In this document: positions 1 through 64,000 of the stretch, in pieces
How positions within the stretch are numbered: the stretch's first letter is position 1
Layout: each line of letters opens with the position of its first letter
Source: Pseudomonas denitrificans (nom. rej.)
Lineage (GTDB): Bacteria > Pseudomonadota > Gammaproteobacteria > Pseudomonadales > Pseudomonadaceae
Assembly (NCBI RefSeq): GCF_008807415.1
Contig: NZ_CP043626.1
Location: 310,001 to 374,000, forward strand
Reading direction: 5' to 3'
DNA length: 64,000 nt
The notes under the pieces: generated by a model
What the model was told of the DNA's origin: nothing
Databases searched by the model: none
What the model saw: only the letters and a program-made list of their open reading frames with translations
Made by a program: the position numbers and the translations under genes

Positions 1-933
1 GTTCGACTTCTGCGATCGCATCGACCTCAAGCGCGTCAACAAGCGCACCCTGGAGGCGCTGATCCGCGCCGGCGCGCTGGATCGCCTCGGCCCGCACTTC
101 CATGAAGAGCAGAAGGCCTACCATGCCCACGTCGACATCAACCGCGCCGTGCTGCTGGCGTCCATGGAAGAAGCCGTCAAGGCCGCCGAGCAGACCTCGC
201 GCAGCCACGACAGCGGCCACATGGACCTGTTCGGCGGCGTGTTCGCCGAGCCTGAGGCCGATGTCTATGCCAACCACCGCAAGGTCAAGGAGCTCAACCT
301 CAAGGAGCGCCTGAAGGGCGAGAAAGACACCCTCGGCCTGTACCTGACCGGTCACCCATCGACGAGTACGAAGGCGAAGTGCGACGTTTTGCCCGCCAGC
401 GCATCGTCGAGCTGAAGCCCGCGCGTGATACCCAGACCGTCGCCGGCCTGATCGTCAACCTGCGGGTGATGAAGAACAAGCGCGGCGACAAGATGGGCTT
501 CGTTACCCTGGACGACCGCTCCGGCCGCATCGAAGCCTCGTTGTTCGCCGAAGCCTTCGCCGCCAACCAGGCGCTGCTGCAGACCGACGCGCTGGTGGTG
601 ATTGAGGGCGAAGTCAGCCAGGACGATTTCTCCGGCGGCCTGCGCCTGCGCGCCAAGCGCGTGATGGGCCTGGAAGAGGCGCGCACCTCGCTGGCGGAAA
701 GCCTGCGCGTGCGCGTCCACGCCGATGCGCTCAAGGGCGACCGTCTGCGCTGGCTGGCCGACCTGTGCACCCGTCACCGCGGCAGCTGCCCGGTCACCGT
801 CGACTACAGTGGCGAGCAGGCGCGCGCCCTGTTGCAGTTCGGCGAGCAGTGGCGGATCGACCCGGCAGACAACCTGATTCAAGCGTTGCGTGACCAGTTC
901 GGCCGCGACAACGTCTTCCTCAACTACCGCTAG
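1..933 (+). CDS. dnaE: DNA polymerase III alpha subunit, C-terminal part (5' truncated, frameshifted)
   Basis: This is the C-terminal end of the replicative polymerase alpha subunit; the start lies left of the window. The reading frame begins at base 2. It runs through the helix-hairpin-helix region (KRVNKRTLEALIRAGALD) into the OB-fold domain (TVAGLIVNLRVMKNKRGDKM) and ends at TAG 931-933. The frame breaks at the C run 355-357: the text reads ...YLTGHP and resumes one frame over as DEYEGEVRRFARQ. One extra C restores an uninterrupted protein. Because dnaE is essential and the change is a one-base homopolymer loss, a sequence error is the likely cause. accA follows in the same direction, as in other pseudomonads. 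Confidence 0.93.
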
Positions 934-1056
934 TGAAGCCCGCTAGTGAAGCCGGTGGCCAAAGGCCGCCCGCCAGTCTCGACCCTTGGCGCCCGATACC
1001 GTAAGGTAGGGCGCCTACGGACCAGGCCCAGCCGCCAACAGAACGACGGATAGCCC

Positions 1057-2007
1057 ATGAACCCGAATTTTCTCGATTTCGAACAGCCCATTGCCGACCT
1101 GCACGCCAAGATTGAAGAGCTGCGGTTGGTCGGTAACGACAACGCCCTGAACATCACCGACGAAATCTCCCGTCTGCAGGAGAAGAGCAAGGCGCTGACC
1201 GAGAACATCTTCGGCAACCTGTCCAGCTGGCAGATCGCCCAGCTCGCGCGCCATCCGCGTCGCCCCTACACCCTGGACTACATCGAGCACATCTTCACCG
1301 AGTTCGAAGAGCTGCACGGTGACCGCCACTTCTCCGACGACGCCGCGATTGTCGGTGGCGTTGCCCGCCTGGAAGACCAGCCGGTGATGATCATCGGCCA
1401 CCAGAAGGGCCGCGAAGTGCGCGAGAAGGTGCGCCGCAACTTCGGCATGCCCCGTCCGGAAGGCTACCGCAAGGCCTGCCGCCTGATGGAAATGGCCGAA
1501 CGCTTCAAGATGCCGATCCTGACCTTCATCGACACTCCCGGCGCCTACCCGGGCATCGACGCCGAAGAACGCGGCCAGAGCGAGGCGATCGCCTGGAACC
1601 TGCGCGTCATGGCGCGTCTGAAGACCCCGATCATCGCCACCGTTATCGGCGAGGGTGGCTCCGGCGGCGCACTGGCCATCGGCGTGTGCGACCAGCTGAA
1701 CATGCTGCAGTACTCCACCTACGCGGTGATCTCGCCCGAAGGTTGCGCCTCGATCCTCTGGCGTACCGCCGAGAAGGCGCCGGAAGCGGCCGAAGCCATG
1801 GGCATCACCGCCAACCGCCTGAAGGACCTGGGTATCGTCGACAGCGTCATCCCCGAGCCGCTGGGCAGCGCCCACCGCGACCCGGCCGCGATGGCCGAGA
1901 CCATCCGCAAGTCCCTGCTCGGCCAGCTCGACACGCTGAACCAGCTGAGCAGCGAAGAGCTCCTGGCGCGCCGTTATGAGCGCCTGATGAGCTACGGCGT
2001 CGCCTGA
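1057..2007 (+). CDS. accA: Acetyl-CoA carboxylase carboxyltransferase subunit alpha
   Basis: The product is the alpha subunit of acetyl-CoA carboxylase carboxyltransferase, which with AccD moves the carboxyl group from biotin to acetyl-CoA to make malonyl-CoA for fatty acid synthesis in the cytoplasm. The 316-residue length is normal for the family. The protein starts [12 protein letters not shown]. It carries the glycine-rich crotonase-fold segment [12 protein letters not shown] near residues 197-208 and the [10 protein letters not shown] segment before it. It lies between dnaE and tilS in the usual gamma-proteobacterial order. Confidence 0.97.
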
Positions 2008-2076
2008 TCGACGCCTTCGGCGCAGCGCGGGTGACGAGGTATCCTTGCCTCGTCCCCGACCCTGCCGATCTGCGCC

Positions 2077-3390
2077 ATGTCTGCTGATTTCCAATCCCGA
2101 CTGCTGACTTTTCTCGCGCCCTGGCGCAACGCGCCGGCGTGGCGTGTCGCCTTGTCCGGCGGGCTCGATTCCACCGTTCTCCTGCATCTCCTGGCGCAAC
2201 TCGCTGCCCGCGAGGCCTTGCCGCCGATTTCCGCCATTCACGTGCACCACGGCCTGCAGGCTGTCGCTGATGCCTGGCCGGAACATTGCCAGCGTTTCTG
2301 CGACTCCCTTGGCGTGCCGATGCAGGTGGCGCGCGTGCAGGTCGATGACGGCGCCAGCCTGGAGCGCGCGGCGCGCGAGGCGCGGTATGCGGCTTTCGCC
2401 GCGGCGCTGGGGGAGGGCGAATGCCTGTTGACCGGCCAGCACCGTGACGATCAGGCGGAAACCGTCCTGTTCCGGCTGTTCCGCGGCGCCGGGGTGCGGG
2501 GCCTGTCCGCCATGGTGGCCAGTCGTCCGTTTGGCGCTGGAATGCTGCTGCGTCCGTTGCTGGATTTCAGTCGTGCGGAGTTGGAGCGGTACGCCCGCAG
2601 TCATGGGCTGACCTGGGTGGAGGACCCGTCCAATGCCAACGACGATTACGACCGCAACTACCTGCGCAACCGGGTGTTGCCGGGCATCGTCGAGCGCTGG
2701 CCTGCGGCCGTCGAAACCACCAGCCGCAGCGCCGAGCACCTGGCGGAAGCCGACGGGCTGCTGGGCGAGCTGGCACAAAGCGACCTGATTTCCGCCGGGG
2801 CGCGCAACGAATACATCGGCATGCAATTGCCCTCGCTGGCCATCGCCGCGCTGGCGGAGCTGAGTGAGCCGCGCCAGCGCAATGCATTGCGTCACTGGCT
2901 GGCACCGTTGGCTCGTCTGCCCGACCGCGCGCACTGGGCTGGCTGGCAGGACCTGCGTGACGCCCGCGAGGATGCCGAACCGATCTGGCGCCTCGCCGAT
3001 GGTGAACTGCGCCGCGCCCATGGCCGGCTCTGGTGGTTGGCCAACCCCTGGCTCGGCTTCGTACCGGCGAATCAGGCCTGGCGTGATCCGGCGCAGCCGC
3101 TTTCGCTGCCGGACAACGGCTCGCTGCGTTTCGAGGGCGAACCGCCGAACGGGCCGCTGGAGGTTCGCTACCGGCAGGGTGGGGAGGTCATGCTGCTGGC
3201 CGGTCGAGGCTCCCGCGACCTCAAGCGCCTGCTCAATGAAGCGGCCGTGCCGGCCTTTCTGCGTGGTCGTCTGCCGCTGCTCTGGCGAGCCGACGAACTG
3301 CTTGGCGTAGCCCTGCTGCCGGACCTGCGGGGGAGGCGGGGCAGGGCTGGACTCTGCGCTGGACACCTCCGACGAATGACTCGGGTTTGA
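2077..3390 (+). CDS. tilS: tRNA(Ile)-lysidine synthetase
   Basis: TilS uses ATP and lysine to convert the C34 wobble base of tRNA-Ile(CAU) to lysidine, so that the tRNA reads AUA and not AUG. The PP-loop signature SGGLDS is at residues 27-32, followed by the HVHHGL and GQHRDDQAET motifs of the N-terminal ATPase domain. The C-terminal part has the substrate-binding TilS domains (DLKRLLNEAAVPAFLRGRLP). At 437 residues it is a normal length. Start ATG 2077 follows accA by 69 bases. Confidence 0.96.
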   Translation: MSADFQSRLLTFLAPWRNAPAWRVALSGGLDSTVLLHLLAQLAAREALPPISAIHVHHGLQAVADAWPEHCQRFCDSLGVPMQVARVQVDDGASLERAAREARYAAFAAALGEGECLLTGQHRDDQAETVLFRLFRGAGVRGLSAMVASRPFGAGMLLRPLLDFSRAELERYARSHGLTWVEDPSNANDDYDRNYLRNRVLPGIVERWPAAVETTSRSAEHLAEADGLLGELAQSDLISAGARNEYIGMQLPSLAIAALAELSEPRQRNALRHWLAPLARLPDRAHWAGWQDLRDAREDAEPIWRLADGELRRAHGRLWWLANPWLGFVPANQAWRDPAQPLSLPDNGSLRFEGEPPNGPLEVRYRQGGEVMLLAGRGSRDLKRLLNEAAVPAFLRGRLPLLWRADELLGVALLPDLRGRRGRAGLCAGHLRRMTRV

Positions 3391-3551
3391 GCTGATAGCG
3401 GCTTTCCGGTAGACTACGCTCCCGTCTTGTACCGCTCCTGTTGATTCGCCTTCGAATCAGTGGGAGTTCGCTATTTTCACGACGAAGTCGTGAGCCGGGT
3501 CTTGTACCCGACACCTTCGCTTCCCCGGCGGCCGAGCCGCCTAAACGCTGA

Positions 3552-7440
<3,889 letters not shown>

Positions 7441-7469
7441 TCCTGATCCTGATACTAGTCTGGTACGGT

Positions 7470-7495
7470 AAAGGGGTGGCACGAGCCACCCCTTT
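7470..7495 (+). terminator. Hairpin after eno
   Basis: AAAGGGGTGGC-ACGA-GCCACCCCTTT forms a GC-rich stem-loop 30 bases past the eno stop and just before ftsB. The T tract is short, so it may only partly stop transcription. Confidence 0.55.
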
Positions 7496-7513
7496 GCGTA
7501 TGGAGCTGATGGT

Positions 7514-7798
7514 TTGAGGTTACGTAGCCCTTACTGGCTGTTCGTCGTGCTGATCCTGGCGCTGGCCGGCCTGCAGTATCGCCTGTGGATTGGCGATGGC
7601 AGTCTGGCGCAGGTGCGCGACCTGCAGAAGCAGATCGCCGATCAGCAGGGCGAGAACGAGCGGCTGCTCGAGCGTAACCGCATCCTCGAGGCGGAAGTCG
7701 CCGAGCTCAAGAAAGGCACCGAGACCGTCGAGGAGCGTGCGCGCCACGAACTCGGCATGGTCAAGGACAAGGAAACCCTCTACCAGCTCGCGCAATGA
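7514..7798 (+). CDS. ftsB: Cell division protein FtsB
   Basis: FtsB is a small bitopic inner-membrane divisome protein that forms a complex with FtsL and FtsQ. The 94-residue product has a short cytoplasmic end, one membrane segment at about residues 7-22 (LFVVLILALAGLQYRLW) and a coiled coil at about 30-70. The start is TTG at 7514, 8 bases after GGAG; a nearby ATG GTT TGA is dead. It overlaps ispD by four bases (ATGA), which suggests translational coupling. Confidence 0.94.
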   Translation: MRLRSPYWLFVVLILALAGLQYRLWIGDGSLAQVRDLQKQIADQQGENERLLERNRILEAEVAELKKGTETVEERARHELGMVKDKETLYQLAQ

Positions 7799-8493
7799 CC
7801 ACACCCGCCTTCTGGGCCGTGATCCCGGCCGCCGGCATCGGTTCGCGGATGCGCGCCGACCGCCCCAAGCAATACCTCGACCTTGCCGGTCGCAGCATTC
7901 TCGAACGCACCCTCGACTGCTTCCTCGGCCATCCCCGGCTGAAGGGTCTGGTGGTGTGCCTGGCCGCCGACGATCCCTGGTGGCCGACCTTGCCGAGTGC
8001 TTCCAACGAACTGATCCAGCGTGCCGACGGTGGCCGCGAGCGCGCCGATTCCGTGCTCAATGGTCTGCTGCGCCTGACCGAGCTGGGCGCTGGCAGTGAC
8101 GACTGGGTGCTGGTGCACGACGCCGCCCGGCCGAACCTGGCTCGCGCTGATCTGGATCGCCTGTTGGGCGAGCTGGAGTTTGACGCCGTGGGTGGCCTGC
8201 TCGGGGTCCCCGCGCGGGATACCCTGAAACGCGTTGGCGCTGACGGCCGCGTGGTGGAAACCATCGACCGCAGCGTGGTCTGGCAGGCCTATACCCCGCA
8301 GATGTTCCGCCTCGGCGCGCTGCACCGCGCGCTCGCCGATGCGCTGGTGGCCGATGCGGCCATCACCGACGAGGCCTCTGCCATGGAGTGGGCGGGCTAT
8401 GCGCCGCGCATGGTGGAAGGGCGGGTGGACAACATCAAGGTCACCACCCCGGAAGACCTGCAGCGCCTGCAGCGCAATTTCGCCAAGCACTGA
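7795..8493 (+). CDS. ispD: 2-C-methyl-D-erythritol 4-phosphate cytidylyltransferase
   Basis: IspD transfers CMP to methylerythritol phosphate in the non-mevalonate isoprenoid pathway. The 232-residue protein has the nucleotide-binding start AVIPAAGIGSRM-ADRPKQY, the VHDAARP motif and VWQAYTPQMF. It is coupled to ftsB by an ATGA overlap. Its pathway partner ispF lies separately at 13.4 kb. Confidence 0.97.
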   Translation: MTTPAFWAVIPAAGIGSRMRADRPKQYLDLAGRSILERTLDCFLGHPRLKGLVVCLAADDPWWPTLPSASNELIQRADGGRERADSVLNGLLRLTELGAGSDDWVLVHDAARPNLARADLDRLLGELEFDAVGGLLGVPARDTLKRVGADGRVVETIDRSVVWQAYTPQMFRLGALHRALADALVADAAITDEASAMEWAGYAPRMVEGRVDNIKVTTPEDLQRLQRNFAKH

Positions 8494-8516
8494 AACAGTC
8501 GCGATGTTTGGAATGT

Positions 8517-8603
8517 CGTAGGAGCGGATTTATCCGCGATCGGCATCGCCCAGGTGGAGAGTGTGCCGGCCGACAACAATCGCGGACGGAGTCCGCTCCT
8601 ACG
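8517..8603. repeat. REP-like inverted repeat 1
   Basis: CGTAGGAGCGGATTTATCCG at the left and its near-complement CGGACGGAGTCCGCTCCTAC at the right face each other across a short spacer. This is the form of Pseudomonas repetitive extragenic palindromes. It lies in the gap between the converging ispD and yedF genes. Confidence 0.75.
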
Positions 8604-8625
8604 AAAACCGTTACCCCCGCGGTAT

Positions 8626-8703
8626 CGTAGGGCGAATAACCTGGAACAGGTTATCCGCCTGTTTTTAAGCGGCGGATAACGCTGGCGCGTTATGCGCCCT
8701 ACG
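8626..8703. repeat. REP-like inverted repeat 2
   Basis: CGTAGGGCGAATAAC...GTTATGCGCCCTACG forms a second, different palindromic element of about 78 bases directly beside the first. It holds inner arms of the type GGTTATCCGCC/GGCGGATAAC. It could also act as a bidirectional stop between the convergent genes. Confidence 0.7.
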
Positions 8704-8711
8704 AAAGCCTC

Positions 8712-8960
8712 TCAGCCCAGCAGCGGCACCTCGATCAGGAAGCGGAACAGCGCCCCGTGCTGTTCCACCGCCAGGCAGTGATAGCCATGGCGCTTCGTGT
8801 CTTCCGGAATGCCGTGCACTGACTGCGAACAGTCGGTGATCACCTCCAGCAGATCGCCTGGCTTGAGCGTCTCCAGGGTTTCCAGGGTGGCGATGGCGTT
8901 GTAGGGGCAGTGTTCGCCGCGCAGATCAAGCGACAGCGTCGGCGTCTTGGTGTCGGGCAT
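8712..8960 (-). CDS. yedF: TusA/YedF-family sulfurtransferase
   Basis: This 82-residue protein has the SirA/TusA fold pattern: DLRGEHCPYN near the N terminus, with the single cysteine that carries sulfur in this family, then a glycine-rich LKPGDLLEVITD strand. The usual C-P-x-P is C-P-Y-N here. It overlaps the 3' end of the yedE-like gene by 35 bases, the standard YedE-YedF pairing. A role in handing on sulfur (or selenium) brought in by YedE is inferred from the family. Confidence 0.85.
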   Translation of the reverse strand: MPDTKTPTLSLDLRGEHCPYNAIATLETLETLKPGDLLEVITDCSQSVHGIPEDTKRHGYHCLAVEQHGALFRFLIEVPLLG

Positions 8961-10152
8961 CGGACGGTTTCCGTTTACGGGTGAAGCGTTGCGCGTTGAG
9001 TTGTACCAGCAGCATGCACAGGGCGAGGCCGGCGAAGGTGATCAGCAGGCCGCCGCCAGGGCCGAACTCCTGCAACAGATTGAGCTTGGGATAGGGCAGG
9101 GCAAGGCTGGTGCCGAGCTGGTCCCAGTACACCGCGACCAGGGTGCCGCCGATGACGTTGCCGACGCCTACCACCCAGAAGTGCACCTGGCCTTCCATCG
9201 AGCGATACATCCAGCCCGTTTCGCAGCCGCCGGCCAGCACGATGCCGATGCCGAACAGCACACCACCGATCACGGCGTTCGGACCCATCCAGAAGATCTT
9301 CGGCGGCAGGCCGTTGTGGATCGCCGCGAAGGTGCCGACGCAGGCGGCCGCCATGCCCAGCAGGATACCCAGTGCGGCCTGGGTTCGGCCGGTGGTCCAG
9401 AGGTCACGGGCGGCGCTGGTGAAGCAGATCTGTGCGCGTTCGATCAGGCCGCCGAACAGCAGGCCGAACAGGCAGGCCATGCCCAGCACCAGCGAGACTT
9501 CGAAGCGCCAGGCAGCGAACAGCGCAGCGATCGCCAGCACGCCCATGCCCAGGCGCCATTGCAGCTTGGCACGGCGAGCGAGCGCTTCGGCAGTTGGCAG
9601 GGCGGCAGCCTTGCCGCCGACTTTGAGCGGAATGCGCAGGAAGGGCAGCAGGCTGATCTTCACGCCGAACCAGGCACCGATCACGGTGGAGAACATGAAG
9701 GCCCAGGCGTGCACGGAGAACATCGGGATGCCGGTGAAGAAGGCCGCCAGGTTGCAGCCCATCGCCAGGCGCGCGCCGAATCCGGCGATCACTCCGCCGA
9801 TCAGGCCCTGCAGCAGGCGGCGCTTGCTGGTCGGCCAGCGCAGGCTGACGTTGCCGGCCCAGAGCGCGCAGACCAGCGCGCCGAGGAACATGCCGATGAT
9901 CATCACGCCATCGATGCGGTCGAACGGCGTGCCTTGGAGGCCGATGATCTTGAAGTAGCTCCATTCCTGGGGCTGCAGGCCGAACCAGGACAGCACGTGG
10001 CCGCCCCAGCGGGTGAACTCGCCGGTGACTGCCCAGAAGGTGCCGGTCATGGCGAAGTAGTAGGCGGAGATGACGCCCAGGGCAACCAGGGTTGGCAGGG
10101 GCGACCAGAAGCGCAGCAGATAGCGCTCCCGGAAAGAAGATAGGGCTGACAT
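8926..10152 (-). CDS. yedE: YeeE/YedE-family sulfur transporter
   Basis: The 408-residue inner-membrane protein has about nine or ten hydrophobic segments and the two family cysteine/glycine signatures GARLAMGCNLAAFF and LAGGCETGWMYRSMEG. YeeE/YedE proteins import thiosulfate-type sulfur compounds; YedE has also been linked to selenium. The start ATG at 10152 has AAGGA upstream. It is followed directly by the overlapping yedF. Confidence 0.88.
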   Translation of the reverse strand: MSALSSFRERYLLRFWSPLPTLVALGVISAYYFAMTGTFWAVTGEFTRWGGHVLSWFGLQPQEWSYFKIIGLQGTPFDRIDGVMIIGMFLGALVCALWAGNVSLRWPTSKRRLLQGLIGGVIAGFGARLAMGCNLAAFFTGIPMFSVHAWAFMFSTVIGAWFGVKISLLPFLRIPLKVGGKAAALPTAEALARRAKLQWRLGMGVLAIAALFAAWRFEVSLVLGMACLFGLLFGGLIERAQICFTSAARDLWTTGRTQAALGILLGMAAACVGTFAAIHNGLPPKIFWMGPNAVIGGVLFGIGIVLAGGCETGWMYRSMEGQVHFWVVGVGNVIGGTLVAVYWDQLGTSLALPYPKLNLLQEFGPGGGLLITFAGLALCMLLVQLNAQRFTRKRKPSDARHQDADAVA

Positions 10153-10220
10153 CTCGTCGTCCTTGATCCGAAGGGTGGGAAACCGCCCATTCTAGCCAAC
10201 GCGTCTTTCAGGCGCTTGTT

Positions 10221-11113
10221 TCAGGGCAACGGAGTGGGTTGAAGATGCTGCAGGCCTTCCTTCAGATGATCCACCAGCTGCCGCACCTTGGGCGACAGGT
10301 GCCGTTGCTGTGGATAAAGCGCCCAGACCCCCGTGTTGGGCGGCTGGTGCGCATCCAGCAGGGACACCAGGCGGCCGCTGCGCAGGTGTTCCAGTACGTA
10401 GTAGTCCGGCAACTGGCACAGTCCGAAGCCGCGCAATGCCGCATCGAGCACCGCCTGGCCGCTGTTGCAGCGCCAGTTGCCCTGTACCCGGTGCTGGGTT
10501 TCGCGGCCGTCCTCGAGGAAGCTCCACTGGTCGCTGCTGCCCACCAGGCAGTTGTGTTGCGCCAGTTCCGCGACGCTCTGTGGTGCGCCGTGACGCGCCA
10601 GATAGTCCGGGTAGCGCAGAGATACATCACGCGCGGCGCCAGGCGAGTCGCCACGAGCCGCGAATCGCTCAGGCGGCCGAGGCGGATCGCCAGGTCGAAG
10701 CCTTCGTGGAGCAGATCAAGCTGACGGTTGGACAGCTCGATCTCCACCCGCAGTTGCGGAAACTGCGCCATGAATTCGTTCACCAGCGGCACCACGAAGC
10801 GCTCGCCGTAGGCCACGGCGCAGGTCATGCGCAGCAGGCCCTTGGGCTCGGCGGACAGATCGCTGACCGCACGCAGTGCCTCCTCGCGGGCATCCTGCAG
10901 GCGTCGGCAGTGCTGCAGGAAGGTCTGCCCGGCTTCGCTCAGCGTCACCTTTCGCGTGCTGCGGTAGAGCAGGCGCGTCTGCAGTCGCTCTTCCAGTCGC
11001 GCGACCTGGCGGCTGACGTGGGACGAAGAAACCCCTAGGCGTTCGGCGGCGGCGGTGAATTGGCCGGTTTCGGCGACGGCGACGAATTCGTCCAGTCCTT
11101 CCCAGCGGTGCAT
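10221..11113 (-). CDS. gfnR: LysR-type regulator next to the formaldehyde detoxification genes (frameshifted)
   Basis: A LysR-family activator: the N-terminal winged helix (FTAAAERLGVSSSHVSRQVA) is intact and is followed by the effector-binding domain. The frame breaks at the G run 10609-10611 on the plus strand (CCC on the coding strand). Before it the protein reads ...APRVMYLCATP. After adding one C it continues DYLARHGAPQSVAEL and on to VGSSDQWSFLEDG, ending at 10221, to give 297 residues, a normal LysR length. The gene is divergent from adhC-fghA, the position of GfnR (PA3630) in P. aeruginosa. Symbol assigned by position and family. The break is probably a sequence error. Confidence 0.8.
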
Positions 11114-11130
11114 CTGGATTATCCCTGTAT

Positions 11131-12442
<1,312 letters not shown>

Positions 12443-12487
12443 TCGAACCGCCGGGCGCGCCACGCGCCCGGCCTCACAGGAGGCTCC

Positions 12488-13339
12488 ATGACGGATTCCA
12501 TCGAACTCATCAGCACCCAGAAGAGCTTCGGCGGCTGGCACCAGCGCTACCGCCACCGTTCCGCCGCCCTCGGCTGCGACATGGTCTTCGCGGTCTATCT
12601 GCCGCCCCAGGCCGAGCCCGAGGCGGGCTTGCCGGTGCTGTACTGGCTGTCCGGCCTGACCTGCACCGACGAGAACTTCATGCAGAAGGCCGGCGCGCAG
12701 CGCATGGCTGCTGAGCTGGGGATTGTCATTGTCGCGCCGGACACCAGCCCGCGCGGGCCGGAAGTGCCGGGCGATCCAGATGGCGCCTGGGACTTCGGCC
12801 TTGGTGCCGGCTTCTACGTCAATGCCACCCAGGAACCCTGGGCGCGCCACTACCGGATGCACGATTACGTGGTGCAGGAGTTGCCTGCACTGATCGAGGC
12901 GAACTTCCCGGTTTCCCAGAAGCGCGGCATCAGCGGCCACTCCATGGGGGGCCATGGCGCGCTGATCTGCGCCCTGCGCAACCCGGGCCGCTACCTGTCG
13001 CTGTCGGCCTTTGCGCCCATCACCCATCCCAGCGATTGCCCATGGGGGCAGAAGGCCCTGGGCCGCTTCCTCGGTGAAGATCCGGCGGCCTGGCGTGAGT
13101 GGGATGCCGTGGAACTGCTGGCGAATGCCAGTGAGCGCCTGCCGATCCTGGTGGACCAGGGCGAGCGCGACGACTTCCTCGCCGTGCAGCTCAAGCCCGA
13201 CGCCCTGCGCGAAGCGGCCGCTGCGGTCGGCCATCCGCTGGAGCTGCGCCTGCAGCCCGGCTACGACCACAGCTACTACTTCATTGCGAGCTTCATCGAT
13301 GATCACCTGCGCCACCACGCTGCGGCGCTCTGTGGCTGA
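12488..13339 (+). CDS. fghA: S-formylglutathione hydrolase
   Basis: An alpha/beta hydrolase of the esterase D family that splits S-formylglutathione to formate and glutathione, the second step after AdhC. The nucleophile Ser152 lies in [10 protein letters not shown]; the acid and histidine fall in VDQGERDDF and YDHSYYF near the end. The length is 283 residues, with AGGAGG before ATG 12488. It forms a two-gene operon with adhC. Confidence 0.96.
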
Positions 13340-13398
13340 CACCCTCGGGGCAGTGATCCGGTAGAATCGACGCCCTGACATCTACAGGGCGTTTTTTC

Positions 13399-13872
13399 AT
13401 GCGTATCGGACATGGCTACGACGTGCACCGCTTCGGCGAGGGCGACTTCATCACCCTCGGCGGCGTGCGTATTCCCCACAGGTTCGGGCTCGTCGCCCAC
13501 TCCGACGGCGACGTGTTGTTGCACGCGCTCTCCGATGCCCTGCTGGGCGCCTGCGCGCTGGGCGATATCGGCAAGCACTTCCCCGACACCGACCCGCAGT
13601 TCAAGGGCGCCGACAGCCGCGCGCTGCTGCGCCACGTGCTGAGTCTGGTGGAAGCCAAGGGCTGGAAGGTGGAAAACGTCGACACCACCATCATCGCCCA
13701 GGCGCCGAAGATGGCGCCGCACATCCAGAGCATGCGCGAGAGCATCGCCGCCGACCTGAAGGTCGAACTGGACCAGGTCAACGTCAAGGCCACCACCACC
13801 GAGAAACTCGGCTTCACCGGCCGAGAAGAGGGCATCGCGGTCCACGCAGTCGCCCTGCTGGTTCGCGCATGA
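13399..13872 (+). CDS. ispF: 2-C-methyl-D-erythritol 2,4-cyclodiphosphate synthase
   Basis: IspF cyclises the IspD/IspE product in the methylerythritol isoprenoid pathway. The 157-residue protein shows the metal-binding GYDVHRF start, [11 protein letters not shown], and the C-terminal [17 protein letters not shown]. Its stop overlaps the truD start by four bases (ATGA). Confidence 0.97.
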
Positions 13873-14927
13873 CGGAGCTGGAACTGCTGGGCCCGCGCGC
13901 CCACGGCGATGCTTGCGGAAGCGCCGTGCTCAAGGCCGTGGCGGAAGATTTCCAGGTCGACGAAGTGCTGGACATCCCGCTCTCCGGCGACGGCGAACAC
14001 CTCTGGCTGTGGGTCGAGAAGCGCGGCCTGAACACCGAAGAAGCCGCCCGTCGCCTGGCCCGTGCCGCCGGCGTACCGGTGAAAATGATCAGCTACGCCG
14101 GCCTCAAGGATCGCCAGGCGCTGACCCGCCAGTGGTTCAGCCTGCACCTGCCGGGCAAGTCCGATCCGGACCTGGCCGCCGCCGAGGACGACAGCCTGCG
14201 CATCCTTGAGCGCAATCGCCATCGCCGCAAACTGCAACGCGGCGCCCATTCGGCCAACGGCTTCACCCTGCGCCTGACCGAGTTGCAGGCCGATCGCGAA
14301 CAGCTCGAAGCGCGCCTGAAGGCCCTGGTCGCCCAGGGCGTGCCGAACTACTTCGGTACTCAGCGTTTCGGCCATGACGGCGGCAACGTCTTCGATGCCC
14401 GTGGCTTCGCCGAGCGTGGCAAGTTGCCGGAACATCGCAACATGCGCTCGCGGATGCTCTCGGCGGCCCGCAGCTTCATCTTCAATCAGGTGCTGGCCCG
14501 CCGCGTCGCGGAAGGCACCTGGAACCAGGCGCGGGTCGGCGACCTGCTGGCGTTCACCGACAGCCGCAGCTTCTTCCCCGCTGGCGAAGCGGAGTGCTCC
14601 GACCCGCGCCTCGCCGCGCTCGACCTGCACCCCACCGGTCCGATGTGGGGCGAGGGCGATTCACCGGCGACGAACCAGCCCGGAGAGATCGAAAGCAGCG
14701 TACAGCAGGCGGAGATGGCGCTTTGCCAGTGGCTCGCCAGTGCGGACATGGCGCACGAACGGCGCATTCTGCGCCTCCCCATCCCGGGTCTTACATGGCA
14801 TTATCCCGCCCCTGACATTCTGCAACTGGAATTCGTCCTGCCGGCTGGCTGCTTCGCCACCGTGGTAGTGCGCGAGCTGATCGACCTCGTGCCGGCAGGG
14901 CAGACGGAAAGCCCATGCGCATATTGA
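13869..14927 (+). CDS. truD: tRNA pseudouridine(13) synthase
   Basis: TruD makes pseudouridine at position 13 of tRNA-Glu. The catalytic motif is [15 protein letters not shown] with the aspartate in LKDR; the NYFGTQRFG segment is also typical. The protein is 352 residues. It overlaps ispF by 4 bases at its start and surE by 13 bases at its end, indicating a tightly coupled ispF-truD-surE-pcm operon. Confidence 0.96.
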
Positions 14928-15673
14928 TTGCCAACGACGACGGGGTCACTGCACCCGGTATCGCCGCGCTTCACGACGCGCTGTCCGACTATGCGGACTG
15001 CATCGTGATCGCCCCGGAAGCCGATCGTAGCGGAGCGAGTAGTTCGCTGACGCTGGATCGGCCGCTGCATCCCCATCGCCTGGGCAATGGTTTCATCAGC
15101 CTCAACGGCACCCCGACCGACTGCGTGCACCTGGGCCTCAACGGCCTGCTCGAAGAAGTGCCGGAGATGGTCGTCTCGGGCATCAACCTGGGCGCCAACC
15201 TGGGCGACGACGTACTCTATTCGGGCACCGTGGCAGCGGCCCTGGAGGGGCGTTTCCTGTCCCGCCCGGCCTTTGCCTTCTCGCTGTGCTCGCGCCTGAC
15301 CGACAACCTGCCGGCCGCCATGCACTTCGCCCGCCTGCTGGTGGAGTCCCACGAGAAGCTCGAGCTGCCGCCGCGCACCGTGCTCAACGTGAATATTCCC
15401 AACCTGCCGCTGGAGCGCATCAAGGGCATCCAGCTGACCCGCCTGGGGCATCGTGCCCGCGCCAAGCCGCCGGTCAAGGTGGTCAATCCGCGTGGCAAGG
15501 AAGGCTACTGGATCGCCGCTGCCGGCGATGCCGAGGATGGCGGCGAGGGCACCGATTTCCACGCGGTCATGCAGGGTTACGTGTCGATCACGCCGCTGCA
15601 GATGGACCGGACCTTCCGGGAGGCGTTCAATGTCCTTGGCGACTGGCTCGGAGGGCTCGACCATGGCCAATGA
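14915..15673 (+). CDS. surE: 5'/3'-nucleotidase SurE
   Basis: SurE is a metal-dependent nucleotidase (survival protein) often co-transcribed with pcm, nlpD and rpoS. The N-terminal [14 protein letters not shown] holds the DD metal ligands; [19 protein letters not shown] is the second signature. The length is 252 residues. The stop lies inside the start region of pcm (11-base overlap). Confidence 0.96.
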
Positions 15674-16334
15674 ATTGTCGCGTCGCGGCGGGATCGGCAT
15701 GACCTCCCAGCGCACCCGCGAGCGTCTGATCCAGCGTCTGTACGAAGAGGGCCTGTCCAACGCCCGCGTGCTGGAAGTGATCCGTCGTACGCCGCGCCAC
15801 CTGTTCGTCGACGAGGCGCTGTCGCACCGCGCCTACGAAGACACCGCTCTGCCCATCGGGCACAACCAGACCATCTCGCAGCCCTTCATGGTGGCGCGGA
15901 TGACCGAGTTGCTGCTGGCCGCCGGCCCGCTGGACAAGGTGCTGGAGATCGGCACCGGCTCCGGCTACCAGACCGCCGTGCTGTCGCAACTGGTGGAGCG
16001 GGTGTTCTCCGTCGAGCGCATCCAGGCCCTGCAGGATCGCGCCAAGGAGCGACTTGCGGAGCTAAACCTGAGAAATGTTGTCTTTCGTTGGGGCGATGGC
16101 TGGGAAGGCTGGCCCGCCCTTGCGCCTTACAACGGCATCATTGTCACCGCGGCAGCGGCCGAGGTCCCGCAGGCGCTGCTGGACCAGCTGGCGCCTGGGG
16201 GGCGGCTGGTGATTCCGGTCGGCGGCGGCGAGGTGCAGCAACTGATGCTGATCGTCCGCACCGAGGACGGCTTCCAGCGCCAGGTGCTGGATTCCGTACG
16301 CTTCGTCCCGCTGCTCAACGGTCCGCTAGGCTGA
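15663..16334 (+). CDS. pcm: Protein-L-isoaspartate O-methyltransferase
   Basis: Pcm methylates damaged isoaspartyl residues with S-adenosylmethionine so that they can be repaired. The AdoMet-binding motif is [15 protein letters not shown], and [16 protein letters not shown] is the substrate region. ATG 15663 is chosen because GGAGGG lies 7 bases upstream, giving 223 residues; the alternative ATG 15699 (MTSQRTRER) gives 211 residues, the length usually listed for P. aeruginosa. It sits in the conserved surE-pcm-nlpD-rpoS block. Confidence 0.93.
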
Positions 16335-16407
16335 GAGCAAGCCGGTCAAGTCTGCGGTAACTGCCGGCCAGTGAGGCTGGACGTCAATTCATGGATAAGG
16401 GGGATGG

Positions 16408-17255
16408 GTGAGCTTGACAGCGACCCTGTGTCAACGGAACTGGATCAAGGGCCTGGGCCACGCTGTGGTGGCCATTGCCGTCTGCTCTCTGCTGGCGGCC
16501 TGTTCTTCGACTTCGCGCAGCACCACGACCGTGGTGGACCGCAATGCCCAGCAGAAGCCGGCTGTCACCAGCGGGCAGTATCTGGTGCGCCGCGGTGACA
16601 CGCTGTACTCCATCGCCTTCCGTTACGGCTGGGACTGGAAAGCCCTGGCCGCGCGCAACAACATCTCCGCGCCGTACACCATTCGCCCCGGGCAAACCAT
16701 CCGCTTCGATGGTGGCTCGTCGACAGCACCGTCTGTCGCAAAAAATACGACGCCTGTCGCTCCAGTCGTAGTCAACAAACCGACATCCACGCCGGCAACC
16801 GCCAGCAAACCGACCACTCCTGCTGTCACGACTCCGGCGCAGCCCCCCGCCAGCGGCGGAACTCCGGCGGTTGCAGGGGGGCTCCGGGGGGCTGGATATG
16901 GCCGACCAATGGCACTCTCATTGGGCGTTTTGCATCAAACGGCAGTTTGAATAAAGGGATTGATATAGGCGGGCAATTGGGCCAGCCTGTCCTGGCTGCG
17001 TCTAATGGCACGGTGGTGTACGCCGGTAGTGGTTTGCGGGGCTACGGCGAACTCGTGATCATCAAGCACAGCGATACCTACGTAAGCGCCTACGGTCACA
17101 ACCGCAGGTTGCTGGTGCGGGAAGGGCAACAGGTCAAAGTCGGGCAGAACATTGCCGAGATGGGCTCCACAGGGACCGACCGGGTGAAGCTGCACTTCGA
17201 GATTCGCCGCCAGGGTAAACCTGTAGATCCGCTGCAATACCTGCCAAGTCGTTGA
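16408..17255 (+). CDS. nlpD: Murein hydrolase activator / lipoprotein NlpD (frameshifted)
   Basis: NlpD is an outer-membrane lipoprotein that activates cell-wall amidases at division. The GTG start at 16408 gives a signal peptide with lipobox LLAAC, a LysM domain ([20 protein letters not shown]) and a Thr/Pro-rich linker. The frame is lost in two G runs (16876-16881 and 16886-16891). One extra G restores [20 protein letters not shown] and the LytM/M23 domain to 17255, 282 residues in all. The family has an inactive M23 domain. The break is likely a sequence error. The rpoS promoter lies inside this gene in P. aeruginosa. Confidence 0.9.
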
Positions 17256-17350
17256 CGCTTGCTGTTCCCCTGCGTGGGTGAGCGGGCCTAGGTGTCCTAA
17301 GGATAAGGAAGCACCTGGGCTTGTTGTCGAACTCAGCAAGGGATAACGAC

Positions 17351-18355
17351 ATGGCACTTAAAAAAGAAGGGCCGGAGTTTGACGTCGATGATGAAGTGCT
17401 CCTGCTGGAGCCTGGCATCATCCTCGAAGAGTCATTTGCCGAAGAGCAGGTATCGCTTCGAGTCACTCCTAAAGCCACCTCACTCTCGTCTCTCAAGCAA
17501 CACAAGCACATCGACTACAGCCGCGCGCTCGACGCGACCCAGCTGTATCTGAATGAAATCGGTTTCTCGCCGCTCCTGACTCCGGAAGAGGAAGTCCATT
17601 TCGCGCGTCTCGCGCAGAAGGGCGACCCGGCCGGTCGGCGGCGAATGATCGAAAGCAACCTGCGTCTGGTGGTGAAGATCGCGCGACGTTACGTCAACCG
17701 CGGCCTTTCCCTGCTCGACCTGATCGAAGAGGGCAACCTCGGGCTGATCCGCGCGGTGGAGAAATTCGACCCCGAACGTGGCTTCCGCTTCTCCACCTAT
17801 GCAACCTGGTGGATTCGTCAGACCATCGAACGGGCCATCATGAATCAGACCCGCACCATTCGTTTGCCGATCCATGTGGTGAAGGAACTCAATGTCTACC
17901 TGCGGGCCGCTCGCGAGCTGACCCACAAGCTGGACCACGAGCCGTCGCCCGAGGAAATCGCCAACCTGCTCGAGAAGCCGGTGGAAGAGGTCAAGCGGAT
18001 GCTTGGTCTGAACGAGCGGGTCACTTCGGTGGATGTTTCCCTTGGCCCGGATTCGGACAAGACCCTGCTCGATACCCTGACCGACGACCGTCCCACTGAT
18101 CCCTGCGAACTGCTGCAGGACGACGACCTCAGCGAGAGCATCGACCTTTGGCTGTCGGAGTTGACCGACAAGCAGCGCGAGGTGGTGATTCGCCGCTTCG
18201 GCCTGCGTGGCCATGAAAGCAGTACCCTGGAGGAAGTTGGCCAGGAAATCGGCCTGACTCGCGAGCGTGTCCGGCAGATCCAGGTCGAGGCGCTCAAGCG
18301 TCTGCGCGAGATTCTCGAGAAGAACGGCCTGTCGAGCGACGCACTGTTTCAGTAG
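17351..18355 (+). CDS. rpoS: RNA polymerase sigma factor RpoS
   Basis: RpoS is the stationary-phase and general stress sigma factor. The 334-residue protein starts [15 protein letters not shown], with AAGGGAT upstream; an earlier in-frame start at 17321 is less likely. Sigma regions 1.2 to 4.2 are complete, including the -10 region segment [19 protein letters not shown] and the region 4 helix-turn-helix [17 protein letters not shown]. It follows nlpD, the universal order. Confidence 0.97.
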
Positions 18356-18376
18356 CGTTCAGGTCGACAACGAAGA

Positions 18377-18402
18377 AGCCCGGATGATTCCGGGCTTTTT
18401 TA
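18377..18402 (+). terminator. rpoS terminator
   Basis: AGCCCGGATGATTCCGGGCT followed by a T run, 21 bases after the rpoS stop: a standard intrinsic terminator. Confidence 0.85.
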
Positions 18403-18412
18403 TGCGTCGCGA

Positions 18413-18430
18413 TGTAAGCATTCGCTTACA
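18413..18430. promoter_or_regulatory. GacA upstream activating sequence for rsmZ
   Basis: TGTAAG-CATTCG-CTTACA matches the known GacA box TGTAAG-N6-CTTACA exactly. It lies about 165 bases before the predicted rsmZ start, the spacing reported for this promoter in Pseudomonas. Confidence 0.9.
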
Positions 18431-18596
18431 CAGTGTGTGAGCGTTCAGCTTGAAGTGTCGCCAGCTTTGACGTCTATTTTTCTTATCTTGTTGTTTTGTA
18501 AGCATTTTATTTCAATGATGGGGCACTGGCGGTGGTGGATGCGCGGAAGTGTCCCAGTTGCCGCGTTCCGGCAGGCGGGTAATATCACTCCTGCGT

Positions 18597-18712
18597 ACAC
18601 GGAAAGGCGCAGGCCGGTAAGGATGTCGGTCAGGACCCACCGCAGGATGCGGTTCATCAGGATGATGAAGAAGGGAAGAAAGAGTGGGCGGGTTATCCCG
18701 CCCCTTTTTTTT
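18597..18712 (+). ncRNA. rsmZ: RsmZ regulatory RNA
   Basis: RsmZ sequesters the translational repressor RsmA/CsrA and so relays GacS/GacA signalling to virulence and biofilm genes. The stretch holds repeated GGA motifs shown in small hairpins (CGCAGGATGCG, CATCAGGATGATG) plus AAGGATG, TCAGGAC and AAGGGAAG. It ends in the terminator GGGCGGGTTATCCCGCCC with eight Ts. A TAATAT box at 18580-18585 suits a start near 18592-18597. The length of about 116 bases and the position between rpoS and fdxA agree with P. aeruginosa. The exact 5' end is inferred. Confidence 0.88.
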
Positions 18713-18743
18713 GCCTGCAGAAAAGTGAAGCATCCAGATGCAG

Positions 18744-18769
18744 AAAGGCCCGCACCAGGCGGGCCTTTT
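18744..18769 (-). terminator. fdxA terminator
   Basis: AAAGGCCCGC-ACCA-GCGGGCCTTTT is a symmetric stem with A and T flanks. It lies 22 bases past the fdxA stop on the minus strand and could stop transcription from both sides. Confidence 0.75.
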
Positions 18770-18791
18770 CTATTTCCGGAGGTGCTGGAAA

Positions 18792-19115
18792 TCAGCGCTC
18801 CAGATACTGCATCTTGTTCGGCTTGCCGTCCCACTCTTCGGCGTCCGGCAGGGAGTCCTTCTTCTCGGTGATGTTCGGCCATACATCGGCCAGATCCTTG
18901 TTCAGCTCGATGAACTCCTGCATGCCATCCGGGACCTCGTCCTCGGAGAAGATCGCCTGTGCCGGGCACTCCGGTTCGCACAGGGCGCAGTCGATGCACT
19001 CATCCGGGTGGATGACCAGGAAGTTCGGGCCTTCGTAGAAGCAGTCCACCGGGCATACTTCCACGCAGTCGGTGTATTTGCACTTGATGCAGTTGTCGGT
19101 GACGACGAAGGTCAT
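18792..19115 (-). CDS. fdxA: 7Fe ferredoxin (FdxA)
   Basis: A 107-residue ferredoxin with one [3Fe-4S] and one [4Fe-4S] cluster, like Azotobacter vinelandii FdI. The N-terminal cysteines are in [20 protein letters not shown] and the second set in [16 protein letters not shown]. It is an electron carrier of the cytoplasm. It lies convergent to rsmZ and downstream of mutS, as in P. aeruginosa. Confidence 0.96.
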
Positions 19116-19180
19116 TTCTAATTTTCTCCTCAGGCGGGCGGCTAAGCGCGCGCGATTCTAGCAGCTTGTCCAGCGGTCCG

Positions 19181-21781
19181 TCAGACCCGCATCTTCCATG
19201 CATATAACAATTCGAGAGCTTGACGCGGAGTCAGGTCATCGGGGCTGACACGCATCAGCTCTTCGACGATCGGGTGCGGCAGGCTGGCGAACAGGTCGCT
19301 TTGCAGTGGTGCCGGGCTTTTCGGGTCGCTCGAACGCGGTGCTTCATGGGGCAGGCTGGTGGTTTCCAGGCGCGACAGATGCTCGCGGGCGCGCTGAATT
19401 ACCGCGCCCGGTACACCGGCCAATTGTGCAACCGCAAGACCATAACTCTGGCTGGCGGGACCGGGCAGTACGTGGTGCAGGAACACGATGCGCTCGTTGT
19501 GTTCGGTGGCGTTCAGGTGAACGTTGGCCACCGCCGGTTCGCTTTCGGGCAGCACGGTCAGCTCGAAATAGTGCGTCGCGAACAGGGTAAAGGCGCGAAG
19601 TTTGGCCAGGTGTTCGGCGGCCGACCAGGCCAGCGACAGGCCGTCGAAGGTGCTGGTACCGCGGCCCACTTCGTCCATCAGCACCAGGCTGCGGTCGCTG
19701 GCGTTGTGCAGGATGTTCGCGGTTTCGCTCATCTCCACCATGAAGGTAGAGCGGCCACCGGCGAGGTCGTCGGAGGAGCCGATACGGGTGAAAATTCGGT
19801 CCACGAGGGACAGTTCACAACGCGCAGCCGGGACGAAACTGCCGATGTGCGCTAGCAGCACGATCAGCGCTGTTTGTCGCATATAGGTCGATTTACCGCC
19901 CATGTTCGGGCCGGTAATCACCAGCATGCGGGTGTCTTCGTCGAGGTTCAGGTCGTTGGCGACGAAGGGCGTATCCAGCACCTGCTCGACCACCGGGTGG
20001 CGGCCTTGCTCGATCAGGATGCCGGACTCTTCGACGAAGCGCGGGCGGTTCAGGTCGAGGTTCAGTGCACGCTCGGCGAGGTTGGACAGCACGTCCAGTT
20101 CGGCCAGGGCGGCAGCGGTGTCCTGCAGTGGCGCCAGTTGGCCGATCAGAAGTTCCAGCAGTTCTTCGTAGAGTTGCTTCTCGCGAGCCAGGGCACGGCT
20201 TTGAGCTGACAGCGCCTTGTCTTCGAAGGCCTTCAGTTCCGGCGTGATGAAGCGCTCGGCGCCTTTGAGGGTCTGGCGGCGGATGTAGTCGGCGGGTGCC
20301 TGTTCGGCCTGCACACGGGGCAGTTCGATGTAGTAGCCGTGGATGCGGTTGTAGCCGACCTTCAGGTTTGGCAGGCCGGTGCGGGCCTTCTCGCGAGTTT
20401 CCAGATCCATCAGGTACTGGCCGGCGTTCTCGCTGAGCATCTGCAGTTCGTCCAACTCGGCGTCGTAGCCGCGGGCGATGACGCCGCCGTCGCGGATCAC
20501 GGCCGGCGGGTTCTCGATCACTGCGCGGGCCAGCAGGTCGGCCAGTTCCGGGTAGGTGCGGATGCTGACGGCCAATTCGCCCAGGTGCGGGGCTTCCAGC
20601 TCGGTCATGCCACTCTGCAGTTGCGGCAGGGCGGCGAGGGCGTCGCGCAGGCGCGCGAGGTCGCGCGGGCGGGCGTTGCGCAGGCCGATTCGGGCGAGAA
20701 TTCGTTCAACGTCACCGATTTCCTTCAGCTGCGGCTGGAGGACTTCGAAGCGATAGCGTTCCAGCAGGCAGGCAATGGACTCCTGGCGAGCTTCGAGCAC
20801 GGCACGGTCGCGCAGCGGGCGGTTCAGCCAGCGGGTCAGCAGGCGGCTGCCCATGGCAGTCTGGCAACGGTCGACTACCGACTGCAGCGTGTTGTCGCGG
20901 CCGCCAGCGAGGTTGGTGTCCAGCTCCAGGTTGCGGCGGCTGGCGCCATCGAGGATCACGGTGTCGTCGATCCGCTCGTGACGCAGGCTGCGCAGGTGCG
21001 GCAAGGCGGTGCGCTGGGTTTCCTTGGCGTAGGTCAGCAGGCAGCCGGCCGCACCGATAGCCAGGGTGAGTTCCTGGCAGCCGAAGCCCTTGAGGTCCTG
21101 CACGCCGAACTGCTGGCACAGGCCCTTCTTCGCCGAGTCACGATCGAAGTCCCAGGGGGCGCGGCGGTGTGCGCCACGGCGCTTTTCCGCCGGCAGGCCC
21201 TGGGGCCAGTCGTCGGGGATCAGCAGCTCGGCGGGGTTCAGGCGCTCCAGTTCGGCCAGCAGGGTTTCCCAGCCTTTTATTTCCTGGACGTTGAAGCGGC
21301 CGCTGGTGATGTCCAGCACGGCCAGGCCGAACAGGCGCTCGTCGCCCAGCACGGCGGCGATCAGGTTGTCGCGGCGCTCGTCGAGCAGCGCTTCGTCGCT
21401 GACGGTGCCGGGGGTCAGGATGCGTACAACCTGGCGTTCAACCGGTCCCTTGCTGGTGGCCGGGTCGCCGATCTGTTCGCAGATCACCACCGATTCGCCG
21501 AGCTTCACCAGCTTGGCCAGGTAGCCTTCGGCGGAGTGGAAGGGAATGCCGGCCATGGGAATGGAGTTGCCGGCGGACTGGCCGCGTGCGGTCAGTGTGA
21601 TGTCCAGCAGTTTGGCGGCCTTCTTGGCGTCCTCGTAGAACAGCTCGTAGAAGTCGCCCATGCGGTAGAACATCAGTTGGTCCGGATGCTGGTTCTTCAG
21701 CCTCCAGTACTGCTGCATCATCGGAGTGTGAGCTGAGAGCCCGTCACCGCTGGGCTCTTCGAAGGTCTGTCTTTTTGACAT
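19181..21781 (-). CDS. mutS: DNA mismatch repair protein MutS (5' end altered at the prophage junction)
   Basis: MutS recognises base mismatches and starts methyl-directed or MutL-directed repair. Seen: the mismatch-binding [12 protein letters not shown] with the intercalating Phe, the Walker [26 protein letters not shown] and [10 protein letters not shown]. At 866 residues it is slightly longer than the roughly 855-860 usual in Pseudomonas. The excess is at the N terminus: [14 protein letters not shown] replaces the short M-x-D- that normally precedes [12 protein letters not shown]. The start ATG 21781 has no good ribosome binding site and lies 20 bases from the phage integrase stop. The only other in-frame starts are the two Met codons of TPMM. 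Confidence 0.95.
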
Positions 21782-21801
21782 TGGGGTATCTGTCTAATAC
21801 T
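21735..21801. other. Probable left host-prophage junction (att site region)
   Basis: Host mutS coding similarity begins at about 21740 (LSAHTP codons), while 21802 onward is phage integrase. The crossover must therefore fall between these points, inside the first codons of mutS or just upstream. No core repeat can be identified because the right end of the prophage is outside the window. Confidence 0.5.
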
Positions 21802-22782
21802 TCAGCGAACTTTGGCAGGCATTGTCGGGGCCTGAGCGATCTTCGGCAACCGCCCGCGCAGGTATCGTGCGGTCATTCTTGGGTCAGAGTGGCCGCCGAG
21901 GGTCTGGGCATTCTTCCCTTCCCGGTCGGCATCGGTCAGCGACTTCGCGCGGATGTCGTGGATAGTCACGTCCTCGACGCCGGCTTGTTCCCTGGCTCTG
22001 GCAAATGCCTCCTTCATCGTGGCGTAGGAGACTGGGCGACCGGCGCGCGCACAGAACAGTGTCAGCGTGCGCACCTTACGGGGGAGGGCCTTCGCCTTGG
22101 CGATAACTTCCTCGAGGTCCGGTGTCATCGAAACGATGAGTTTCGACCCAGTCTTCTGCTGGGCGAAGGCGATGCCTTCCTCCGAGATATCGGAGAGGTG
22201 GATGCTGATCACGTCGCTGATCCGCTGTCCGGTCAGGTACGCCATTTCAAGGATGTTGCGGATATAGGGGCTGCAGGCATTAAGGATTGCTGCGAACTCC
22301 GCGTCCGTGATGTAGCGATCGCGGCGCGCCTCCTCATGCCGCTTGATGCCGATGCAGGGGTTGGAGTCGACCATTCCCCACTCCAGGGCGTAGCCGAACA
22401 CCACGCGGGCGAAGGAAAGAATCCGGTTGCACATGTTTGGGGTGCCGGCCAGGTCGACCTTCACTGCGGCTATGTGCTTTGGCAGAACCTGCTCCGGTTC
22501 GAACTCGGCGAAGATATCCTTCAGTCGGTCTGCCGCCTGCTCGTACTGAAGCACCGTGTTCGCGGCGAGTTTCTTGACCTTGATGTGATGCTTCAGCGCC
22601 TTGTCGATCAGCGCCGCCATCCCGCCAATGCACGCCTGGGAGGTCTTCCGGGCATACTCAAGCAGCGACGCCTGGTAATCCTCGCCCAGGCGCTCCCACT
22701 TCCCCTTCCTCACCAGGTAGTACGCGCCGTGCTTGTGGTACATGCACGCCGGCAGGTGACGGTCCTTCTTCCTCGGGCGCAT
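21802..22782 (-). CDS. int: Phage integrase, tyrosine recombinase
   Basis: Site-specific recombinase for prophage integration and excision. The 326-residue protein has the catalytic set R187 (GQRISD), H275 and R278 (HDIRAKS), H298 (GGHSDP) and the nucleophile Y307 (ARYLRG). An N-terminal SAM-like core-binding domain covers about residues 55-150. Its stop is 20 bases upstream of the mutS start, marking the prophage edge. The excisionase-like gene lies 10 bases upstream. Confidence 0.95.
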   Translation of the reverse strand: MRPRKKDRHLPACMYHKHGAYYLVRKGKWERLGEDYQASLLEYARKTSQACIGGMAALIDKALKHHIKVKKLAANTVLQYEQAADRLKDIFAEFEPEQVLPKHIAAVKVDLAGTPNMCNRILSFARVVFGYALEWGMVDSNPCIGIKRHEEARRDRYITDAEFAAILNACSPYIRNILEMAYLTGQRISDVISIHLSDISEEGIAFAQQKTGSKLIVSMTPDLEEVIAKAKALPRKVRTLTLFCARAGRPVSYATMKEAFARAREQAGVEDVTIHDIRAKSLTDADREGKNAQTLGGHSDPRMTARYLRGRLPKIAQAPTMPAKVR

Positions 22783-22792
22783 GCCTCTCTCC

Positions 22793-22996
22793 TCACGAAC
22801 CGGTCAGGCGAAGCCGCGGCTCTTTCTTCTGCTGCTTGCTGGAACCCAGACGGGACAATACTACCTCCCGCAGGACTTTCGGCCGGCCGTTGGCGTCGAG
22901 CACGTAGCCGAGTAGGTGCTCATCGAGCCAGCGGATCTGTGCGCTGGCGCGGGTGCGGCCGGTCAGGTCGGCCACTTCTTCTGGTGTCATGAACAT
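22793..22996 (-). CDS. DUF4224-type excisionase-like protein
   Basis: A 67-residue protein starting MFMTPEEVADLTGRTRASAQIRWL, with GRPKVLREVV in the middle. This matches the DUF4224 family of small helix-turn-helix phage proteins encoded beside integrases. A role as recombination directionality factor is inferred from place and size. Confidence 0.75.
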   Translation of the reverse strand: MFMTPEEVADLTGRTRASAQIRWLDEHLLGYVLDANGRPKVLREVVLSRLGSSKQQKKEPRLRLTGS

Positions 22997-23047
22997 GACG
23001 GGGCCTCCTCGCCGGCTGGCGCCGGCGGGTTCAGTGTTGGGGTGTGG

Positions 23048-23410
23048 TCATGCCTTCGCGGCGTGCTTTAGCAGTGATCGCAGCTCTTCCAGGCCTTCTC
23101 TAATTTTTCGCTCGCCGAGCTCGTTGAAAGGCTTCGCGTGCCTGTCCCACAGGCGCCAGGTCATCTCGATGTCCTCGAGCAGACGGCGCGGCACCAGCAC
23201 CTGGTCGGTGGGGATGGCAGTCAGCGCAACAGTGTGCGTGACGTCCGGTCGGGTGCGGACCTTCATCTGAACTTGCCCTGCTCCGCCAAACCCTTGAAGC
23301 ACCTGCAGCTGGGCCGGCGTGACGTAACCGGCAGGCTTCAGGCGCATCGGACACTCGAAAGCGCGATGCCCGTCCGCACCGCAGAGGGTGCAGGCTTGTT
23401 GTTCGGTCAT
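23048..23410 (-). CDS. Small CCHC zinc-knuckle phage protein
   Basis: The 120-residue protein begins with a zinc knuckle, C7-x2-C10-x4-H15-x4-C20 (ACTLCGADGHRAFECP), a fold that commonly binds single-stranded nucleic acid. The rest has no motif I recognise. It lies in the leftward early operon between the excisionase-like gene and the recombination module. Function unknown. Confidence 0.75.
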   Translation of the reverse strand: MTEQQACTLCGADGHRAFECPMRLKPAGYVTPAQLQVLQGFGGAGQVQMKVRTRPDVTHTVALTAIPTDQVLVPRRLLEDIEMTWRLWDRHAKPFNELGERKIREGLEELRSLLKHAAKA

Positions 23411-23413
23411 GGT

Positions 23414-23611
23414 TCAGCCCTCTACGGGGTATTGGATGGTGCCGCGTTCTCCCTGGCGGGAGTTGATGCCGGCTTGGATGAGTGCCCGGCCCAGCGCCTG
23501 GGCCTGGTCGGGATCGAGTTCGGCGCCGAGTCGTGGCAGGCCGTCGATCAACAGGTACGGCTTCCCGTCGCGGCCCTGGCGGTGCTCGACGGTCAGTTGG
23601 ATGGCTTGCAT
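23414..23611 (-). CDS. Small phage protein of unknown function
   Basis: A 65-residue protein (MQAIQLTVEHRQGRDGKPYL). The ATG at 23611 is used because GGAG lies just upstream; the frame is open to 23656 without a good ribosome site. No domain recognised. Its stop is 3 bases from the next gene, so it is part of the same operon. Confidence 0.6.
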   Translation of the reverse strand: MQAIQLTVEHRQGRDGKPYLLIDGLPRLGAELDPDQAQALGRALIQAGINSRQGERGTIQYPVEG

Positions 23612-23698
23612 GGTGCTCGCTCCTGGAGGACAGGCCTGCAGCGCAGGCAGTCGCATTCGGGATGGGGCGGAGGGTTCGACGGCAGAGAGGGTGGCGGG

Positions 23699-24319
23699 TC
23701 ATGCGGCCGCCGCCTGCTGCTGGAGCTGGAGCGCCTGCTGCACAGCCTCAACGATGCGTGCCAGATACTGGCGCTTGGGGTGGGGGACCATGGCGTGCTC
23801 GCTGACCGCGTAATGCCACTCTTCGCCGAAAAGCTTGGTCAGCAGCTCGCCCGCTTCAGCGCTGTACATCAGCCCTTCGCCGGTTTCGAAATTCGACAGG
23901 TCATCCGCTGCGTCGTAGAGCTGTCGGGCCTCTTTCTTGTCCAGGGAGAAGCACTCCCACTTGGCGGTTCGCGCGCGGCGACAGTCGAGGATGCAGCGGC
24001 GGGCTGCGGCCTCAAGGGCCTTTCCGTCGAAGACCACGCGGTCGATCTCGGCGCCGCGCGCTAGGCAGCCAACCAAGTAGTCGACGCTGGCGCCGGTGAT
24101 GAACTGCGACACGAAGCCAGGCCCCATGCCTCCCCAGTAGGCGGACCAGGAGTCGCCAAAGCACTCGATGGTGATCTTGCCGGCGCGGGTGATGTATTCG
24201 GGGTTCTCGGGCAGCTTGACGTTGCGACCGCCCAGGTCCTCGATGAACACGGTGATGGGGTCCAGGCGGTCGGCGCCAGTGATGGTCAGTTTCGTGACCT
24301 GCGAGGATTCGACGTTCAT
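23699..24319 (-). CDS. Conserved phage hypothetical protein
   Basis: A 206-residue protein starting MNVESSQVTKLTITGADRLD, with GGGAG upstream of ATG 24319. It has a glutamine/alanine-rich end (LQLQQQAAAA). Its start overlaps the end of the methyltransferase-like gene by four bases. I do not recognise a catalytic motif; the product looks soluble. Confidence 0.7.
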   Translation of the reverse strand: MNVESSQVTKLTITGADRLDPITVFIEDLGGRNVKLPENPEYITRAGKITIECFGDSWSAYWGGMGPGFVSQFITGASVDYLVGCLARGAEIDRVVFDGKALEAAARRCILDCRRARTAKWECFSLDKKEARQLYDAADDLSNFETGEGLMYSAEAGELLTKLFGEEWHYAVSEHAMVPHPKRQYLARIVEAVQQALQLQQQAAAA

Positions 24320-24735
24320 TGCTGGTCTCCCGTGTAGGTCCGCCAGTGCACCTTCTTGCCAGCGACGAGGAATCCCCATTCGCCTTGCCAGGGGCTGGTG
24401 ATGAAGAGGGTCCAGACGCCGCCCTCGGCTACCTGGTCAATTCGGTGGTACTCGCCGTGGCGCAGCGCCGCGGTGTCGCCGGCATTGCGCTTGATGAACT
24501 CGGTCACCTGGGCACCGGGCGGCGCGTCGACGAAGGCCAGCAGGTGGCCGCCCGGCTTAAGCACTCGCAGGCATTCCGCCCACACGTCAACGCTGGGCAC
24601 GTCGTAGTCCCACCGCTTGCCCATGAAGGCCAGGCCGTAGGGCGGGTCAGTCACCACGCTGTCGATGCTGTTGTCGGGAATGGTGCGGAGCACCTCCAGG
24701 CAGTCGCCGAGGTGCAGCGTGTAAGGGAGGGTCAT
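24316..24735 (-). CDS. Truncated DNA methyltransferase-like protein with unrelated C terminus
   Basis: The first 85 residues resemble the start of a DNA adenine methyltransferase: LHLGDCLEVLRTIPDNSIDS, the catalytic TDPPYGL and the segment ECLRVLKPGGHLLAF. From about residue 88 the sequence (FIKRNAGDTAALRHGEYHRI) no longer resembles the family. The FxGxG-type AdoMet site expected later in this class is missing from the 139 residues. It may be a remnant fused to another small gene, and probably does not methylate DNA by itself. Confidence 0.65.
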   Translation of the reverse strand: MTLPYTLHLGDCLEVLRTIPDNSIDSVVTDPPYGLAFMGKRWDYDVPSVDVWAECLRVLKPGGHLLAFVDAPPGAQVTEFIKRNAGDTAALRHGEYHRIDQVAEGGVWTLFITSPWQGEWGFLVAGKKVHWRTYTGDQQ

Positions 24736-24811
24736 GGTTTCTCCAGGTAGAGCGCCGCCGCGCCGCAGGTGCAGCGGATGGCGAAAAGTGGTGTGTGACA
24801 GCGAGGCGTGA

Positions 24812-25060
24812 CTAGTAGCTGGTCAGCTCGGCCAGGGATTCGTCGTCGAGGCGATCGGCGCCGTGGATCAGGCGTTGAATGACGTCCTGCGGCTCGTCGA
24901 TGCCGAGCCGTTCCATGGTGCGGGCCAGCTTGGCGTCGGTGGCGTGGTAGAGGTCCAGGCCGATCCGGCGAGAGAGGAGGCGCGCTAAGCGTTCCTCCTC
25001 GGTCATCTTGTCGCGCTCACGCTGCTCTGCTTTGCGCTGGGCTGCTGTCTTCGCGGCCAT
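24812..25060 (-). CDS. Small charged helical phage protein
   Basis: An 82-residue protein rich in Lys, Arg and Glu at its N terminus (AAQRKAEQRERDKMTEEERL), predicted helical. It overlaps the 3' end of the upstream gene by 44 bases. No known domain recognised. Confidence 0.6.
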   Translation of the reverse strand: MAAKTAAQRKAEQRERDKMTEEERLARLLSRRIGLDLYHATDAKLARTMERLGIDEPQDVIQRLIHGADRLDDESLAELTSY

Positions 25061-25523
25061 TGGGTTGCTCCTTCGTCTGTTTCCAGGCGCCCACTGCCTC
25101 GAAGACCTTCACCGCCTGTTCCTCGGTGAGCGAGATCGCCGCGGGAATGGCGATCCACCCCGATCCGACGATGTGGTTCGGATTGCACTCGTCGATCAGC
25201 GCCTTGTAGTGCTCTTCGATTGTGTCGGTGAGGTGTTCTGACCGGTATAGGCCTTGCGGAGCGATCTCGACCGACTTGAAGTAGCGCTGGCCGCGCTGAT
25301 CGGTGCAGAAGGCGCTGAGGTAGATTGTCCAGCTATGGGCGAAGTCGCAGACCGCGTCGGCGATTCGCTGCCCGGGCGGGATGTTCTTGAGGTTCTTCCA
25401 GTTCACCATGCCCTGGCGGCCACTCGGGTCGATGTTGACCACGGCGACATGGTTGCTGGCTAGCAGTGCGCGACAGGCACGTTCAACCCTGGCCTTCATG
25501 TTGTTCGGCTTCCGCTTGCTCAT
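25017..25523 (-). CDS. Conserved phage hypothetical protein
   Basis: A 168-residue soluble protein starting MSKRKPNNMKARVERACRAL. It overlaps the upstream helix-turn-helix gene by four bases (ATGA). No motif that assigns a function was seen. Confidence 0.65.
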   Translation of the reverse strand: MSKRKPNNMKARVERACRALLASNHVAVVNIDPSGRQGMVNWKNLKNIPPGQRIADAVCDFAHSWTIYLSAFCTDQRGQRYFKSVEIAPQGLYRSEHLTDTIEEHYKALIDECNPNHIVGSGWIAIPAAISLTEEQAVKVFEAVGAWKQTKEQPNGREDSSPAQSRAA

Positions 25524-25965
25524 GGCGCACCTCCGCAGAACTTGTCCGCGACGTCCTTGATCGTCCGAGTCCGGAAAGTTATCTGGTTTTCGTTGGCAAT
25601 GCGGCGGGCGTAGTTGTAGGAGATGCCCATGGCCTTGGCGGAAGCCTGGATCGACATTCCATCCGCCGCCATCTTGCGAAGCTCTCGAGACTTCTGAACT
25701 CTGGTGAGCTGCGCTGCCTTCTTGTGACCCTCGATGGCCAGGCTCATGTCGCTACTGCGCGCCTGGGCCGATAGCTTCTTCTCGTGAGCCCGCCGCTCAG
25801 GGTGAGAGATGGCATGGTTGAAGGTGGGTGAGTCCTCGAAGCCAGATACCCCGTCAGGAATCTGTTGAATCTCGCCGCCGTGCGCCAAGAACTCTTCGAT
25901 TCGTCCAGCAATCTCCGCCCGGTTGATGTCCACCAGAGGAGTGGAGCGGTAGTCGATGGGGTCAT
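25520..25965 (-). CDS. Helix-turn-helix phage protein (frameshifted near its start)
   Basis: The C-terminal half holds a helix-turn-helix (MSIQASAKAMGISYNYARRI), so DNA binding is likely. The frame from VDINRAEIAG lacks a good start, but adding one base at the G run 25958-25961 joins it to ATG 25965, reading MTPIDYRSTPLVDINRAE. That ATG overlaps the exonuclease stop by four bases (ATGA), as neighbouring genes do, which supports the repaired frame of 148 residues. Confidence 0.75.
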
Positions 25966-26579
25966 GCTGCCACCCCCATGACGCGCTCCATGCGCTCTTC
26001 CATGATCTCGTAGAAGGTCTTCACCCGCTCGGAGATGGTCCGAATCATTGCCTCGTCGCGGTACATGCGCTTGATGAACAGCGGCATTCCGGGCCAGTAG
26101 CTGATGAAGTCGATCCACTCGCGATCGGAGACCCAAAGGCCACCTTGGCACTGGGCGATGTGCTCCTTCGGCACTTCGCCGGCGAGGATCACACTGACCT
26201 GGAACTTCGGGAGCTTGGTCTTGATCTCGTCCAGGCCTTTAGCACCAACGAGCGCATCAGGCGAATATCCGATGCCGTGGTTGAGGATGATTGCCACCTG
26301 CTCCAGTTCTGCACCGGTGCGGGCGACGTAGAGCTCGCGGGCTTTGCCCTCCAGTTCGTGGCCGCGCTCGGTGTGGCGGTTACCCTGGAACGGGTCGGCC
26401 GCCTCGCCGGTGATCCGCTCACCAATGAGCTGGTCCATGTAGCTGAAGGCGCCGGCGCCGAACCCAGCCTGCCCTTTACCGTTGACCAGAAGGCAGTCCA
26501 GCTCGCTGCAGGTGACGATGCCCAGGCGGAGGTTGAGCCATTCCTGGGAGCCTTGCTCGATGTCTCGAATGATTTGCAT
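25962..26579 (-). CDS. YqaJ-type phage exonuclease
   Basis: A lambda-exonuclease-fold (YqaJ) nuclease of 205 residues that would resect double-stranded ends for phage recombination. The active-site residues are D108 in GYSPDALVG and E118/K120 in DEIKTK; the N-terminal SQEWLNLRLG is typical. The gene lies 3 bases after the upstream partner, the usual pairing of exonuclease with an annealing or accessory protein. Confidence 0.88.
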   Translation of the reverse strand: MQIIRDIEQGSQEWLNLRLGIVTCSELDCLLVNGKGQAGFGAGAFSYMDQLIGERITGEAADPFQGNRHTERGHELEGKARELYVARTGAELEQVAIILNHGIGYSPDALVGAKGLDEIKTKLPKFQVSVILAGEVPKEHIAQCQGGLWVSDREWIDFISYWPGMPLFIKRMYRDEAMIRTISERVKTFYEIMEERMERVMGVAA

Positions 26580-26582
26580 GGG

Positions 26583-27419
26583 TCACTCCTGGGCCTGCGC
26601 GGCCATGCGTTCTTTGTGCTTGGCTGCGGCGCCCTCAAGGGCTGCGATCTCTGTGTCGAAGCGCTCGGTGGTCATGGCGGCGAGGTCTGGCCACGCCTCG
26701 GCGAATTTCGCCTGTGCGCCCGGGCTGCATTGGGAGAGGACCGCCTGTAGGCGAGCTATCTGGACTTCGGTGATTGGCTTCGCCTGCTGAACCGGCGCAC
26801 CCTCGTGGCTACGCAGCTCCTCCGGCAGGTCCTCGATGTCCTGAGTGAAGATGTCGGAGGCCGCAGTGACGTTGAGTGTCATTGCGATCATGGCGCGCTT
26901 GCAGGCCATCTTGAGGACGGTATTGGCCAGGTCAGCGGCTTCGGTGCGCACCTGTGCCTTCTTCTCGACGCTTCCCTTGTACTTGGAGAACTTCACCCGG
27001 CGCATGTTCTCCGGGGTCAGGTCGAACTCTTCAGGGCAGATCGCTCCGCGCCACTTGTACTTTTCCTCGCCGGATGAGCACTCGCCGACGCCCTCGCCGA
27101 GCTTGATGCCGGTGGTTTGATGAACGCCGATGCAGGTGACCCGGTAGCGAGCCATTTCCGGCGTGGACAGGTCTTCGATCTGGTATTCCTGGGCCACCCG
27201 GAAGGTGACGCACAGAACTTCGGCGCCAGGCTTGTACAACGTCGGCTTTGGCGTGCCAGGGATCGTCCCGTAGTGGGTGTCCTTCTTCATGATGCCCTGC
27301 ATCACTTCCTGGACGAGGTTGACGCGCTGGCGAATCTCTACCGCAGAGAAGCGGTGAACTTCGCCGGCAACAATGCCCGCGCTTTCCCGTGCGGGCATCT
27401 GGATGATTTCAGTGCTCAT
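26583..27419 (-). CDS. Recombination-module protein, possible annealing partner of the exonuclease
   Basis: A 278-residue protein with the conserved segments KKDTHYGTIPGTPKPTLYKP and LANTVLKMACKRAMI. Proteins of this kind recur beside YqaJ exonucleases in Pseudomonas phages. A RecT/Erf-like annealing role is inferred from the neighbourhood only; I see no diagnostic motif. It ends in a charged Ala/Glu-rich tail. Confidence 0.7.
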   Translation of the reverse strand: MSTEIIQMPARESAGIVAGEVHRFSAVEIRQRVNLVQEVMQGIMKKDTHYGTIPGTPKPTLYKPGAEVLCVTFRVAQEYQIEDLSTPEMARYRVTCIGVHQTTGIKLGEGVGECSSGEEKYKWRGAICPEEFDLTPENMRRVKFSKYKGSVEKKAQVRTEAADLANTVLKMACKRAMIAMTLNVTAASDIFTQDIEDLPEELRSHEGAPVQQAKPITEVQIARLQAVLSQCSPGAQAKFAEAWPDLAAMTTERFDTEIAALEGAAAKHKERMAAQAQE

Positions 27420-27426
27420 GGCGACC

Positions 27427-28485
27427 TCAGTACTGGATGACGATGTGAGGAACCTTGCGCTGAGCGATCAGGGTGATCGCCTGCTTAGCGCATTCCTCGG
27501 GCATGCCGCCGGCGATGAGTGCCGCCAGGGCTTCGTTGTTGATGGCTTTCTTGTGGGCCTTGTCCTTCTCTCGCGCTTCGGCTTCTGCCTGGAGTCGAGC
27601 CTGCTCGTCGGCCTGGCGCTGGCGTTCGGCTGCGGCTGCTGCCTCAGCGCGAGCTTGGGCATCACGCTCTGCCTGTTCGGCGCGGCGCTGGGCCTCAACC
27701 TTCTCGCGTTCGGCGTGCTCGGCCTGCAGTTTCAGTTCCAGCTCGCGGCGTTCGGCAGCGGCCTTGGCTTCGGCTTCGCGGCGAGTGGCGGCGTCGCGCT
27801 CTTCCTGGGCACGGCGTTCGGCGGCGAGGCGCTCAGCTTCAGCAGCTTCACGGGCAATACGCTCTTCGCGCTCCTTCTGCTCGCGGGCTGCAGCTTCAGC
27901 GCGTAGGCGTTCCAGTTCAGCCTGCTCAGCTTCGTACTGCTCGCGCTTGGCCAGAGCCTCGCGCAGGGTGGCGAGGCTGGAAGCCTTCACGCGATGGGCT
28001 TCGGGTTCGAATTCCTCGTAGCGTGCATCGATGACATGCTCTTCAAGGTTGACTATCGAGGCCTTGATATCCGCCGCCGACATGTCGGTTAGGTCGGTAT
28101 CAGCGAGCCGGCTTACCTGGGACTGGATGCGCTCAACCCGTGCCGCCTCAGCCTCTTCCCACTCGGTCAGCGGCTTGCGAACCTCGGCCTGCCAACTGTC
28201 CAGCAGATCGCGCATCCGCTTCCGCTCTGCGTCGATCTTCTTCGGGACTTCCTTCAGATCAGCCACCAGGTCCTTGCCGACGCCATCCAGGGCAGTCTTG
28301 GATCGGGCGACCTTGTAGGCGATCGAGGCGATGGCTTCGCGACCCTTGCGAGTGCTCACGTCCGGCACGAAGGAGTCGATCTCGGCGCGAATCTTCTGCA
28401 GGTAGGGGTCAAGCCCGTTCTCGGCGCTGTAGACCTGCAGGGCGTTTTCCTTGGGTACGAGGGCAATTTCGGTTGCTGCGTTCAC
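27427..28485 (-). CDS. Long coiled-coil phage protein of the recombination module
   Basis: A 352-residue protein whose middle (about residues 180-305) is a long, highly charged Glu/Arg/Ala coiled coil. The N-terminal part is globular and helical. The end (IAGGMPEECAKQAITLIAQR, then KVPHIVIQY) is a conserved tail in such phage proteins. It starts the exonuclease module and may act as a scaffold; the function is not known. Confidence 0.75.
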   Translation of the reverse strand: MNAATEIALVPKENALQVYSAENGLDPYLQKIRAEIDSFVPDVSTRKGREAIASIAYKVARSKTALDGVGKDLVADLKEVPKKIDAERKRMRDLLDSWQAEVRKPLTEWEEAEAARVERIQSQVSRLADTDLTDMSAADIKASIVNLEEHVIDARYEEFEPEAHRVKASSLATLREALAKREQYEAEQAELERLRAEAAAREQKEREERIAREAAEAERLAAERRAQEERDAATRREAEAKAAAERRELELKLQAEHAEREKVEAQRRAEQAERDAQARAEAAAAAERQRQADEQARLQAEAEAREKDKAHKKAINNEALAALIAGGMPEECAKQAITLIAQRKVPHIVIQY

Positions 28486-28528
28486 GGGGAGTCCTCGCCG
28501 CGCATCGCGCAGCCAGTGAAGGGAGGGG

Positions 28529-28798
28529 TTAATAGCTGGTGGCTTGTGATACTGCGGCTTGAGCCATACGGATAACGGCGCTTCCGGGCGAATAGCCAGT
28601 ATCCAACATCGATTGAATGGTCATCTGCAGAGCTTCGAGCAGATCAGGTGCGGATACGATCAGCCGTGCATTGGCTTCGCCCTCAGCAATGCGTTCTGCT
28701 TTGCTTGAGTTAACGAAGCCGATACTCAATCCGAACCGATGGGCGTTGCAGATGGGGATCATGTCTTTGCCGATCCACGAACCAGGTGTGTGACTCAT
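28529..28798 (-). CDS. Small conserved phage protein
   Basis: An 89-residue protein starting MSHTPGSWIGKDM. The start is set by CTGGAG 6 bases upstream of ATG 28798. The segment NARLIVSAPDLLEALQ is a motif common to small phage proteins of unknown role. Confidence 0.7.
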   Translation of the reverse strand: MSHTPGSWIGKDMIPICNAHRFGLSIGFVNSSKAERIAEGEANARLIVSAPDLLEALQMTIQSMLDTGYSPGSAVIRMAQAAVSQATSY

Positions 28799-28963
28799 AT
28801 CGTTCTCCAGGTAGAAGGAAAGGCGCGTTACGTGCGCCACTCGGATGTGTCATCCAGGCGTGAGGGACCGCTGTACCAGCCGGCGAAAGGAGCGCTCCAG
28901 ACCACATCTGCAGGTGTTAGCCGCACAGGGCATCGCCTGCTGGCCCTGGAACGGTTATCCGGG

Positions 28964-29107
28964 CTACCGGCGCGCCGTTCCCGCGTGTGTGATGGGGTAT
29001 GCAGGCTGCTCGGCCGTATAGCCATTCGCCAAGTCGATGAACTTGAACAGCATGAACATCAGGGCTAGGGCGCCGAGCCAGCCGAGGTCGAGGGTGCGGA
29101 GTTTCAT
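28964..29107 (-). CDS. Small single-span membrane protein (47 residues)
   Basis: MKLRTLDLGWLGALALMFML begins a short protein with one hydrophobic segment (about residues 9-27). GGAGGCAGC precedes the ATG, which overlaps the upstream stop by four bases. Both features argue for a real gene in spite of its size. The 165 bases to the next gene downstream hold nothing convincing. Confidence 0.55.
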   Translation of the reverse strand: MKLRTLDLGWLGALALMFMLFKFIDLANGYTAEQPAYPITHAGTARR

Positions 29108-29463
29108 GCTGCCTCCTTAGCGCGCCTAGAGCCTGGGTGCTCCGGATGCGATGGGTACTGGGTAGGCCGGACGACTGAGGCGAGAAGTTTCTTCCAGGTG
29201 GCCGCGTTGTTCGGCAGGCACATTCCGAACTCTTTGGTGTCGTACTCGACGTCGTCTGCGAGGAATGGAATCAGGCTCAGCGGCACGGCGATGTTCGTGC
29301 AGCCACTGTTGTAGTAGCCCAGATGCTCAAGGATTCGCTCTTCGGGGTAGACGCCGGCGCGCTCCAGCGTCCAGCAGTAGCCGCGGTCATCAGGCCGCCA
29401 CAGGGTGATTGCTTTGTGGCGGCGCTTCGTGTGCTTGAGGCTGATCACGATGTAGTCGGTCAT
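29104..29463 (-). CDS. Phage hypothetical protein
   Basis: A 119-residue protein starting MTDYIVISLKHTKRRHKAIT. ATG 29463 is used because it overlaps the preceding small gene by four bases. The Trp-rich segment TLWRPDDRGYCWTLERAG resembles small conserved phage proteins; function unknown. Confidence 0.65.
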   Translation of the reverse strand: MTDYIVISLKHTKRRHKAITLWRPDDRGYCWTLERAGVYPEERILEHLGYYNSGCTNIAVPLSLIPFLADDVEYDTKEFGMCLPNNAATWKKLLASVVRPTQYPSHPEHPGSRRAKEAA

Positions 29464-29588
29464 GCCTGCACCTCGCACCGCCACATCCCCGCAATGCGCA
29501 CCGGAGAGCGCCGGAAGACGGGCAAAGAAAAGCCCTGACAGGGCAGGGCTTGGATCAGCTTCTCGAAAGTCGGCGCAATGACTGTCAT
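29460..29588 (-). CDS. Very small phage gene (42 residues)
   Basis: MTVIAPTFEKLIQALPCQGF opens a 42-codon frame with GGGAGGGTGGC before the ATG. It is linked by ATGA overlaps to the genes on both sides. Coding function is inferred from this chain of overlaps and the ribosome site. Confidence 0.5.
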   Translation of the reverse strand: MTVIAPTFEKLIQALPCQGFSLPVFRRSPVRIAGMWRCEVQA

Positions 29589-29794
29589 GCCACCCTCCCA
29601 AGCACCTTGTCCCAGTGCTTCTTCTCGATATCGTGGACGTCGGCGCGGAACTTGATGCCGTCGCCGTAGGTGATGACCTGGCAGACCTCGGCCATTTCGA
29701 TCATCCCCATGACTTCGCTGGCCGATAGCGGGGTGTTATCGCCGGCGGAACGGAGCAGTTCGATCTGTCGATCTATCACCTGCCAGGGCTTCAT
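29585..29794 (-). CDS. Small phage hypothetical protein
   Basis: A 69-residue protein starting MKPWQVIDRQIELLRSAG; AGGAG lies 9 bases before ATG 29794. It is coupled by ATGA overlaps at both ends. No domain recognised. Confidence 0.6.
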   Translation of the reverse strand: MKPWQVIDRQIELLRSAGDNTPLSASEVMGMIEMAEVCQVITYGDGIKFRADVHDIEKKHWDKVLGRVA

Positions 29795-30129
29795 GCTGCG
29801 CTCTCCTGGATGCACTGCTCGGCAAAGTCGTTGATGCCGGCGCGGAGGTGGTTTTCGTAGATGGCGGCAGCGAGTTCGTGATCGCCGCGACCCACTGCAA
29901 GCAGGCACTGGACGACGAAGCACTCGCGGCCAGGGTCGATGTCGCCAAGTTCTTCCATCAGACGATCAGCGAACCCAGGTGCATGCTTGATCGTTCCGCT
30001 AATTCGGAAGCCGAAGAAGGTCACGCCGTCGGCGTCGTTACCCTTGAGGAGCTGGCTGACCTGGGCGGTAAGCCACTCGCTCGACGCGACCTGGTGCTCC
30101 TCGATCCTGTGGTGCTGGATTGCGTTCAT
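29791..30129 (-). CDS. Phage hypothetical protein downstream of the DGR
   Basis: A 112-residue soluble protein (MNAIQHHRIEEHQVASSEWL). Its start overlaps the stop of the reverse transcriptase gene by four bases, so it is translated with the DGR genes. No motif was seen; whether it helps the DGR or is a plain phage gene is not known. Confidence 0.65.
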   Translation of the reverse strand: MNAIQHHRIEEHQVASSEWLTAQVSQLLKGNDADGVTFFGFRISGTIKHAPGFADRLMEELGDIDPGRECFVVQCLLAVGRGDHELAAAIYENHLRAGINDFAEQCIQESAA

Positions 30130-31220
30130 GACTTCCTCCTGGGAGGGAATGTCTTGGTCAGCGCGAAATCCACCGAGAAGCCCCTACGAAGCAGGGCGTT
30201 GGCGATTGCTGCGCGGTCTTTGTGGGAGTGGCTCGCCTGCCGAAACAGGCCGAGATAGCTATTGGAGATGGTGCGAAGCTCCTCATCTGGTGCCGCGGCG
30301 ATTCGGCGGTGAGCTTCTGCGACAGTTCGCTTTCGGGTGGTTCGCCGCCATGGCTTGATCACATGTCCGACAAAGTCGACACCGCGACCTACCGGCTGAA
30401 GGATCGTCTTGCTCGGGTTTAGCCTGGCGCCCAGTCTTGGGAGAAAGTCCTCAATCTTGGCAAGCCATGTGTTCAGTTGCTGCGGTGATTCGTGCAGCAG
30501 GAGGAAGTCGTCTACGTAGCGGATGTAGTGCTTTGCCCGCAGCTGGTGCTTTGCGAACTGGTCCAGGTCATTCAAGTAGATGTTCGCGAAGAACTGGCTG
30601 CTCAGGTTGCCTATGGGCAGTCCAAGGTGCGCAGCCTGCGCTGTCAGTCGCTTATGCTGCGGCACCTTGTTGAATAGGTGCCGTGGGCTGCGTACCTCGT
30701 AGTTGCTGCGCGGGTCATGCCAGAGAATCTGGAGCGCCAGGCTCATCCACCAAGGGTTAGTAATGAGGTGAGCCAGTTGCTTGGCAAGCACTCGCTTGTC
30801 GATAGCGACGAAGAAGTTCGCCAAGTCGCATTTGAGGTAGTGCGCCGGGCGGCTCCAGTTCTGCGTCACGCTGCGAATCTTGCGCTCCAGCCGCTCTGCG
30901 GCGTAAAGCGTGCCGCGGCCTGGGATGCATGCGCAGCTGTCGGCGATGAACTGGGCTTCGATGCCGGCGCCAACGTGGTTGTAGAGAAGGTGGTGGACGA
31001 TTCGATCTCTGAAGTCGGCCGCCCACACCTCTCGATGCTTTGGCCTTGTTACGACGAAGCAGATCGAACGCCCCGGGGCGTAACTCCCATCCTGCAGATC
31101 CTCGTAAAGGTCCAGCAGGTTTTCTTCCAGGCGCTCTGCGAACTTCATCGCGCTGGCTGTGTTGCTCTTGTGCCGGCGACAGTCGTAATAGGCCTGGACC
31201 AAATCTTCGAAAGGAAACAT
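30126..31220 (-). CDS. Diversity-generating retroelement reverse transcriptase
   Basis: The enzyme copies the template repeat RNA into cDNA with errors at adenines, which then replaces the variable repeats. The 364-residue protein has motif A CDLANFF (D132), the DGR-type GLPIGNLSSQ at residues 200-209 and the active site YVDD at 235-238. The SQ in the fourth motif, where other bacterial reverse transcriptases have QG-like residues, marks the DGR class. No maturase or retron-type extra domain is present. The ATG at 31220 is 11 bases from the template repeat and has only a weak AGG as ribosome site. Confidence 0.95.
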   Translation of the reverse strand: MFPFEDLVQAYYDCRRHKSNTASAMKFAERLEENLLDLYEDLQDGSYAPGRSICFVVTRPKHREVWAADFRDRIVHHLLYNHVGAGIEAQFIADSCACIPGRGTLYAAERLERKIRSVTQNWSRPAHYLKCDLANFFVAIDKRVLAKQLAHLITNPWWMSLALQILWHDPRSNYEVRSPRHLFNKVPQHKRLTAQAAHLGLPIGNLSSQFFANIYLNDLDQFAKHQLRAKHYIRYVDDFLLLHESPQQLNTWLAKIEDFLPRLGARLNPSKTILQPVGRGVDFVGHVIKPWRRTTRKRTVAEAHRRIAAAPDEELRTISNSYLGLFRQASHSHKDRAAIANALLRRGFSVDFALTKTFPPRRKS

Positions 31221-31231
31221 CGCAACACCTG

Positions 31232-31335
31232 ATTCTGCGGACCGGGCGAACTCGGAAGTCGTTGTTCTTGTCGTTGTTGTTCGTCCAGCCGTCGTTGAAG
31301 TTCACGTTGAAGGCGTTGTTGGCGGAGTACTGCGA
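31232..31335 (-). repeat. DGR template repeat (TR)
   Basis: About 104 bases on the minus strand, between avd and the reverse transcriptase. It is nearly identical to the 3' ends of the two target genes. On the minus strand it is a chain of AAC-type codons (translated: FNVNFNDGWTNNND), so most adenines fall in the first two codon positions. The 3' part (TTCGCCCGGTCCGC) is shared unchanged with both targets and is the likely initiation-of-homing sequence. It is not itself a target gene. Confidence 0.95.
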
Positions 31336-31492
31336 CCTGCCTTGCTATCTACGTCGCCCAGCCGATTGCTCAGCCGGGCAACTGCGCCGGACCGCTTCAG
31401 TCGTTCCTGATGGTTTCCGTGGTGCGCATGGCGGTGCCCAGTCGGGCAGCGGCAAGACCAGATTCAGCGCACAGGAATGGAGGCCGTAGCCT

Positions 31493-31849
31493 TCACCCAA
31501 CGGGCGCGGTTGCGAATTTTCCTTTCCAGGCGTTTGCCTGTTTGCCTATGGAGGCAGTTAGCTGCATCGCCGAGGCGTGTTGCTTGAGGCTAATGAAGCG
31601 CTTATTGGCTAGAGCGCGGAGCAGGTAATTCACCATCCAAATGCTTTCGAGCAGTTGGTTGAGATGAGCCACCTTGTCCTTCGCCATGTTGGCTCTGCCG
31701 ATCAGGACAAGAACCTGCAGAGCCTCATCACGAAGCCTCGACCCAACCACTTGCTTCAGGTCCCTGGGAATATTGCGGACCAGATCAAGAGTGAGTCCTA
31801 GAAGTTCTTCGGCTGTCTTGTGGATCGAGAGCTGTGTGTGAAGGGCCAT
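31493..31849 (-). CDS. avd: DGR accessory variability protein (Avd-like)
   Basis: A 118-residue, fully helical, positively charged protein (LLGLTLDLVRNIPRDLKQVV ... SIWMVNYLLRALANKRFISL) of the size and pattern of the bacterial Avd four-helix bundle. Avd forms a pentamer that binds the reverse transcriptase and template RNA. GGGAGG precedes the ATG. The order target-avd-TR-RT is the standard DGR layout. The 157 bases between avd and the TR probably belong to the template RNA 5' flank. Confidence 0.88.
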   Translation of the reverse strand: MALHTQLSIHKTAEELLGLTLDLVRNIPRDLKQVVGSRLRDEALQVLVLIGRANMAKDKVAHLNQLLESIWMVNYLLRALANKRFISLKQHASAMQLTASIGKQANAWKGKFATAPVG

Positions 31850-31885
31850 CCTGGCCTCCCTGTCGTTCCCTATTGAATGATTGAA

Positions 31886-32470
31886 TTAACGAAGAATTCT
31901 GCGGACCGGGCGAACTCGGAAGCCGTCGTACTTGGCGAGGGTGTCCGTCCAGCCGTTGCTGAAGCTCACGCTGAAGGCGGTGCCGGCGGAGTACTGCGTG
32001 CTGCTCCAGTGGTAGCCCTCGGAGAATGCTTCCGGAACGTTTGCCCAGGCGAGCATCAGTTCAGCCTGAGCCGGCAGATAGAAGTCGGTGTGGTCGCCGA
32101 TGGTGAAGCTGGCGGCGAATTCCGCTGCGGGGTGGTCGCCTTCCTCGATGAGCGCCTTGGTGTTGGCGAGGCCATCCCACTTGCTGGTTGCCGTGGACTT
32201 GCTGCCGTAGCCGCCCCATTGGAGTTCGCCATCGCTTTCCGCTGGGGCGATGATCAGGTGGTAATCAGGGTGGCCGTCACGACCCCGCATGAGGCCCGCG
32301 TAGATTCCGCCTTGGCCGGGCCATTCAGTGCCGATTGCGGGGACGCCATTGATCTCCGATGGCTCTGCGACCTGAGGTTCTTCGCTGATCAACCGGAGCA
32401 CTACTGCGGCGAACTGCGGGTTGTCGGTGGTGAAGCTGGTGCTTCCTGCATTAACGGTGACAGTGGTCAT
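31886..32470 (-). CDS. DGR target protein 1 (DUF1566-like)
   Basis: A 194-residue protein starting MTTVTVNAGSTSFTTDNPQF; the ATG at 32470 follows CAGGAG. The C-terminal domain reads YHWSSTQYSAGTAFSVSF then FRVRPVRRIL, the C-type-lectin-like DUF1566 pattern used by many DGR targets. Residues about 158-191 are the variable repeat. No signal peptide or membrane segment is visible, so cytoplasmic or virion location are both possible. The ligand is unknown. Confidence 0.9.
   Translation of the reverse strand: MTTVTVNAGSTSFTTDNPQFAAVVLRLISEEPQVAEPSEINGVPAIGTEWPGQGGIYAGLMRGRDGHPDYHLIIAPAESDGELQWGGYGSKSTATSKWDGLANTKALIEEGDHPAAEFAASFTIGDHTDFYLPAQAELMLAWANVPEAFSEGYHWSSTQYSAGTAFSVSFSNGWTDTLAKYDGFRVRPVRRILR
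31896..31998 (-). repeat. DGR variable repeat 1 (VR1)
   Basis: Aligned without gaps to the TR over 103 bases, VR1 has 15 differences. On the coding strand 14 of them are at TR adenines and one is at a TR guanine (complement of plus position 31293). The shared 3' block runs to AGAAT, five codons before the stop. Changed residues include TR Asn to Gly, Thr, Ser, Leu, Tyr and Asp. Confidence 0.95.
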
Positions 32471-32587
32471 GCTGACTCCTGAAGAAAAGGGCAGGCGGCC
32501 GGCGCTACTCGGCAAGCTTCTGGTCTGGCTCGTCGGTGGGTTACGGCCCCGCGAATCGCCTGCGAGAAAAAGGAATGAAGGAATGGA

Positions 32588-33070
32588 TCACTGAAGGATG
32601 AGAATCTTGCGGACCGGGCGAACTCGGAAGGCGGTGCTCTTGCCGTCGCTGGTCGGCCAGCCGTAGCGGAAGTGCACGAGGAAGGCGTCGTGGGCGGAGG
32701 ACTGCGAACTCGACCAGTACCAGCGATCCTGGAAGCCGCCGATCTCGCTGGCCTGCTTCGCTGCGTACAGGCCTGCCAGTTCCAGGGCGGAGGGGATGAA
32801 GACGCCTTCGCCCAGCTCCATGGCTTGCTTGGCGATGGGGCTGCCAGCTTCGACCATGGCAACGGTGTTTGCGGCACCATCGCGATAGCTGGTTGCGCCT
32901 TCCACGTCCTGGTCGTACTCGCCCCACTCACCGACGAATTCGCGCTCGGCGCCCAGATCAATCAGGGCGTACTCGGAGCCATTCAGCCAGTAGTGGTAAG
33001 CGAAGATGCCGTCAGCCAGTGCTTGGCCTATGGCGGGGAGTTCTGCTGCTTTGATGGTGGTGATGGTCAT
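32588..33070 (-). CDS. DGR target protein 2 (DUF1566-like)
   Basis: A 160-residue protein starting MTITTIKAAELPAIGQALAD with AAGGA upstream. Its C-terminal half has the same lectin-like signature (YWSSSQSSAHDAFLVHF ... FRVRPVRKI) with the variable repeat at about residues 122-155. The N-terminal half differs from target 1, so the two proteins share only the diversified domain. It is the first DGR gene in the leftward operon. Confidence 0.9.
   Translation of the reverse strand: MTITTIKAAELPAIGQALADGIFAYHYWLNGSEYALIDLGAEREFVGEWGEYDQDVEGATSYRDGAANTVAMVEAGSPIAKQAMELGEGVFIPSALELAGLYAAKQASEIGGFQDRWYWSSSQSSAHDAFLVHFRYGWPTSDGKSTAFRVRPVRKILILQ
32604..32707 (-). repeat. DGR variable repeat 2 (VR2)
   Basis: Over the 100 bases 32608-32707 against TR 31236-31335 there are 17 differences: 16 at TR adenines (coding strand) and one at the same TR guanine that differs in VR1. 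Most changed sites differ from those of VR1, so the two repeats were diversified separately. The shared 3' block is intact up to CCGCA. Confidence 0.95.
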
Positions 33071-33317
33071 CGTAGTGTCCTTGTCGGTGTTGTGTTTTCG
33101 TGCGGGGCCATGGGGGAGCGGTCTGGCCTTACTGCCAACCGGATGGTCTGCCCTGAACTTCAGCCCGATAGCTAGTCGGGCCCATATCAGGATCTACGGG
33201 CAGATGGGATACGCGCGCCATACCCACCGCTATTCCGTAGCAAGGCTGCTCATTGAAGAGCCGCTATCTCCAGACCGCTCCCCTCATGACTCCAAGTGAA
33301 TGCCCCTGCGGGAGGGG

Positions 33318-33503
33318 CTATGCGACTTTCGCCGTTACCTCTTCGTGCCACTGCTTCATGTCGGCAAGAAGCTGTTCGCGGTCCGCTTCAGGAACGAACA
33401 TGAACAGGTAGTAGGCGCCGTCTTTGATCCCGCCCTCCAACTCGGCGGTAGAGGTTTCAGTCCAGACTTTCAGCCTGACTTTGTTCGTCGGACGCTTTGC
33501 CAT
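33318..33503 (-). CDS. Small phage protein at the head of the leftward operon
   Basis: A 61-residue basic protein starting MAKRPTNKVRLKVWTETSTA, with GAGGAAACACC before the ATG. It is the first well-supported gene after the PL promoter, the place of lambda N, but I see no N-type arginine-rich motif. The 247 bases between it and target 2 hold no convincing gene. Confidence 0.6.
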   Translation of the reverse strand: MAKRPTNKVRLKVWTETSTAELEGGIKDGAYYLFMFVPEADREQLLADMKQWHEEVTAKVA

Positions 33504-34080
33504 GGTGTTTCCTCGTTGTTGGTCACATCCCAAAGCGCCCGATCTCTCAGGCGCTTCAGTGATGCTTTCCCGCCGCGCTCAGCTACAGGCGTCTCGCGCG
33601 GCGTAGTGCTGTCCTCACCACTACCGATGGCAGCTCGGACTAGATGTGTTTGGCCTTGGGCTTCCCTCGCTGCGCCTTCAATCGGCTTACGGAGCAGGTC
33701 ATGGGGGACTGTGGTTGATCTCGCGGTTCACTGCAGCCCGGTGGCCTGGTGATGTGGGCAGCTGTTCGCGAGGTGCCGACCCGTGTTGTCGGCTGGGCTT
33801 AGTTCTGCATTGGCTGGTTCCTCCTGTTGGTGTCTTCTCCGCCTCTCATTCCGTGTCGGGGACCGATCCCACTTCCAAATGCCGCAACTGGCGACGCACC
33901 TGGTGACTTGAGCGACTTCGCGTGCATGGCATGGGCTTGCACGGCTGGACTATCTGGCCCAGCTCAGGCTGCGTCTTTTGCCTCTTACAACGTCGTCTCG
34001 ACGGTGGTGCAGCAGAGGGATCCCGAATTGTGTAAAGAGCGTTCGGCGCTTGGCCTGGCCGGCGGTGTGTTGCTATTCAC
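33504..34080 (-). other. Leader of the leftward operon with broken or unclear coding potential
   Basis: No intact gene of normal length was found in these 577 bases. On the minus strand a GTG-started frame of 31 codons (34080-33985, NSNTPPARPSAERSLHNSG) begins within about 10 bases of the expected PL transcript start. Further on, AGGAGG precedes an ATG that stops after three codons. A start-less frame then stays open to the first supported gene (TPRETPVAERGGKASLKRL). Lost bases, as elsewhere in this sequence, may hide a real early gene here. Confidence 0.4.
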
Positions 34081-34093
34081 CGGCTTGAGATAA

Positions 34094-34123
34094 ACAATAC
34101 CGCCGGTATTGTTAGATGGTCAA
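34094..34123 (-). promoter_or_regulatory. PL early leftward promoter
   Basis: On the minus strand TTGACC (34123-34118), 18 bases, TATTGT (34099-34094). The -35 overlaps operator OL2 and the -10 overlaps OL1, so bound repressor would block it. It points into the DGR and recombination arm. Confidence 0.75.
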
Positions 34124-34137
34124 TACCTCCGGTCATA
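34095..34137. promoter_or_regulatory. Left operators OL1 and OL2
   Basis: OL1 (34095-34111) is a perfect palindrome, CAATACCG-C-CGGTATTG. OL2 (34121-34137) is CAATACCTCCGGTCATA. Centres are 26 bases apart. The same motif occurs three times at the right operator beside cI, which identifies these as repressor sites. Confidence 0.88.
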
Positions 34138-34153
34138 AATATTTTCGAGGCAC

Positions 34154-34177
34154 AAAAAAAGCCCGCGCTAGCGGGCT
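34154..34177 (-). terminator. Strong leftward terminator before OL
   Basis: On the minus strand AGCCCGCTAGCGCGGGCT followed by seven Ts. It would stop transcripts of the cI operon before they enter the PL region. Confidence 0.85.
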
Positions 34178-34284
34178 CAGGATTCGGTGTAAGGCGGGGA
34201 AGGGTGGCGCTGTAGTCGGTTCAGATCCGGGGAAGAGCGGTCATCAGCTCAGTCCGGAGTCGGGAGGGAATGGCGCCAGAAACG

Positions 34285-34307
34285 AAAAGCCCCGCGGTGC
34301 GGGGCTT
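34285..34307 (-). terminator. Terminator of the cI-linked operon
   Basis: On the minus strand AAGCCCCGCACCGCGGGGCTTTT, only a few bases after the stop of the last gene of the cI operon. With the second terminator 110 bases on, it isolates this operon from PL. Confidence 0.8.
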
Positions 34308-34310
34308 CTG

Positions 34311-34856
34311 TCAAGGCTTTTGCTGGTGAGCTTCGCGCTCTTTACGTATCTGTTCCAGCAGCTCGCGAGTGTCAGTTGTCTGCTGCTTGGCTTCTTGGAC
34401 AAGAACGCTCGTTTCTCGGCCTGAGTCGAAGTTGGCTACACCATAGGCCATTACGCCGATGACAATGCCAACGATTGCAATGACGGAGAGTACTGAGTTC
34501 AGGATGATGGTGCCCTTCAGTCCACGAACGCCTGTCAAATCTTTCTCAAGGAGTTGGAGGCTGTGGTTCATCTGGGTGATGCCCTCAGTAACCTTTCCTT
34601 CGAATTCCTTCAGGCGCGCGTCTACCTTGAGCTGTTGCGTCTCAAGGCGGGCGTTGAACTCTTCTCGGGTAATGTCGCTCATGTCCCCAGTATGGCCCTT
34701 TTCGGAGATGAGGTCACTCTTCAGGTCATCGAGCAGGTCGACCATCAGGTCGGCCAATTCGTCAAAACCATTCGATGCACGCGGCTTTAGCTTTGGCTCG
34801 GATTCAGTGACGATTGTTAGCCTTGGCCTGTCCTTTGAGTCCTTATGAAACATCAT
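34311..34856 (-). CDS. Membrane-anchored coiled-coil protein, last gene of the cI operon
   Basis: A 181-residue protein (MMFHKDSKDRPRLTIV). The ATG at 34856 is chosen for the AAGGA just before it; the frame is open to 34898. It has a helical coiled-coil stretch (about 70-110), one membrane segment (LNSVLSVIAIVGIVIGVMAY) and a charged C-terminal helix. Its place in the operon expressed in the lysogen suggests a role in exclusion or lysogenic conversion; this is inference. Confidence 0.7.
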   Translation of the reverse strand: MMFHKDSKDRPRLTIVTESEPKLKPRASNGFDELADLMVDLLDDLKSDLISEKGHTGDMSDITREEFNARLETQQLKVDARLKEFEGKVTEGITQMNHSLQLLEKDLTGVRGLKGTIILNSVLSVIAIVGIVIGVMAYGVANFDSGRETSVLVQEAKQQTTDTRELLEQIRKEREAHQQKP

Positions 34857-35148
34857 CGCCATCCTTGATCGCATCTCCATGAACCCACCGGGCAACATTC
34901 GAATAGGTGAAGAACCGCAGGTTCCCGCAATTCTCGCAGCCCATGAAGCAGGCCCAAAGGGACATTGTATTGCGGAGAAGGAATTGCGATTGGATCACAT
35001 TGACGTGTATCCCATCGTCCGCCGTACTAATGGTCCATTTGTCAGTCCCGCAACATTCGCAGGGTTTGTCAGCCCTTACCTCCGTGAGAAAGGCCACAAA
35101 CTGGTCGAAAGTGATCTTTGGCCTTCCAGGCAGAATTTCCTCAGTCAT
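34843..35148 (-). CDS. Small cysteine-rich protein of the cI operon
   Basis: A 101-residue protein with Cys pairs PCECCGTD and FMGCENCGN that could bind one zinc ion. ATG 35148 overlaps the upstream lipoprotein stop by four bases. Found between a lipoprotein and a membrane protein gene. Function unknown. Confidence 0.7.
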   Translation of the reverse strand: MTEEILPGRPKITFDQFVAFLTEVRADKPCECCGTDKWTISTADDGIHVNVIQSQFLLRNTMSLWACFMGCENCGNLRFFTYSNVARWVHGDAIKDGDDVS

Positions 35149-35780
35149 TGCCCCATGATCCTCCGGTACTCCTGCTGATACTGCTCATAGGGCAAGTTGC
35201 GCTGCTGGAGCTGCTGAACTTGCTGCTCACGCGAAGGAGCAGAACTGGTCGAAGTGGCTGGAGTTTGGGGAGCGAGAGTTCCTGCTGCATAGCTGCGCTT
35301 CAGGTACTCCATCGCATCGGCGAACTCTTCGGCGCGCGACTCAGAGCGAAAGAAGATGCGCCGCGCCGTGGTCTGCTCGACGGTGCGGATAATCACTGCA
35401 TAGCGGTTCTCGCGAGCGTTCTTCTTGTAGACCTGAATGTCGCCAACCGACCGGAAGTAGATCCGCTGATTGATATCCTGAGTGGTCATATAGGTCGATC
35501 CAAGGCCGACAACGACGCCGTTATACGCAGACGCCTGGCCGAGGTTTACGCCACGACTCACGGTGCCGTTCGAGAGAGCGATGTACTCGGGCGTCACCAT
35601 GGCGGACTGAGCCTTTTCCTTCCCGAAGTCCTCATAGAAACCTTGCTCGACTACTGATGCCGCCTGCGCAGCATCCATCCCAGGGCGAGGCTTTGGGGTG
35701 TAGTCGACCCTGGTGTGGCCGCAACCTGAAATCAGCACCAGGAGTGCCATAGTAGAGAAAGCCTTGATCATGCTCACCAT
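35145..35780 (-). CDS. Predicted lipoprotein of the cI operon
   Basis: A 211-residue product with a signal peptide and lipobox LISGC near residue 20 (MVSMIKAFSTMALLVLISGC), then a folded domain with repeated aromatic segments and a Gln-rich tail. ATG 35780 is selected because AGGAAGG lies upstream; a GTG at 35786 is also in frame. Surface or periplasmic location in the lysogen is expected from the lipobox. It resembles no family I can name. Confidence 0.75.
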   Translation of the reverse strand: MVSMIKAFSTMALLVLISGCGHTRVDYTPKPRPGMDAAQAASVVEQGFYEDFGKEKAQSAMVTPEYIALSNGTVSRGVNLGQASAYNGVVVGLGSTYMTTQDINQRIYFRSVGDIQVYKKNARENRYAVIIRTVEQTTARRIFFRSESRAEEFADAMEYLKRSYAAGTLAPQTPATSTSSAPSREQQVQQLQQRNLPYEQYQQEYRRIMGQ

Positions 35781-36370
35781 CCGCACCCCTTCCTGATGTC
35801 AGCGAATGCTGCCTCTGCGCCTGAAGTGTCAAAAACCGCCGTCACCGGGCTTTCGTTGTATGGGGTGACACTGGCTATGAATGACTTGCTGCCAGAAATC
35901 TTCTTCAGGACGCTAACTGGTGAGCCTGGATAGAAGGCTGCAACCTTGTCTGTGGAAAGTGTCCAGTTAGCCTTGGTCGCTTTCTCCTTGTCGATTCTGA
36001 TCGTCGTGTAGGCATCGCTACCGAGGAAGTCATTCCAGTTGATGAACAGCTCAGTCTCATTATCTGAGCAGCGCACGGTGACACTGATGGGTTTGTTCCA
36101 TTTGCTCCGCCCATTAGTTGCGGACAACGTGGCGAGGTAGACGTTCTTATCGTTGAGGGGGTCAACCTCGGTACTGGTCTGCCACTTTCCCTTTCCTTGG
36201 GTAGCAGTGTTCTCAACGCGTGGCGCCAATGAATGGCGTTCAGCAATAGCGTCGTAGCAGCTGATTCGGGAGACAGTGTTAGATACGGCTGCACACTCAG
36301 CGATCTCCTTGTCTTCAACAGCGAAGGCGAGACCAGGAATAGCCAATAACAGGAAAACGGCGGACTTCAT
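35774..36370 (-). CDS. Exported VasI/TagO-like protein of the cI operon
   Basis: A 198-residue protein with a signal peptide (MKSAVFLLLAIPGLAFA). The mature part shows CAAVSNTVSRISCYDAIAE, KWNKPISVTVRCSDNETELF and the tail TPYNESPVTAVFDTSG...CGW. This is the pattern of the VasI/TagO-type family of periplasmic proteins. ATG 36370 is used because GGAGGT precedes it. A phage copy in the rex position may alter the envelope of the lysogen; that is inference. Confidence 0.72.
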   Translation of the reverse strand: MKSAVFLLLAIPGLAFAVEDKEIAECAAVSNTVSRISCYDAIAERHSLAPRVENTATQGKGKWQTSTEVDPLNDKNVYLATLSATNGRSKWNKPISVTVRCSDNETELFINWNDFLGSDAYTTIRIDKEKATKANWTLSTDKVAAFYPGSPVSVLKKISGSKSFIASVTPYNESPVTAVFDTSGAEAAFADIRKGCGW

Positions 36371-36406
36371 CGCAACCTCCATGTCTCGTGGATATGCATG
36401 CCAGAC

Positions 36407-36718
36407 TCAACGGTCATAGGTCTTGCCGCCCGTGGATATTAGATACAGGGATCGAGAGTAGGGCAGGCGAGCCAATATCTTGGTGTTGTTCACAACGGCT
36501 GCCATCGTAATGCCTCGACACAGAAGGCTAACGCCGCCTTGGATGCGTTCGCACATTGCATCTGCGCTGTCGATGAACTCCGTTTTGTTCAGGCGAAGCA
36601 TGATGACGGTTCTGCCCTCCGGCACGGCGCCGATAGGGGGAACGACGAAGATCGTGATCTGGGTGTAGATGGCAATCGCAAGGATCACCACAACCGCAAG
36701 GCCTATTAGCTTCTTCAT
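36407..36718 (-). CDS. Small membrane or exported protein after cI
   Basis: A 103-residue protein with an N-terminal hydrophobic segment (MKKLIGLAVVVILAIAIYTQ) that serves as anchor or uncleaved signal. GGAGGT precedes the ATG. It begins 24 bases after the cI stop, so it is read with cI in the lysogen. Function unknown. Confidence 0.7.
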   Translation of the reverse strand: MKKLIGLAVVVILAIAIYTQITIFVVPPIGAVPEGRTVIMLRLNKTEFIDSADAMCERIQGGVSLLCRGITMAAVVNNTKILARLPYSRSLYLISTGGKTYDR

Positions 36719-36742
36719 GGAGACCTCCGTGTCCCTCCGGCT

Positions 36743-37525
36743 TTACAGATCGCCGCCTCGCCAGATCACTTGGCCGATGACGTCGAATCGTTGTCCTTCT
36801 TCGTCTGTGAAGGGCATATCTCGATGAGCCCTGACTGTCTTATCGGAGTTGTCGCTCCGAAGTAGCCAGGAATCACCTTCCTTTACCGCGCGCTTCACTA
36901 TGGTCTCGCCCTCCTTGTTCAGGAAGGCAAAAACCCTGTCGTTCTTAAGCGAATTAGAGCCTTTGTCTACAAGAAGCGCATCCCACTCATGAATCGTCGG
37001 CTCCATGCTGCGACCAGACGCGAAAATTGCAGCAAGGTTGTGAACCTTCAGCCCCTTTCGCTTGATCCATGACTTCTTGAACGCAAGCGTGCCGCGCACT
37101 TCAACATGAGGGTTCTCTTCGCCATGGCCGGCTGCTGCCTTGGCGTCGAGTTGCTGGATGTAGACGTGAACCTCGTCCTCTGTGATAGAGGGCTCGTTCG
37201 CAGCTGGCCCGGTAGGGATCGATGTCTTCGGATGCTCTAACCCTGGGCTGAGCTTCTCCAACTCTGCAGCGAGAGTTGGACTGAACTCGGCGACGGGCAC
37301 CTTGAGCATCCTGGCGAATACAGAAGCGGCCTTGAGGCTCAGGGCTGTTCGTTTGTTCATGAAGTGGCTCACCGCTCCCTGGGTGACGCCATCACCGAGC
37401 TCGGCTGCGATCATTTCCTGAGTGAGCTTCAGATCGCCTTTCCTCTGCTGGAAAAGCGCCTTCAGGCGGTCGCTGTCTGCGATCTGCCAGTCAGTTAGGG
37501 GGAGTCTTCGGGAGTTCTTGGCCAT
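36743..37525 (-). CDS. cI: CI-like prophage repressor, LexA/S24 type
   Basis: The 260-residue repressor keeps the prophage silent. The N-terminal helix-turn-helix is in MIAAELGDGVTQGAVSHFMN. A likely self-cleavage pair Ala132-Gly133 (AAAGHGE) leads to the S24 peptidase domain with Ser173 in GRSMEPT and Lys211 in ETIVKRAV. Self-cleavage after RecA activation, hence induction by DNA damage, follows from the family. Its promoter PRM lies within the right operators. It heads an operon of five further genes. Confidence 0.92.
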   Translation of the reverse strand: MAKNSRRLPLTDWQIADSDRLKALFQQRKGDLKLTQEMIAAELGDGVTQGAVSHFMNKRTALSLKAASVFARMLKVPVAEFSPTLAAELEKLSPGLEHPKTSIPTGPAANEPSITEDEVHVYIQQLDAKAAAGHGEENPHVEVRGTLAFKKSWIKRKGLKVHNLAAIFASGRSMEPTIHEWDALLVDKGSNSLKNDRVFAFLNKEGETIVKRAVKEGDSWLLRSDNSDKTVRAHRDMPFTDEEGQRFDVIGQVIWRGGDL

Positions 37526-37534
37526 CGGCGAATG

Positions 37535-37562
37535 CTATTACCTGCGGTATTCGCGCAGCCAA
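37535..37562 (-). promoter_or_regulatory. PRM promoter for cI (nearly leaderless)
   Basis: On the minus strand TTGGCT (37562-37557), 16 bases, TAATAG (37540-37535). A start near 37528 would leave only about three bases before the cI ATG at 37525, as for lambda PRM. Confidence 0.65.
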
Positions 37563-37601
37563 TATCGCCGGTATTGACGATCAACAATACCGGCGGTCAT
37601 A
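37536..37601. promoter_or_regulatory. Right operators (three sites)
   Basis: Three related 17-base sites: 37536-37552 (TATTACCTGCGGTATTC), 37560-37576 (CAATATCGCCGGTATTG) and 37585-37601 (CAATACCGGCGGTCATA). Centres are 24 and 25 bases apart, close to one-side-of-helix lambda spacing. They separate cI from cro and match the two OL sites. Confidence 0.88.
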
Positions 37602-37603
37602 CT
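37574..37603 (+). promoter_or_regulatory. PR early rightward promoter
   Basis: TTGACG at 37574-37579, 17 bases, then TCATACT. The -35 overlaps the middle operator and the -10 the right one. It reads into cro and the replication genes. Confidence 0.7.
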
Positions 37604-37634
37604 GAGCGCGAGTAACAACCCTGAGGACGCCGAA

Positions 37635-37835
37635 ATGCGCCGCATCTCACTTTCTGATTTCGCCAAAGAGCATGGCCACACGAAGGCCGCGCAGCTCCTC
37701 GGCTGCACCCAGGGCGCGATCAGCAAAGCGATCCGCTTGGGTCGCGATGTTTACGTGACTGTTCTGGAGGACGGCTCGTTCAGCGCCGAGGAAATTAAAT
37801 CGTTCCCGACGCAGAACTCGAAGACTGCCGCCTAG
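37635..37835 (+). CDS. cro: Cro-like regulator
   Basis: A 66-residue protein with a helix-turn-helix (HTKAAQLLGCTQGAISKAIR), divergent from cI across the operators. It is expected to compete for the same operators in lytic growth. GAGGA precedes ATG 37635. The position, size and fold are those of lambda Cro. Confidence 0.88.
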   Translation: MRRISLSDFAKEHGHTKAAQLLGCTQGAISKAIRLGRDVYVTVLEDGSFSAEEIKSFPTQNSKTAA

Positions 37836-38028
37836 CCGACAGCCTCACGACCGCATGGTTGAAGGCAGCTTTGCCTGCCTCATCCAGCCGGTCCTGAACC
37901 AGTTCTGAGTAGTGATTGAACGCCGGCCATACGCGCAGTTGCTGACCGAGCGGAGCGGTAGATATCAAGGCTGCGACGAAGCAGCGGAGGGCGAGCACTT
38001 CGCCCTGAAGTTCGGAGAGGTCGGCCAT
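37795..38028 (-). CDS. Small antisense gene overlapping the 3' end of cro
   Basis: A 77-residue frame on the minus strand (MADLSELQGEVLALRCFVAA) with AGGGA before its ATG and a natural residue mix, convergent with cro and overlapping its last 41 bases. I think it is real because of the ribosome site and composition. It would interrupt the rightward early transcript on the opposite strand. Function unknown. Confidence 0.5.
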   Translation of the reverse strand: MADLSELQGEVLALRCFVAALISTAPLGQQLRVWPAFNHYSELVQDRLDEAGKAAFNHAVVRLSARRQSSSSASGTI

Positions 38029-38089
38029 GGGGAATTCCCTGTCGGTTGATCGAGTGATGACAGGTTAGGGCCAGGAGGCCTTCGACAAA

Positions 38090-38683
38090 ATGTCCAGCCC
38101 AAGACAGAACCACACCCAGACCCGCGACGCAGTGCTGATCGCTCATGCCAGCGACATGATCGCTCGCACCAATCTGAGCGCGCGCGATTTCGCTACCGCC
38201 CTGAGCAAGGCGATTCACAGCCGCATCCCGAACATAGAGCCGAATCACTCGGTACCGAACTTCGAAGCGATGAACCTGGAAGACGCCGACACCTACCTGA
38301 AGGCGGCCGACACCTGGCTCAAGCGCGTACAGCGCTGGCTGAACGAGTCCGTAGAAATCCCGAGCTGGCTGGAAGAGCCATGGGTTGAGGCGCTGCTCCC
38401 CGAGTGGCGCGAACGCTGCCTGATCGAGCTGGCAGGCCGCTATGGCCTTCTGGCTGTGCGTGCCGTTGGCATTGATGGCCTTTGCGCCATGACTGCCTTT
38501 AGCGGCCTCGTAGGCCACTTCGGTGACGCTGCAGGCGCTGGTGGACAGATCCTCGCCGACGGTCGTATCGACCACATCGACGCACCGCACCTTCCAGGCT
38601 TCGCACTTTCCTGCCGCGCTCTGGCTGCTCACGCAGTGGCCATGGCTGAGAAGGCAGAGAAAGTCTCGGCTGAGATCGCCTGA
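38090..38683 (+). CDS. Early regulator-position phage protein
   Basis: A 197-residue protein starting MSSPRQNHTQTRDAVLIAHA. AGGAGG lies 11 bases upstream. It occupies the lambda cII position between cro and the replication genes, but I do not recognise a CII fold. The first half is helical and the second Ala/Gly-rich. Confidence 0.65.
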   Translation: MSSPRQNHTQTRDAVLIAHASDMIARTNLSARDFATALSKAIHSRIPNIEPNHSVPNFEAMNLEDADTYLKAADTWLKRVQRWLNESVEIPSWLEEPWVEALLPEWRERCLIELAGRYGLLAVRAVGIDGLCAMTAFSGLVGHFGDAAGAGGQILADGRIDHIDAPHLPGFALSCRALAAHAVAMAEKAEKVSAEIA

Positions 38684-38684
38684 C

Positions 38685-38888
38685 ATGAACGCCCAGGCTG
38701 AAGTGCAGAGCAAGGAGTACCACCAGGCGATGGCGATGCTCTTCGCCCGCGCTGTTCGCACCAGCTATTCGAAAGACCACAAACAAGAAGCCCGCAGGAA
38801 GTGTCTGGCACACCTGCGGGCTTCGATTGCTCGTCCTTCGGTTGCCGCCGAGGAGAGCTTTGAAATGCAACGTCGGGAGTCAGTATGA
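38685..38888 (+). CDS. Small phage protein before the replication gene
   Basis: A 67-residue helical protein (MNAQAEVQSKEYHQAMAMLF). The ATG is one base past the stop of the previous gene, and its own stop overlaps the ATG of the O-like gene by four bases. Function unknown. Confidence 0.6.
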   Translation: MNAQAEVQSKEYHQAMAMLFARAVRTSYSKDHKQEARRKCLAHLRASIARPSVAAEESFEMQRRESV

Positions 38889-39696
38889 GCAACGTTATCT
38901 CATTGCGCAATACCGGGGGTTTACCCGGATGGAAAACGACCTGTACGAGGCGCTGATCGGCGCCGATCTCTCTGGCAGGGAATTGCGTGTCGCCCTGGCA
39001 GTTCACCGTCTGACCGCAGGCTACAACGTCGAAGAGGCTCGCATTGCCGCCTCTGTGATCTCTGAGATGTCCGGTATCGCTCGGGAAGAGGTTTCCCGGG
39101 CAGTCTGTGAACTGATCCGTCAGCGCGTGCTGTATCGCACTGGAGGGAGCCGTAGCCCGATGGGTTTTGCTCCGGTTCGTGAGTGGGTGATCGATCAGAA
39201 AAACACCCATCCCAACAAGCAGAAACCAACGCCACAGTGTGGTGTTTCCACCACGTCCATTGTGGCGTTTCCACCACACAATAAAGACAGTAAAGACAAT
39301 CTAGTTCCTTCGGAACTTGTCGCCGCTACCGCGCCGACCCCGGTCGAGGTTGTCGAAGCTCAGGGCGAACAGACAACGCTGATCCCTGATCAACCCGGCG
39401 CCCAGCCTGAGCGCATCCCGTTCCAGAAGATCGCGGACCTGTACAACCGGATTTGCGGTGAGAAGCTGCCCCAGTGCCTGAAGCTCAGCGAGGAACGCAA
39501 GCGGAACATCCGCAAGTGTTGGAACCTGAAGTTCAACGGCGGCTTCCCGTTCCGCAAGGGTGAGTTCTGGGAGGGCTATTTCCACGACTGCCTGACCAAC
39601 AAGCATTGGGTCGGCGAGAACGACCGTGATTGGCGCGCGGACATCGAGTTCCTGACCCGCGAAAAGAACGTCCTGAAAGTCCTGGAGGGCGCGTGA
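38885..39696 (+). CDS. Phage replication protein O-like (frameshifted)
   Basis: This is the origin-binding replication initiator type with an N-terminal winged helix (FTRMENDLYEALIGADLSGR ... ASVISEMSGIAREEVSRAV). ATG 38885 reads MSNVISLRNTGG and then loses frame at the G run 38915-38919. One more G gives GGFTRMEND and an intact 270-residue protein. The C-terminal part (IADLYNRICGEKLPQC) resembles other O proteins. The DnaB-like gene overlaps its stop by one base. The break is likely a sequence error. Confidence 0.82.
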
Positions 39697-41093
39697 TGAA
39701 CGAGCGCCCCCTGATCGCGATGGAAGCCGAGCACGGCGTTCTCGGCGCCCTGATGAAGCGTCCTGACCTGTGCGAGACCGTAGGCGCCTTCCTGTCGCCG
39801 GCAGACTTCAGCGAAGCCGATAACTCCTTGCTGTACACGATGATCCTCGGCTGTCATTCGAAGAAGATCGTCCCGGACCCCCTGGCTCTTGCCGAAGTCC
39901 GCGTTGAACTGCCCAGCGGCGAGCTGACCATGGTGTATGCCACGGAGCTCTGGCAGAACGTGGCCAGTTCGGCCAACGCCGAGGCCTACGGGCGTATCGT
40001 GGTTGAGCGTGCCAGGGCGCGGAACCTGTATGCCGCCGGTGAGAGGCTTATGGAAATCGCCCAGCAGCGCGGCCGGATTCCTGAGCAGATCGCAGAGGCG
40101 CAGAGCATCGTCCTTGACCTGAACGCTCAGGACGAAACGCCCGACGTTGTGACCCTGCGCGAAGCCATGCTGCCAGTCTTCGACGAGATGGAAGTGCGCT
40201 GGAAGGGAGCTCAGTCTGTCGGGCTGAAGTTCAACCTGCCCGATCTTGATGAAGTTGTGCGCGGCCTTCGCCCTGGGAATCTGGTGATCGTCGCCGGCCG
40301 CCCAGGCACCGGTAAGACTGTTCTCGGCGTGGGCCTGGCCGACGAGATTGCCGTGCGCAAGCAAGGCGCGGCGCTCGTCTTCTCGCTGGAGATGTCGCAG
40401 GCAGAGTTGGCGAAGCGCTCGTTGTCCGCTCTGTCCGGTGTTTCCCAAGCGCTGATCGATTCCGGCAAGGCTCTGGAATGCGAAGACTCCACCACCCGCA
40501 TGACGGCCGCCGTAAACCAGGTTGCCAATGGCGACGTCCGGATTTGCGACAAGGGAGCGCTGACCTTCAGCCGCATCTGCTCCATCGCGCGCTTCCAGCA
40601 CCGCGCCAAGCCGCTGAGCGTAATCGTCATCGACTATCTGGGCCTGATTGCACCCGAGCCCAACAGCCGGCTGCAGAACCGCAACCAGGAGCTTGGAGCC
40701 ATAAGTCGCGGCCTGAAGGCCCTTGCCAAGGAGCTGGGCATCCCGATTGTCGCGCTGGCCCAGCTCAACCGCAGCATCGAAACCCGCGCCGACGCCAAGC
40801 CGAAGATGTCCGACCTGCGTGACTCCGGCGAAATCGAGCAGGACGCCGACGTGATCATCATGGCGCACCGCGACATGAACTCCCCGCAAGGTCAGAACGG
40901 GATCACCGAACTGGACGTCGTTAAGTGCCGCCATGCCAAGCCAGGCTTCTGCCTACTGCAGTTCCAGGGGGAGTTCGCCCGCTTCGTCAGCTGCGCCCAG
41001 CAGCGCGAGGAGCAGCAGGAGCAACAGTCAAAGCCGCAACGTCCTTCAGCCAAATCGATGATGGCCAGCTATCAGCCGCGAGGTGCCCAGTGA
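39696..41093 (+). CDS. Replicative DNA helicase, DnaB-like
   Basis: The 465-residue helicase has the DnaB N-terminal domain, Walker A GRPGTGKT at residues 201-208, the Walker B segment VIVIDYLGLI and RDSGEIEQDADVIIMAHRD. It would unwind phage DNA at the origin set up by the O-like protein. The start overlaps the O stop by one base (TGATG). The tail is Gln/Ser-rich. Confidence 0.93.
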   Translation: MNERPLIAMEAEHGVLGALMKRPDLCETVGAFLSPADFSEADNSLLYTMILGCHSKKIVPDPLALAEVRVELPSGELTMVYATELWQNVASSANAEAYGRIVVERARARNLYAAGERLMEIAQQRGRIPEQIAEAQSIVLDLNAQDETPDVVTLREAMLPVFDEMEVRWKGAQSVGLKFNLPDLDEVVRGLRPGNLVIVAGRPGTGKTVLGVGLADEIAVRKQGAALVFSLEMSQAELAKRSLSALSGVSQALIDSGKALECEDSTTRMTAAVNQVANGDVRICDKGALTFSRICSIARFQHRAKPLSVIVIDYLGLIAPEPNSRLQNRNQELGAISRGLKALAKELGIPIVALAQLNRSIETRADAKPKMSDLRDSGEIEQDADVIIMAHRDMNSPQGQNGITELDVVKCRHAKPGFCLLQFQGEFARFVSCAQQREEQQEQQSKPQRPSAKSMMASYQPRGAQ

Positions 41094-41212
41094 TGAAGCG
41101 CTGCTGGAAGGTAATCCTGCCGGGCCGCCCGGCATTCACGATGATCCTGATGGAAGACTGCGACCCGCTGCAGGTCGTGCAAAGCATTTGGCCACAGGGG
41201 AGGGTGGAATGA
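41093..41212 (+). CDS. Very small phage protein (39 residues)
   Basis: MKRCWKVILPGRPAFTMILM begins a 39-residue protein. Its ATG overlaps the helicase stop by one base, and its stop overlaps the next ATG. Reality is inferred from this linkage. Function unknown. Confidence 0.55.
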   Translation: MKRCWKVILPGRPAFTMILMEDCDPLQVVQSIWPQGRVE

Positions 41213-41415
41213 TGAAGCAGAAAGTCGAGCTTGAGCTTTCCGTCTGGGTAGATGGGCGTCAATGGAACCTCTTTACCTTCGACTACGAGACTCCAGACGG
41301 GATATTCAGCGGCTACCTCCATGCGATTTCTCCGGAGCACGCTGCCGAAATGCTGATGGACCTGAAGGCGAACGCGACCATGGCTGGCCAGATGATCGAG
41401 GTGATCGACCTATGA
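41209..41415 (+). CDS. Small phage hypothetical protein
   Basis: A 68-residue protein (MMKQKVELELSVWVDGRQWN) with GGAGGG ahead of ATG 41209. It is linked by overlaps to both neighbours in the nin-like region. No domain recognised. Confidence 0.6.
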   Translation: MMKQKVELELSVWVDGRQWNLFTFDYETPDGIFSGYLHAISPEHAAEMLMDLKANATMAGQMIEVIDL

Positions 41416-41732
41416 GCCTCTTCCAATGCGAAGTCTGTGGCTGCTGCGAGAACACTGCTCTGGCCGCGCAGGGATTCACCTGGCTGACCGACTGCTTCGA
41501 CTGGAGCTATGCGCCGGAGCGCGAGGGTAAACGCCTGTGCAGTGCCTGCGGGCCTGTGAAGTACCGCGACGGTAAGCCTACCGAATTCGGCAAGTGGCAC
41601 GACCAGTTCGAGCGCGTATTCCTACCGCTGGAAATGTTCGTCACCAACTGCCGGGGAAATCTAGCTCACCACGAAACTGGTGACGAGAACTACCGCGCCT
41701 ATGCGATCCAGTCGGAGGTGGCCAATGGCTGA
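41412..41732 (+). CDS. Small zinc-binding phage protein
   Basis: A 106-residue protein with cysteine pairs CEVCGCCE and CSACGP, a likely zinc ribbon. It starts at ATG 41412 in a four-base overlap. It belongs to the rightward early nin-like series. Function unknown. Confidence 0.65.
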   Translation: MSLFQCEVCGCCENTALAAQGFTWLTDCFDWSYAPEREGKRLCSACGPVKYRDGKPTEFGKWHDQFERVFLPLEMFVTNCRGNLAHHETGDENYRAYAIQSEVANG

Positions 41733-41850
41733 CTTCTCAATCAACGCCCTGCTGTCGTTCTTCGGCTGGCTGTCCATCGACCGCCGCAACCTGATTGGCG
41801 TGGTCCTGTGCATTGCCCTGGCAATCGCTGTGGGGGTTAGCCATGGCTGA
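41725..41850 (+). CDS. Small membrane protein (41 residues)
   Basis: MADFSINALLSFFGWLSIDR then a hydrophobic stretch LIGVVLCIALAIAVGV: a single-span protein. It overlaps the previous gene by eight bases and ninB by eight bases. Confidence 0.55.
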   Translation: MADFSINALLSFFGWLSIDRRNLIGVVLCIALAIAVGVSHG

Positions 41851-42289
41851 CCTTCAGCTTCGTACCGAGTCGGATCGTTCGCGTCTGCTCGGTTTCATCT
41901 CCGGCCTGGACCTGAGCAAGCCCCGCAAGGTGGCTATCAGCGAAGTCCGCAGCAAGCGCAGCGATGCCCAGAACCGGCTGCTCTGGATGTGGAACGGAGA
42001 GGTCCAGAAGCACCTGCGCGAGTCCTTCGGCCAGATCGCTAGCTCCGAAGAATGGCACGAGATCATGGTGAGCCGGCTGTGGCCGAGCGAAGTCCACCCG
42101 GTCCAGCTCCCTGACGGTTCCAAGTACCGCGTCGGCCGGGCCAAGACCCGCAGTTTCAATATCCAGCAGATGACGACCTACCTGGAACTCCTCGATGCCT
42201 ACTGCGCCGAGCACCTGGGCCTGCTTCTGCCGCATCCGGATGAACTGATGATGGCGATCTACGGTGAGCGCAAGGGGAGGGCGGCATGA
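41843..42289 (+). CDS. ninB: NinB-like recombination protein
   Basis: A 148-residue protein of the NinB/Orf family, which in lambda can stand in for RecFOR in recombination. Seen: VRSKRSDAQNRLLWMWNGEV and SRLWPSEVHPVQLPDGSKYR. ATG 41843 reads MADLQLRTESDRSR. It precedes NinG by four small genes, as in lambda-like nin regions. Confidence 0.85.
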   Translation: MADLQLRTESDRSRLLGFISGLDLSKPRKVAISEVRSKRSDAQNRLLWMWNGEVQKHLRESFGQIASSEEWHEIMVSRLWPSEVHPVQLPDGSKYRVGRAKTRSFNIQQMTTYLELLDAYCAEHLGLLLPHPDELMMAIYGERKGRAA

Positions 42290-42561
42290 GCAAGTTTAAG
42301 GTCGGTGACTTGGCCCTTCTGCTCATGGACGTCGAGCAAATTAAGGCTGGCTCGGTGGTTGAGCTTCTCATGCCACTAGAGGCCGGACGGATCGTTCGAG
42401 AGAAGGGCGGCGATCAGATTCGAGTGCTCGAGCATTCCTGGGCGTTTTATCACGGTGAAGAGCCGAACAGGGCCTGCGGATTCTGTCCGGAGCGCTATCT
42501 CATGCCGCTTCGTGGGGATTTCCAGCCCGAGCAGAAGAAGGCGAAGGAGGAAGCCGCATGA
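42286..42561 (+). CDS. Small phage hypothetical protein
   Basis: A 91-residue protein starting MSKFKVGDLALLLMDVEQIK. It is a mixed beta-strand protein with a charged tail. It is linked by ATGA overlaps to ninB and the next gene. No function assigned. Confidence 0.6.
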   Translation: MSKFKVGDLALLLMDVEQIKAGSVVELLMPLEAGRIVREKGGDQIRVLEHSWAFYHGEEPNRACGFCPERYLMPLRGDFQPEQKKAKEEAA

Positions 42562-42764
42562 ATCCTCGCATCGGCATAGCTCTGTGGGTTCTGGATCGCC
42601 ATGAATGGAACTGGCGGAAGCTGAACAAGTACGTCTACATCATGCGCAAGAAGATGGCCGCCAAGGCTGTTGCGCTGATCGCTCATGACCGAATCCTGAC
42701 CGACGAAATCCTTACTCGCGGGCTTCCGTCCTATTGGGACAGAAAGAAGGAGGGCGAAGCATGA
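42558..42764 (+). CDS. Small basic phage protein
   Basis: A 68-residue basic protein (MNPRIGIALWVLDRHEWNWR), coupled by ATGA overlaps at both ends. No motif recognised. Confidence 0.6.
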   Translation: MNPRIGIALWVLDRHEWNWRKLNKYVYIMRKKMAAKAVALIAHDRILTDEILTRGLPSYWDRKKEGEA

Positions 42765-43009
42765 TCGATCTCAACAACCTCTCCGCGAATGCTCGGTCGG
42801 CCGCAATGCGCGGTGGAACCGCCGGCTGGGGAGAGATGGGCAGTGCTAGTGCGAATGTCCGCTACATGGAGCTGTTGGAGAAGCGCCGCGGCCGGCGCCG
42901 CAAATGCCACTGCGGCTGCGAGCGTCCGATTACCCACCGTGGCATGGCCAATGGCGTATGCCTGATGACTGGGTGCGAGCTGACAGTTCGCAGATGGGTG
43001 AAGGCATGA
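42761..43009 (+). CDS. Small cysteine-containing phage protein
   Basis: An 82-residue protein starting MIDLNNLSANARSAAMRGGT. It has RRKCHCGCERPITHRG and a later CLMTGCE that may bind zinc. ATG 42761 lies in a four-base overlap and is chosen over the earlier frame start at 42734. Confidence 0.6.
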   Translation: MIDLNNLSANARSAAMRGGTAGWGEMGSASANVRYMELLEKRRGRRRKCHCGCERPITHRGMANGVCLMTGCELTVRRWVKA

Positions 43010-43620
43010 CGCTCCCCACACGCCAGCCCAAGCCCAAGCCCAGAGTTTGCGCAGTACAGGCCTGCCGCGCTCCGTTTGTTCCGGTACAGGGCTTTCAGAC
43101 CTGGTGTAGCCCTGACTGTGCCATCGTCATCGCGCGACGGAAGCAGGAAGAGAAGCAGGCCAAGGAGCGCAAAGCATTCGAGCAGCGCGAGCGCCGCGAG
43201 ATCAAGGTCCGCAAGGAGAAGCTGAAGAGCAGGGGAGATCATCTGCGCGAAGCACAGCAAGCCTTCAACGAGTTCATTCGGTGGCGCGACCGCATCGCCG
43301 GTCACGTATGCATCTCCAGCGGCCTGCCACTGGATTGGTCTGGCAACCAGACAGACGCGGGGCACTACAGGTCGACTGGAGCAGCCCCGCACCTCCGCTT
43401 TAACGAGAACAACTGCCACGCCCAGCGGAAGCTGGATAACCGCTATCTCTCCGGCAACGCCGTGGATTACCGGGTCGGCCTGATCGCTCGGATCGGTCTG
43501 GCTGCTGTAGAGGCACTGGAGGCGGACAACTCCGTCCGCAAGTACACCGTAGAAGACCTGAAGGCCATCAAGGCCCACTACCGCGCCAAGGTGCGCGAGC
43601 TGAAGGGGAGAGCAGCATGA
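43006..43620 (+). CDS. ninG: NinG recombination protein
   Basis: NinG (Rap-like) family: a Holliday-junction-acting recombination factor in lambda-like phages. The 204-residue protein has the N-terminal zinc cluster CAVQACRAPF...CSPDC, a basic coiled coil and the NinG core CISSGLPLDWSGNQTDAGHY with HAQRKLDNRYLSGN. ATG 43006 is in a four-base overlap. Confidence 0.9.
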   Translation: MTLPTRQPKPKPRVCAVQACRAPFVPVQGFQTWCSPDCAIVIARRKQEEKQAKERKAFEQRERREIKVRKEKLKSRGDHLREAQQAFNEFIRWRDRIAGHVCISSGLPLDWSGNQTDAGHYRSTGAAPHLRFNENNCHAQRKLDNRYLSGNAVDYRVGLIARIGLAAVEALEADNSVRKYTVEDLKAIKAHYRAKVRELKGRAA

Positions 43621-44194
43621 TCTACAGCAGCGTACTTGCCGCAGTCGTGTCGGCCCTTGCCGCCGAGACAATCGACAACACCAGCAAGCAGGCCTGGCAG
43701 AAGCTCTACCGGCCGGGCTATCAGGATGGGCTCGACCTCGCCACATTGATTCGCAGTGGTGGCTCAGAGGGCATCCAGCGCACAGATGCCGACTGCTGGG
43801 TATTCGCCAGGCTCCACAGCCAGCTCAAGCCGCGCCATTGGGATGCGCTGGTAGCCAAGTACAGCACGCACAAGGCGCGCAAGGTCCAATCCATCGGCAG
43901 GCTGTGCCCTCTGATCGCCAGCCATGCGCCGCAGCTGTTCGTACAGAAGGCTGTCACCGCTTGGGCGATACCCCGCTGAAGGGGGCTGATGGGAAGCGCA
44001 GCACCGATATGATCGTCCTGCCGGAGCATTTCTACGACATGAATAACTGGGATCTCGACGCCACGCCAGAGCGAACTAGGCGCCGCTGGAAAGCAGACGT
44101 AAACAGTACTCTGAACCAGATGGAGGAAGAAGCCATCGTCGCCGCCGGCGAGATCCTTGATTCTGAAGGCGTGCTTCTGAATATGGCCGCTTGA
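43617..44194 (+). CDS. Q-position antitermination-like protein (frameshifted)
   Basis: The protein reads MIYSSVLAAVVSALAAETID ... LKPRHWDALVAKYSTHKARK and then is cut at 43979. Adding one C at the run 43972-43975 continues it as WAIPPLKGADGKRSTDMIVL to 44194, 192 residues. It lies last in the nin-like region and is followed directly by a strong promoter and a terminator, exactly as lambda Q precedes PR' and tR'. A role as late antiterminator is inferred from this layout. The break is likely a sequence error. Confidence 0.72.
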
Positions 44195-44220
44195 CATTAT
44201 TGGCCGCGTGGCCGAATATT
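44191..44220 (+). promoter_or_regulatory. Candidate late promoter PR'
   Basis: TTGACA (44191-44196, overlapping the Q-like stop codon), 18 bases, AATATT (44215-44220). A consensus -35 directly after the Q-like gene and ahead of a terminator is the lambda late-promoter arrangement. Confidence 0.6.
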
Positions 44221-44244
44221 TCCCCATTCTGCGGTTTTACCGCC

Positions 44245-44273
44245 AAAAAGCCCTGGCACATGCCGGGGCTTTC
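44245..44273 (+). terminator. Candidate tR' terminator
   Basis: AAAAAGCCCTGGCA-CA-TGCCGGGGCTTT is a stem-loop with an A/T-flanked base about 25 bases after the late promoter. It would block late transcription unless antiterminated. Confidence 0.65.
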
Positions 44274-44290
44274 TCGTTTCTGGAGACAGG

Positions 44291-44482
44291 ATGAGCCTCG
44301 AGGCCCGCATAAAGCGCTGGTACTACGAGGCGCAGAGACGCGGCATCACGCTCCAGAGCATCCTGATCCACCCCAACGACTACCACCGAGCCTGCCGGGA
44401 CTTTCCGTTCCTGCCCATTCGCGTGCTCGGCTACAGAATCCCCGCTTCGGAGTCTCCGGAGCCCTCTGCCGGGCCTATCTAG
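44291..44482 (+). CDS. Small phage hypothetical protein, first late gene
   Basis: A 63-residue basic protein (MSLEARIKRWYYEAQRRGIT). GGAGACAGG lies before the ATG. It is the first gene after the late terminator. Unknown function. Confidence 0.6.
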   Translation: MSLEARIKRWYYEAQRRGITLQSILIHPNDYHRACRDFPFLPIRVLGYRIPASESPEPSAGPI

Positions 44483-44515
44483 TACGTCCCCGGCGTTTTC
44501 TTCCTGGAGAAGCCC

Positions 44516-44881
44516 ATGTCCGACAGCGGAGCCGTCGCAATTGCCGGCCTGGTCGGTATTGGTGGTGCATCTCTGTTCCCTGGTGTTGACCTGAACGCAG
44601 TGATCGGCGCCTTCGCCGGCGCGATGTTCTTCGTCGTCTATGCCAAGGACCTGTCCCACCTGGGCAGGATCGGTTACTTCATCGCCTCATGGATCATGGG
44701 GTACTACGTCGCCAGCGAAGTGGTAGGGCGCGACTGGGCCAAAACAGCAGGCCTCGTCGCATTCGTTGGCGCGCTGCTCTGCGTCGTTGTGGGCACCAGC
44801 TTGCTTGAGTGGGTGCAGGGGGGGAAGACGCCAGGTTGGCTCCGCTTCATCGCGGACCGCTTTGGAGGTCGTAATGGTTGA
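44516..44881 (+). CDS. Phage holin
   Basis: A 121-residue protein with about three hydrophobic segments (VAIAGLVGIGGASLF, VIGAFAGAMFFVVY, TAGLVAFVGALLCVVVG), the form of the Phage_holin_8-type family. Holins open the inner membrane at the time of lysis. It is paired with a second membrane gene that overlaps its end. No endolysin follows in the window. Confidence 0.75.
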   Translation: MSDSGAVAIAGLVGIGGASLFPGVDLNAVIGAFAGAMFFVVYAKDLSHLGRIGYFIASWIMGYYVASEVVGRDWAKTAGLVAFVGALLCVVVGTSLLEWVQGGKTPGWLRFIADRFGGRNG

Positions 44882-45200
44882 CCCTTGGGCGTTGGGTGCT
44901 GCGTTCATCTGCAGCGCCATTTGCGTTCGCATCGCCGCCTACCGCAGAGAAGGTGCACGCTACCGGGCTGGCGTTTCGCTACTAGCCTATCTGCTTTGCG
45001 TCGGGACCGGCTGCTACTCGCTCACGGTCTACCTCGACATGCTCAGGGGCCACAGTCACGCAACCCTGTCACCCTGGCTGCTGATAATCCTGCTCGTGCT
45101 GGCTGTGCTCGTGTACCGCGCCCGCGGCAACGTCGCCCGGATCATTCAGATCGACTGGGAACGCCGGTGGAATGGCGCAGATCGTAGGAAGCCGCACTGA
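44874..45200 (+). CDS. Second small membrane protein, holin-like
   Basis: A 108-residue protein with three hydrophobic segments (LGAAFICSAICVRIA, VSLLAYLLCVGTG, WLLIILLVLAVLVY). ATG 44874 overlaps the first holin gene by eight bases. The layout fits holin plus antiholin or a 3TM holin; which one is not clear. Confidence 0.68.
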   Translation: MVDPWALGAAFICSAICVRIAAYRREGARYRAGVSLLAYLLCVGTGCYSLTVYLDMLRGHSHATLSPWLLIILLVLAVLVYRARGNVARIIQIDWERRWNGADRRKPH

Positions 45201-45628
45201 TGACCACCATCGCCTACAAGGATGGCGTGATCGCCTACGACTCCCTTGTGACCGCCGGCGACACGGTGATGTACGACGATTTCGACAAGAAGAGCGAGCG
45301 CGATGGCGTGCTGTTCTTCGGCGCGGGCAGTACCCAAGACATCCAGCTACTGATCACGGCGTACTTCGGCGAAGTACCAGGCTTCGACCTCGATGCCAGG
45401 GCGCTGGTCCTCCGTGATGGGAGGCTCTCGGTTCTTTGTTTCAGCGAAGGCCGTGTGTATGAGAGTGATGTCCTCCTGGACCGGAACTATGCCATCGGCA
45501 GTGGGCGCGATCACGCATTCACTGCCATGGACATGGGTGCATCCGCCCTCCAGGCCGTTGAGCTTGCAGCCAAGCGTGACACCTGCACCGGCGGCCTGAT
45601 TCGCACCTTCACTCTGCCCAAGGGCTGA
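45200..45628 (+). CDS. Proteasome-like Ntn-hydrolase protein
   Basis: A 142-residue protein starting MTTIAYKDGVIAYDSLVTAG, with FGAGSTQDIQ and YAIGSGRDHAFTAMDMGAS. This resembles the HslV/proteasome beta fold: a Thr directly after the initiator Met and the conserved GSG-x(3)-A segment. Such genes occur in some phages; substrates are unknown. Its ATG overlaps the previous stop by one base. Confidence 0.72.
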   Translation: MTTIAYKDGVIAYDSLVTAGDTVMYDDFDKKSERDGVLFFGAGSTQDIQLLITAYFGEVPGFDLDARALVLRDGRLSVLCFSEGRVYESDVLLDRNYAIGSGRDHAFTAMDMGASALQAVELAAKRDTCTGGLIRTFTLPKG

Positions 45629-45630
45629 CC

Positions 45631-46251
45631 ATGCGCCCTATGCCGCCGGCCACCATTGGCCAGTTCGCCGAAGGCGAGGACTGGGCTGACGCCTATCTCC
45701 CAGCCCAGGATGTTCTGGCATGGGCCATGGAAACCTTCGTCAGTGAAGACGGAGAGCTCCACAACGAAGACCACGCTCACCTGCAGGATGCTCCGATAGC
45801 GTTCCTGTGGGCGGCATCAGGTTTCGAGAAGCAGGGCCGCCTGGTGCTTGGCCAATGCGAAGAGGTCACCTTCCGCTGTGGTGCATGGCAGAAGGGCAGA
45901 CAAGAGCAGCAGATGCTCCGCTGGTTCGGCTACGTGCCTACCTACCTTGTCACCCTGGCTGCTGATTACGCCGCAGAGTGCAGCGACGCCGAGTTCTGCG
46001 CCCTGGTCGAGCACGAGCTCTACCACATAGGCCAGGCCATGGATAAGTACGGCGAACCCAAGTTCACCGAGGAAGGCCTACCCAAGCTCAAGCTGCGCGG
46101 CCACGACGTCGAAGAGTTCGTCGGTGTGGTTCGCCGGTATGGCGCCAGTGAAGGGGTTAAGGCCCTGGTAGAGGCGGCAAACAACCCGCCCGAGGTGGCG
46201 AAGATCAACATCGCGAGGGCCTGCGGAACCTGCCTGCTGAAGTCGGCCTGA
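45631..46251 (+). CDS. Putative phage metallopeptidase
   Basis: A 206-residue protein with the zinc motif H128-E129-L-Y-H132 (ALVEHELYHIGQAMDK), matching the phage putative metallopeptidase family. It stands 3 bases after the Ntn-hydrolase-like gene and before terminase. Activity on host or phage protein is not known. Confidence 0.75.
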   Translation: MRPMPPATIGQFAEGEDWADAYLPAQDVLAWAMETFVSEDGELHNEDHAHLQDAPIAFLWAASGFEKQGRLVLGQCEEVTFRCGAWQKGRQEQQMLRWFGYVPTYLVTLAADYAAECSDAEFCALVEHELYHIGQAMDKYGEPKFTEEGLPKLKLRGHDVEEFVGVVRRYGASEGVKALVEAANNPPEVAKINIARACGTCLLKSA

Positions 46252-46282
46252 TTTTCGGACAGGCATGGACGGTTGAACGCCT

Positions 46283-46744
46283 ATGGCAGCTCTTAGCAGC
46301 GACGTGAAGGCCTTCATCGTTCAGGCCCTTGCTTGCTTCGATACACCTTCCCAGGTGGTCGAGCAGGTCAAGAACGAATTCGGGATCACGGTTTCGCGCC
46401 AGCAGTGTGAGGCGCATGACCCCACCAAGGTCTCCGGGCGGGGCCTGGCGAAGAAGTGGGCCGACCTGTTCCATGAGTGCCGCAAGCGCTTCCGGGAGGA
46501 GACGGCAGACATCGCCATCGCCAACCGGGCTTTCCGGCTCCGAGTGCTCGAGCGGATGACCATAAGGACCGAGAGCTCGAAGAACTACTCGCTGACTGCC
46601 CAGCTCCTGGAACAGGCAGCTAAAGAGGTCGGCGACGTCTACGTGAACCGGCAGGCCAAGGTCGATGCCGGACCTGACGACATTCCGCCAACCCGGGTAG
46701 AGGTCGAGATCGTCGACGCCAGGAAGCGCGATGCCGACGCTTAA
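46283..46744 (+). CDS. Terminase small subunit (DUF2280)
   Basis: A 153-residue protein starting MAALSSDVKAFIVQALACFD with a helix-turn-helix (VVEQVKNEFGITVSRQQCE), the DUF2280 family linked to large terminases. It recognises phage DNA for packaging. It overlaps the large subunit by 14 bases. Confidence 0.85.
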   Translation: MAALSSDVKAFIVQALACFDTPSQVVEQVKNEFGITVSRQQCEAHDPTKVSGRGLAKKWADLFHECRKRFREETADIAIANRAFRLRVLERMTIRTESSKNYSLTAQLLEQAAKEVGDVYVNRQAKVDAGPDDIPPTRVEVEIVDARKRDADA

Positions 46745-48026
46745 CGTGCCGCAGGGGCAGTTCCTGACGCTGCCGCACAAGTTTCGCGGGTTCGTGGCAG
46801 GCTTCGGCTCTGGCAAGACGTGGGTAGGCTCCGCCGGCATCTGCAAGCATGTGTGGGAGTGGCCTGGGATCAACTCCGGCTACTTCGCCCCGACCTACCC
46901 GCAGATCCGAGACATCTTCTTCCCGACCATCGAAGAAGTCGCCTTCGACTGGGGCCTGAAGGTCAAGACGAAGGAGAGCGACAAAGAGGTCGAGTTTTAC
47001 TCCGGCGGCCGGTACCGAAGCACGACCATCTGCCGCTCAATGGAGAAGCCGCAGACTATCGTAGGCTTCAAGATCGGCCACGCCCTTGTCGATGAGCTGG
47101 ATGTGCTGCCAGTGCTCAAGGCCCAGCACGCCTGGCGCAAGATCATTGCTCGGATGCGCTACAACGTGCCCGGGCTGAAGAACGGGGTGGACGTCACTAC
47201 GACGCCCGAGGGTTTCAAGTTCGTCCACCAGCAGTTCGTGAAGCAGCTGCGCGAGAAGCCGCACCTAGCCGACCTCTACGGCTTGGTTCAGGCAAGCACC
47301 TACGACAACGAGCTGAACCTGCCGGCGGACTACATCCCGTCGCTGATGGAGTCGTACCCGCCACAGCTGATCCAGGCGTACCTGGAAGGCCTCTTCGTCA
47401 ACCTGACGTCAGGCACGGTCTACCACGCCTATGACCGCAAGCTGAACGGCTGCACCGACGAACTCAAGGCTGCCGAGCCGCTGCACATCGGCATGGACTT
47501 CAACGTCGGGAAGATGTCCGCGATCACCCACGTGAAGCGCGAAGGCTTGCCCAGGGCGGTTGATGAGATCACCAAGGGCTACGACACGCCGGACATGATC
47601 CAGAAGATCAAGGAGCGCTACTGGCGCTTCGACGGAAACACCTACTTGAAGACCTGCGAGATCACGATCTATCCAGACGCATCGGGCGACTCGCGCAAGT
47701 CAGTGAATGCCAGCACGACCGATCTGGCCCTGCTCAAGCAGGCAGGGTTTCAGGTCAAGGCGCCGGCAGCCAACCCGCCAGTCAAAGACCGGGTCAATGC
47801 GATGAACGCCATGTTCTGTAACGCCAAGGGCGAGCGCCGTTATCTGGTGAACTCGGACCGCTGCCCGACCTACGCCGACTGCCTGGAACAGCAGGTCTGG
47901 GCAGAGAATGGCGAGCCGGACAAGTCGCAAGGCGCCGACCACGCGAACGACGCGGGCGGCTACTTCATCCATAACCAGTTCCCGATAGTTCGCCGTATTG
48001 CCACCTCCGAGCCCCTAAGGATGTAA
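46731..48026 (+). CDS. Terminase large subunit
   Basis: The DNA packaging ATPase and nuclease. Walker A is GFGSGKT at residues 24-30, with the ATPase segment GHALVDELDVL. The C-terminal RNase H-like nuclease has HIGMDFNVGKMSAI and ITIYPDASGDSR. The 431-residue length is typical. A portal gene follows after four bases. Confidence 0.95.
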   Translation: MPTLNVPQGQFLTLPHKFRGFVAGFGSGKTWVGSAGICKHVWEWPGINSGYFAPTYPQIRDIFFPTIEEVAFDWGLKVKTKESDKEVEFYSGGRYRSTTICRSMEKPQTIVGFKIGHALVDELDVLPVLKAQHAWRKIIARMRYNVPGLKNGVDVTTTPEGFKFVHQQFVKQLREKPHLADLYGLVQASTYDNELNLPADYIPSLMESYPPQLIQAYLEGLFVNLTSGTVYHAYDRKLNGCTDELKAAEPLHIGMDFNVGKMSAITHVKREGLPRAVDEITKGYDTPDMIQKIKERYWRFDGNTYLKTCEITIYPDASGDSRKSVNASTTDLALLKQAGFQVKAPAANPPVKDRVNAMNAMFCNAKGERRYLVNSDRCPTYADCLEQQVWAENGEPDKSQGADHANDAGGYFIHNQFPIVRRIATSEPLRM

Positions 48027-48030
48027 CCCA

Positions 48031-49425
48031 ATGAGCGATGATCCGAGCATCGTCAGCGCCGACGTGCAGAAGATGCGTGCCCATTGGGCCATCGTCAGTC
48101 CGCTGATGGGCGGGACCGGGGCGATGCGTGTTGCTGGTGAGGAACTGTTGCCGCGCTGGCCGGCCGAGGACTCCGAGTCGTACAAGTGCCGCCTGCTGTC
48201 GTCCACGCTGCTGCCGGCCTATTCGGAAACCGTGATGAACATGGGTAGCCGGGTGTTCGCCGAGCCTATCCACCTGATGGATGACGTGCCGACGCGCCTG
48301 CGCGAGTACTGGCAGGACATCGACCAGCAAGGCAACAACGGCACTGTGTTCGGCCGCGGCTGGTTCGAGGACGCCCTGGCCAAGTCGATCAGCTTCGTCT
48401 ACGTCGACTACCCGCAGAGCCCGGCCGGCGAATCGGAAGGCGAAACCATCGTCACCGAGGCAGACGTCATCACCACTGGCGCGCGACCGTACGCTATCCA
48501 CATCCGGCCTGAGCAGGTCCTGGGCTGGAAGGAGTCCGGCGGCCAGCTCCTGCAGTTCCGCTACGAGGAATGCGTTTACGAGGATGAGGGCGCTTTCGGC
48601 CAGAAGGCTGTCGCGCAGATACGCGTGCTCGAGCCAGGTAGCTGGGCCATCTACCGGCACGCCGGGAAGGATGGATGGTACATCCACGAGGAAGGAACCT
48701 CGAGCCTCAGCTACATCCCGATCGTGCCGTTCTACACCAAGCGCACCGGATTCCTCACCGGTAAGCCGCCGCTGATGGAGCTGGCATACCTGAACGTCAA
48801 GCACTGGCAGAGCCAGAGCGACCAGGACACGATCCTGCACTACGCCCGGGTGCCGATTCTGTTCGGCGCCGGCTTCGAGCAGGAACACGCAATCATCATT
48901 GGTGGCGGAACGCTGACCAAGAATCCCGACAAGGATTCCAAGCTCACCTACGTGGAGCACGGCGGCAAGGCAATCGAGGCCGGCCGTGACTCTCTCAAGG
49001 ACATGATCGAGGAGATGCGCATCGCCGGCGCCAAGCTCCTGCGCCTGGAGAATGCTGCGCCGAAGACGGCAGAACAGGCCCAGGAAGACGCCGCAATCGA
49101 GATGTCGCCGCTCCAGATGATGTCCGGGCAGTTCGAAGACTCCGTCGCCCAGGTCCTGCAGATCATGGCCGATTACATCGGCGAGGCAGAAGGCGGCCAT
49201 GTGCAGGCCCGCGGCAACTTCGAGACGGACTTCGCGCCAGAGACCACCATGCCGACCCTGCTGAGCATGGCTGTGCAAGGCAAGCTCTCCGACGAGACCC
49301 TCTTCGGCGAGTACCAGCGCCGCGGCATCCTGTCGAGCGAACTGGACTGGGATTCGGAGAAGGAGCGCATCGACCAGCAAGGTCCTCCGCTCGGGCTGAT
49401 GGGCGCCGGCAGTGGCAACGGTTAA
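48031..49425 (+). CDS. Portal protein (DUF4055)
   Basis: A 464-residue protein of the DUF4055 portal group (PLMGGTGAMRVAGEELLPRW, RGWFEDALAKSISFVYVDYP). Twelve copies form the DNA entry vertex of the head. It lies between terminase and the head morphogenesis gene, which starts by GTG inside its last 14 bases. Confidence 0.9.
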   Translation: MSDDPSIVSADVQKMRAHWAIVSPLMGGTGAMRVAGEELLPRWPAEDSESYKCRLLSSTLLPAYSETVMNMGSRVFAEPIHLMDDVPTRLREYWQDIDQQGNNGTVFGRGWFEDALAKSISFVYVDYPQSPAGESEGETIVTEADVITTGARPYAIHIRPEQVLGWKESGGQLLQFRYEECVYEDEGAFGQKAVAQIRVLEPGSWAIYRHAGKDGWYIHEEGTSSLSYIPIVPFYTKRTGFLTGKPPLMELAYLNVKHWQSQSDQDTILHYARVPILFGAGFEQEHAIIIGGGTLTKNPDKDSKLTYVEHGGKAIEAGRDSLKDMIEEMRIAGAKLLRLENAAPKTAEQAQEDAAIEMSPLQMMSGQFEDSVAQVLQIMADYIGEAEGGHVQARGNFETDFAPETTMPTLLSMAVQGKLSDETLFGEYQRRGILSSELDWDSEKERIDQQGPPLGLMGAGSGNG

Positions 49426-50500
49426 CGACAAACTGGCCGACGCCGAGGTTGCGCACGCGGTCAGCCTGCAGCGATTCAGTAATGGTGTCGTCCAGCGAAT
49501 GATTGCGCTGCTGAACAGGGTCGACAAAGACCTCTTCGGCCAACTGATGGAAGCGATCGAGCAGATGCCGCCTGGCAGCTTCACTGTGCAGCGCCTAGAT
49601 CAACTCCTGCAGTCGGTGCAGAAGATCAACGCGCAGGCCTATCAGGCGCTCCGGAGGGAACTGGACGCCGAGATGCAGGCCTATGTTGCCTACGAGGCGG
49701 ACTACCAGCACAAGCTGTTCCTGAACACCATTCCAGAGCCGGTTCAGGTGGTTGTCCCGGTGAATTCCGTGAATCCTCAGCAGGTCTACGCAGCCGCAAT
49801 GGCCCGGCCATTCCAGGGGAAGCTGCTGTCTGAGTTCACTAAGGACCTCGAAGCTAGCCGGATGACTCGCGTTCGCGATGCCATTCGCACTGGATTTGTC
49901 GAAGGCGAGACGGTTGACCAGATGATTCGCCGGATTCGCGGCAGTCGCACCGCAGGCTACGCAGATGGCCTGCTGGAGATCGACCGCCGCAACGCCGAGG
50001 CGATCGTTCGAACGTCGGTGAACCACCTGTCGAACTTCACGCGCCAGGCCTTCTATGCGGAGAACGACGACCTGGTGGATGAGTGGCAGTTCCTAGCAAC
50101 ACTGGATGGCCGGACCACGATCACCTGCGCAAGCCTCTCGGGGAAGACCTTTCCGGTCGGTAAGGGCCCGCAGCCGCCGCGGCATATCAACTGCCGCAGC
50201 ACCTCGACCCCGGTGATCAAGTCCTGGGAGCAGCTCGGGCTCACCAAGGAAGAGATCGGCAAGGGAACGCAGGCCAGTATGGACGGGTACGTCGCCGACG
50301 ACGTGACCTATAGCGACTGGCTGCGTAACAAGCCTGCGGAGTTCCAAGACGAAGTGCTTGGAGCCACTCGCGGGAAGCTCTTCCGTGACGGCAAGGTGGA
50401 CATAGACAAGTTCACCAACGACAAGGGCAAGGTTTACACCCTGGATCAGCTGAAAGCGCGCGACGAAGACCTCTTTGAGCGGGCGGGAGTTGCGGCGTAA
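49412..50500 (+). CDS. Phage head morphogenesis protein (Mu F / SPP1 gp7 type)
   Basis: A 362-residue protein with the minor-head signature ATLDGRTTITCASLSGKTFP and PPRHINCRSTSTPV near residues 230-270. The GTG start at 49412 overlaps the portal gene. These proteins occur in few copies inside the head and help assembly or DNA exit. Confidence 0.88.
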   Translation: MATVNDKLADAEVAHAVSLQRFSNGVVQRMIALLNRVDKDLFGQLMEAIEQMPPGSFTVQRLDQLLQSVQKINAQAYQALRRELDAEMQAYVAYEADYQHKLFLNTIPEPVQVVVPVNSVNPQQVYAAAMARPFQGKLLSEFTKDLEASRMTRVRDAIRTGFVEGETVDQMIRRIRGSRTAGYADGLLEIDRRNAEAIVRTSVNHLSNFTRQAFYAENDDLVDEWQFLATLDGRTTITCASLSGKTFPVGKGPQPPRHINCRSTSTPVIKSWEQLGLTKEEIGKGTQASMDGYVADDVTYSDWLRNKPAEFQDEVLGATRGKLFRDGKVDIDKFTNDKGKVYTLDQLKARDEDLFERAGVAA

Positions 50501-50509
50501 GATCGCTGC

Positions 50510-50758
50510 ATGACCGATAAGCACCCCTTCAAAGTTATCGACGGAACGCCTCCACCGGACACGCCAAAGCAGCGTGTGATCGACCGTGTGAAGGCGTCTC
50601 GGCCGAGCTACATCGTCAGCTGCCACCGGTGCGGCTGCATCGAGGTCATCGAGACCAAGATCGGGATGGTCATCAAGAACGGCAAGCCTTCAGGAGGCAC
50701 CAAGCAGCTGCTCTGTGCACATTGCTTCATGAAGGGCGAGAGGGTGGTGATCGGATGA
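50510..50758 (+). CDS. Small zinc-ribbon phage protein
   Basis: An 82-residue protein with CHRCGCIE and CAHCF pairs, a likely zinc ribbon. It lies in the head gene cluster, and its stop overlaps the next ATG by four bases. Function unknown. Confidence 0.65.
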   Translation: MTDKHPFKVIDGTPPPDTPKQRVIDRVKASRPSYIVSCHRCGCIEVIETKIGMVIKNGKPSGGTKQLLCAHCFMKGERVVIG

Positions 50759-50979
50759 TGGATGGATATGCGCTTTTCGCTTGGCCTGATTATGAGGCCC
50801 TTGGTGGCCTGAACGATATGGTGTGCTGCGGAACCATCGAGTTCTGCCGAGAGAGGATGAATCAAGGTGGCTACCTACAAGGCTGCAATGAAGCCCAGAT
50901 TGTTCTGCTCGCCAATGCTGAAGTCATAGAGAGCTTTCAGCGCAATGGCCGCGAGTGGGTTAAATGCCGACAGGCATAG
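50755..50979 (+). CDS. Small phage hypothetical protein
   Basis: A 74-residue protein (MMDGYALFAWPDYEALGGLN), ATG 50755 in a four-base overlap. It is followed by two terminators before the scaffold gene. Confidence 0.6.
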   Translation: MMDGYALFAWPDYEALGGLNDMVCCGTIEFCRERMNQGGYLQGCNEAQIVLLANAEVIESFQRNGREWVKCRQA

Positions 50980-50995
50980 TGCTCACATAATTCCC

Positions 50996-51053
50996 AAAGC
51001 CCGCCACTGAGCGGGCTTTTTCTTTCCAGCCTCGGCAATGCCGGGGCTTTTTT
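50996..51053 (+). terminator. Two tandem intrinsic terminators
   Basis: AAAGCCCGCCACTGAGCGGGCTTTTT (50996-51021) is followed by AGCCTCGGCAATGCCGGGGCTTTTTT (51028-51053). They sit inside the late operon, which implies antitermination or extra promoters for the head genes. Confidence 0.85.
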
Positions 51054-51090
51054 ATGCGCCAAGGGCGCCAACAGTCCCAAGGGATAACAC

Positions 51091-51849
51091 ATGTTCCAAC
51101 TCAAGCAGCTGTTCATGCAGGAAGAAGGCGGCGAAGGCGGTAACGGTGGTGGCGGCCAAGGGCCAGAGATCACCCCGGAAATCCAGGCTCTGATCGATGC
51201 GCAGGTCAGCGCGGCAGTGGGCGGTCTGAAGACCAAGAACTCCGAGCTCCTGGGCAAGCTGAAAGAGCAGGGCGACAAGCTGAAGACCTTCGACGGCATC
51301 GACCCCGAGGCCGTGAAATCCATCCTGCAGCGCTTCTCCGACGACGAAGAGGCCGGGCTCATCGCAGCCGGCAAGATCGACGAAGTCCTGAGCAAGCGCA
51401 CCGAACGCATGAAGTCCGGCTATGACCGCGATCTGCAGGCCGCCCGCGAAGAGGCAACCCGTCACCAGTCCCGCACCGAGAAGTTCGCTTCCCGCGTGCT
51501 CAAGGGCGAGGTGATTGGCGCTGCCACCGACGCTGGTGTCCACAAGTTCGCCATGGAGGACGCCATGCTGGCTGCTTCGCGTGACTTCGAGCTGGACGAT
51601 GAGGGCAACCCCATCGCCAAAGAAGGTCGCTTCGGCAAAGACGGCAAGCCGCTGACCCTCAAGGAGTGGTTCGCGGAGATGAAAGAGACCCGCCCGCACT
51701 GGTTCCCTGCCAACGGCAGCGGCAGCGGAGCCGGCGGCACCGGTAGTGAGGTTCGGCCAGGCACCCCGCGGTCCAAGATGTCCGCCAAGCAGAAGGCCGA
51801 ATACATCAGCAAACACGGGAAAGACGCGTACCTCGCGCTTCCCGCCTAA
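51091..51849 (+). CDS. Capsid scaffolding protein
   Basis: A 252-residue acidic, helical protein with a central coiled coil (GGLKTKNSELLGKLKEQGDK) and a basic C-terminal end (KMSAKQKAEYISKHGKDA) that binds capsid protein in this class. It directly precedes the major capsid gene. No protease domain is present. Confidence 0.85.
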   Translation: MFQLKQLFMQEEGGEGGNGGGGQGPEITPEIQALIDAQVSAAVGGLKTKNSELLGKLKEQGDKLKTFDGIDPEAVKSILQRFSDDEEAGLIAAGKIDEVLSKRTERMKSGYDRDLQAAREEATRHQSRTEKFASRVLKGEVIGAATDAGVHKFAMEDAMLAASRDFELDDEGNPIAKEGRFGKDGKPLTLKEWFAEMKETRPHWFPANGSGSGAGGTGSEVRPGTPRSKMSAKQKAEYISKHGKDAYLALPA

Positions 51850-51868
51850 GCCATTGGGAGAATGAATC

Positions 51869-52861
51869 ATGGCCGCAGGCAAAGCTTCTGACTTCAAGGT
51901 CTATCAGGACCAGTTCCAGGCAGGCGTTATCGAGACCCTGACCCAGAACAGCAACGCGTTCAACGCGGCCTCGGCCGGCGCGATCGCCCTTTCCACCATC
52001 AGCCGCCGCGGTGATTTCTCGCAGCAGGCGTTCTTCAAGAACGTCGCGAACCTGATCACCCGCCGCGACACCACCAGCACCTCGGCCGCGACCATCCTCG
52101 GCATGACCCAGGACGAGTGGGTCAGCGTGAAGCTGAACCGCAAGATCGGCCCGGTCGACCAGACCAAGGACGCCTTCCGCAAGATCATGGCCGGCCTGGC
52201 TGAGGACGAGATGTCCTTCATCCTCGGCGAACAGGCTGCCAAGGCAATGCAGGTGGAAATGCTCAACTCCGCCCTGCGCGCTGGCCGCGCCGCACTGAAC
52301 GCCCAGGCCTCGGTGAAGTACACCATCCCCACCAACGGCACCCTCGGCACCGCAGGCCTGGTCTCCGGCCTGTCGAAGTTCGGCGATGCCGCAAGCCAGG
52401 TGGTGTGCTGGGTCATGCACTCCAAGGCCTACTTCGACCTGGTGCAGAACCAGATCACCGCCAACATCGACGGTGTGTCGAACTTCAACGTGGCCACCGG
52501 CACCCCGGTAACCCTGAACCGCCCGGTTCTGGTGACCGACTCCGACGCGCTGCTCGTGAACTCCGGCTCCGGTTCCACCGCTGTGACCGACTACTACACC
52601 CTCGGCCTTACCGCCGGCGGTCTGATCGTCGAGAACACCGAGGAAGAAGAGCTGGTCATCGAGAACGTGACCGGCAACGAGAACCTGATCACCCGCCTGC
52701 AGGGTGAGTTCGCCTACAACCTGGGCGTCCGCGGCTTCAAGTGGGACATCGCCAACGGCGCTGCCAACCCCACCGACACCGCTCTGGGTACCGGCACCAA
52801 CTGGGACCCGAACCGCGATTCCTTCAAGGACTTCGCCGGCGTGGTCATCCAGAGCCGTTAA
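51869..52861 (+). CDS. Major capsid protein
   Basis: A 330-residue protein placed right after scaffold, with the layout of the P22/HK97-fold coat group in siphoviruses (TISRRGDFSQQAFFKNVANL, RKIGPVDQTKDAFRKIMAGL, NLGVRGFKWD). Its codon use is strongly biased to C-ending codons, as expected for the most abundant virion protein. Confidence 0.88.
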   Translation: MAAGKASDFKVYQDQFQAGVIETLTQNSNAFNAASAGAIALSTISRRGDFSQQAFFKNVANLITRRDTTSTSAATILGMTQDEWVSVKLNRKIGPVDQTKDAFRKIMAGLAEDEMSFILGEQAAKAMQVEMLNSALRAGRAALNAQASVKYTIPTNGTLGTAGLVSGLSKFGDAASQVVCWVMHSKAYFDLVQNQITANIDGVSNFNVATGTPVTLNRPVLVTDSDALLVNSGSGSTAVTDYYTLGLTAGGLIVENTEEEELVIENVTGNENLITRLQGEFAYNLGVRGFKWDIANGAANPTDTALGTGTNWDPNRDSFKDFAGVVIQSR

Positions 52862-52868
52862 GGCCAGG

Positions 52869-52895
52869 AGCCCCTCTTCGGAGGGGCTTTCTTTT
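52869..52895 (+). terminator. Terminator after the major capsid gene
   Basis: AGCCCCTCTTCGGAGGGGCT followed by TTCTTTT, 7 bases past the stop. It should lower transcription of downstream genes relative to capsid. Confidence 0.8.
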
Positions 52896-52905
52896 GGAGG
52901 TTGGA

Positions 52906-53865
<960 letters not shown>

Positions 53866-53867
53866 TC

Positions 53868-54365
53868 ATGGCCCTCGTCATTGAAACTGGCGGCGGCCTG
53901 CCTGATGCCGATTCCTTCGCCACCGTTGATGAGCTGGCGCAGTTCGCCAGCGACTACGGCTGGACGATTCCGGATGACACCACCGCGCGCGAAGCGATCC
54001 TGCGCCGCGCCGGCGTGGCCATGTGGGCAATGGAGTGGGTCGGCAGCCAGCTTCATGACGAGCAGGGGCTGCCCTGGCCGCGTTACTACACCGTTCGCCG
54101 TGGCTTCATGGCGGACGGCTCTTCACTGCCGCGCAACATCAAGATGGGCCAGATGGCATTGGCCTGTGAGATTCATCAGGATGACATCGACCCACCGGAA
54201 GGGCGCACGGGCGCGGTAACTGAAGAGCGCGTCGAAGGTGCCGTAGACGTCAAGTACGCTGCAATCACTGGCTACAAGGCCAAGGCCGCGGCAGGACGCC
54301 AATCTGATGGGTTCTTCGCCAAGTACACCTTGGGTCCGTACAACGGCCGTTTGGTGCGCGCATGA
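53868..54365 (+). CDS. Head-tail adaptor, DnaT-like ssDNA-binding family
   Basis: A 165-residue protein (MALVIETGGGLPDADSFATV ... GLPWPRYYTVRRGFMADGSS). Pseudomonas phage proteins of this kind are listed as DnaT-like ssDNA-binding, but their place after capsid is that of the gp6-type connector. It overlaps the next gene by four bases. Confidence 0.78.
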   Translation: MALVIETGGGLPDADSFATVDELAQFASDYGWTIPDDTTAREAILRRAGVAMWAMEWVGSQLHDEQGLPWPRYYTVRRGFMADGSSLPRNIKMGQMALACEIHQDDIDPPEGRTGAVTEERVEGAVDVKYAAITGYKAKAAAGRQSDGFFAKYTLGPYNGRLVRA

Positions 54366-54745
54366 GCGCCTTCTACGACCGAATGGCGTCCACGGCTCTG
54401 CGTCTGATTAGCCGGTTCGGGTCGGAGCAGACGCTGCGCGACGTCACCGCGGGCGTGTATGACCCTGTGGAGGGAGAGTGGACCACGCCGCCTGGTGATA
54501 TCAGCCAGCCTGCCCAGCTGCTTCTCCTGGACTACACGCTGCAGGAGTCCGGCCAGCAGTACACCGAAGGCTCCGAAATCCGCCAGGGCGACAAGAAGAT
54601 CATCATCGCAGCCAAGGGCCTGACCTGGCCGCCGGCACTCACCACCCGCATCGACGTCGACGGCGTGCTTTGGCAGGTCGTAAACGTGAAGGAAGCGAAC
54701 CCGGACGGCACACCGCTCGTGTACTTCTGCCAGGGGCGCCAGTGA
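54362..54745 (+). CDS. Head closure / stopper protein
   Basis: A 127-residue beta-rich protein (MSAFYDRMASTALRLISRFG) in the head-completion position after the adaptor. The role is assigned by order (adaptor, stopper, tail completion, tail terminator). Its stop overlaps the next ATG by one base. Confidence 0.7.
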   Translation: MSAFYDRMASTALRLISRFGSEQTLRDVTAGVYDPVEGEWTTPPGDISQPAQLLLLDYTLQESGQQYTEGSEIRQGDKKIIIAAKGLTWPPALTTRIDVDGVLWQVVNVKEANPDGTPLVYFCQGRQ

Positions 54746-55140
54746 TGAGCTTCACCAGCGACATGGACGGTGCGGTCAAGAAGATCATCGACGCCCAGGA
54801 CAAGATCGCGCGGGCGGCGACCATCGACTTCTTCAGCGGTACCGTGAAGGACACGCCGGTCGATACCGGGCGCGCCCGTGGGAACTGGGTTACGACTACC
54901 AATCAGCCCGCAGAAGGCGAGATCAACCGAGAAGACAAGTCAGGATCTTCCGTCATCTCCGAGATCGTGGCGAAGACGCCGGAAGGCGCCGGCCAAGAGA
55001 CCTTCATGTCGAACTCGCTGCCCTACATCGACAAGCTCGAATACGGCAGCAGTAAGCAAGCCCCGAATGGCATGGTGCGCCGCAACCTGGCGCGCGTGCA
55101 GCGCATTGTCGACAAAGCCATCGCCAAGTTCAGAGTCTGA
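54745..55140 (+). CDS. HK97 gp10-like tail completion protein
   Basis: A 131-residue protein with the gp10 pattern: N-terminal helices, then TPVDTGRARGNWVTTTNQPA and YIDKLEYGSSKQAPNGMVRR. It joins tail tube and head-completion parts. ATG 54745 overlaps the previous stop. Confidence 0.85.
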   Translation: MSFTSDMDGAVKKIIDAQDKIARAATIDFFSGTVKDTPVDTGRARGNWVTTTNQPAEGEINREDKSGSSVISEIVAKTPEGAGQETFMSNSLPYIDKLEYGSSKQAPNGMVRRNLARVQRIVDKAIAKFRV

Positions 55141-55143
55141 CCA

Positions 55144-55563
55144 ATGTCCGAAATCAAGATCAACGCCGCCTTGGTCGCAGGGCTGGCGGCGGCTGCGCTC
55201 GGAGTTCCGACAGCGGAGGAGGGGACGAACTTCACTCCGCCAGCCGTCTCGCTGCCTTGGGCGGCCTGGTTCAACCTGCCAGCCGACACCGACGTTGCGA
55301 GCCTTGGTGTTGGCGGAATGGATGAAACCGTTGGGGTCTTCCAGGTCGACCTGAATTACCCACTGAACGGCGGAACCAAGGCAATCCTGACCGCCGTGCA
55401 GAAGCTCCGCGACTACTTCGTCGCCGGCCGCAGTCTGGTCTACCAGACCCAGTGCGTCCACATCGAGCGCGTCACCCGCAACAATCTCCGGCCTGTCGAT
55501 GGCTGGCAGCAGATCAACGTCTCCATCTACTACAGCGCCAACACCATCCGCCCGGAGGTATAA
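55144..55563 (+). CDS. Tail terminator (DUF4128)
   Basis: A 139-residue protein starting MSEIKINAALVAGLAAAALG, with GMDETVGVFQVDLNYPLNGG and DGWQQINVSIYYSANTI, the DUF4128/gpU-like form. It caps the tail tube. The major tail gene follows after three bases. Confidence 0.83.
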   Translation: MSEIKINAALVAGLAAAALGVPTAEEGTNFTPPAVSLPWAAWFNLPADTDVASLGVGGMDETVGVFQVDLNYPLNGGTKAILTAVQKLRDYFVAGRSLVYQTQCVHIERVTRNNLRPVDGWQQINVSIYYSANTIRPEV

Positions 55564-55566
55564 ACC

Positions 55567-56711
55567 ATGGCCTGCTTCGCCAACGGCTCCGCCGTCAAGC
55601 TCTACTACGTCCTCGAGGGCGCGACCAAGACCGCCGCGACCATCAGTGCGACCGCGTCGGACTCCAGCTACAACGACTCCGGCAACGGCTTCCTGACCGC
55701 AGGCTTCGCCGTTGGCCAGATCATCACCGTTTCCGGCTTCGCCAATGCCGCGAACAACGGCAAGCGCAAGATCGCCACTGCTGCCGCCGGCAAGATCACC
55801 GTCACCAACGTGGACGGATCGGCCGTCACCCTGGTGGACGCTGCAGCCAGCCCGGCTATCACCATCGTCATGGAAGGCTCGATCCCGGGTAATCCCCAGT
55901 TCAAGCCGATCCGCTTCGTGACTGAAGGCCTCAGCCCGAACATCAACCAGATCGAGTCGGCAGAGATCAACCAGGCCCGCCAGCGCGCGCCCAGCCGCGG
56001 CGGCAACTACAGCGTCCAGGGCGAAATCGCAGCCGAGATGAGCTTCGGCAGCTTCGACGACCTGACCGAGGCTGCACTTCAGGGCACCTGGACCACTGAC
56101 GTCCTGATCGTCGGCTCAACCGAGCGCTCCTTCGCCATCCTGGAGCGTCACACCGACATCGGCGTCGACTACATCTACCGCGGCTGCCGCGTGAATACCC
56201 TGAACATCTCCGCGCCGCTGGGCGACAAGGCTGGCATCACCTTCGGCATGATCGGCACCAAGGCTGAGGCCTACACCGTTCCGGGTGGCGCCACCTTCGC
56301 GCCGGCAACCACCAGCGACATGATGGTTACCACCAACGGCTCCCTCACCGAGGGCGGCAACGTCATTGCTTATGGCACAGAATGGAACATGAGCCTGGAC
56401 AATGGCATGGAGGCTGCCTTCTCGCTGTTCCAGCGCGAGGCCTACTGCGTCACCAACGGCATCGCGGCCGTCACCGGAACCATGAACGCCTACCTCAAGG
56501 ACGGCTCCCTGTGGGGAAAGTCCTGGCTGAAACCGAGACCAGCCACGTCGTGGTCTTGGAGGAGGGCGCAGACAGCTACACGATTGAGCTGCCGAAGGTC
56601 CGCTACACCCAGGGCCAAAAGCAGACCAGCGGCCCCGGAGCCGTTATTCCGCAATACACCTTCTCGGCCGGCTACGACGGCACCACCACTCTGCGAATCA
56701 CCCGCAGCTAA
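55567..56711 (+). CDS. Major tail tube protein (frameshifted)
   Basis: Tube protein of the non-contractile tail, by order and content (GLSPNINQIESAEINQARQR, GGNYSVQGEIAAEMSFGSFD). The frame breaks at the G run 56513-56516 after YLKDGSLW. One more G gives GKVLAETETSHVVVLEEGAD and an end at 56711, 381 residues. An Ig-like insert lies in the first third (VGQIITVSGFANAANNGKRK). A terminator and the chaperone gene follow. The break is likely a sequence error. Confidence 0.82.
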
Positions 56712-56717
56712 TCATTC

Positions 56718-56745
56718 AGCCCCTCTCCGGAGGGGCTTCTAGTTT
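56718..56745 (+). terminator. Hairpin after the major tail gene
   Basis: AGCCCCTCTCCGGAGGGGCTTCTAGTTT, 6 bases past the stop. Its T tract is weak. It is similar in form to the hairpin after the capsid gene. Confidence 0.65.
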
Positions 56746-56756
56746 CTGGAGAGACC

Positions 56757-57161
56757 ATGCGCAAAGAAGACTTCTACACGAAGCCGAACGCCGACAAGGG
56801 CGTGAAGATGCCGCTGATGCAGGCTGATGGCAGCCAGTCCGAGCATTGGCTTATGGTGCGCGGCATCGATTCCGACGCCTTCCGCAAGACCAAATTCGAG
56901 GGCGCGCGGGCCATGCGCGACCTGCCGGCCAACGCAAGTGATTGGGATCGCGCCGAAGCGCGCGATGAGTCCGTCATGAACAGCCTTGTAGCACTGGTGG
57001 CTGATTGGTCCTTCGAGGAACCCTGCACTCCGGAAGCGGTTCGTGAGTTTCTCTCCAATGCCCCGCTCATCGCCGATGCCGTGGACAGCGTAGCTGCGGA
57101 CCGTTCCCGTTTTTTCGGGATCGCCTCGGAGCCCTCGAGCAGCACGCCGAAGCAGAGCTAA
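56757..57161 (+). CDS. Tail assembly chaperone G
   Basis: A 134-residue protein (MRKEDFYTKPNADKGVKMPL) directly before the tape measure gene and its -1 extension. Such proteins coat the tape measure during tail assembly. The slippery site is at codons 119-120. Confidence 0.85.
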   Translation: MRKEDFYTKPNADKGVKMPLMQADGSQSEHWLMVRGIDSDAFRKTKFEGARAMRDLPANASDWDRAEARDESVMNSLVALVADWSFEEPCTPEAVREFLSNAPLIADAVDSVAADRSRFFGIASEPSSSTPKQS

Positions 57162-57448
57162 AGCTGCTCAGGCGTGCGCCTGGCTCGAAGCGCACGAATC
57201 GGGAGCATCTGGAGCAGATTGCCAGGGTAATCGGTGAGCAGCCTCCAGAGCTCCAGACGCCGCCAATTCCCGACGAGCTCGCCTACCTCCTTGGCGTCTT
57301 CTTCCAGATACGCCGATCGCCCGACCCACTTACCTACACCGAACTGCGCAATTGGTCGCTGCTGACCCGCCAGGAGCTAGACCCCCTGGAGGTCGAGGCA
57401 ATCATGCGCCTCGACGCCATCGCCACCAAGGTCCGACACAATGACTGA
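56757..57448 (+). CDS. Tail assembly chaperone GT, made by -1 frameshift
   Basis: Shifting back one base at T-TTT-TTC (57110-57116) continues the G protein as RDRLGALEQHAEAELKLLRR ... LTYTELRNWSLLTRQELDPL to TGA 57448, 230 residues. The extension frame has no start codon before its last few codons, so it can only be reached from G. This is the lambda G/GT plan, in which the T part binds tail tube subunits. The end overlaps the tape measure start by eight bases. Confidence 0.85.
57110..57116 (+). promoter_or_regulatory. Slippery heptamer for -1 programmed frameshift
   Basis: T-TTT-TTC in the G reading frame fits X-XXY-YYZ: both tRNAs can re-pair after a slip of one base back. It lies 45 bases before the G stop. 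Confidence 0.82.
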
Positions 57449-59897
57449 ATACGCCCGTCTAGTGCTGGCGGTGGACTCTACGTCCGCCAGAAAGGCGACT
57501 GATGACCTTTCGGTTCTTGGTGCGCAGTCAGGGAAAACCGAGAAGGCCACGGATGCGCTGACCAACTCCTTCGCGGGTCTTGGGAAGGTCCTCGCGGCAG
57601 TCGGCGCCGGCGTCGCGATCCGCGCGATCATCCGTGCTTCCGACCAGTATGGTCAGATGGCTGCACGGATTCGGATGGCCTCCGCGTCGACCGAGGAATA
57701 CAACAAGGTCCAGGACCGTCTGCTTCAGACGGCGAACGCCACGTATCGCCCGCTCAATGAGGCGCAAGAGGTCTACATTCGGACGGCAGATGCCATCCGC
57801 ACCCTGGGCTACAACACCGACGACGCCCTGGATATCACGGACAGCTTCAGCTTCCTGCTGGTGACCAACGCCGCTTCGGCAGACAAGGCGTCCTCGGCCA
57901 TCGACGCCTATTCCAAAGCCATCCAGACCGGGAAGATTGAGTCGGACGGCTGGCAGTCGATCCTGGCTGCCATGCCGACGATCGTGAATGACCTGGCGGC
58001 GGCAACCGGGCGCTCCACTGCCGATATCCGCAAGCTCGGCATCGAGGGCAAGCTGAGCCTGGCTGCGCTGAACGAGGCTCTTCGACAGTCCCGCGACAGC
58101 AATGAAGAGCTCGCTGCGGCGATGGAAACGTCCGTTGCTGACGCCACCACAGCACTTGGAAACTCCTTCCAGGTGTTCGTCGGCAAGGTCAACGAGACGT
58201 CCAAGGCGTCCGGAATCCTGACTGAGAACATCGGTGAGATGTCCGAAGCGCTTCAGGACCCAGAGACCATCAAGGCCGCTCAGGATCTAGCCGCCGGCGT
58301 GGTTTCGGCCCTGAACGAGATCATCAAGGGCGTCCGCGAAACCGTCAGCGTTGTGAAGTGGGGCGCCGAGAGCATCTCCGCAGCCCTGAACGGCGCCGCC
58401 TCGGATGACGCGGTGCGCCTGCAAGACCAGCTCGAGACCTATCAGTCCATGCTGGACAACCCGCTGAAGCGCCTTCGCATCGGTGGTAAGGGGCAGGCCT
58501 TCGCCTACTTCAACGAGGAAGAGATCAAGCAGAACATCGACCTGATCCAAAAACAGATCGATGCCTTCTGGAAAGCCCAGGAAGAACGGAAGCCAGACCT
58601 ACCGGAACCGGTACCTGAGCCGAAAGCCGACAGCAGAGAGAAGGCCAAGGTCGAGGCCGAGGTGGCTGCCGCTCCATCCAAGGCCAAGCGCGCAGCGATG
58701 TCTGACGAGGACAGGGCTGCGAAACAGCTAGCATCGTCCTACAAGAACGTCGAGAAGAGCCTGGCGCAGCAGGTCGCCCTGTTCGGGCAGTCCGCCGAGG
58801 TAGCCAGGATCAAATACGACCTTGAGAACGGCGAGCTTTCCAAGCTGAACGCACAGCAGAAGCAGCATCTGCTCGACCTTGCCTCAGAATTGGATGCCAA
58901 GCAGGACCTGGTGGATCAGGACAATGTCCGACTCGCGATCTTGCAGGAGACCGGTCAGCTCCAAGCCGCCAACGACATGCAGTTCGAGCTCGACTATGCG
59001 AAGAAGATCGCGCAGTACGAGGCTCAGGGAAATGTCGCCGCGCTGCAGCGCCTCGAGACTCTGAAACAGATTCAGGACGTCGCTAGGAAGTCAGACGTCG
59101 AGAAAGGCACCGTTGAGGGCGTCACCAAGGCGCCTAAGGTTGGTGGCCTGGACGCCAGCGTCGGTGGCGCCAATAGCGAGATGTCGCGCCTGGAAGAAGA
59201 AGCTACTGAGCTTGAGACCTGGCGCAAAACAGAATTGGAGAAGCAGAAGGCCTTCCTCGACGCCAAGGCGATCAACGAGGAGACCTATGCCACCAGGGTG
59301 AACTCGATCAATCAGCAGGGCAGGGACGGCCAGGCAAAGATCGAGAAGGCGAAGAATCAGGCCCTGCTCGATAGCAGCCAGCAGTTCTTCGGAGAGATGG
59401 CGACCCTTAGCCAGTCAGGAAACCAACGGCTCGGCGCAATTGGAAAGGCTGCAGCCATCGCGCAGGCGACCGTCTCTGGGTTCCTCGCCATTCAGAACGC
59501 CCTGGCGGTACCGCCGTTCCCTGTTGGCGTGGCGCTGGCCATCTCTGCCGGCGTGATGACCGCCGCGAATATTGCGAGCATTGCTGGAGTTGGCTTCAAG
59601 ACCGGTGGGTACACCGGCGACGGCGGAGTCAACGATGTCGCTGGCGTTGTTCACGGGAAGGAGTTCGTCTTTGACGCGGCTGCCGTCTCTCGGATCGGGG
59701 TGGACAACCTCGAGGCCATGCGCCGTGGGCAGAGCATGGACCCGACCAGTCCAGGGCAGACCTTCAACCAGCAGCGTTCGACGACCGTGAACATCAACCT
59801 CAACGGCGCCAACGACTCCAAAGGAATGCGCGAGTCGACCGCGCGCATGGGCCGCCGCGTCGTCAGCGCAGTCACCAAAGCCAACAGGTACGCATGA
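57441..59897 (+). CDS. Tail tape measure protein
   Basis: An 818-residue helical protein that sets tail length. The N terminus has the tape-measure start EYARLVLAVDSTSARKATDD. Long coiled coils fill the middle, and hydrophobic segments lie near residues 675-725 (FPVGVALAISAGVMTAANIA). The C-terminal end FKTGGYTGDGGVNDVAGVVH and FVFDAAAVSRIG are typical. ATG 57441 lies inside the GT stop region. Confidence 0.93.
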   Translation: MTEYARLVLAVDSTSARKATDDLSVLGAQSGKTEKATDALTNSFAGLGKVLAAVGAGVAIRAIIRASDQYGQMAARIRMASASTEEYNKVQDRLLQTANATYRPLNEAQEVYIRTADAIRTLGYNTDDALDITDSFSFLLVTNAASADKASSAIDAYSKAIQTGKIESDGWQSILAAMPTIVNDLAAATGRSTADIRKLGIEGKLSLAALNEALRQSRDSNEELAAAMETSVADATTALGNSFQVFVGKVNETSKASGILTENIGEMSEALQDPETIKAAQDLAAGVVSALNEIIKGVRETVSVVKWGAESISAALNGAASDDAVRLQDQLETYQSMLDNPLKRLRIGGKGQAFAYFNEEEIKQNIDLIQKQIDAFWKAQEERKPDLPEPVPEPKADSREKAKVEAEVAAAPSKAKRAAMSDEDRAAKQLASSYKNVEKSLAQQVALFGQSAEVARIKYDLENGELSKLNAQQKQHLLDLASELDAKQDLVDQDNVRLAILQETGQLQAANDMQFELDYAKKIAQYEAQGNVAALQRLETLKQIQDVARKSDVEKGTVEGVTKAPKVGGLDASVGGANSEMSRLEEEATELETWRKTELEKQKAFLDAKAINEETYATRVNSINQQGRDGQAKIEKAKNQALLDSSQQFFGEMATLSQSGNQRLGAIGKAAAIAQATVSGFLAIQNALAVPPFPVGVALAISAGVMTAANIASIAGVGFKTGGYTGDGGVNDVAGVVHGKEFVFDAAAVSRIGVDNLEAMRRGQSMDPTSPGQTFNQQRSTTVNINLNGANDSKGMRESTARMGRRVVSAVTKANRYA

Positions 59898-60763
59898 TGA
59901 GCCAGTTCCTGGAAGAACGCCTGGCCGAGAACATCGACTATGGCAGCGGGTTTGGGGCTGGCTTCGCGGTGACGCCAATTACGACTGCAGGTGGAGACGA
60001 GTATCGGCCGTTAAAGCATCCATTCATCAAGGCGAGGATGACGATCGAGTTCGAGCGCCAGACGAACTTCATCATCAGCGAGATCGTTGACCTCAACAAC
60101 CGCGCCGGCGGCCCAACGCGCGGCTTCCGGGTCATGCATCCGGCCGATTACTCAACTAAGAACTACCGGGAGCCACCGACCGCATTCGACCAGCCAATGG
60201 TGCTGGTTAATCCAACAGTTCCTGGCGTGTACCAGCTGATGCGCTGGTACGGCGACAGTTCTGATGCTTCCTGTATTCGCCGGCGGATTCGAAAGCCGGT
60301 GGCCGGCACCGTGCAGGTTGGAGTGCATGGCGCCGTCTTCCCGGCTGCCCAGTGGACCGTCGACAACACGACCGGCATCGTGACCATGGCGGCGAACAAA
60401 ACAGGAACGATCACCAACATCACCAAGGGGTCCACGACCACCATCACGGTCGCGAACAGCATGGCCGTTGGTGAGTCAGTTCTGATCGCCGACGTGGTCG
60501 GGATGACTCAGATTAACGGGATGCGCGCGCCGATCACGGCTGCCAGCGGCACTTCGATCACAGTCGCCATCAATTCCACTGGGTTCAGCGACTACGCAAG
60601 CGGCGGCACGCTGAACACCGCTCCGCAGACAGGTGAGTCAGTCACTGCTGGATGTGAGTTCGACATCCCCATGCGCTTCACCGACGACCTCAACAGCAGG
60701 TTCTCCAACTGGGAAACGATCGACGCCGGAAACATCGACGTCATCGAGATCTTCAACCCCTGA
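59894..60763 (+). CDS. Distal tail protein, DUF2460 type, with inserted domain
   Basis: A 289-residue protein: the DUF2460/Dit core starts FLEERLAENIDYGSGFGAGF and ends with RFTDDLNSRFSNWETIDAGN. Between, at about residues 160-235, sits an inserted all-beta domain (VLIADVVGMTQINGMRAPIT ... FSDYASGGT). The insert resembles the E1-FCCH-type modules found in phage structural proteins. It begins the tail tip module and overlaps the tape measure stop by four bases. Confidence 0.82.
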   Translation: MMSQFLEERLAENIDYGSGFGAGFAVTPITTAGGDEYRPLKHPFIKARMTIEFERQTNFIISEIVDLNNRAGGPTRGFRVMHPADYSTKNYREPPTAFDQPMVLVNPTVPGVYQLMRWYGDSSDASCIRRRIRKPVAGTVQVGVHGAVFPAAQWTVDNTTGIVTMAANKTGTITNITKGSTTTITVANSMAVGESVLIADVVGMTQINGMRAPITAASGTSITVAINSTGFSDYASGGTLNTAPQTGESVTAGCEFDIPMRFTDDLNSRFSNWETIDAGNIDVIEIFNP

Positions 60764-60780
60764 TTCATCCCCATTCAAGC

Positions 60781-60804
60781 AACCCGGCCTAGTGCCGGGT
60801 TTTT
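60781..60804 (+). terminator. Terminator in the tail tip operon
   Basis: AACCCGGCCTAGTGCCGGGTTTTT, 18 bases after the distal tail gene. Confidence 0.8.
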
Positions 60805-60818
60805 CGTTTTGAGGCCCT

Positions 60819-61700
60819 ATGAAACCACACGTTGCCGACTGGTCGACGAAGGTTCGCTGCGCCAGAATTGTGGCTGCAGACGGCACTACCGTCCGTATCA
60901 CGGAGCACCCGGTCGACCTCGTTATGAGCAATGGCCAGGTCTATCGGTGCGACACGGGATATGAATTCACCGGCTACGACGATGAAGCCAGCATGGCGCC
61001 CGGGAGCTTCGATCTTACCGGCATCCTCGATCACGGCATCTCCCGTGATCAACTCGGGAGTGGGGTATTCGATAGCGCGCGAATCTACGCATTCGCGACA
61101 AGCTGGAAGTCACCGATCGAGGATGAGGAGGCTGTTGCCCTTGGCTTCCTTGGCAAGGTCACGATCAGCGACAACACCTACAAGACTGAGGTGATGTCTG
61201 CTGGTGACGTGCTCAGTCAAGGCGTTGGCCGAATCTACAGCCCGCAGTGCCAGTGGACTCTCTTTGATCAGCACCTTGGCTCTGGACTGATCGCTTCTAC
61301 GAGGAGTCGCTGCATTGGCCCGAGAAGCGCGCCTGATGGCCCGAACATCAACACCTACAAGGTGACCGGCGCAATCACCGGAGTTTCCAGCCAATACCAG
61401 TTCCAGGACTCCGCTCGATCAGAGGCTGACGACTATTTCACCTCCGGCGAGGTGCGCTTCCTTACCGGCCCTAATGCTGGGCTGGCACCCATCAAGATCA
61501 AGCAGAGCACCGCTGGCGGCCAGTTCTACCTGCATGGCGGTACCTACTACATGCCGCAGGTTGGCGACACCTACGAGATGATTCCTGGTTGCCGTAAGCG
61601 CATGGTCGACTGTCAGGCATACGGGAACATCGTCAACTTCGGCGGACAGCCTCATGTTCCGTCTACCTCTGAGTACACCCAGGTAGGGCGCGGCTCATGA
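60819..61700 (+). CDS. Tail tip protein, DUF2163 / BR0599 family
   Basis: A 293-residue protein with the family pattern RITEHPVDLVMSNGQVYRCD, the cysteine-containing QCQWTLFD and IPGCRKRMVDCQAYGNIVNF. In gene transfer agents and related siphoviruses this is the second tip gene, between DUF2460 and the NlpC peptidase. ATG 60819. Confidence 0.88.
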   Translation: MKPHVADWSTKVRCARIVAADGTTVRITEHPVDLVMSNGQVYRCDTGYEFTGYDDEASMAPGSFDLTGILDHGISRDQLGSGVFDSARIYAFATSWKSPIEDEEAVALGFLGKVTISDNTYKTEVMSAGDVLSQGVGRIYSPQCQWTLFDQHLGSGLIASTRSRCIGPRSAPDGPNINTYKVTGAITGVSSQYQFQDSARSEADDYFTSGEVRFLTGPNAGLAPIKIKQSTAGGQFYLHGGTYYMPQVGDTYEMIPGCRKRMVDCQAYGNIVNFGGQPHVPSTSEYTQVGRGS

Positions 61701-62128
61701 AGCGATCCGAGATCGTTGACGCGGCCATGGCGACCTTGCGGACCCCGTTCATGCATCAGGGGCGGATTGCTGGCTTGGCGCTTGACTGTGTTGGCCTCTA
61801 CGTCCACGTCTGCCAGGTGCTTGGCATCGACTGCATCGACACCACCGGCTACGCCCGGGACCCCTATGACGGAACACTTGAGCGCGAGCTTGATCGCCAG
61901 CCATGTTTGGAGCGCATATCCCTGTCCGATGCTAGGGAGGGCGACATTCTCGCTATGCGCATCAGCAAGGCGCCGCAACACATTGCCATCCATGCCGGGC
62001 TCATCGGCGGCCATCCATACATCATCCATTCCAGCGAAGAAGCAGGACACGTCTGCCACCACCGTGTGGACTCGACCTGGCGTCATCGCATCCTGCTGGC
62101 TTATCGCTTCAAGGGAGTCGAAGAATGA
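61697..62128 (+). CDS. NlpC/P60-family tail peptidase
   Basis: A 143-residue peptidoglycan peptidase of the tail tip, expected to open the wall during DNA entry. The nucleophile is Cys31 in LALDCVGLYVHV and the histidine is His99 in HIAIHAGLIGG. It is coupled to both neighbours by four-base overlaps. Confidence 0.9.
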   Translation: MKRSEIVDAAMATLRTPFMHQGRIAGLALDCVGLYVHVCQVLGIDCIDTTGYARDPYDGTLERELDRQPCLERISLSDAREGDILAMRISKAPQHIAIHAGLIGGHPYIIHSSEEAGHVCHHRVDSTWRHRILLAYRFKGVEE

Positions 62129-64000
62129 GCCTCAGTGCACAAATCTTCGGCCGGGATTCGTTCATCCATCGCGCCACAAACGTACTTGGATTGGGGGTTC
62201 CAACATGGCTGGACAAGAAGTTTGGCCCTCAGGATATTTCCACGTCCCCAACTATCCCCACCGTCCAGGACAGTGCGTACGGGAACTACATTCCACGCTT
62301 CCATGGCAAGTTTGCCCCGTCTGGGAACCTTCTTTGGCTGAAGGGTGGAAAGCTGGATGTAACAACGAAGCACAAATCCGGAGGGAAGGGAGGTCAGAGC
62401 ACTGCTCAGACTACCTATAGCTACTTTGCTACCTTCGCGCTCGCTTTGGGCGAAGGGCCTATCGCGGGGATTCGGCGCATATGGTGCGGCGATAAGCTGA
62501 TCTACAACTCAGCGAGCGACGATCTTGAAACGATTGTCGCCAGCAATCAGGCAGCCAAGGGGTGGAAGTTCTATCGAGGCACCGATGACCAACTTCCAGA
62601 CCCAGACATCCAGGCCGACAAGGGCGTGGAGAATACGCCGGCATATCGCGGACTTGCCTACATCAAATTCAAGAAGTTCGCGCTGAAGAACTATGGCGAC
62701 TCGCTCGCTGGCGCACAGTTTAAAGTCGAGTTGCTCACTGATTTTGGCTATGACGTGGTTACCGTTTCGGCGTTTTCGCCAAGCGTCGACATCCTGTACC
62801 CAATTTTCAAAGAAGGATCGTCACTTTCCAGCGTTCGGACCTATAACGGCAGCGCTGCATCGACTACCTGGAGCGTGTACGAGCATTACCTTGGGAAGTC
62901 TATCTACGACGGAACCATCAACCGCTCAGCCTACATGGGTGACCTGCCGCGGCGAGTGGTTGGCAACATCAACACGTTCCTAACGGCCACGAACAACGCC
63001 GGATTCAACGTTGATGGGACGCTGTATCCAACGGCTAGATTTGGCATTGGCTGGCTGAACTATGACGTCGTTTACGATGATGCCAATACCAGGCTTTTTG
63101 CTCTTGGCCGCGATGGTTCATCAAATCGCCGGCTAGTGATGATGGATCGGCTTGGTGCAGACATTCAGGCTGCAAGTGGTTCAATCAAGTCTATTGCGCT
63201 CGGTGATGGGTATGTCTGGGGCATCACCAACTCTTCCATCATCCAGATGGAAATGGACGATCTTTCGGTCGTCGCGACCATACCCATCTCCCCCGCGAAT
63301 GCACTTCCATCCGGGGATGCTACCTACATCTCCTACTCCGATGGGATCATCTACCTATTCCCCTTCATGTCTGCGGCCGGACCTCAATACAGGTCACTCA
63401 TGGGCTTTGATGCCGCCACCGGCGAAGAGGTTGTGCTTGAGCCTGATTTCCCTGACATCGGGTACATAGGATCCAGCGGCGCACCAGCAGCTATCTACGA
63501 TGGAGTGATCTTCCAGGCAGGGCTTGGCGGCCCGAATGCTGGTATTCGCTTCCTGACCTATGACAGGGTCATTTCAAACACCCTCACTCTCGGTGATGTC
63601 GTAAGCCGAGAGATTCAGCTCTCTGAGCTGCTTTCCGTCCTTGATTTCGATACTTCGCTACTCACTCAACAGCTGACTGGGTACAGGCTTGCCGGAGGCA
63701 GTGTCCGGGATGGTCTTGAGCCGCTGCGCGCAGCATGGCCTTTTGACGCGCGCATGCACGGGTACAAGCTGCAGTTTCTGCCGAGAGGCCAAGCTTCCGC
63801 AGGTGTGATCCCTTGGGGGGATCTGGCCGCCACAGATGGCGACGAGATTGGCGATTCGCTGCCATACGACCGGGAAATGGATACCCAATTGCCGGCCAAG
63901 GTTACTGCGAAGGGATAAGTGCTGATCGGGAATACGCGGACTCCAGTCAGACCTACGAGCGGATCGGGACATCTGCAGTCAACACGGAAACATTGGATCT
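62125..64000 (+). CDS. Central tail hub / host specificity protein (partial, frameshifted near the window end)
   Basis: Starts MSLSAQIFGRDSFIHRATNV, with the hub segments YSYFATFALALGEGPIAGIR and RGLAYIKFKKFALKNYGDSL. The frame reads to a stop at 63918, but one more G at the run 63912-63914 continues as ISADREYADSSQTYERIGTS past the window end. The hub protein carries the receptor-binding tip. A beta-propeller-like insert with many Gly/Tyr segments lies at about residues 240-470. The break is likely a sequence error; the true 3' end is not visible. Confidence 0.85.

Follow-up and report, generated by a model that had tools for sequence, protein, structure and literature searches.

The locus analyzed here raises the question whether a prophage in a Pseudomonas-like chromosome carries a complete diversity-generating retroelement (DGR), and whether this element works like that of phage BPP-1, from which the DGR mechanism is mainly known. 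In the window, the whole 64,000-nt stretch of DNA analyzed, the parts named by the initial annotation were located by sequence, profile matches and repeat comparison. They lie on the minus strand in the order target 2, target 1, avd, template repeat (TR), reverse transcriptase (RT), at coordinates that agree with that description. The RT (30126..31220; 364 aa) contains the motifs GLPIGNLSSQ and YVDD and matches the reverse transcriptase family PHROG 1423 at 1e-115. Among solved structures, sequence comparison ranked 8ub7 ('Reverse transcriptase', 9.5e-37) first; we take it to be the BPP-1 bRT. GxxxSQ and YxDD are motifs of DGR-type RTs, and the NCBIfam retron model scored 41.7 bits, short of its 235-bit cut-off, indicating that the enzyme is not a retron-type RT. 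The protein described as Avd-like (31493..31849; 118 aa) was recognized by Pfam (bAvd, 5e-15) and PHROG ('Avd protein of DGR', 2e-26), and by the NCBIfam Avd model at 53.9 bits, under its 80-bit cut-off; a search by sequence found no solved relative. Avd is an accessory protein that is common, though not universal, in DGRs.

The single TR (31232..31340) is A-rich, with AAC codons, and both target genes end in near-copies of it, the variable repeats VR1 (31896..32004; 84% identity to TR) and VR2 (32604..32712; 80%). A search of the 6.88-Mb genome with TR (E <= 0.001) returned TR, VR1 and VR2 and no additional VR elsewhere. The 3' block common to TR and the VRs reaches CCGCA (in VR1 to CCGCAGAAT), beyond which the sequences diverge. 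Within a fixed core of 98 nt containing 29 A, VR1 differs from TR at 14 A, one G and one T, and VR2 at 16 A and one G. The locus thus combines a DGR-type RT, A-focused TR/VR differences, Avd, a lectin-fold target with a C-terminal VR and an IMH/IMH*-type block, and its identity as a complete DGR is secure.

Both targets appear to be small C-type-lectin-fold proteins encoded in the leftward early arm. The structure model of target 1 (31886..32470; 194 aa; Lcl_C by profile match) is closest to 8q4e, the Legionella Lcl C-terminal domain (E 3.4e-5); no solved relative was found by sequence. Target 2 (32588..33070; 160 aa) is probably Lcl_C-like, judged by Pfam and PHROG profile matches. Note that Pfam Lcl_C scored 25.7 and 26.9 bits on the targets, below its cut-off of 34.9. 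The BPP-1 target also has a lectin fold. The target genes sit between repressor and recombination genes, on the strand opposite to the head and tail genes. The view of the initial annotation that these are DUF1566-type proteins of the early arm and not tail fibres was upheld, and a like placement was found in the six annotated clade members fetched. In phages D3 and PMG1, a single target relative occupies the corresponding arm with no DGR beside it. No secretion signal was apparent by eye in target 1. Gene position and the absence of any evident signal or tail domain suggest that the targets may bind an intracellular partner. Alternatively, they could be receptor-binding or virion proteins, or be released at lysis to coat cells, with their early position incidental. 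Structural neighbours in phages do include tail-like proteins, and a survey (PMC8144416) finds that, in three RT clades, most targets of phage DGRs are annotated as tail proteins. However, profile search recognized no tail-attachment domain in these proteins of 160-194 aa, and their position between repressor and recombination genes, its recurrence in the clade and the lone relatives in D3 and PMG1 argue against such a role, which we consider rather unlikely. A role as known defence genes was also considered; neither target has a PADLOC match.

BPP-1 had been taken as the model for this element. The adenine-directed logic carries over, but identical working does not, as the structured RNA sits 5' rather than 3' of TR and the sequence that follows the VRs is also unlike that of BPP-1. 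In the window, the region 31333..31509, overlapping the 3' end of avd, is a full-length match to Rfam RT-15 (RF03018; 158.4 bits versus a gathering score of 82), with helices P1 and P2 and three arms. This RNA between avd and TR was absent from the initial annotation. Since the Rfam match ends at the start of TR, the RT-15 model lacks TR and two long-range helices predicted here. In the first, P0, element E (CTGAATCTG; 31459..31467) would pair with the complementary, IMH*-like 3' end of TR (CAGAATCAG; 31229..31237), with one A-A mismatch. In the second, an outer stem, strand a1 within the avd 3' end (31509..31515) would pair with a2 (31220..31226), whose last base is the first of the RT start codon.

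Comparison among loci supports this architecture and the covariation of its helices. In alignments of 28 loci, hand-chosen from 43, the 5' RNA together with P0 comprised 61 pairs with 95.3% of cells paired and 29 pairs with two-sided changes, and on each of five measures it outdid all 500 shuffles. P0 by itself was 88.1% paired; no shuffle out of 500 was as good on three of the five measures, and P0 failed on the other two (two-sided-change pairs, 112/500; further pair types, 258/500). One P0 pair is present in 28 of 28 loci, as GC in 16, AU in 8, CG in 3 and UA in 1. For a1:a2, the energy within the own locus was -8.22 as against -6.46 with swapped partners (0/20000 swaps as good, kinship ignored), and in new loci -6.85 as against -5.04 (again 0/20000, kinship ignored). 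The stem is weak or absent in L041, L053, L055, L056 and L032, and 4 of the 36 new loci give it an energy higher than -6 kcal/mol. E:TR pairing in the new loci alone was not clearly above swapped partners, with 1888 of 20000 swaps as good and 18 similar combinations, and E:TR was the longest perfect complement in just 5 of 12 examined loci. When the window RNA, whose copy carries the mismatch, was folded alone, P0 had a probability of ~0.002. TR adjoins RT in all 43 loci of the first set and all 64 usable new loci.

The BPP-1 element (mtd-avd-TR-brt) resembles the window in RT class, Avd, a single TR, adenine-directed VR differences and the order target-avd-TR-RT, the RTs being 30% identical. 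In BPP-1, TR abuts avd, and a 144-nt structured spacer, which matches Rfam Phage_DGR, separates TR from brt. In the window, by contrast, the RNA lies 5' of TR, TR adjoins RT, and we found neither a structured spacer of the BPP-1 type between TR and RT nor an Rfam Phage_DGR match. This reversed order of the guide RNA points to another way of starting copying. It is possible, but in our view unlikely, that the RNA is BPP-1-like after all, with primer and docking site downstream of TR, concealed in the sequence that codes for RT. In that case RT-15 would merely stop reverse transcription, shield the RNA or control avd/RT expression. There is precedent for a stop element on the 5' side: in BPP-1, reverse transcription is terminated by a motif within the 3' end of avd (PMC12875486). 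Three tests for a spacer hidden within the RT gene were made, of which two spoke against it and fold stability mildly for it. In single-sequence folding, the initial 150 nt of the RT coding sequence gave a mean z of -1.72 relative to codon-shuffled copies (16 loci), a greater stability than in any of the five other segments; for the RT-15 region, the mean z was -1.07, a value from a different, simpler shuffle. In contrast, the first 200 nt across 20 loci yielded -3.4 kcal/mol and no conserved structure, with compensatory change in 0 of 13 predicted pairs, and synonymous identity at the RT gene start was about average among 30 RTs, showing no extra conservation. Moreover, the covariation and both long-range helices all fall on the 5' element.

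A 5' domain that would grip the 3' end of TR is the RNA design we prefer, and it has likenesses in other systems. In a retron msr-msd, a structured 5' part precedes the 3' template and a stem joins the ends; published work on retrons supports part of this anatomy (PMC8867640). The retron RT is of another type, however, and for the present element no multicopy DNA is known and the template homes into target genes. Twelve comparison DGRs were hand-chosen from 64 phage records with an RT below 60% identity. Burkholderia phage Magia and Pseudomonas phages Haboob, phPA-G and Cruim01 share clade, layout and early-arm location with the window. Avd and a pair of lectin-fold proteins flagged as potential DGR targets are already annotated in the Magia record, and that of Cruim01 already carries an RT-15 label; apart from this label, the four records do not mention the RNA architecture. 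RT-15 is present in all 7 divergent members of the clade that were scanned but not in U9, where no RT is encoded at this place. The Bacteroides phages F2 and F4 and contig MT836212 carry DGRs that do not belong to the clade (RT about 35%), with one VR found, TR ~30 nt from RT and a 5' spacer complementary to the TR 3' flank. F2 has no RT-15 match at gathering score, and F2 and F4 are not independent, as their sequence there is identical.

The DNA downstream of the VRs forms a further difference from BPP-1, where a GC hairpin follows the VR and the target is a tail protein. The window has early, apparently non-tail targets instead, and 3' of each VR lies an ATTC-like period-4 stretch, with 7 units directly 3' of VR1 (31871..31898) and 8 units 3' of VR2 (32569..32600). 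Such runs of at least 5 units occur in 51 of 71 VR flanks. In BPP-1-type target sites, a GC-rich hairpin lies 4-34 bp after the VR (PMC3240598). Within 110 nt of either window VR we found no GC hairpin with a stem of >=6; the VR1 flank contains an A/T-rich inverted repeat of 5 bp. The notion that the whole clade lacks the hairpin was ruled out by the same 110-nt scan, which detected a GC stem in 32 of 72 flanks. In the subclade of the window, it is missing from 14 of 15 flanks, the exception being L011 with a stem at 88 nt. By sequence, this subclade thus appears to lack the GC hairpin that has been put forward as a conserved requirement.

Adenine-directed VR diversity extends across the lineage. 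Among 76 TR/VR pairs (81 distinct ungapped pairs minus 5 set aside), 983 of 1037 differences fall at template A, and the 76 VR cores contain no in-frame stop codon. The new loci gave 1682 of 1828 differences at template A (130 ungapped pairs, 64 loci, none set aside). Gapped pairs were left uncounted (one in L031/L045), and the analysis did not include own-genome duplicates (L001-L003, L047), L034, whose RT runs off the contig, or L037, L038 and L046, where the match covers only the last 43 RT residues. The test set beforehand, that VRs should vary and TR stay constant among relatives, was passed by L004 and L012. These cassettes have 0.0% RT divergence (first 1060 nt) and an identical 100-nt TR core, yet 21 of the 31 template-A sites in VR1 are changed and none of the other 69 positions; in VR2 the figures are 17 of 31 and 1 of 69. 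Changes in VR1 at A sites only, with the same RT and TR, argue that the lineage is active in nature, and this cassette comparison is consistent with mutagenic retrohoming. Between the window and L011, over the common TR core, VR1 differs at 18 of 29 A sites and VR2 at 17 of 29, with 2 of 71 differences elsewhere in each; these changes need not be recent, because the avd-RNA stretch differs by 17% in an ungapped comparison. That the window cassette has decayed and is now unable to retrohome, as the G at which TR differs from both VRs and the missing hairpin might suggest, is very improbable given the open frames of RT, avd and both targets, the well-scoring RNA, the adenine-only turnover between near-identical cassettes of hairpin-less relatives and the A-site bias relative to L011.

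We propose that the avd-to-RT transcript would form a closed RNA in the order a1, P1, E, the P2 multibranch domain (RT-15), TR, TR 3' end and a2. Pairing of E with the TR 3' end and of a1 with a2 would keep the 3' end of the template in contact with the structured 5' part of the RNA. This part may serve RT and Avd as docking site, and cDNA synthesis would be primed there, possibly by an internal 2'-OH of the kind that retrons use. The enzyme would then copy TR towards its 5' edge, making errors at adenines, and P2 may halt it at that edge. The mutated cDNA would then replace the C-terminal VR in either of the two small lectin-fold proteins. These, presumably expressed early, may vary a binding surface directed against an intracellular host or competitor protein, in place of a tail fibre. 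As a whole, including the RNA model and the early-arm targets, a distinct DGR lineage active in nature is likely the best explanation of the locus. Whether this is a widespread phage lineage that couples a retron-like RNA with target recognition by a tetranucleotide-periodic stretch, not a cruciform, and with early intracellular targets seems to us evenly balanced.

If a natural lineage does keep its primer domain on the other side of the template, then template RNA design, priming and target recognition would follow broader rules than supposed, DGRs and retrons would have one testable topology in common, and Rfam RT-15 could be assigned a function, as the 5' part of the template RNA in a DGR. 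A DGR serving early, apparently cytoplasmic proteins also raises the question which intracellular partner is variable enough, with host defence proteins and rival phages as candidates.

The RT RNAs reportedly originate in one earlier paper. The literature searched, which did not extend to subscription papers, supplements and preprints, has no mention of RT-15 (RF03018) by name, nor, in titles and abstract openings, of this RNA layout or of early-operon Pseudomonas DGRs; we claim no priority. DGRs are more frequent in Pseudomonas and DUF1566 is a common target domain, according to one earlier study (PMC6642488), and a DGR with two VRs is listed for P. fluorescens WH6 in another (PMC3521204). 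At least 574 viral stretches encode a relative of the RT. Under stricter filters, RT-15 was present in 1 of 369 genomes of the class, namely that of the window itself, and is thus rare in the species sampled.

The window element is securely a true diversity-generating retroelement (DGR), ordinary in kind; what is unusual about it is its RNA topology, its target-site DNA and its choice of target. All parts of the cassette lie on the minus strand, in the transcription order proposed in the initial annotation: target 2 (32588-33070), target 1 (31886-32470), the accessory gene avd (31493-31849), the template repeat (TR; 31232-31340) and the reverse transcriptase gene (RT; 30126-31220). Family searches identified both the RT and Avd, as annotated. 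The solved structure nearest to the window RT by sequence is 8ub7, which we take to be the RT of the Bordetella phage reference DGR, BPP-1 (bRT). Across the whole 6.88-Mb genome, no copies of TR were detected at E <= 0.001 beyond TR itself and the variable repeats ending target 1 (VR1) and target 2 (VR2). An RsmZ match in this genome, together with its closest relatives, points to a Pseudomonas.

Over a fixed 98-nt core containing 29 template adenines, 14 of the 16 differences between TR and VR1, and 16 of the 17 between TR and VR2, fall at template A. One template G is changed in both repeats, to A in VR1 and to T in VR2; the template may formerly have carried A there, or the RT may have erred at G. 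In a first set of related loci (window included), TR adjoined RT and was accompanied by at least one VR in 43/43 cases. Of 1037 TR/VR differences (76 distinct ungapped pairs, 37 loci), 983 were at A (490 A to G, 333 A to T, 160 A to C), which makes up 2317 of 7664 template positions. A second set of 65 new viral contigs, 64 of them usable (L080 is cut at the edge), showed the same arrangement in 64/64 loci. Its 130 distinct ungapped pairs, all of them counted, place 1682 of 1828 differences at A; only four pairs fell below 70% (L083, L091 and L114 twice). This adenine focus, in the window and in both sets, bears out the call of a complete DGR. The initial annotation also expected VRs to vary among related strains while TR stays fixed, and this is what loci L004 and L012 display: the RT is the same over 1060 nt and the TR core is the same, and VR1 differs at 21/31 A sites and 0/69 others. 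Over the stretches compared, one A site of VR1 is the sole difference between L019 and L020, and zero differences separate L015 from L017, which are prophages under one source genome number. Judging from these sequences, the DGR lineage of the window is active in nature.

Five of the 81 distinct ungapped first-set pairs were set aside. Two are from L014, where the TR core equals VR1 save for 2 differences at its edge, whereas 4 A sites and 13 others distinguish it from VR2; here a VR1-identical core copy has replaced the template, and the DGR has exhausted it. Two are distal pairs of L018 (14/33 and 19/40 differences at A), which look like the outcome of a template exchange, and one is the distal pair of L041 (19/35). 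The TR of L014, a viral contig (9881-9989), has 14 adenines in the 98-nt core, against 30-31 in close relatives. The distal VRs of L018, at -1525 and -2040 from RT, match the present TR poorly, with many non-A sites. The RT match of L035 covers residues 2-247 only and is divergent beyond. In seven loci (L026, L027, L030, L031, L039, L053 and L056) a third VR, still adenine-directed, lies ~3-9 kb from the cassette; thus, a single TR serves three genes.

Template adenines were not changed equally. Among the 76 VRs, the first A of AAC codons was changed in 466/664 cases and the second in 311/664. Changes were rare in CAG (0/134), AAG (first A 1/71, second 0/71), AGG (0/28) and GAG (1/60). In-frame stops were absent from all 76 VR cores. 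Either the spared adenines encode residues kept by selection, as favored by the almost unchanged first A of AAG, or the RT avoids an A preceding G. The BPP-1 RT is described as context-dependent in PMC12875486. The coding potential of the window TR is ~6e17 variants over 19 codons, with stops included as an option.

We next turn to the RNA. In BPP-1, TR lies right against avd, and the spacer that separates it from brt on its 3' side is structured, 144 nt long and matched by Rfam Phage_DGR. In contrast, in the window clade (the window DGR and those with a related RT) a structured RNA, RT-15 (Rfam RF03018), lies on the other side, between avd and TR, and in the first set the TR/VR match ends 6-29 nt short of the RT alignment start. 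In one feature examined, the structured spacer 3' of TR, the window DGR departs from the BPP-1 type of RNA, and its likeness to retrons is one of layout only. RT-15 was present in 7/7 divergent clade members scanned, and a scan of U9, a relative carrying target-type genes and no RT, did not find it. An alignment of 28 loci chosen by hand gave a consensus of -62 kcal/mol, with two-sided changes that keep pairing at 25/52 pairs.

Two helices were found beyond the Rfam match. P0 pairs a GAAUCUG-type element (E) just 5' of helix P2 with the CAGAUUC-type TR 3' end. Its covarying pair is GC in 16, AU in 8, CG in 3 and UA in 1 of 28/28 loci, and 88.1% of P0 cells are paired vs 24-44% in slid registers. 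Among 500 shuffles, 0 were as good on three measures, and 112 and 258 on two others. Of 12 loci, 5 have E:TR as their longest perfect complement, and a single-sequence fold of the window RNA did not yield P0 (probability ~0.002). In the new set the covarying position is paired in 60/61 rows and the E motif was not obtained in 3/64 loci; own and swapped E:TR partners are not clearly separated (1888/20000 swaps as good). The outer stem, a1:a2, joins the avd end to the RT start. Own-locus energy was better than swapped in 20000/20000 permutations in the first set (26 distinct) and again in the new set (36 distinct); clear a1:a2 is missing in five first-set loci, and these tests, like those of P0, ignore relatedness among loci. 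The RNA would then adopt a nested fold in which a1 and a2 enclose helix P1 and a unit running from E through the P2 domain and TR to the TR 3' end. P0 is not singled out by two of its measures or by the tally of longest complements, which slightly lowers an overall confidence that is still fairly high.

No hidden 3' spacer was found in the RT gene. The first 200 nt had no conserved structure (-3.4 kcal/mol, 0/13 compensatory pairs, 20 loci), and the first 60 codons no excess synonymous conservation (1.07-1.24 vs 1.14 overall, 30 RTs). However, the first 150 nt fold more stably than codon shuffles (mean z -1.72, top of six windows, 16 loci), which points the other way. Among 12 phage DGRs outside the clade, chosen by hand, nine (BPP-1, VP58.5, BalMu-1, ACA1, Bise, YPCBV-1, phiARM81mr, Lagaffe and Dulem virus 37) have TR 0-35 nt past avd and ~113-181 nt from TR to RT, measured to the RT start as annotated, or to the RT alignment start in cases where that frame runs into TR. 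In F2, F4 and MT836212, TR is ~30 nt from RT. The 5' spacer and TR 3' flank share an 8-nt complement in F2 and F4, which have the same sequence (0.07 in shuffles), and a 9-nt complement in MT836212 (0.02), suggesting that the inside-out layout may extend past the window clade. In BalMu-1 (L061 3304-3447), Rfam RT-14 occupies the 3' spacer; RT-14 and Phage_DGR hence look like alternative 3' spacers, with RT-15 as a 5' counterpart.

The DNA downstream of the VRs is distinctive. The word [AC]TT[CTG]A occurs in 72/72 distinct 55-nt VR flanks (mean 2.74 vs 0.54 after TR and 0.41 shuffled), and 119/125 successive spacings are multiples of 4. Lag-4 self-match is 0.444 vs 0.277 shuffled and 0.185 after TR, and this period was repeated in 101 new flanks (0.475 vs 0.293). 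Runs of at least 5 ATTC-like units are present in 51/71 VR flanks, 0/27 TR flanks and 21/710 shuffles; 18/71 VR flanks have only 1-3 units. A GC hairpin, suggested as a conserved requirement after VR in PMC3240598, occurs in 32/72 VR flanks vs 6.8% in shuffles, 28-36 nt down in 25/32. It is absent after both window VRs and in 14/15 flanks of the window subclade, which includes L004 and L012, both with clear VR turnover.

The target 1 model (mean pLDDT 88; five models span 78 to 88) has a predicted C-type lectin fold, nearest to 8q4e, the Legionella Lcl C-terminal domain, with variable residues 163-183 mapping to the last strands and loops. By eye, the target proteins show neither a signal peptide nor a membrane stretch, and no tail domain either, in agreement with the annotation of these early-arm genes as not an obvious tail fibre. 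The early-arm target falls outside the pattern given in PMC8144416, in which phage DGR targets of clades 1, 4 and 6 are for the most part tail proteins. Relatives of the target genes occur once each in D3 and PMG1 and twice each in U7 and U9, with no RT found nearby (6-13 kb fetched per phage). Medea1 has two DUF1566 genes and no RT annotated within the 10.6 kb fetched, and jumbo phages such as Paride carry a shorter relative. Since these relatives were found without RT, the target family exists without a diversifier. The D3 relative is orf68; PAN70 also has one, with no RT in the fetched stretch.

The prophage starts at the integrase (21802-22782) and extends beyond the window end, with endolysin-like and SRAP-like, then cinA- and recA-like genes (named by eye). 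The DGR lies in its leftward arm, between an S24-type repressor (36743-37525) and a recombination exonuclease (25962-26579), with CII, O, DnaB, terminase, portal, capsid and tape measure on the opposite strand. In the six clade members fetched with annotation (Haboob, phPA-G, Cruim01, LPPA56, Shewanella QDWS and Burkholderia Magia; the SC_8 record has no annotation there), genes for repressor, recombination, DNA methylase or integrase lie close to the cassette, so the early-arm placement first proposed holds in these as in the window. The Magia record already marks lectin-type early-arm genes as potential DGR targets. An Rfam match to RsmZ lies upstream of the prophage, beside host genes that are mutS-like (from size and place only) and cinA-recA-like (by eye); the stretches concerned are window 18592-18711 and 19181-21781 and ~6.9-8.6 kb of L051.
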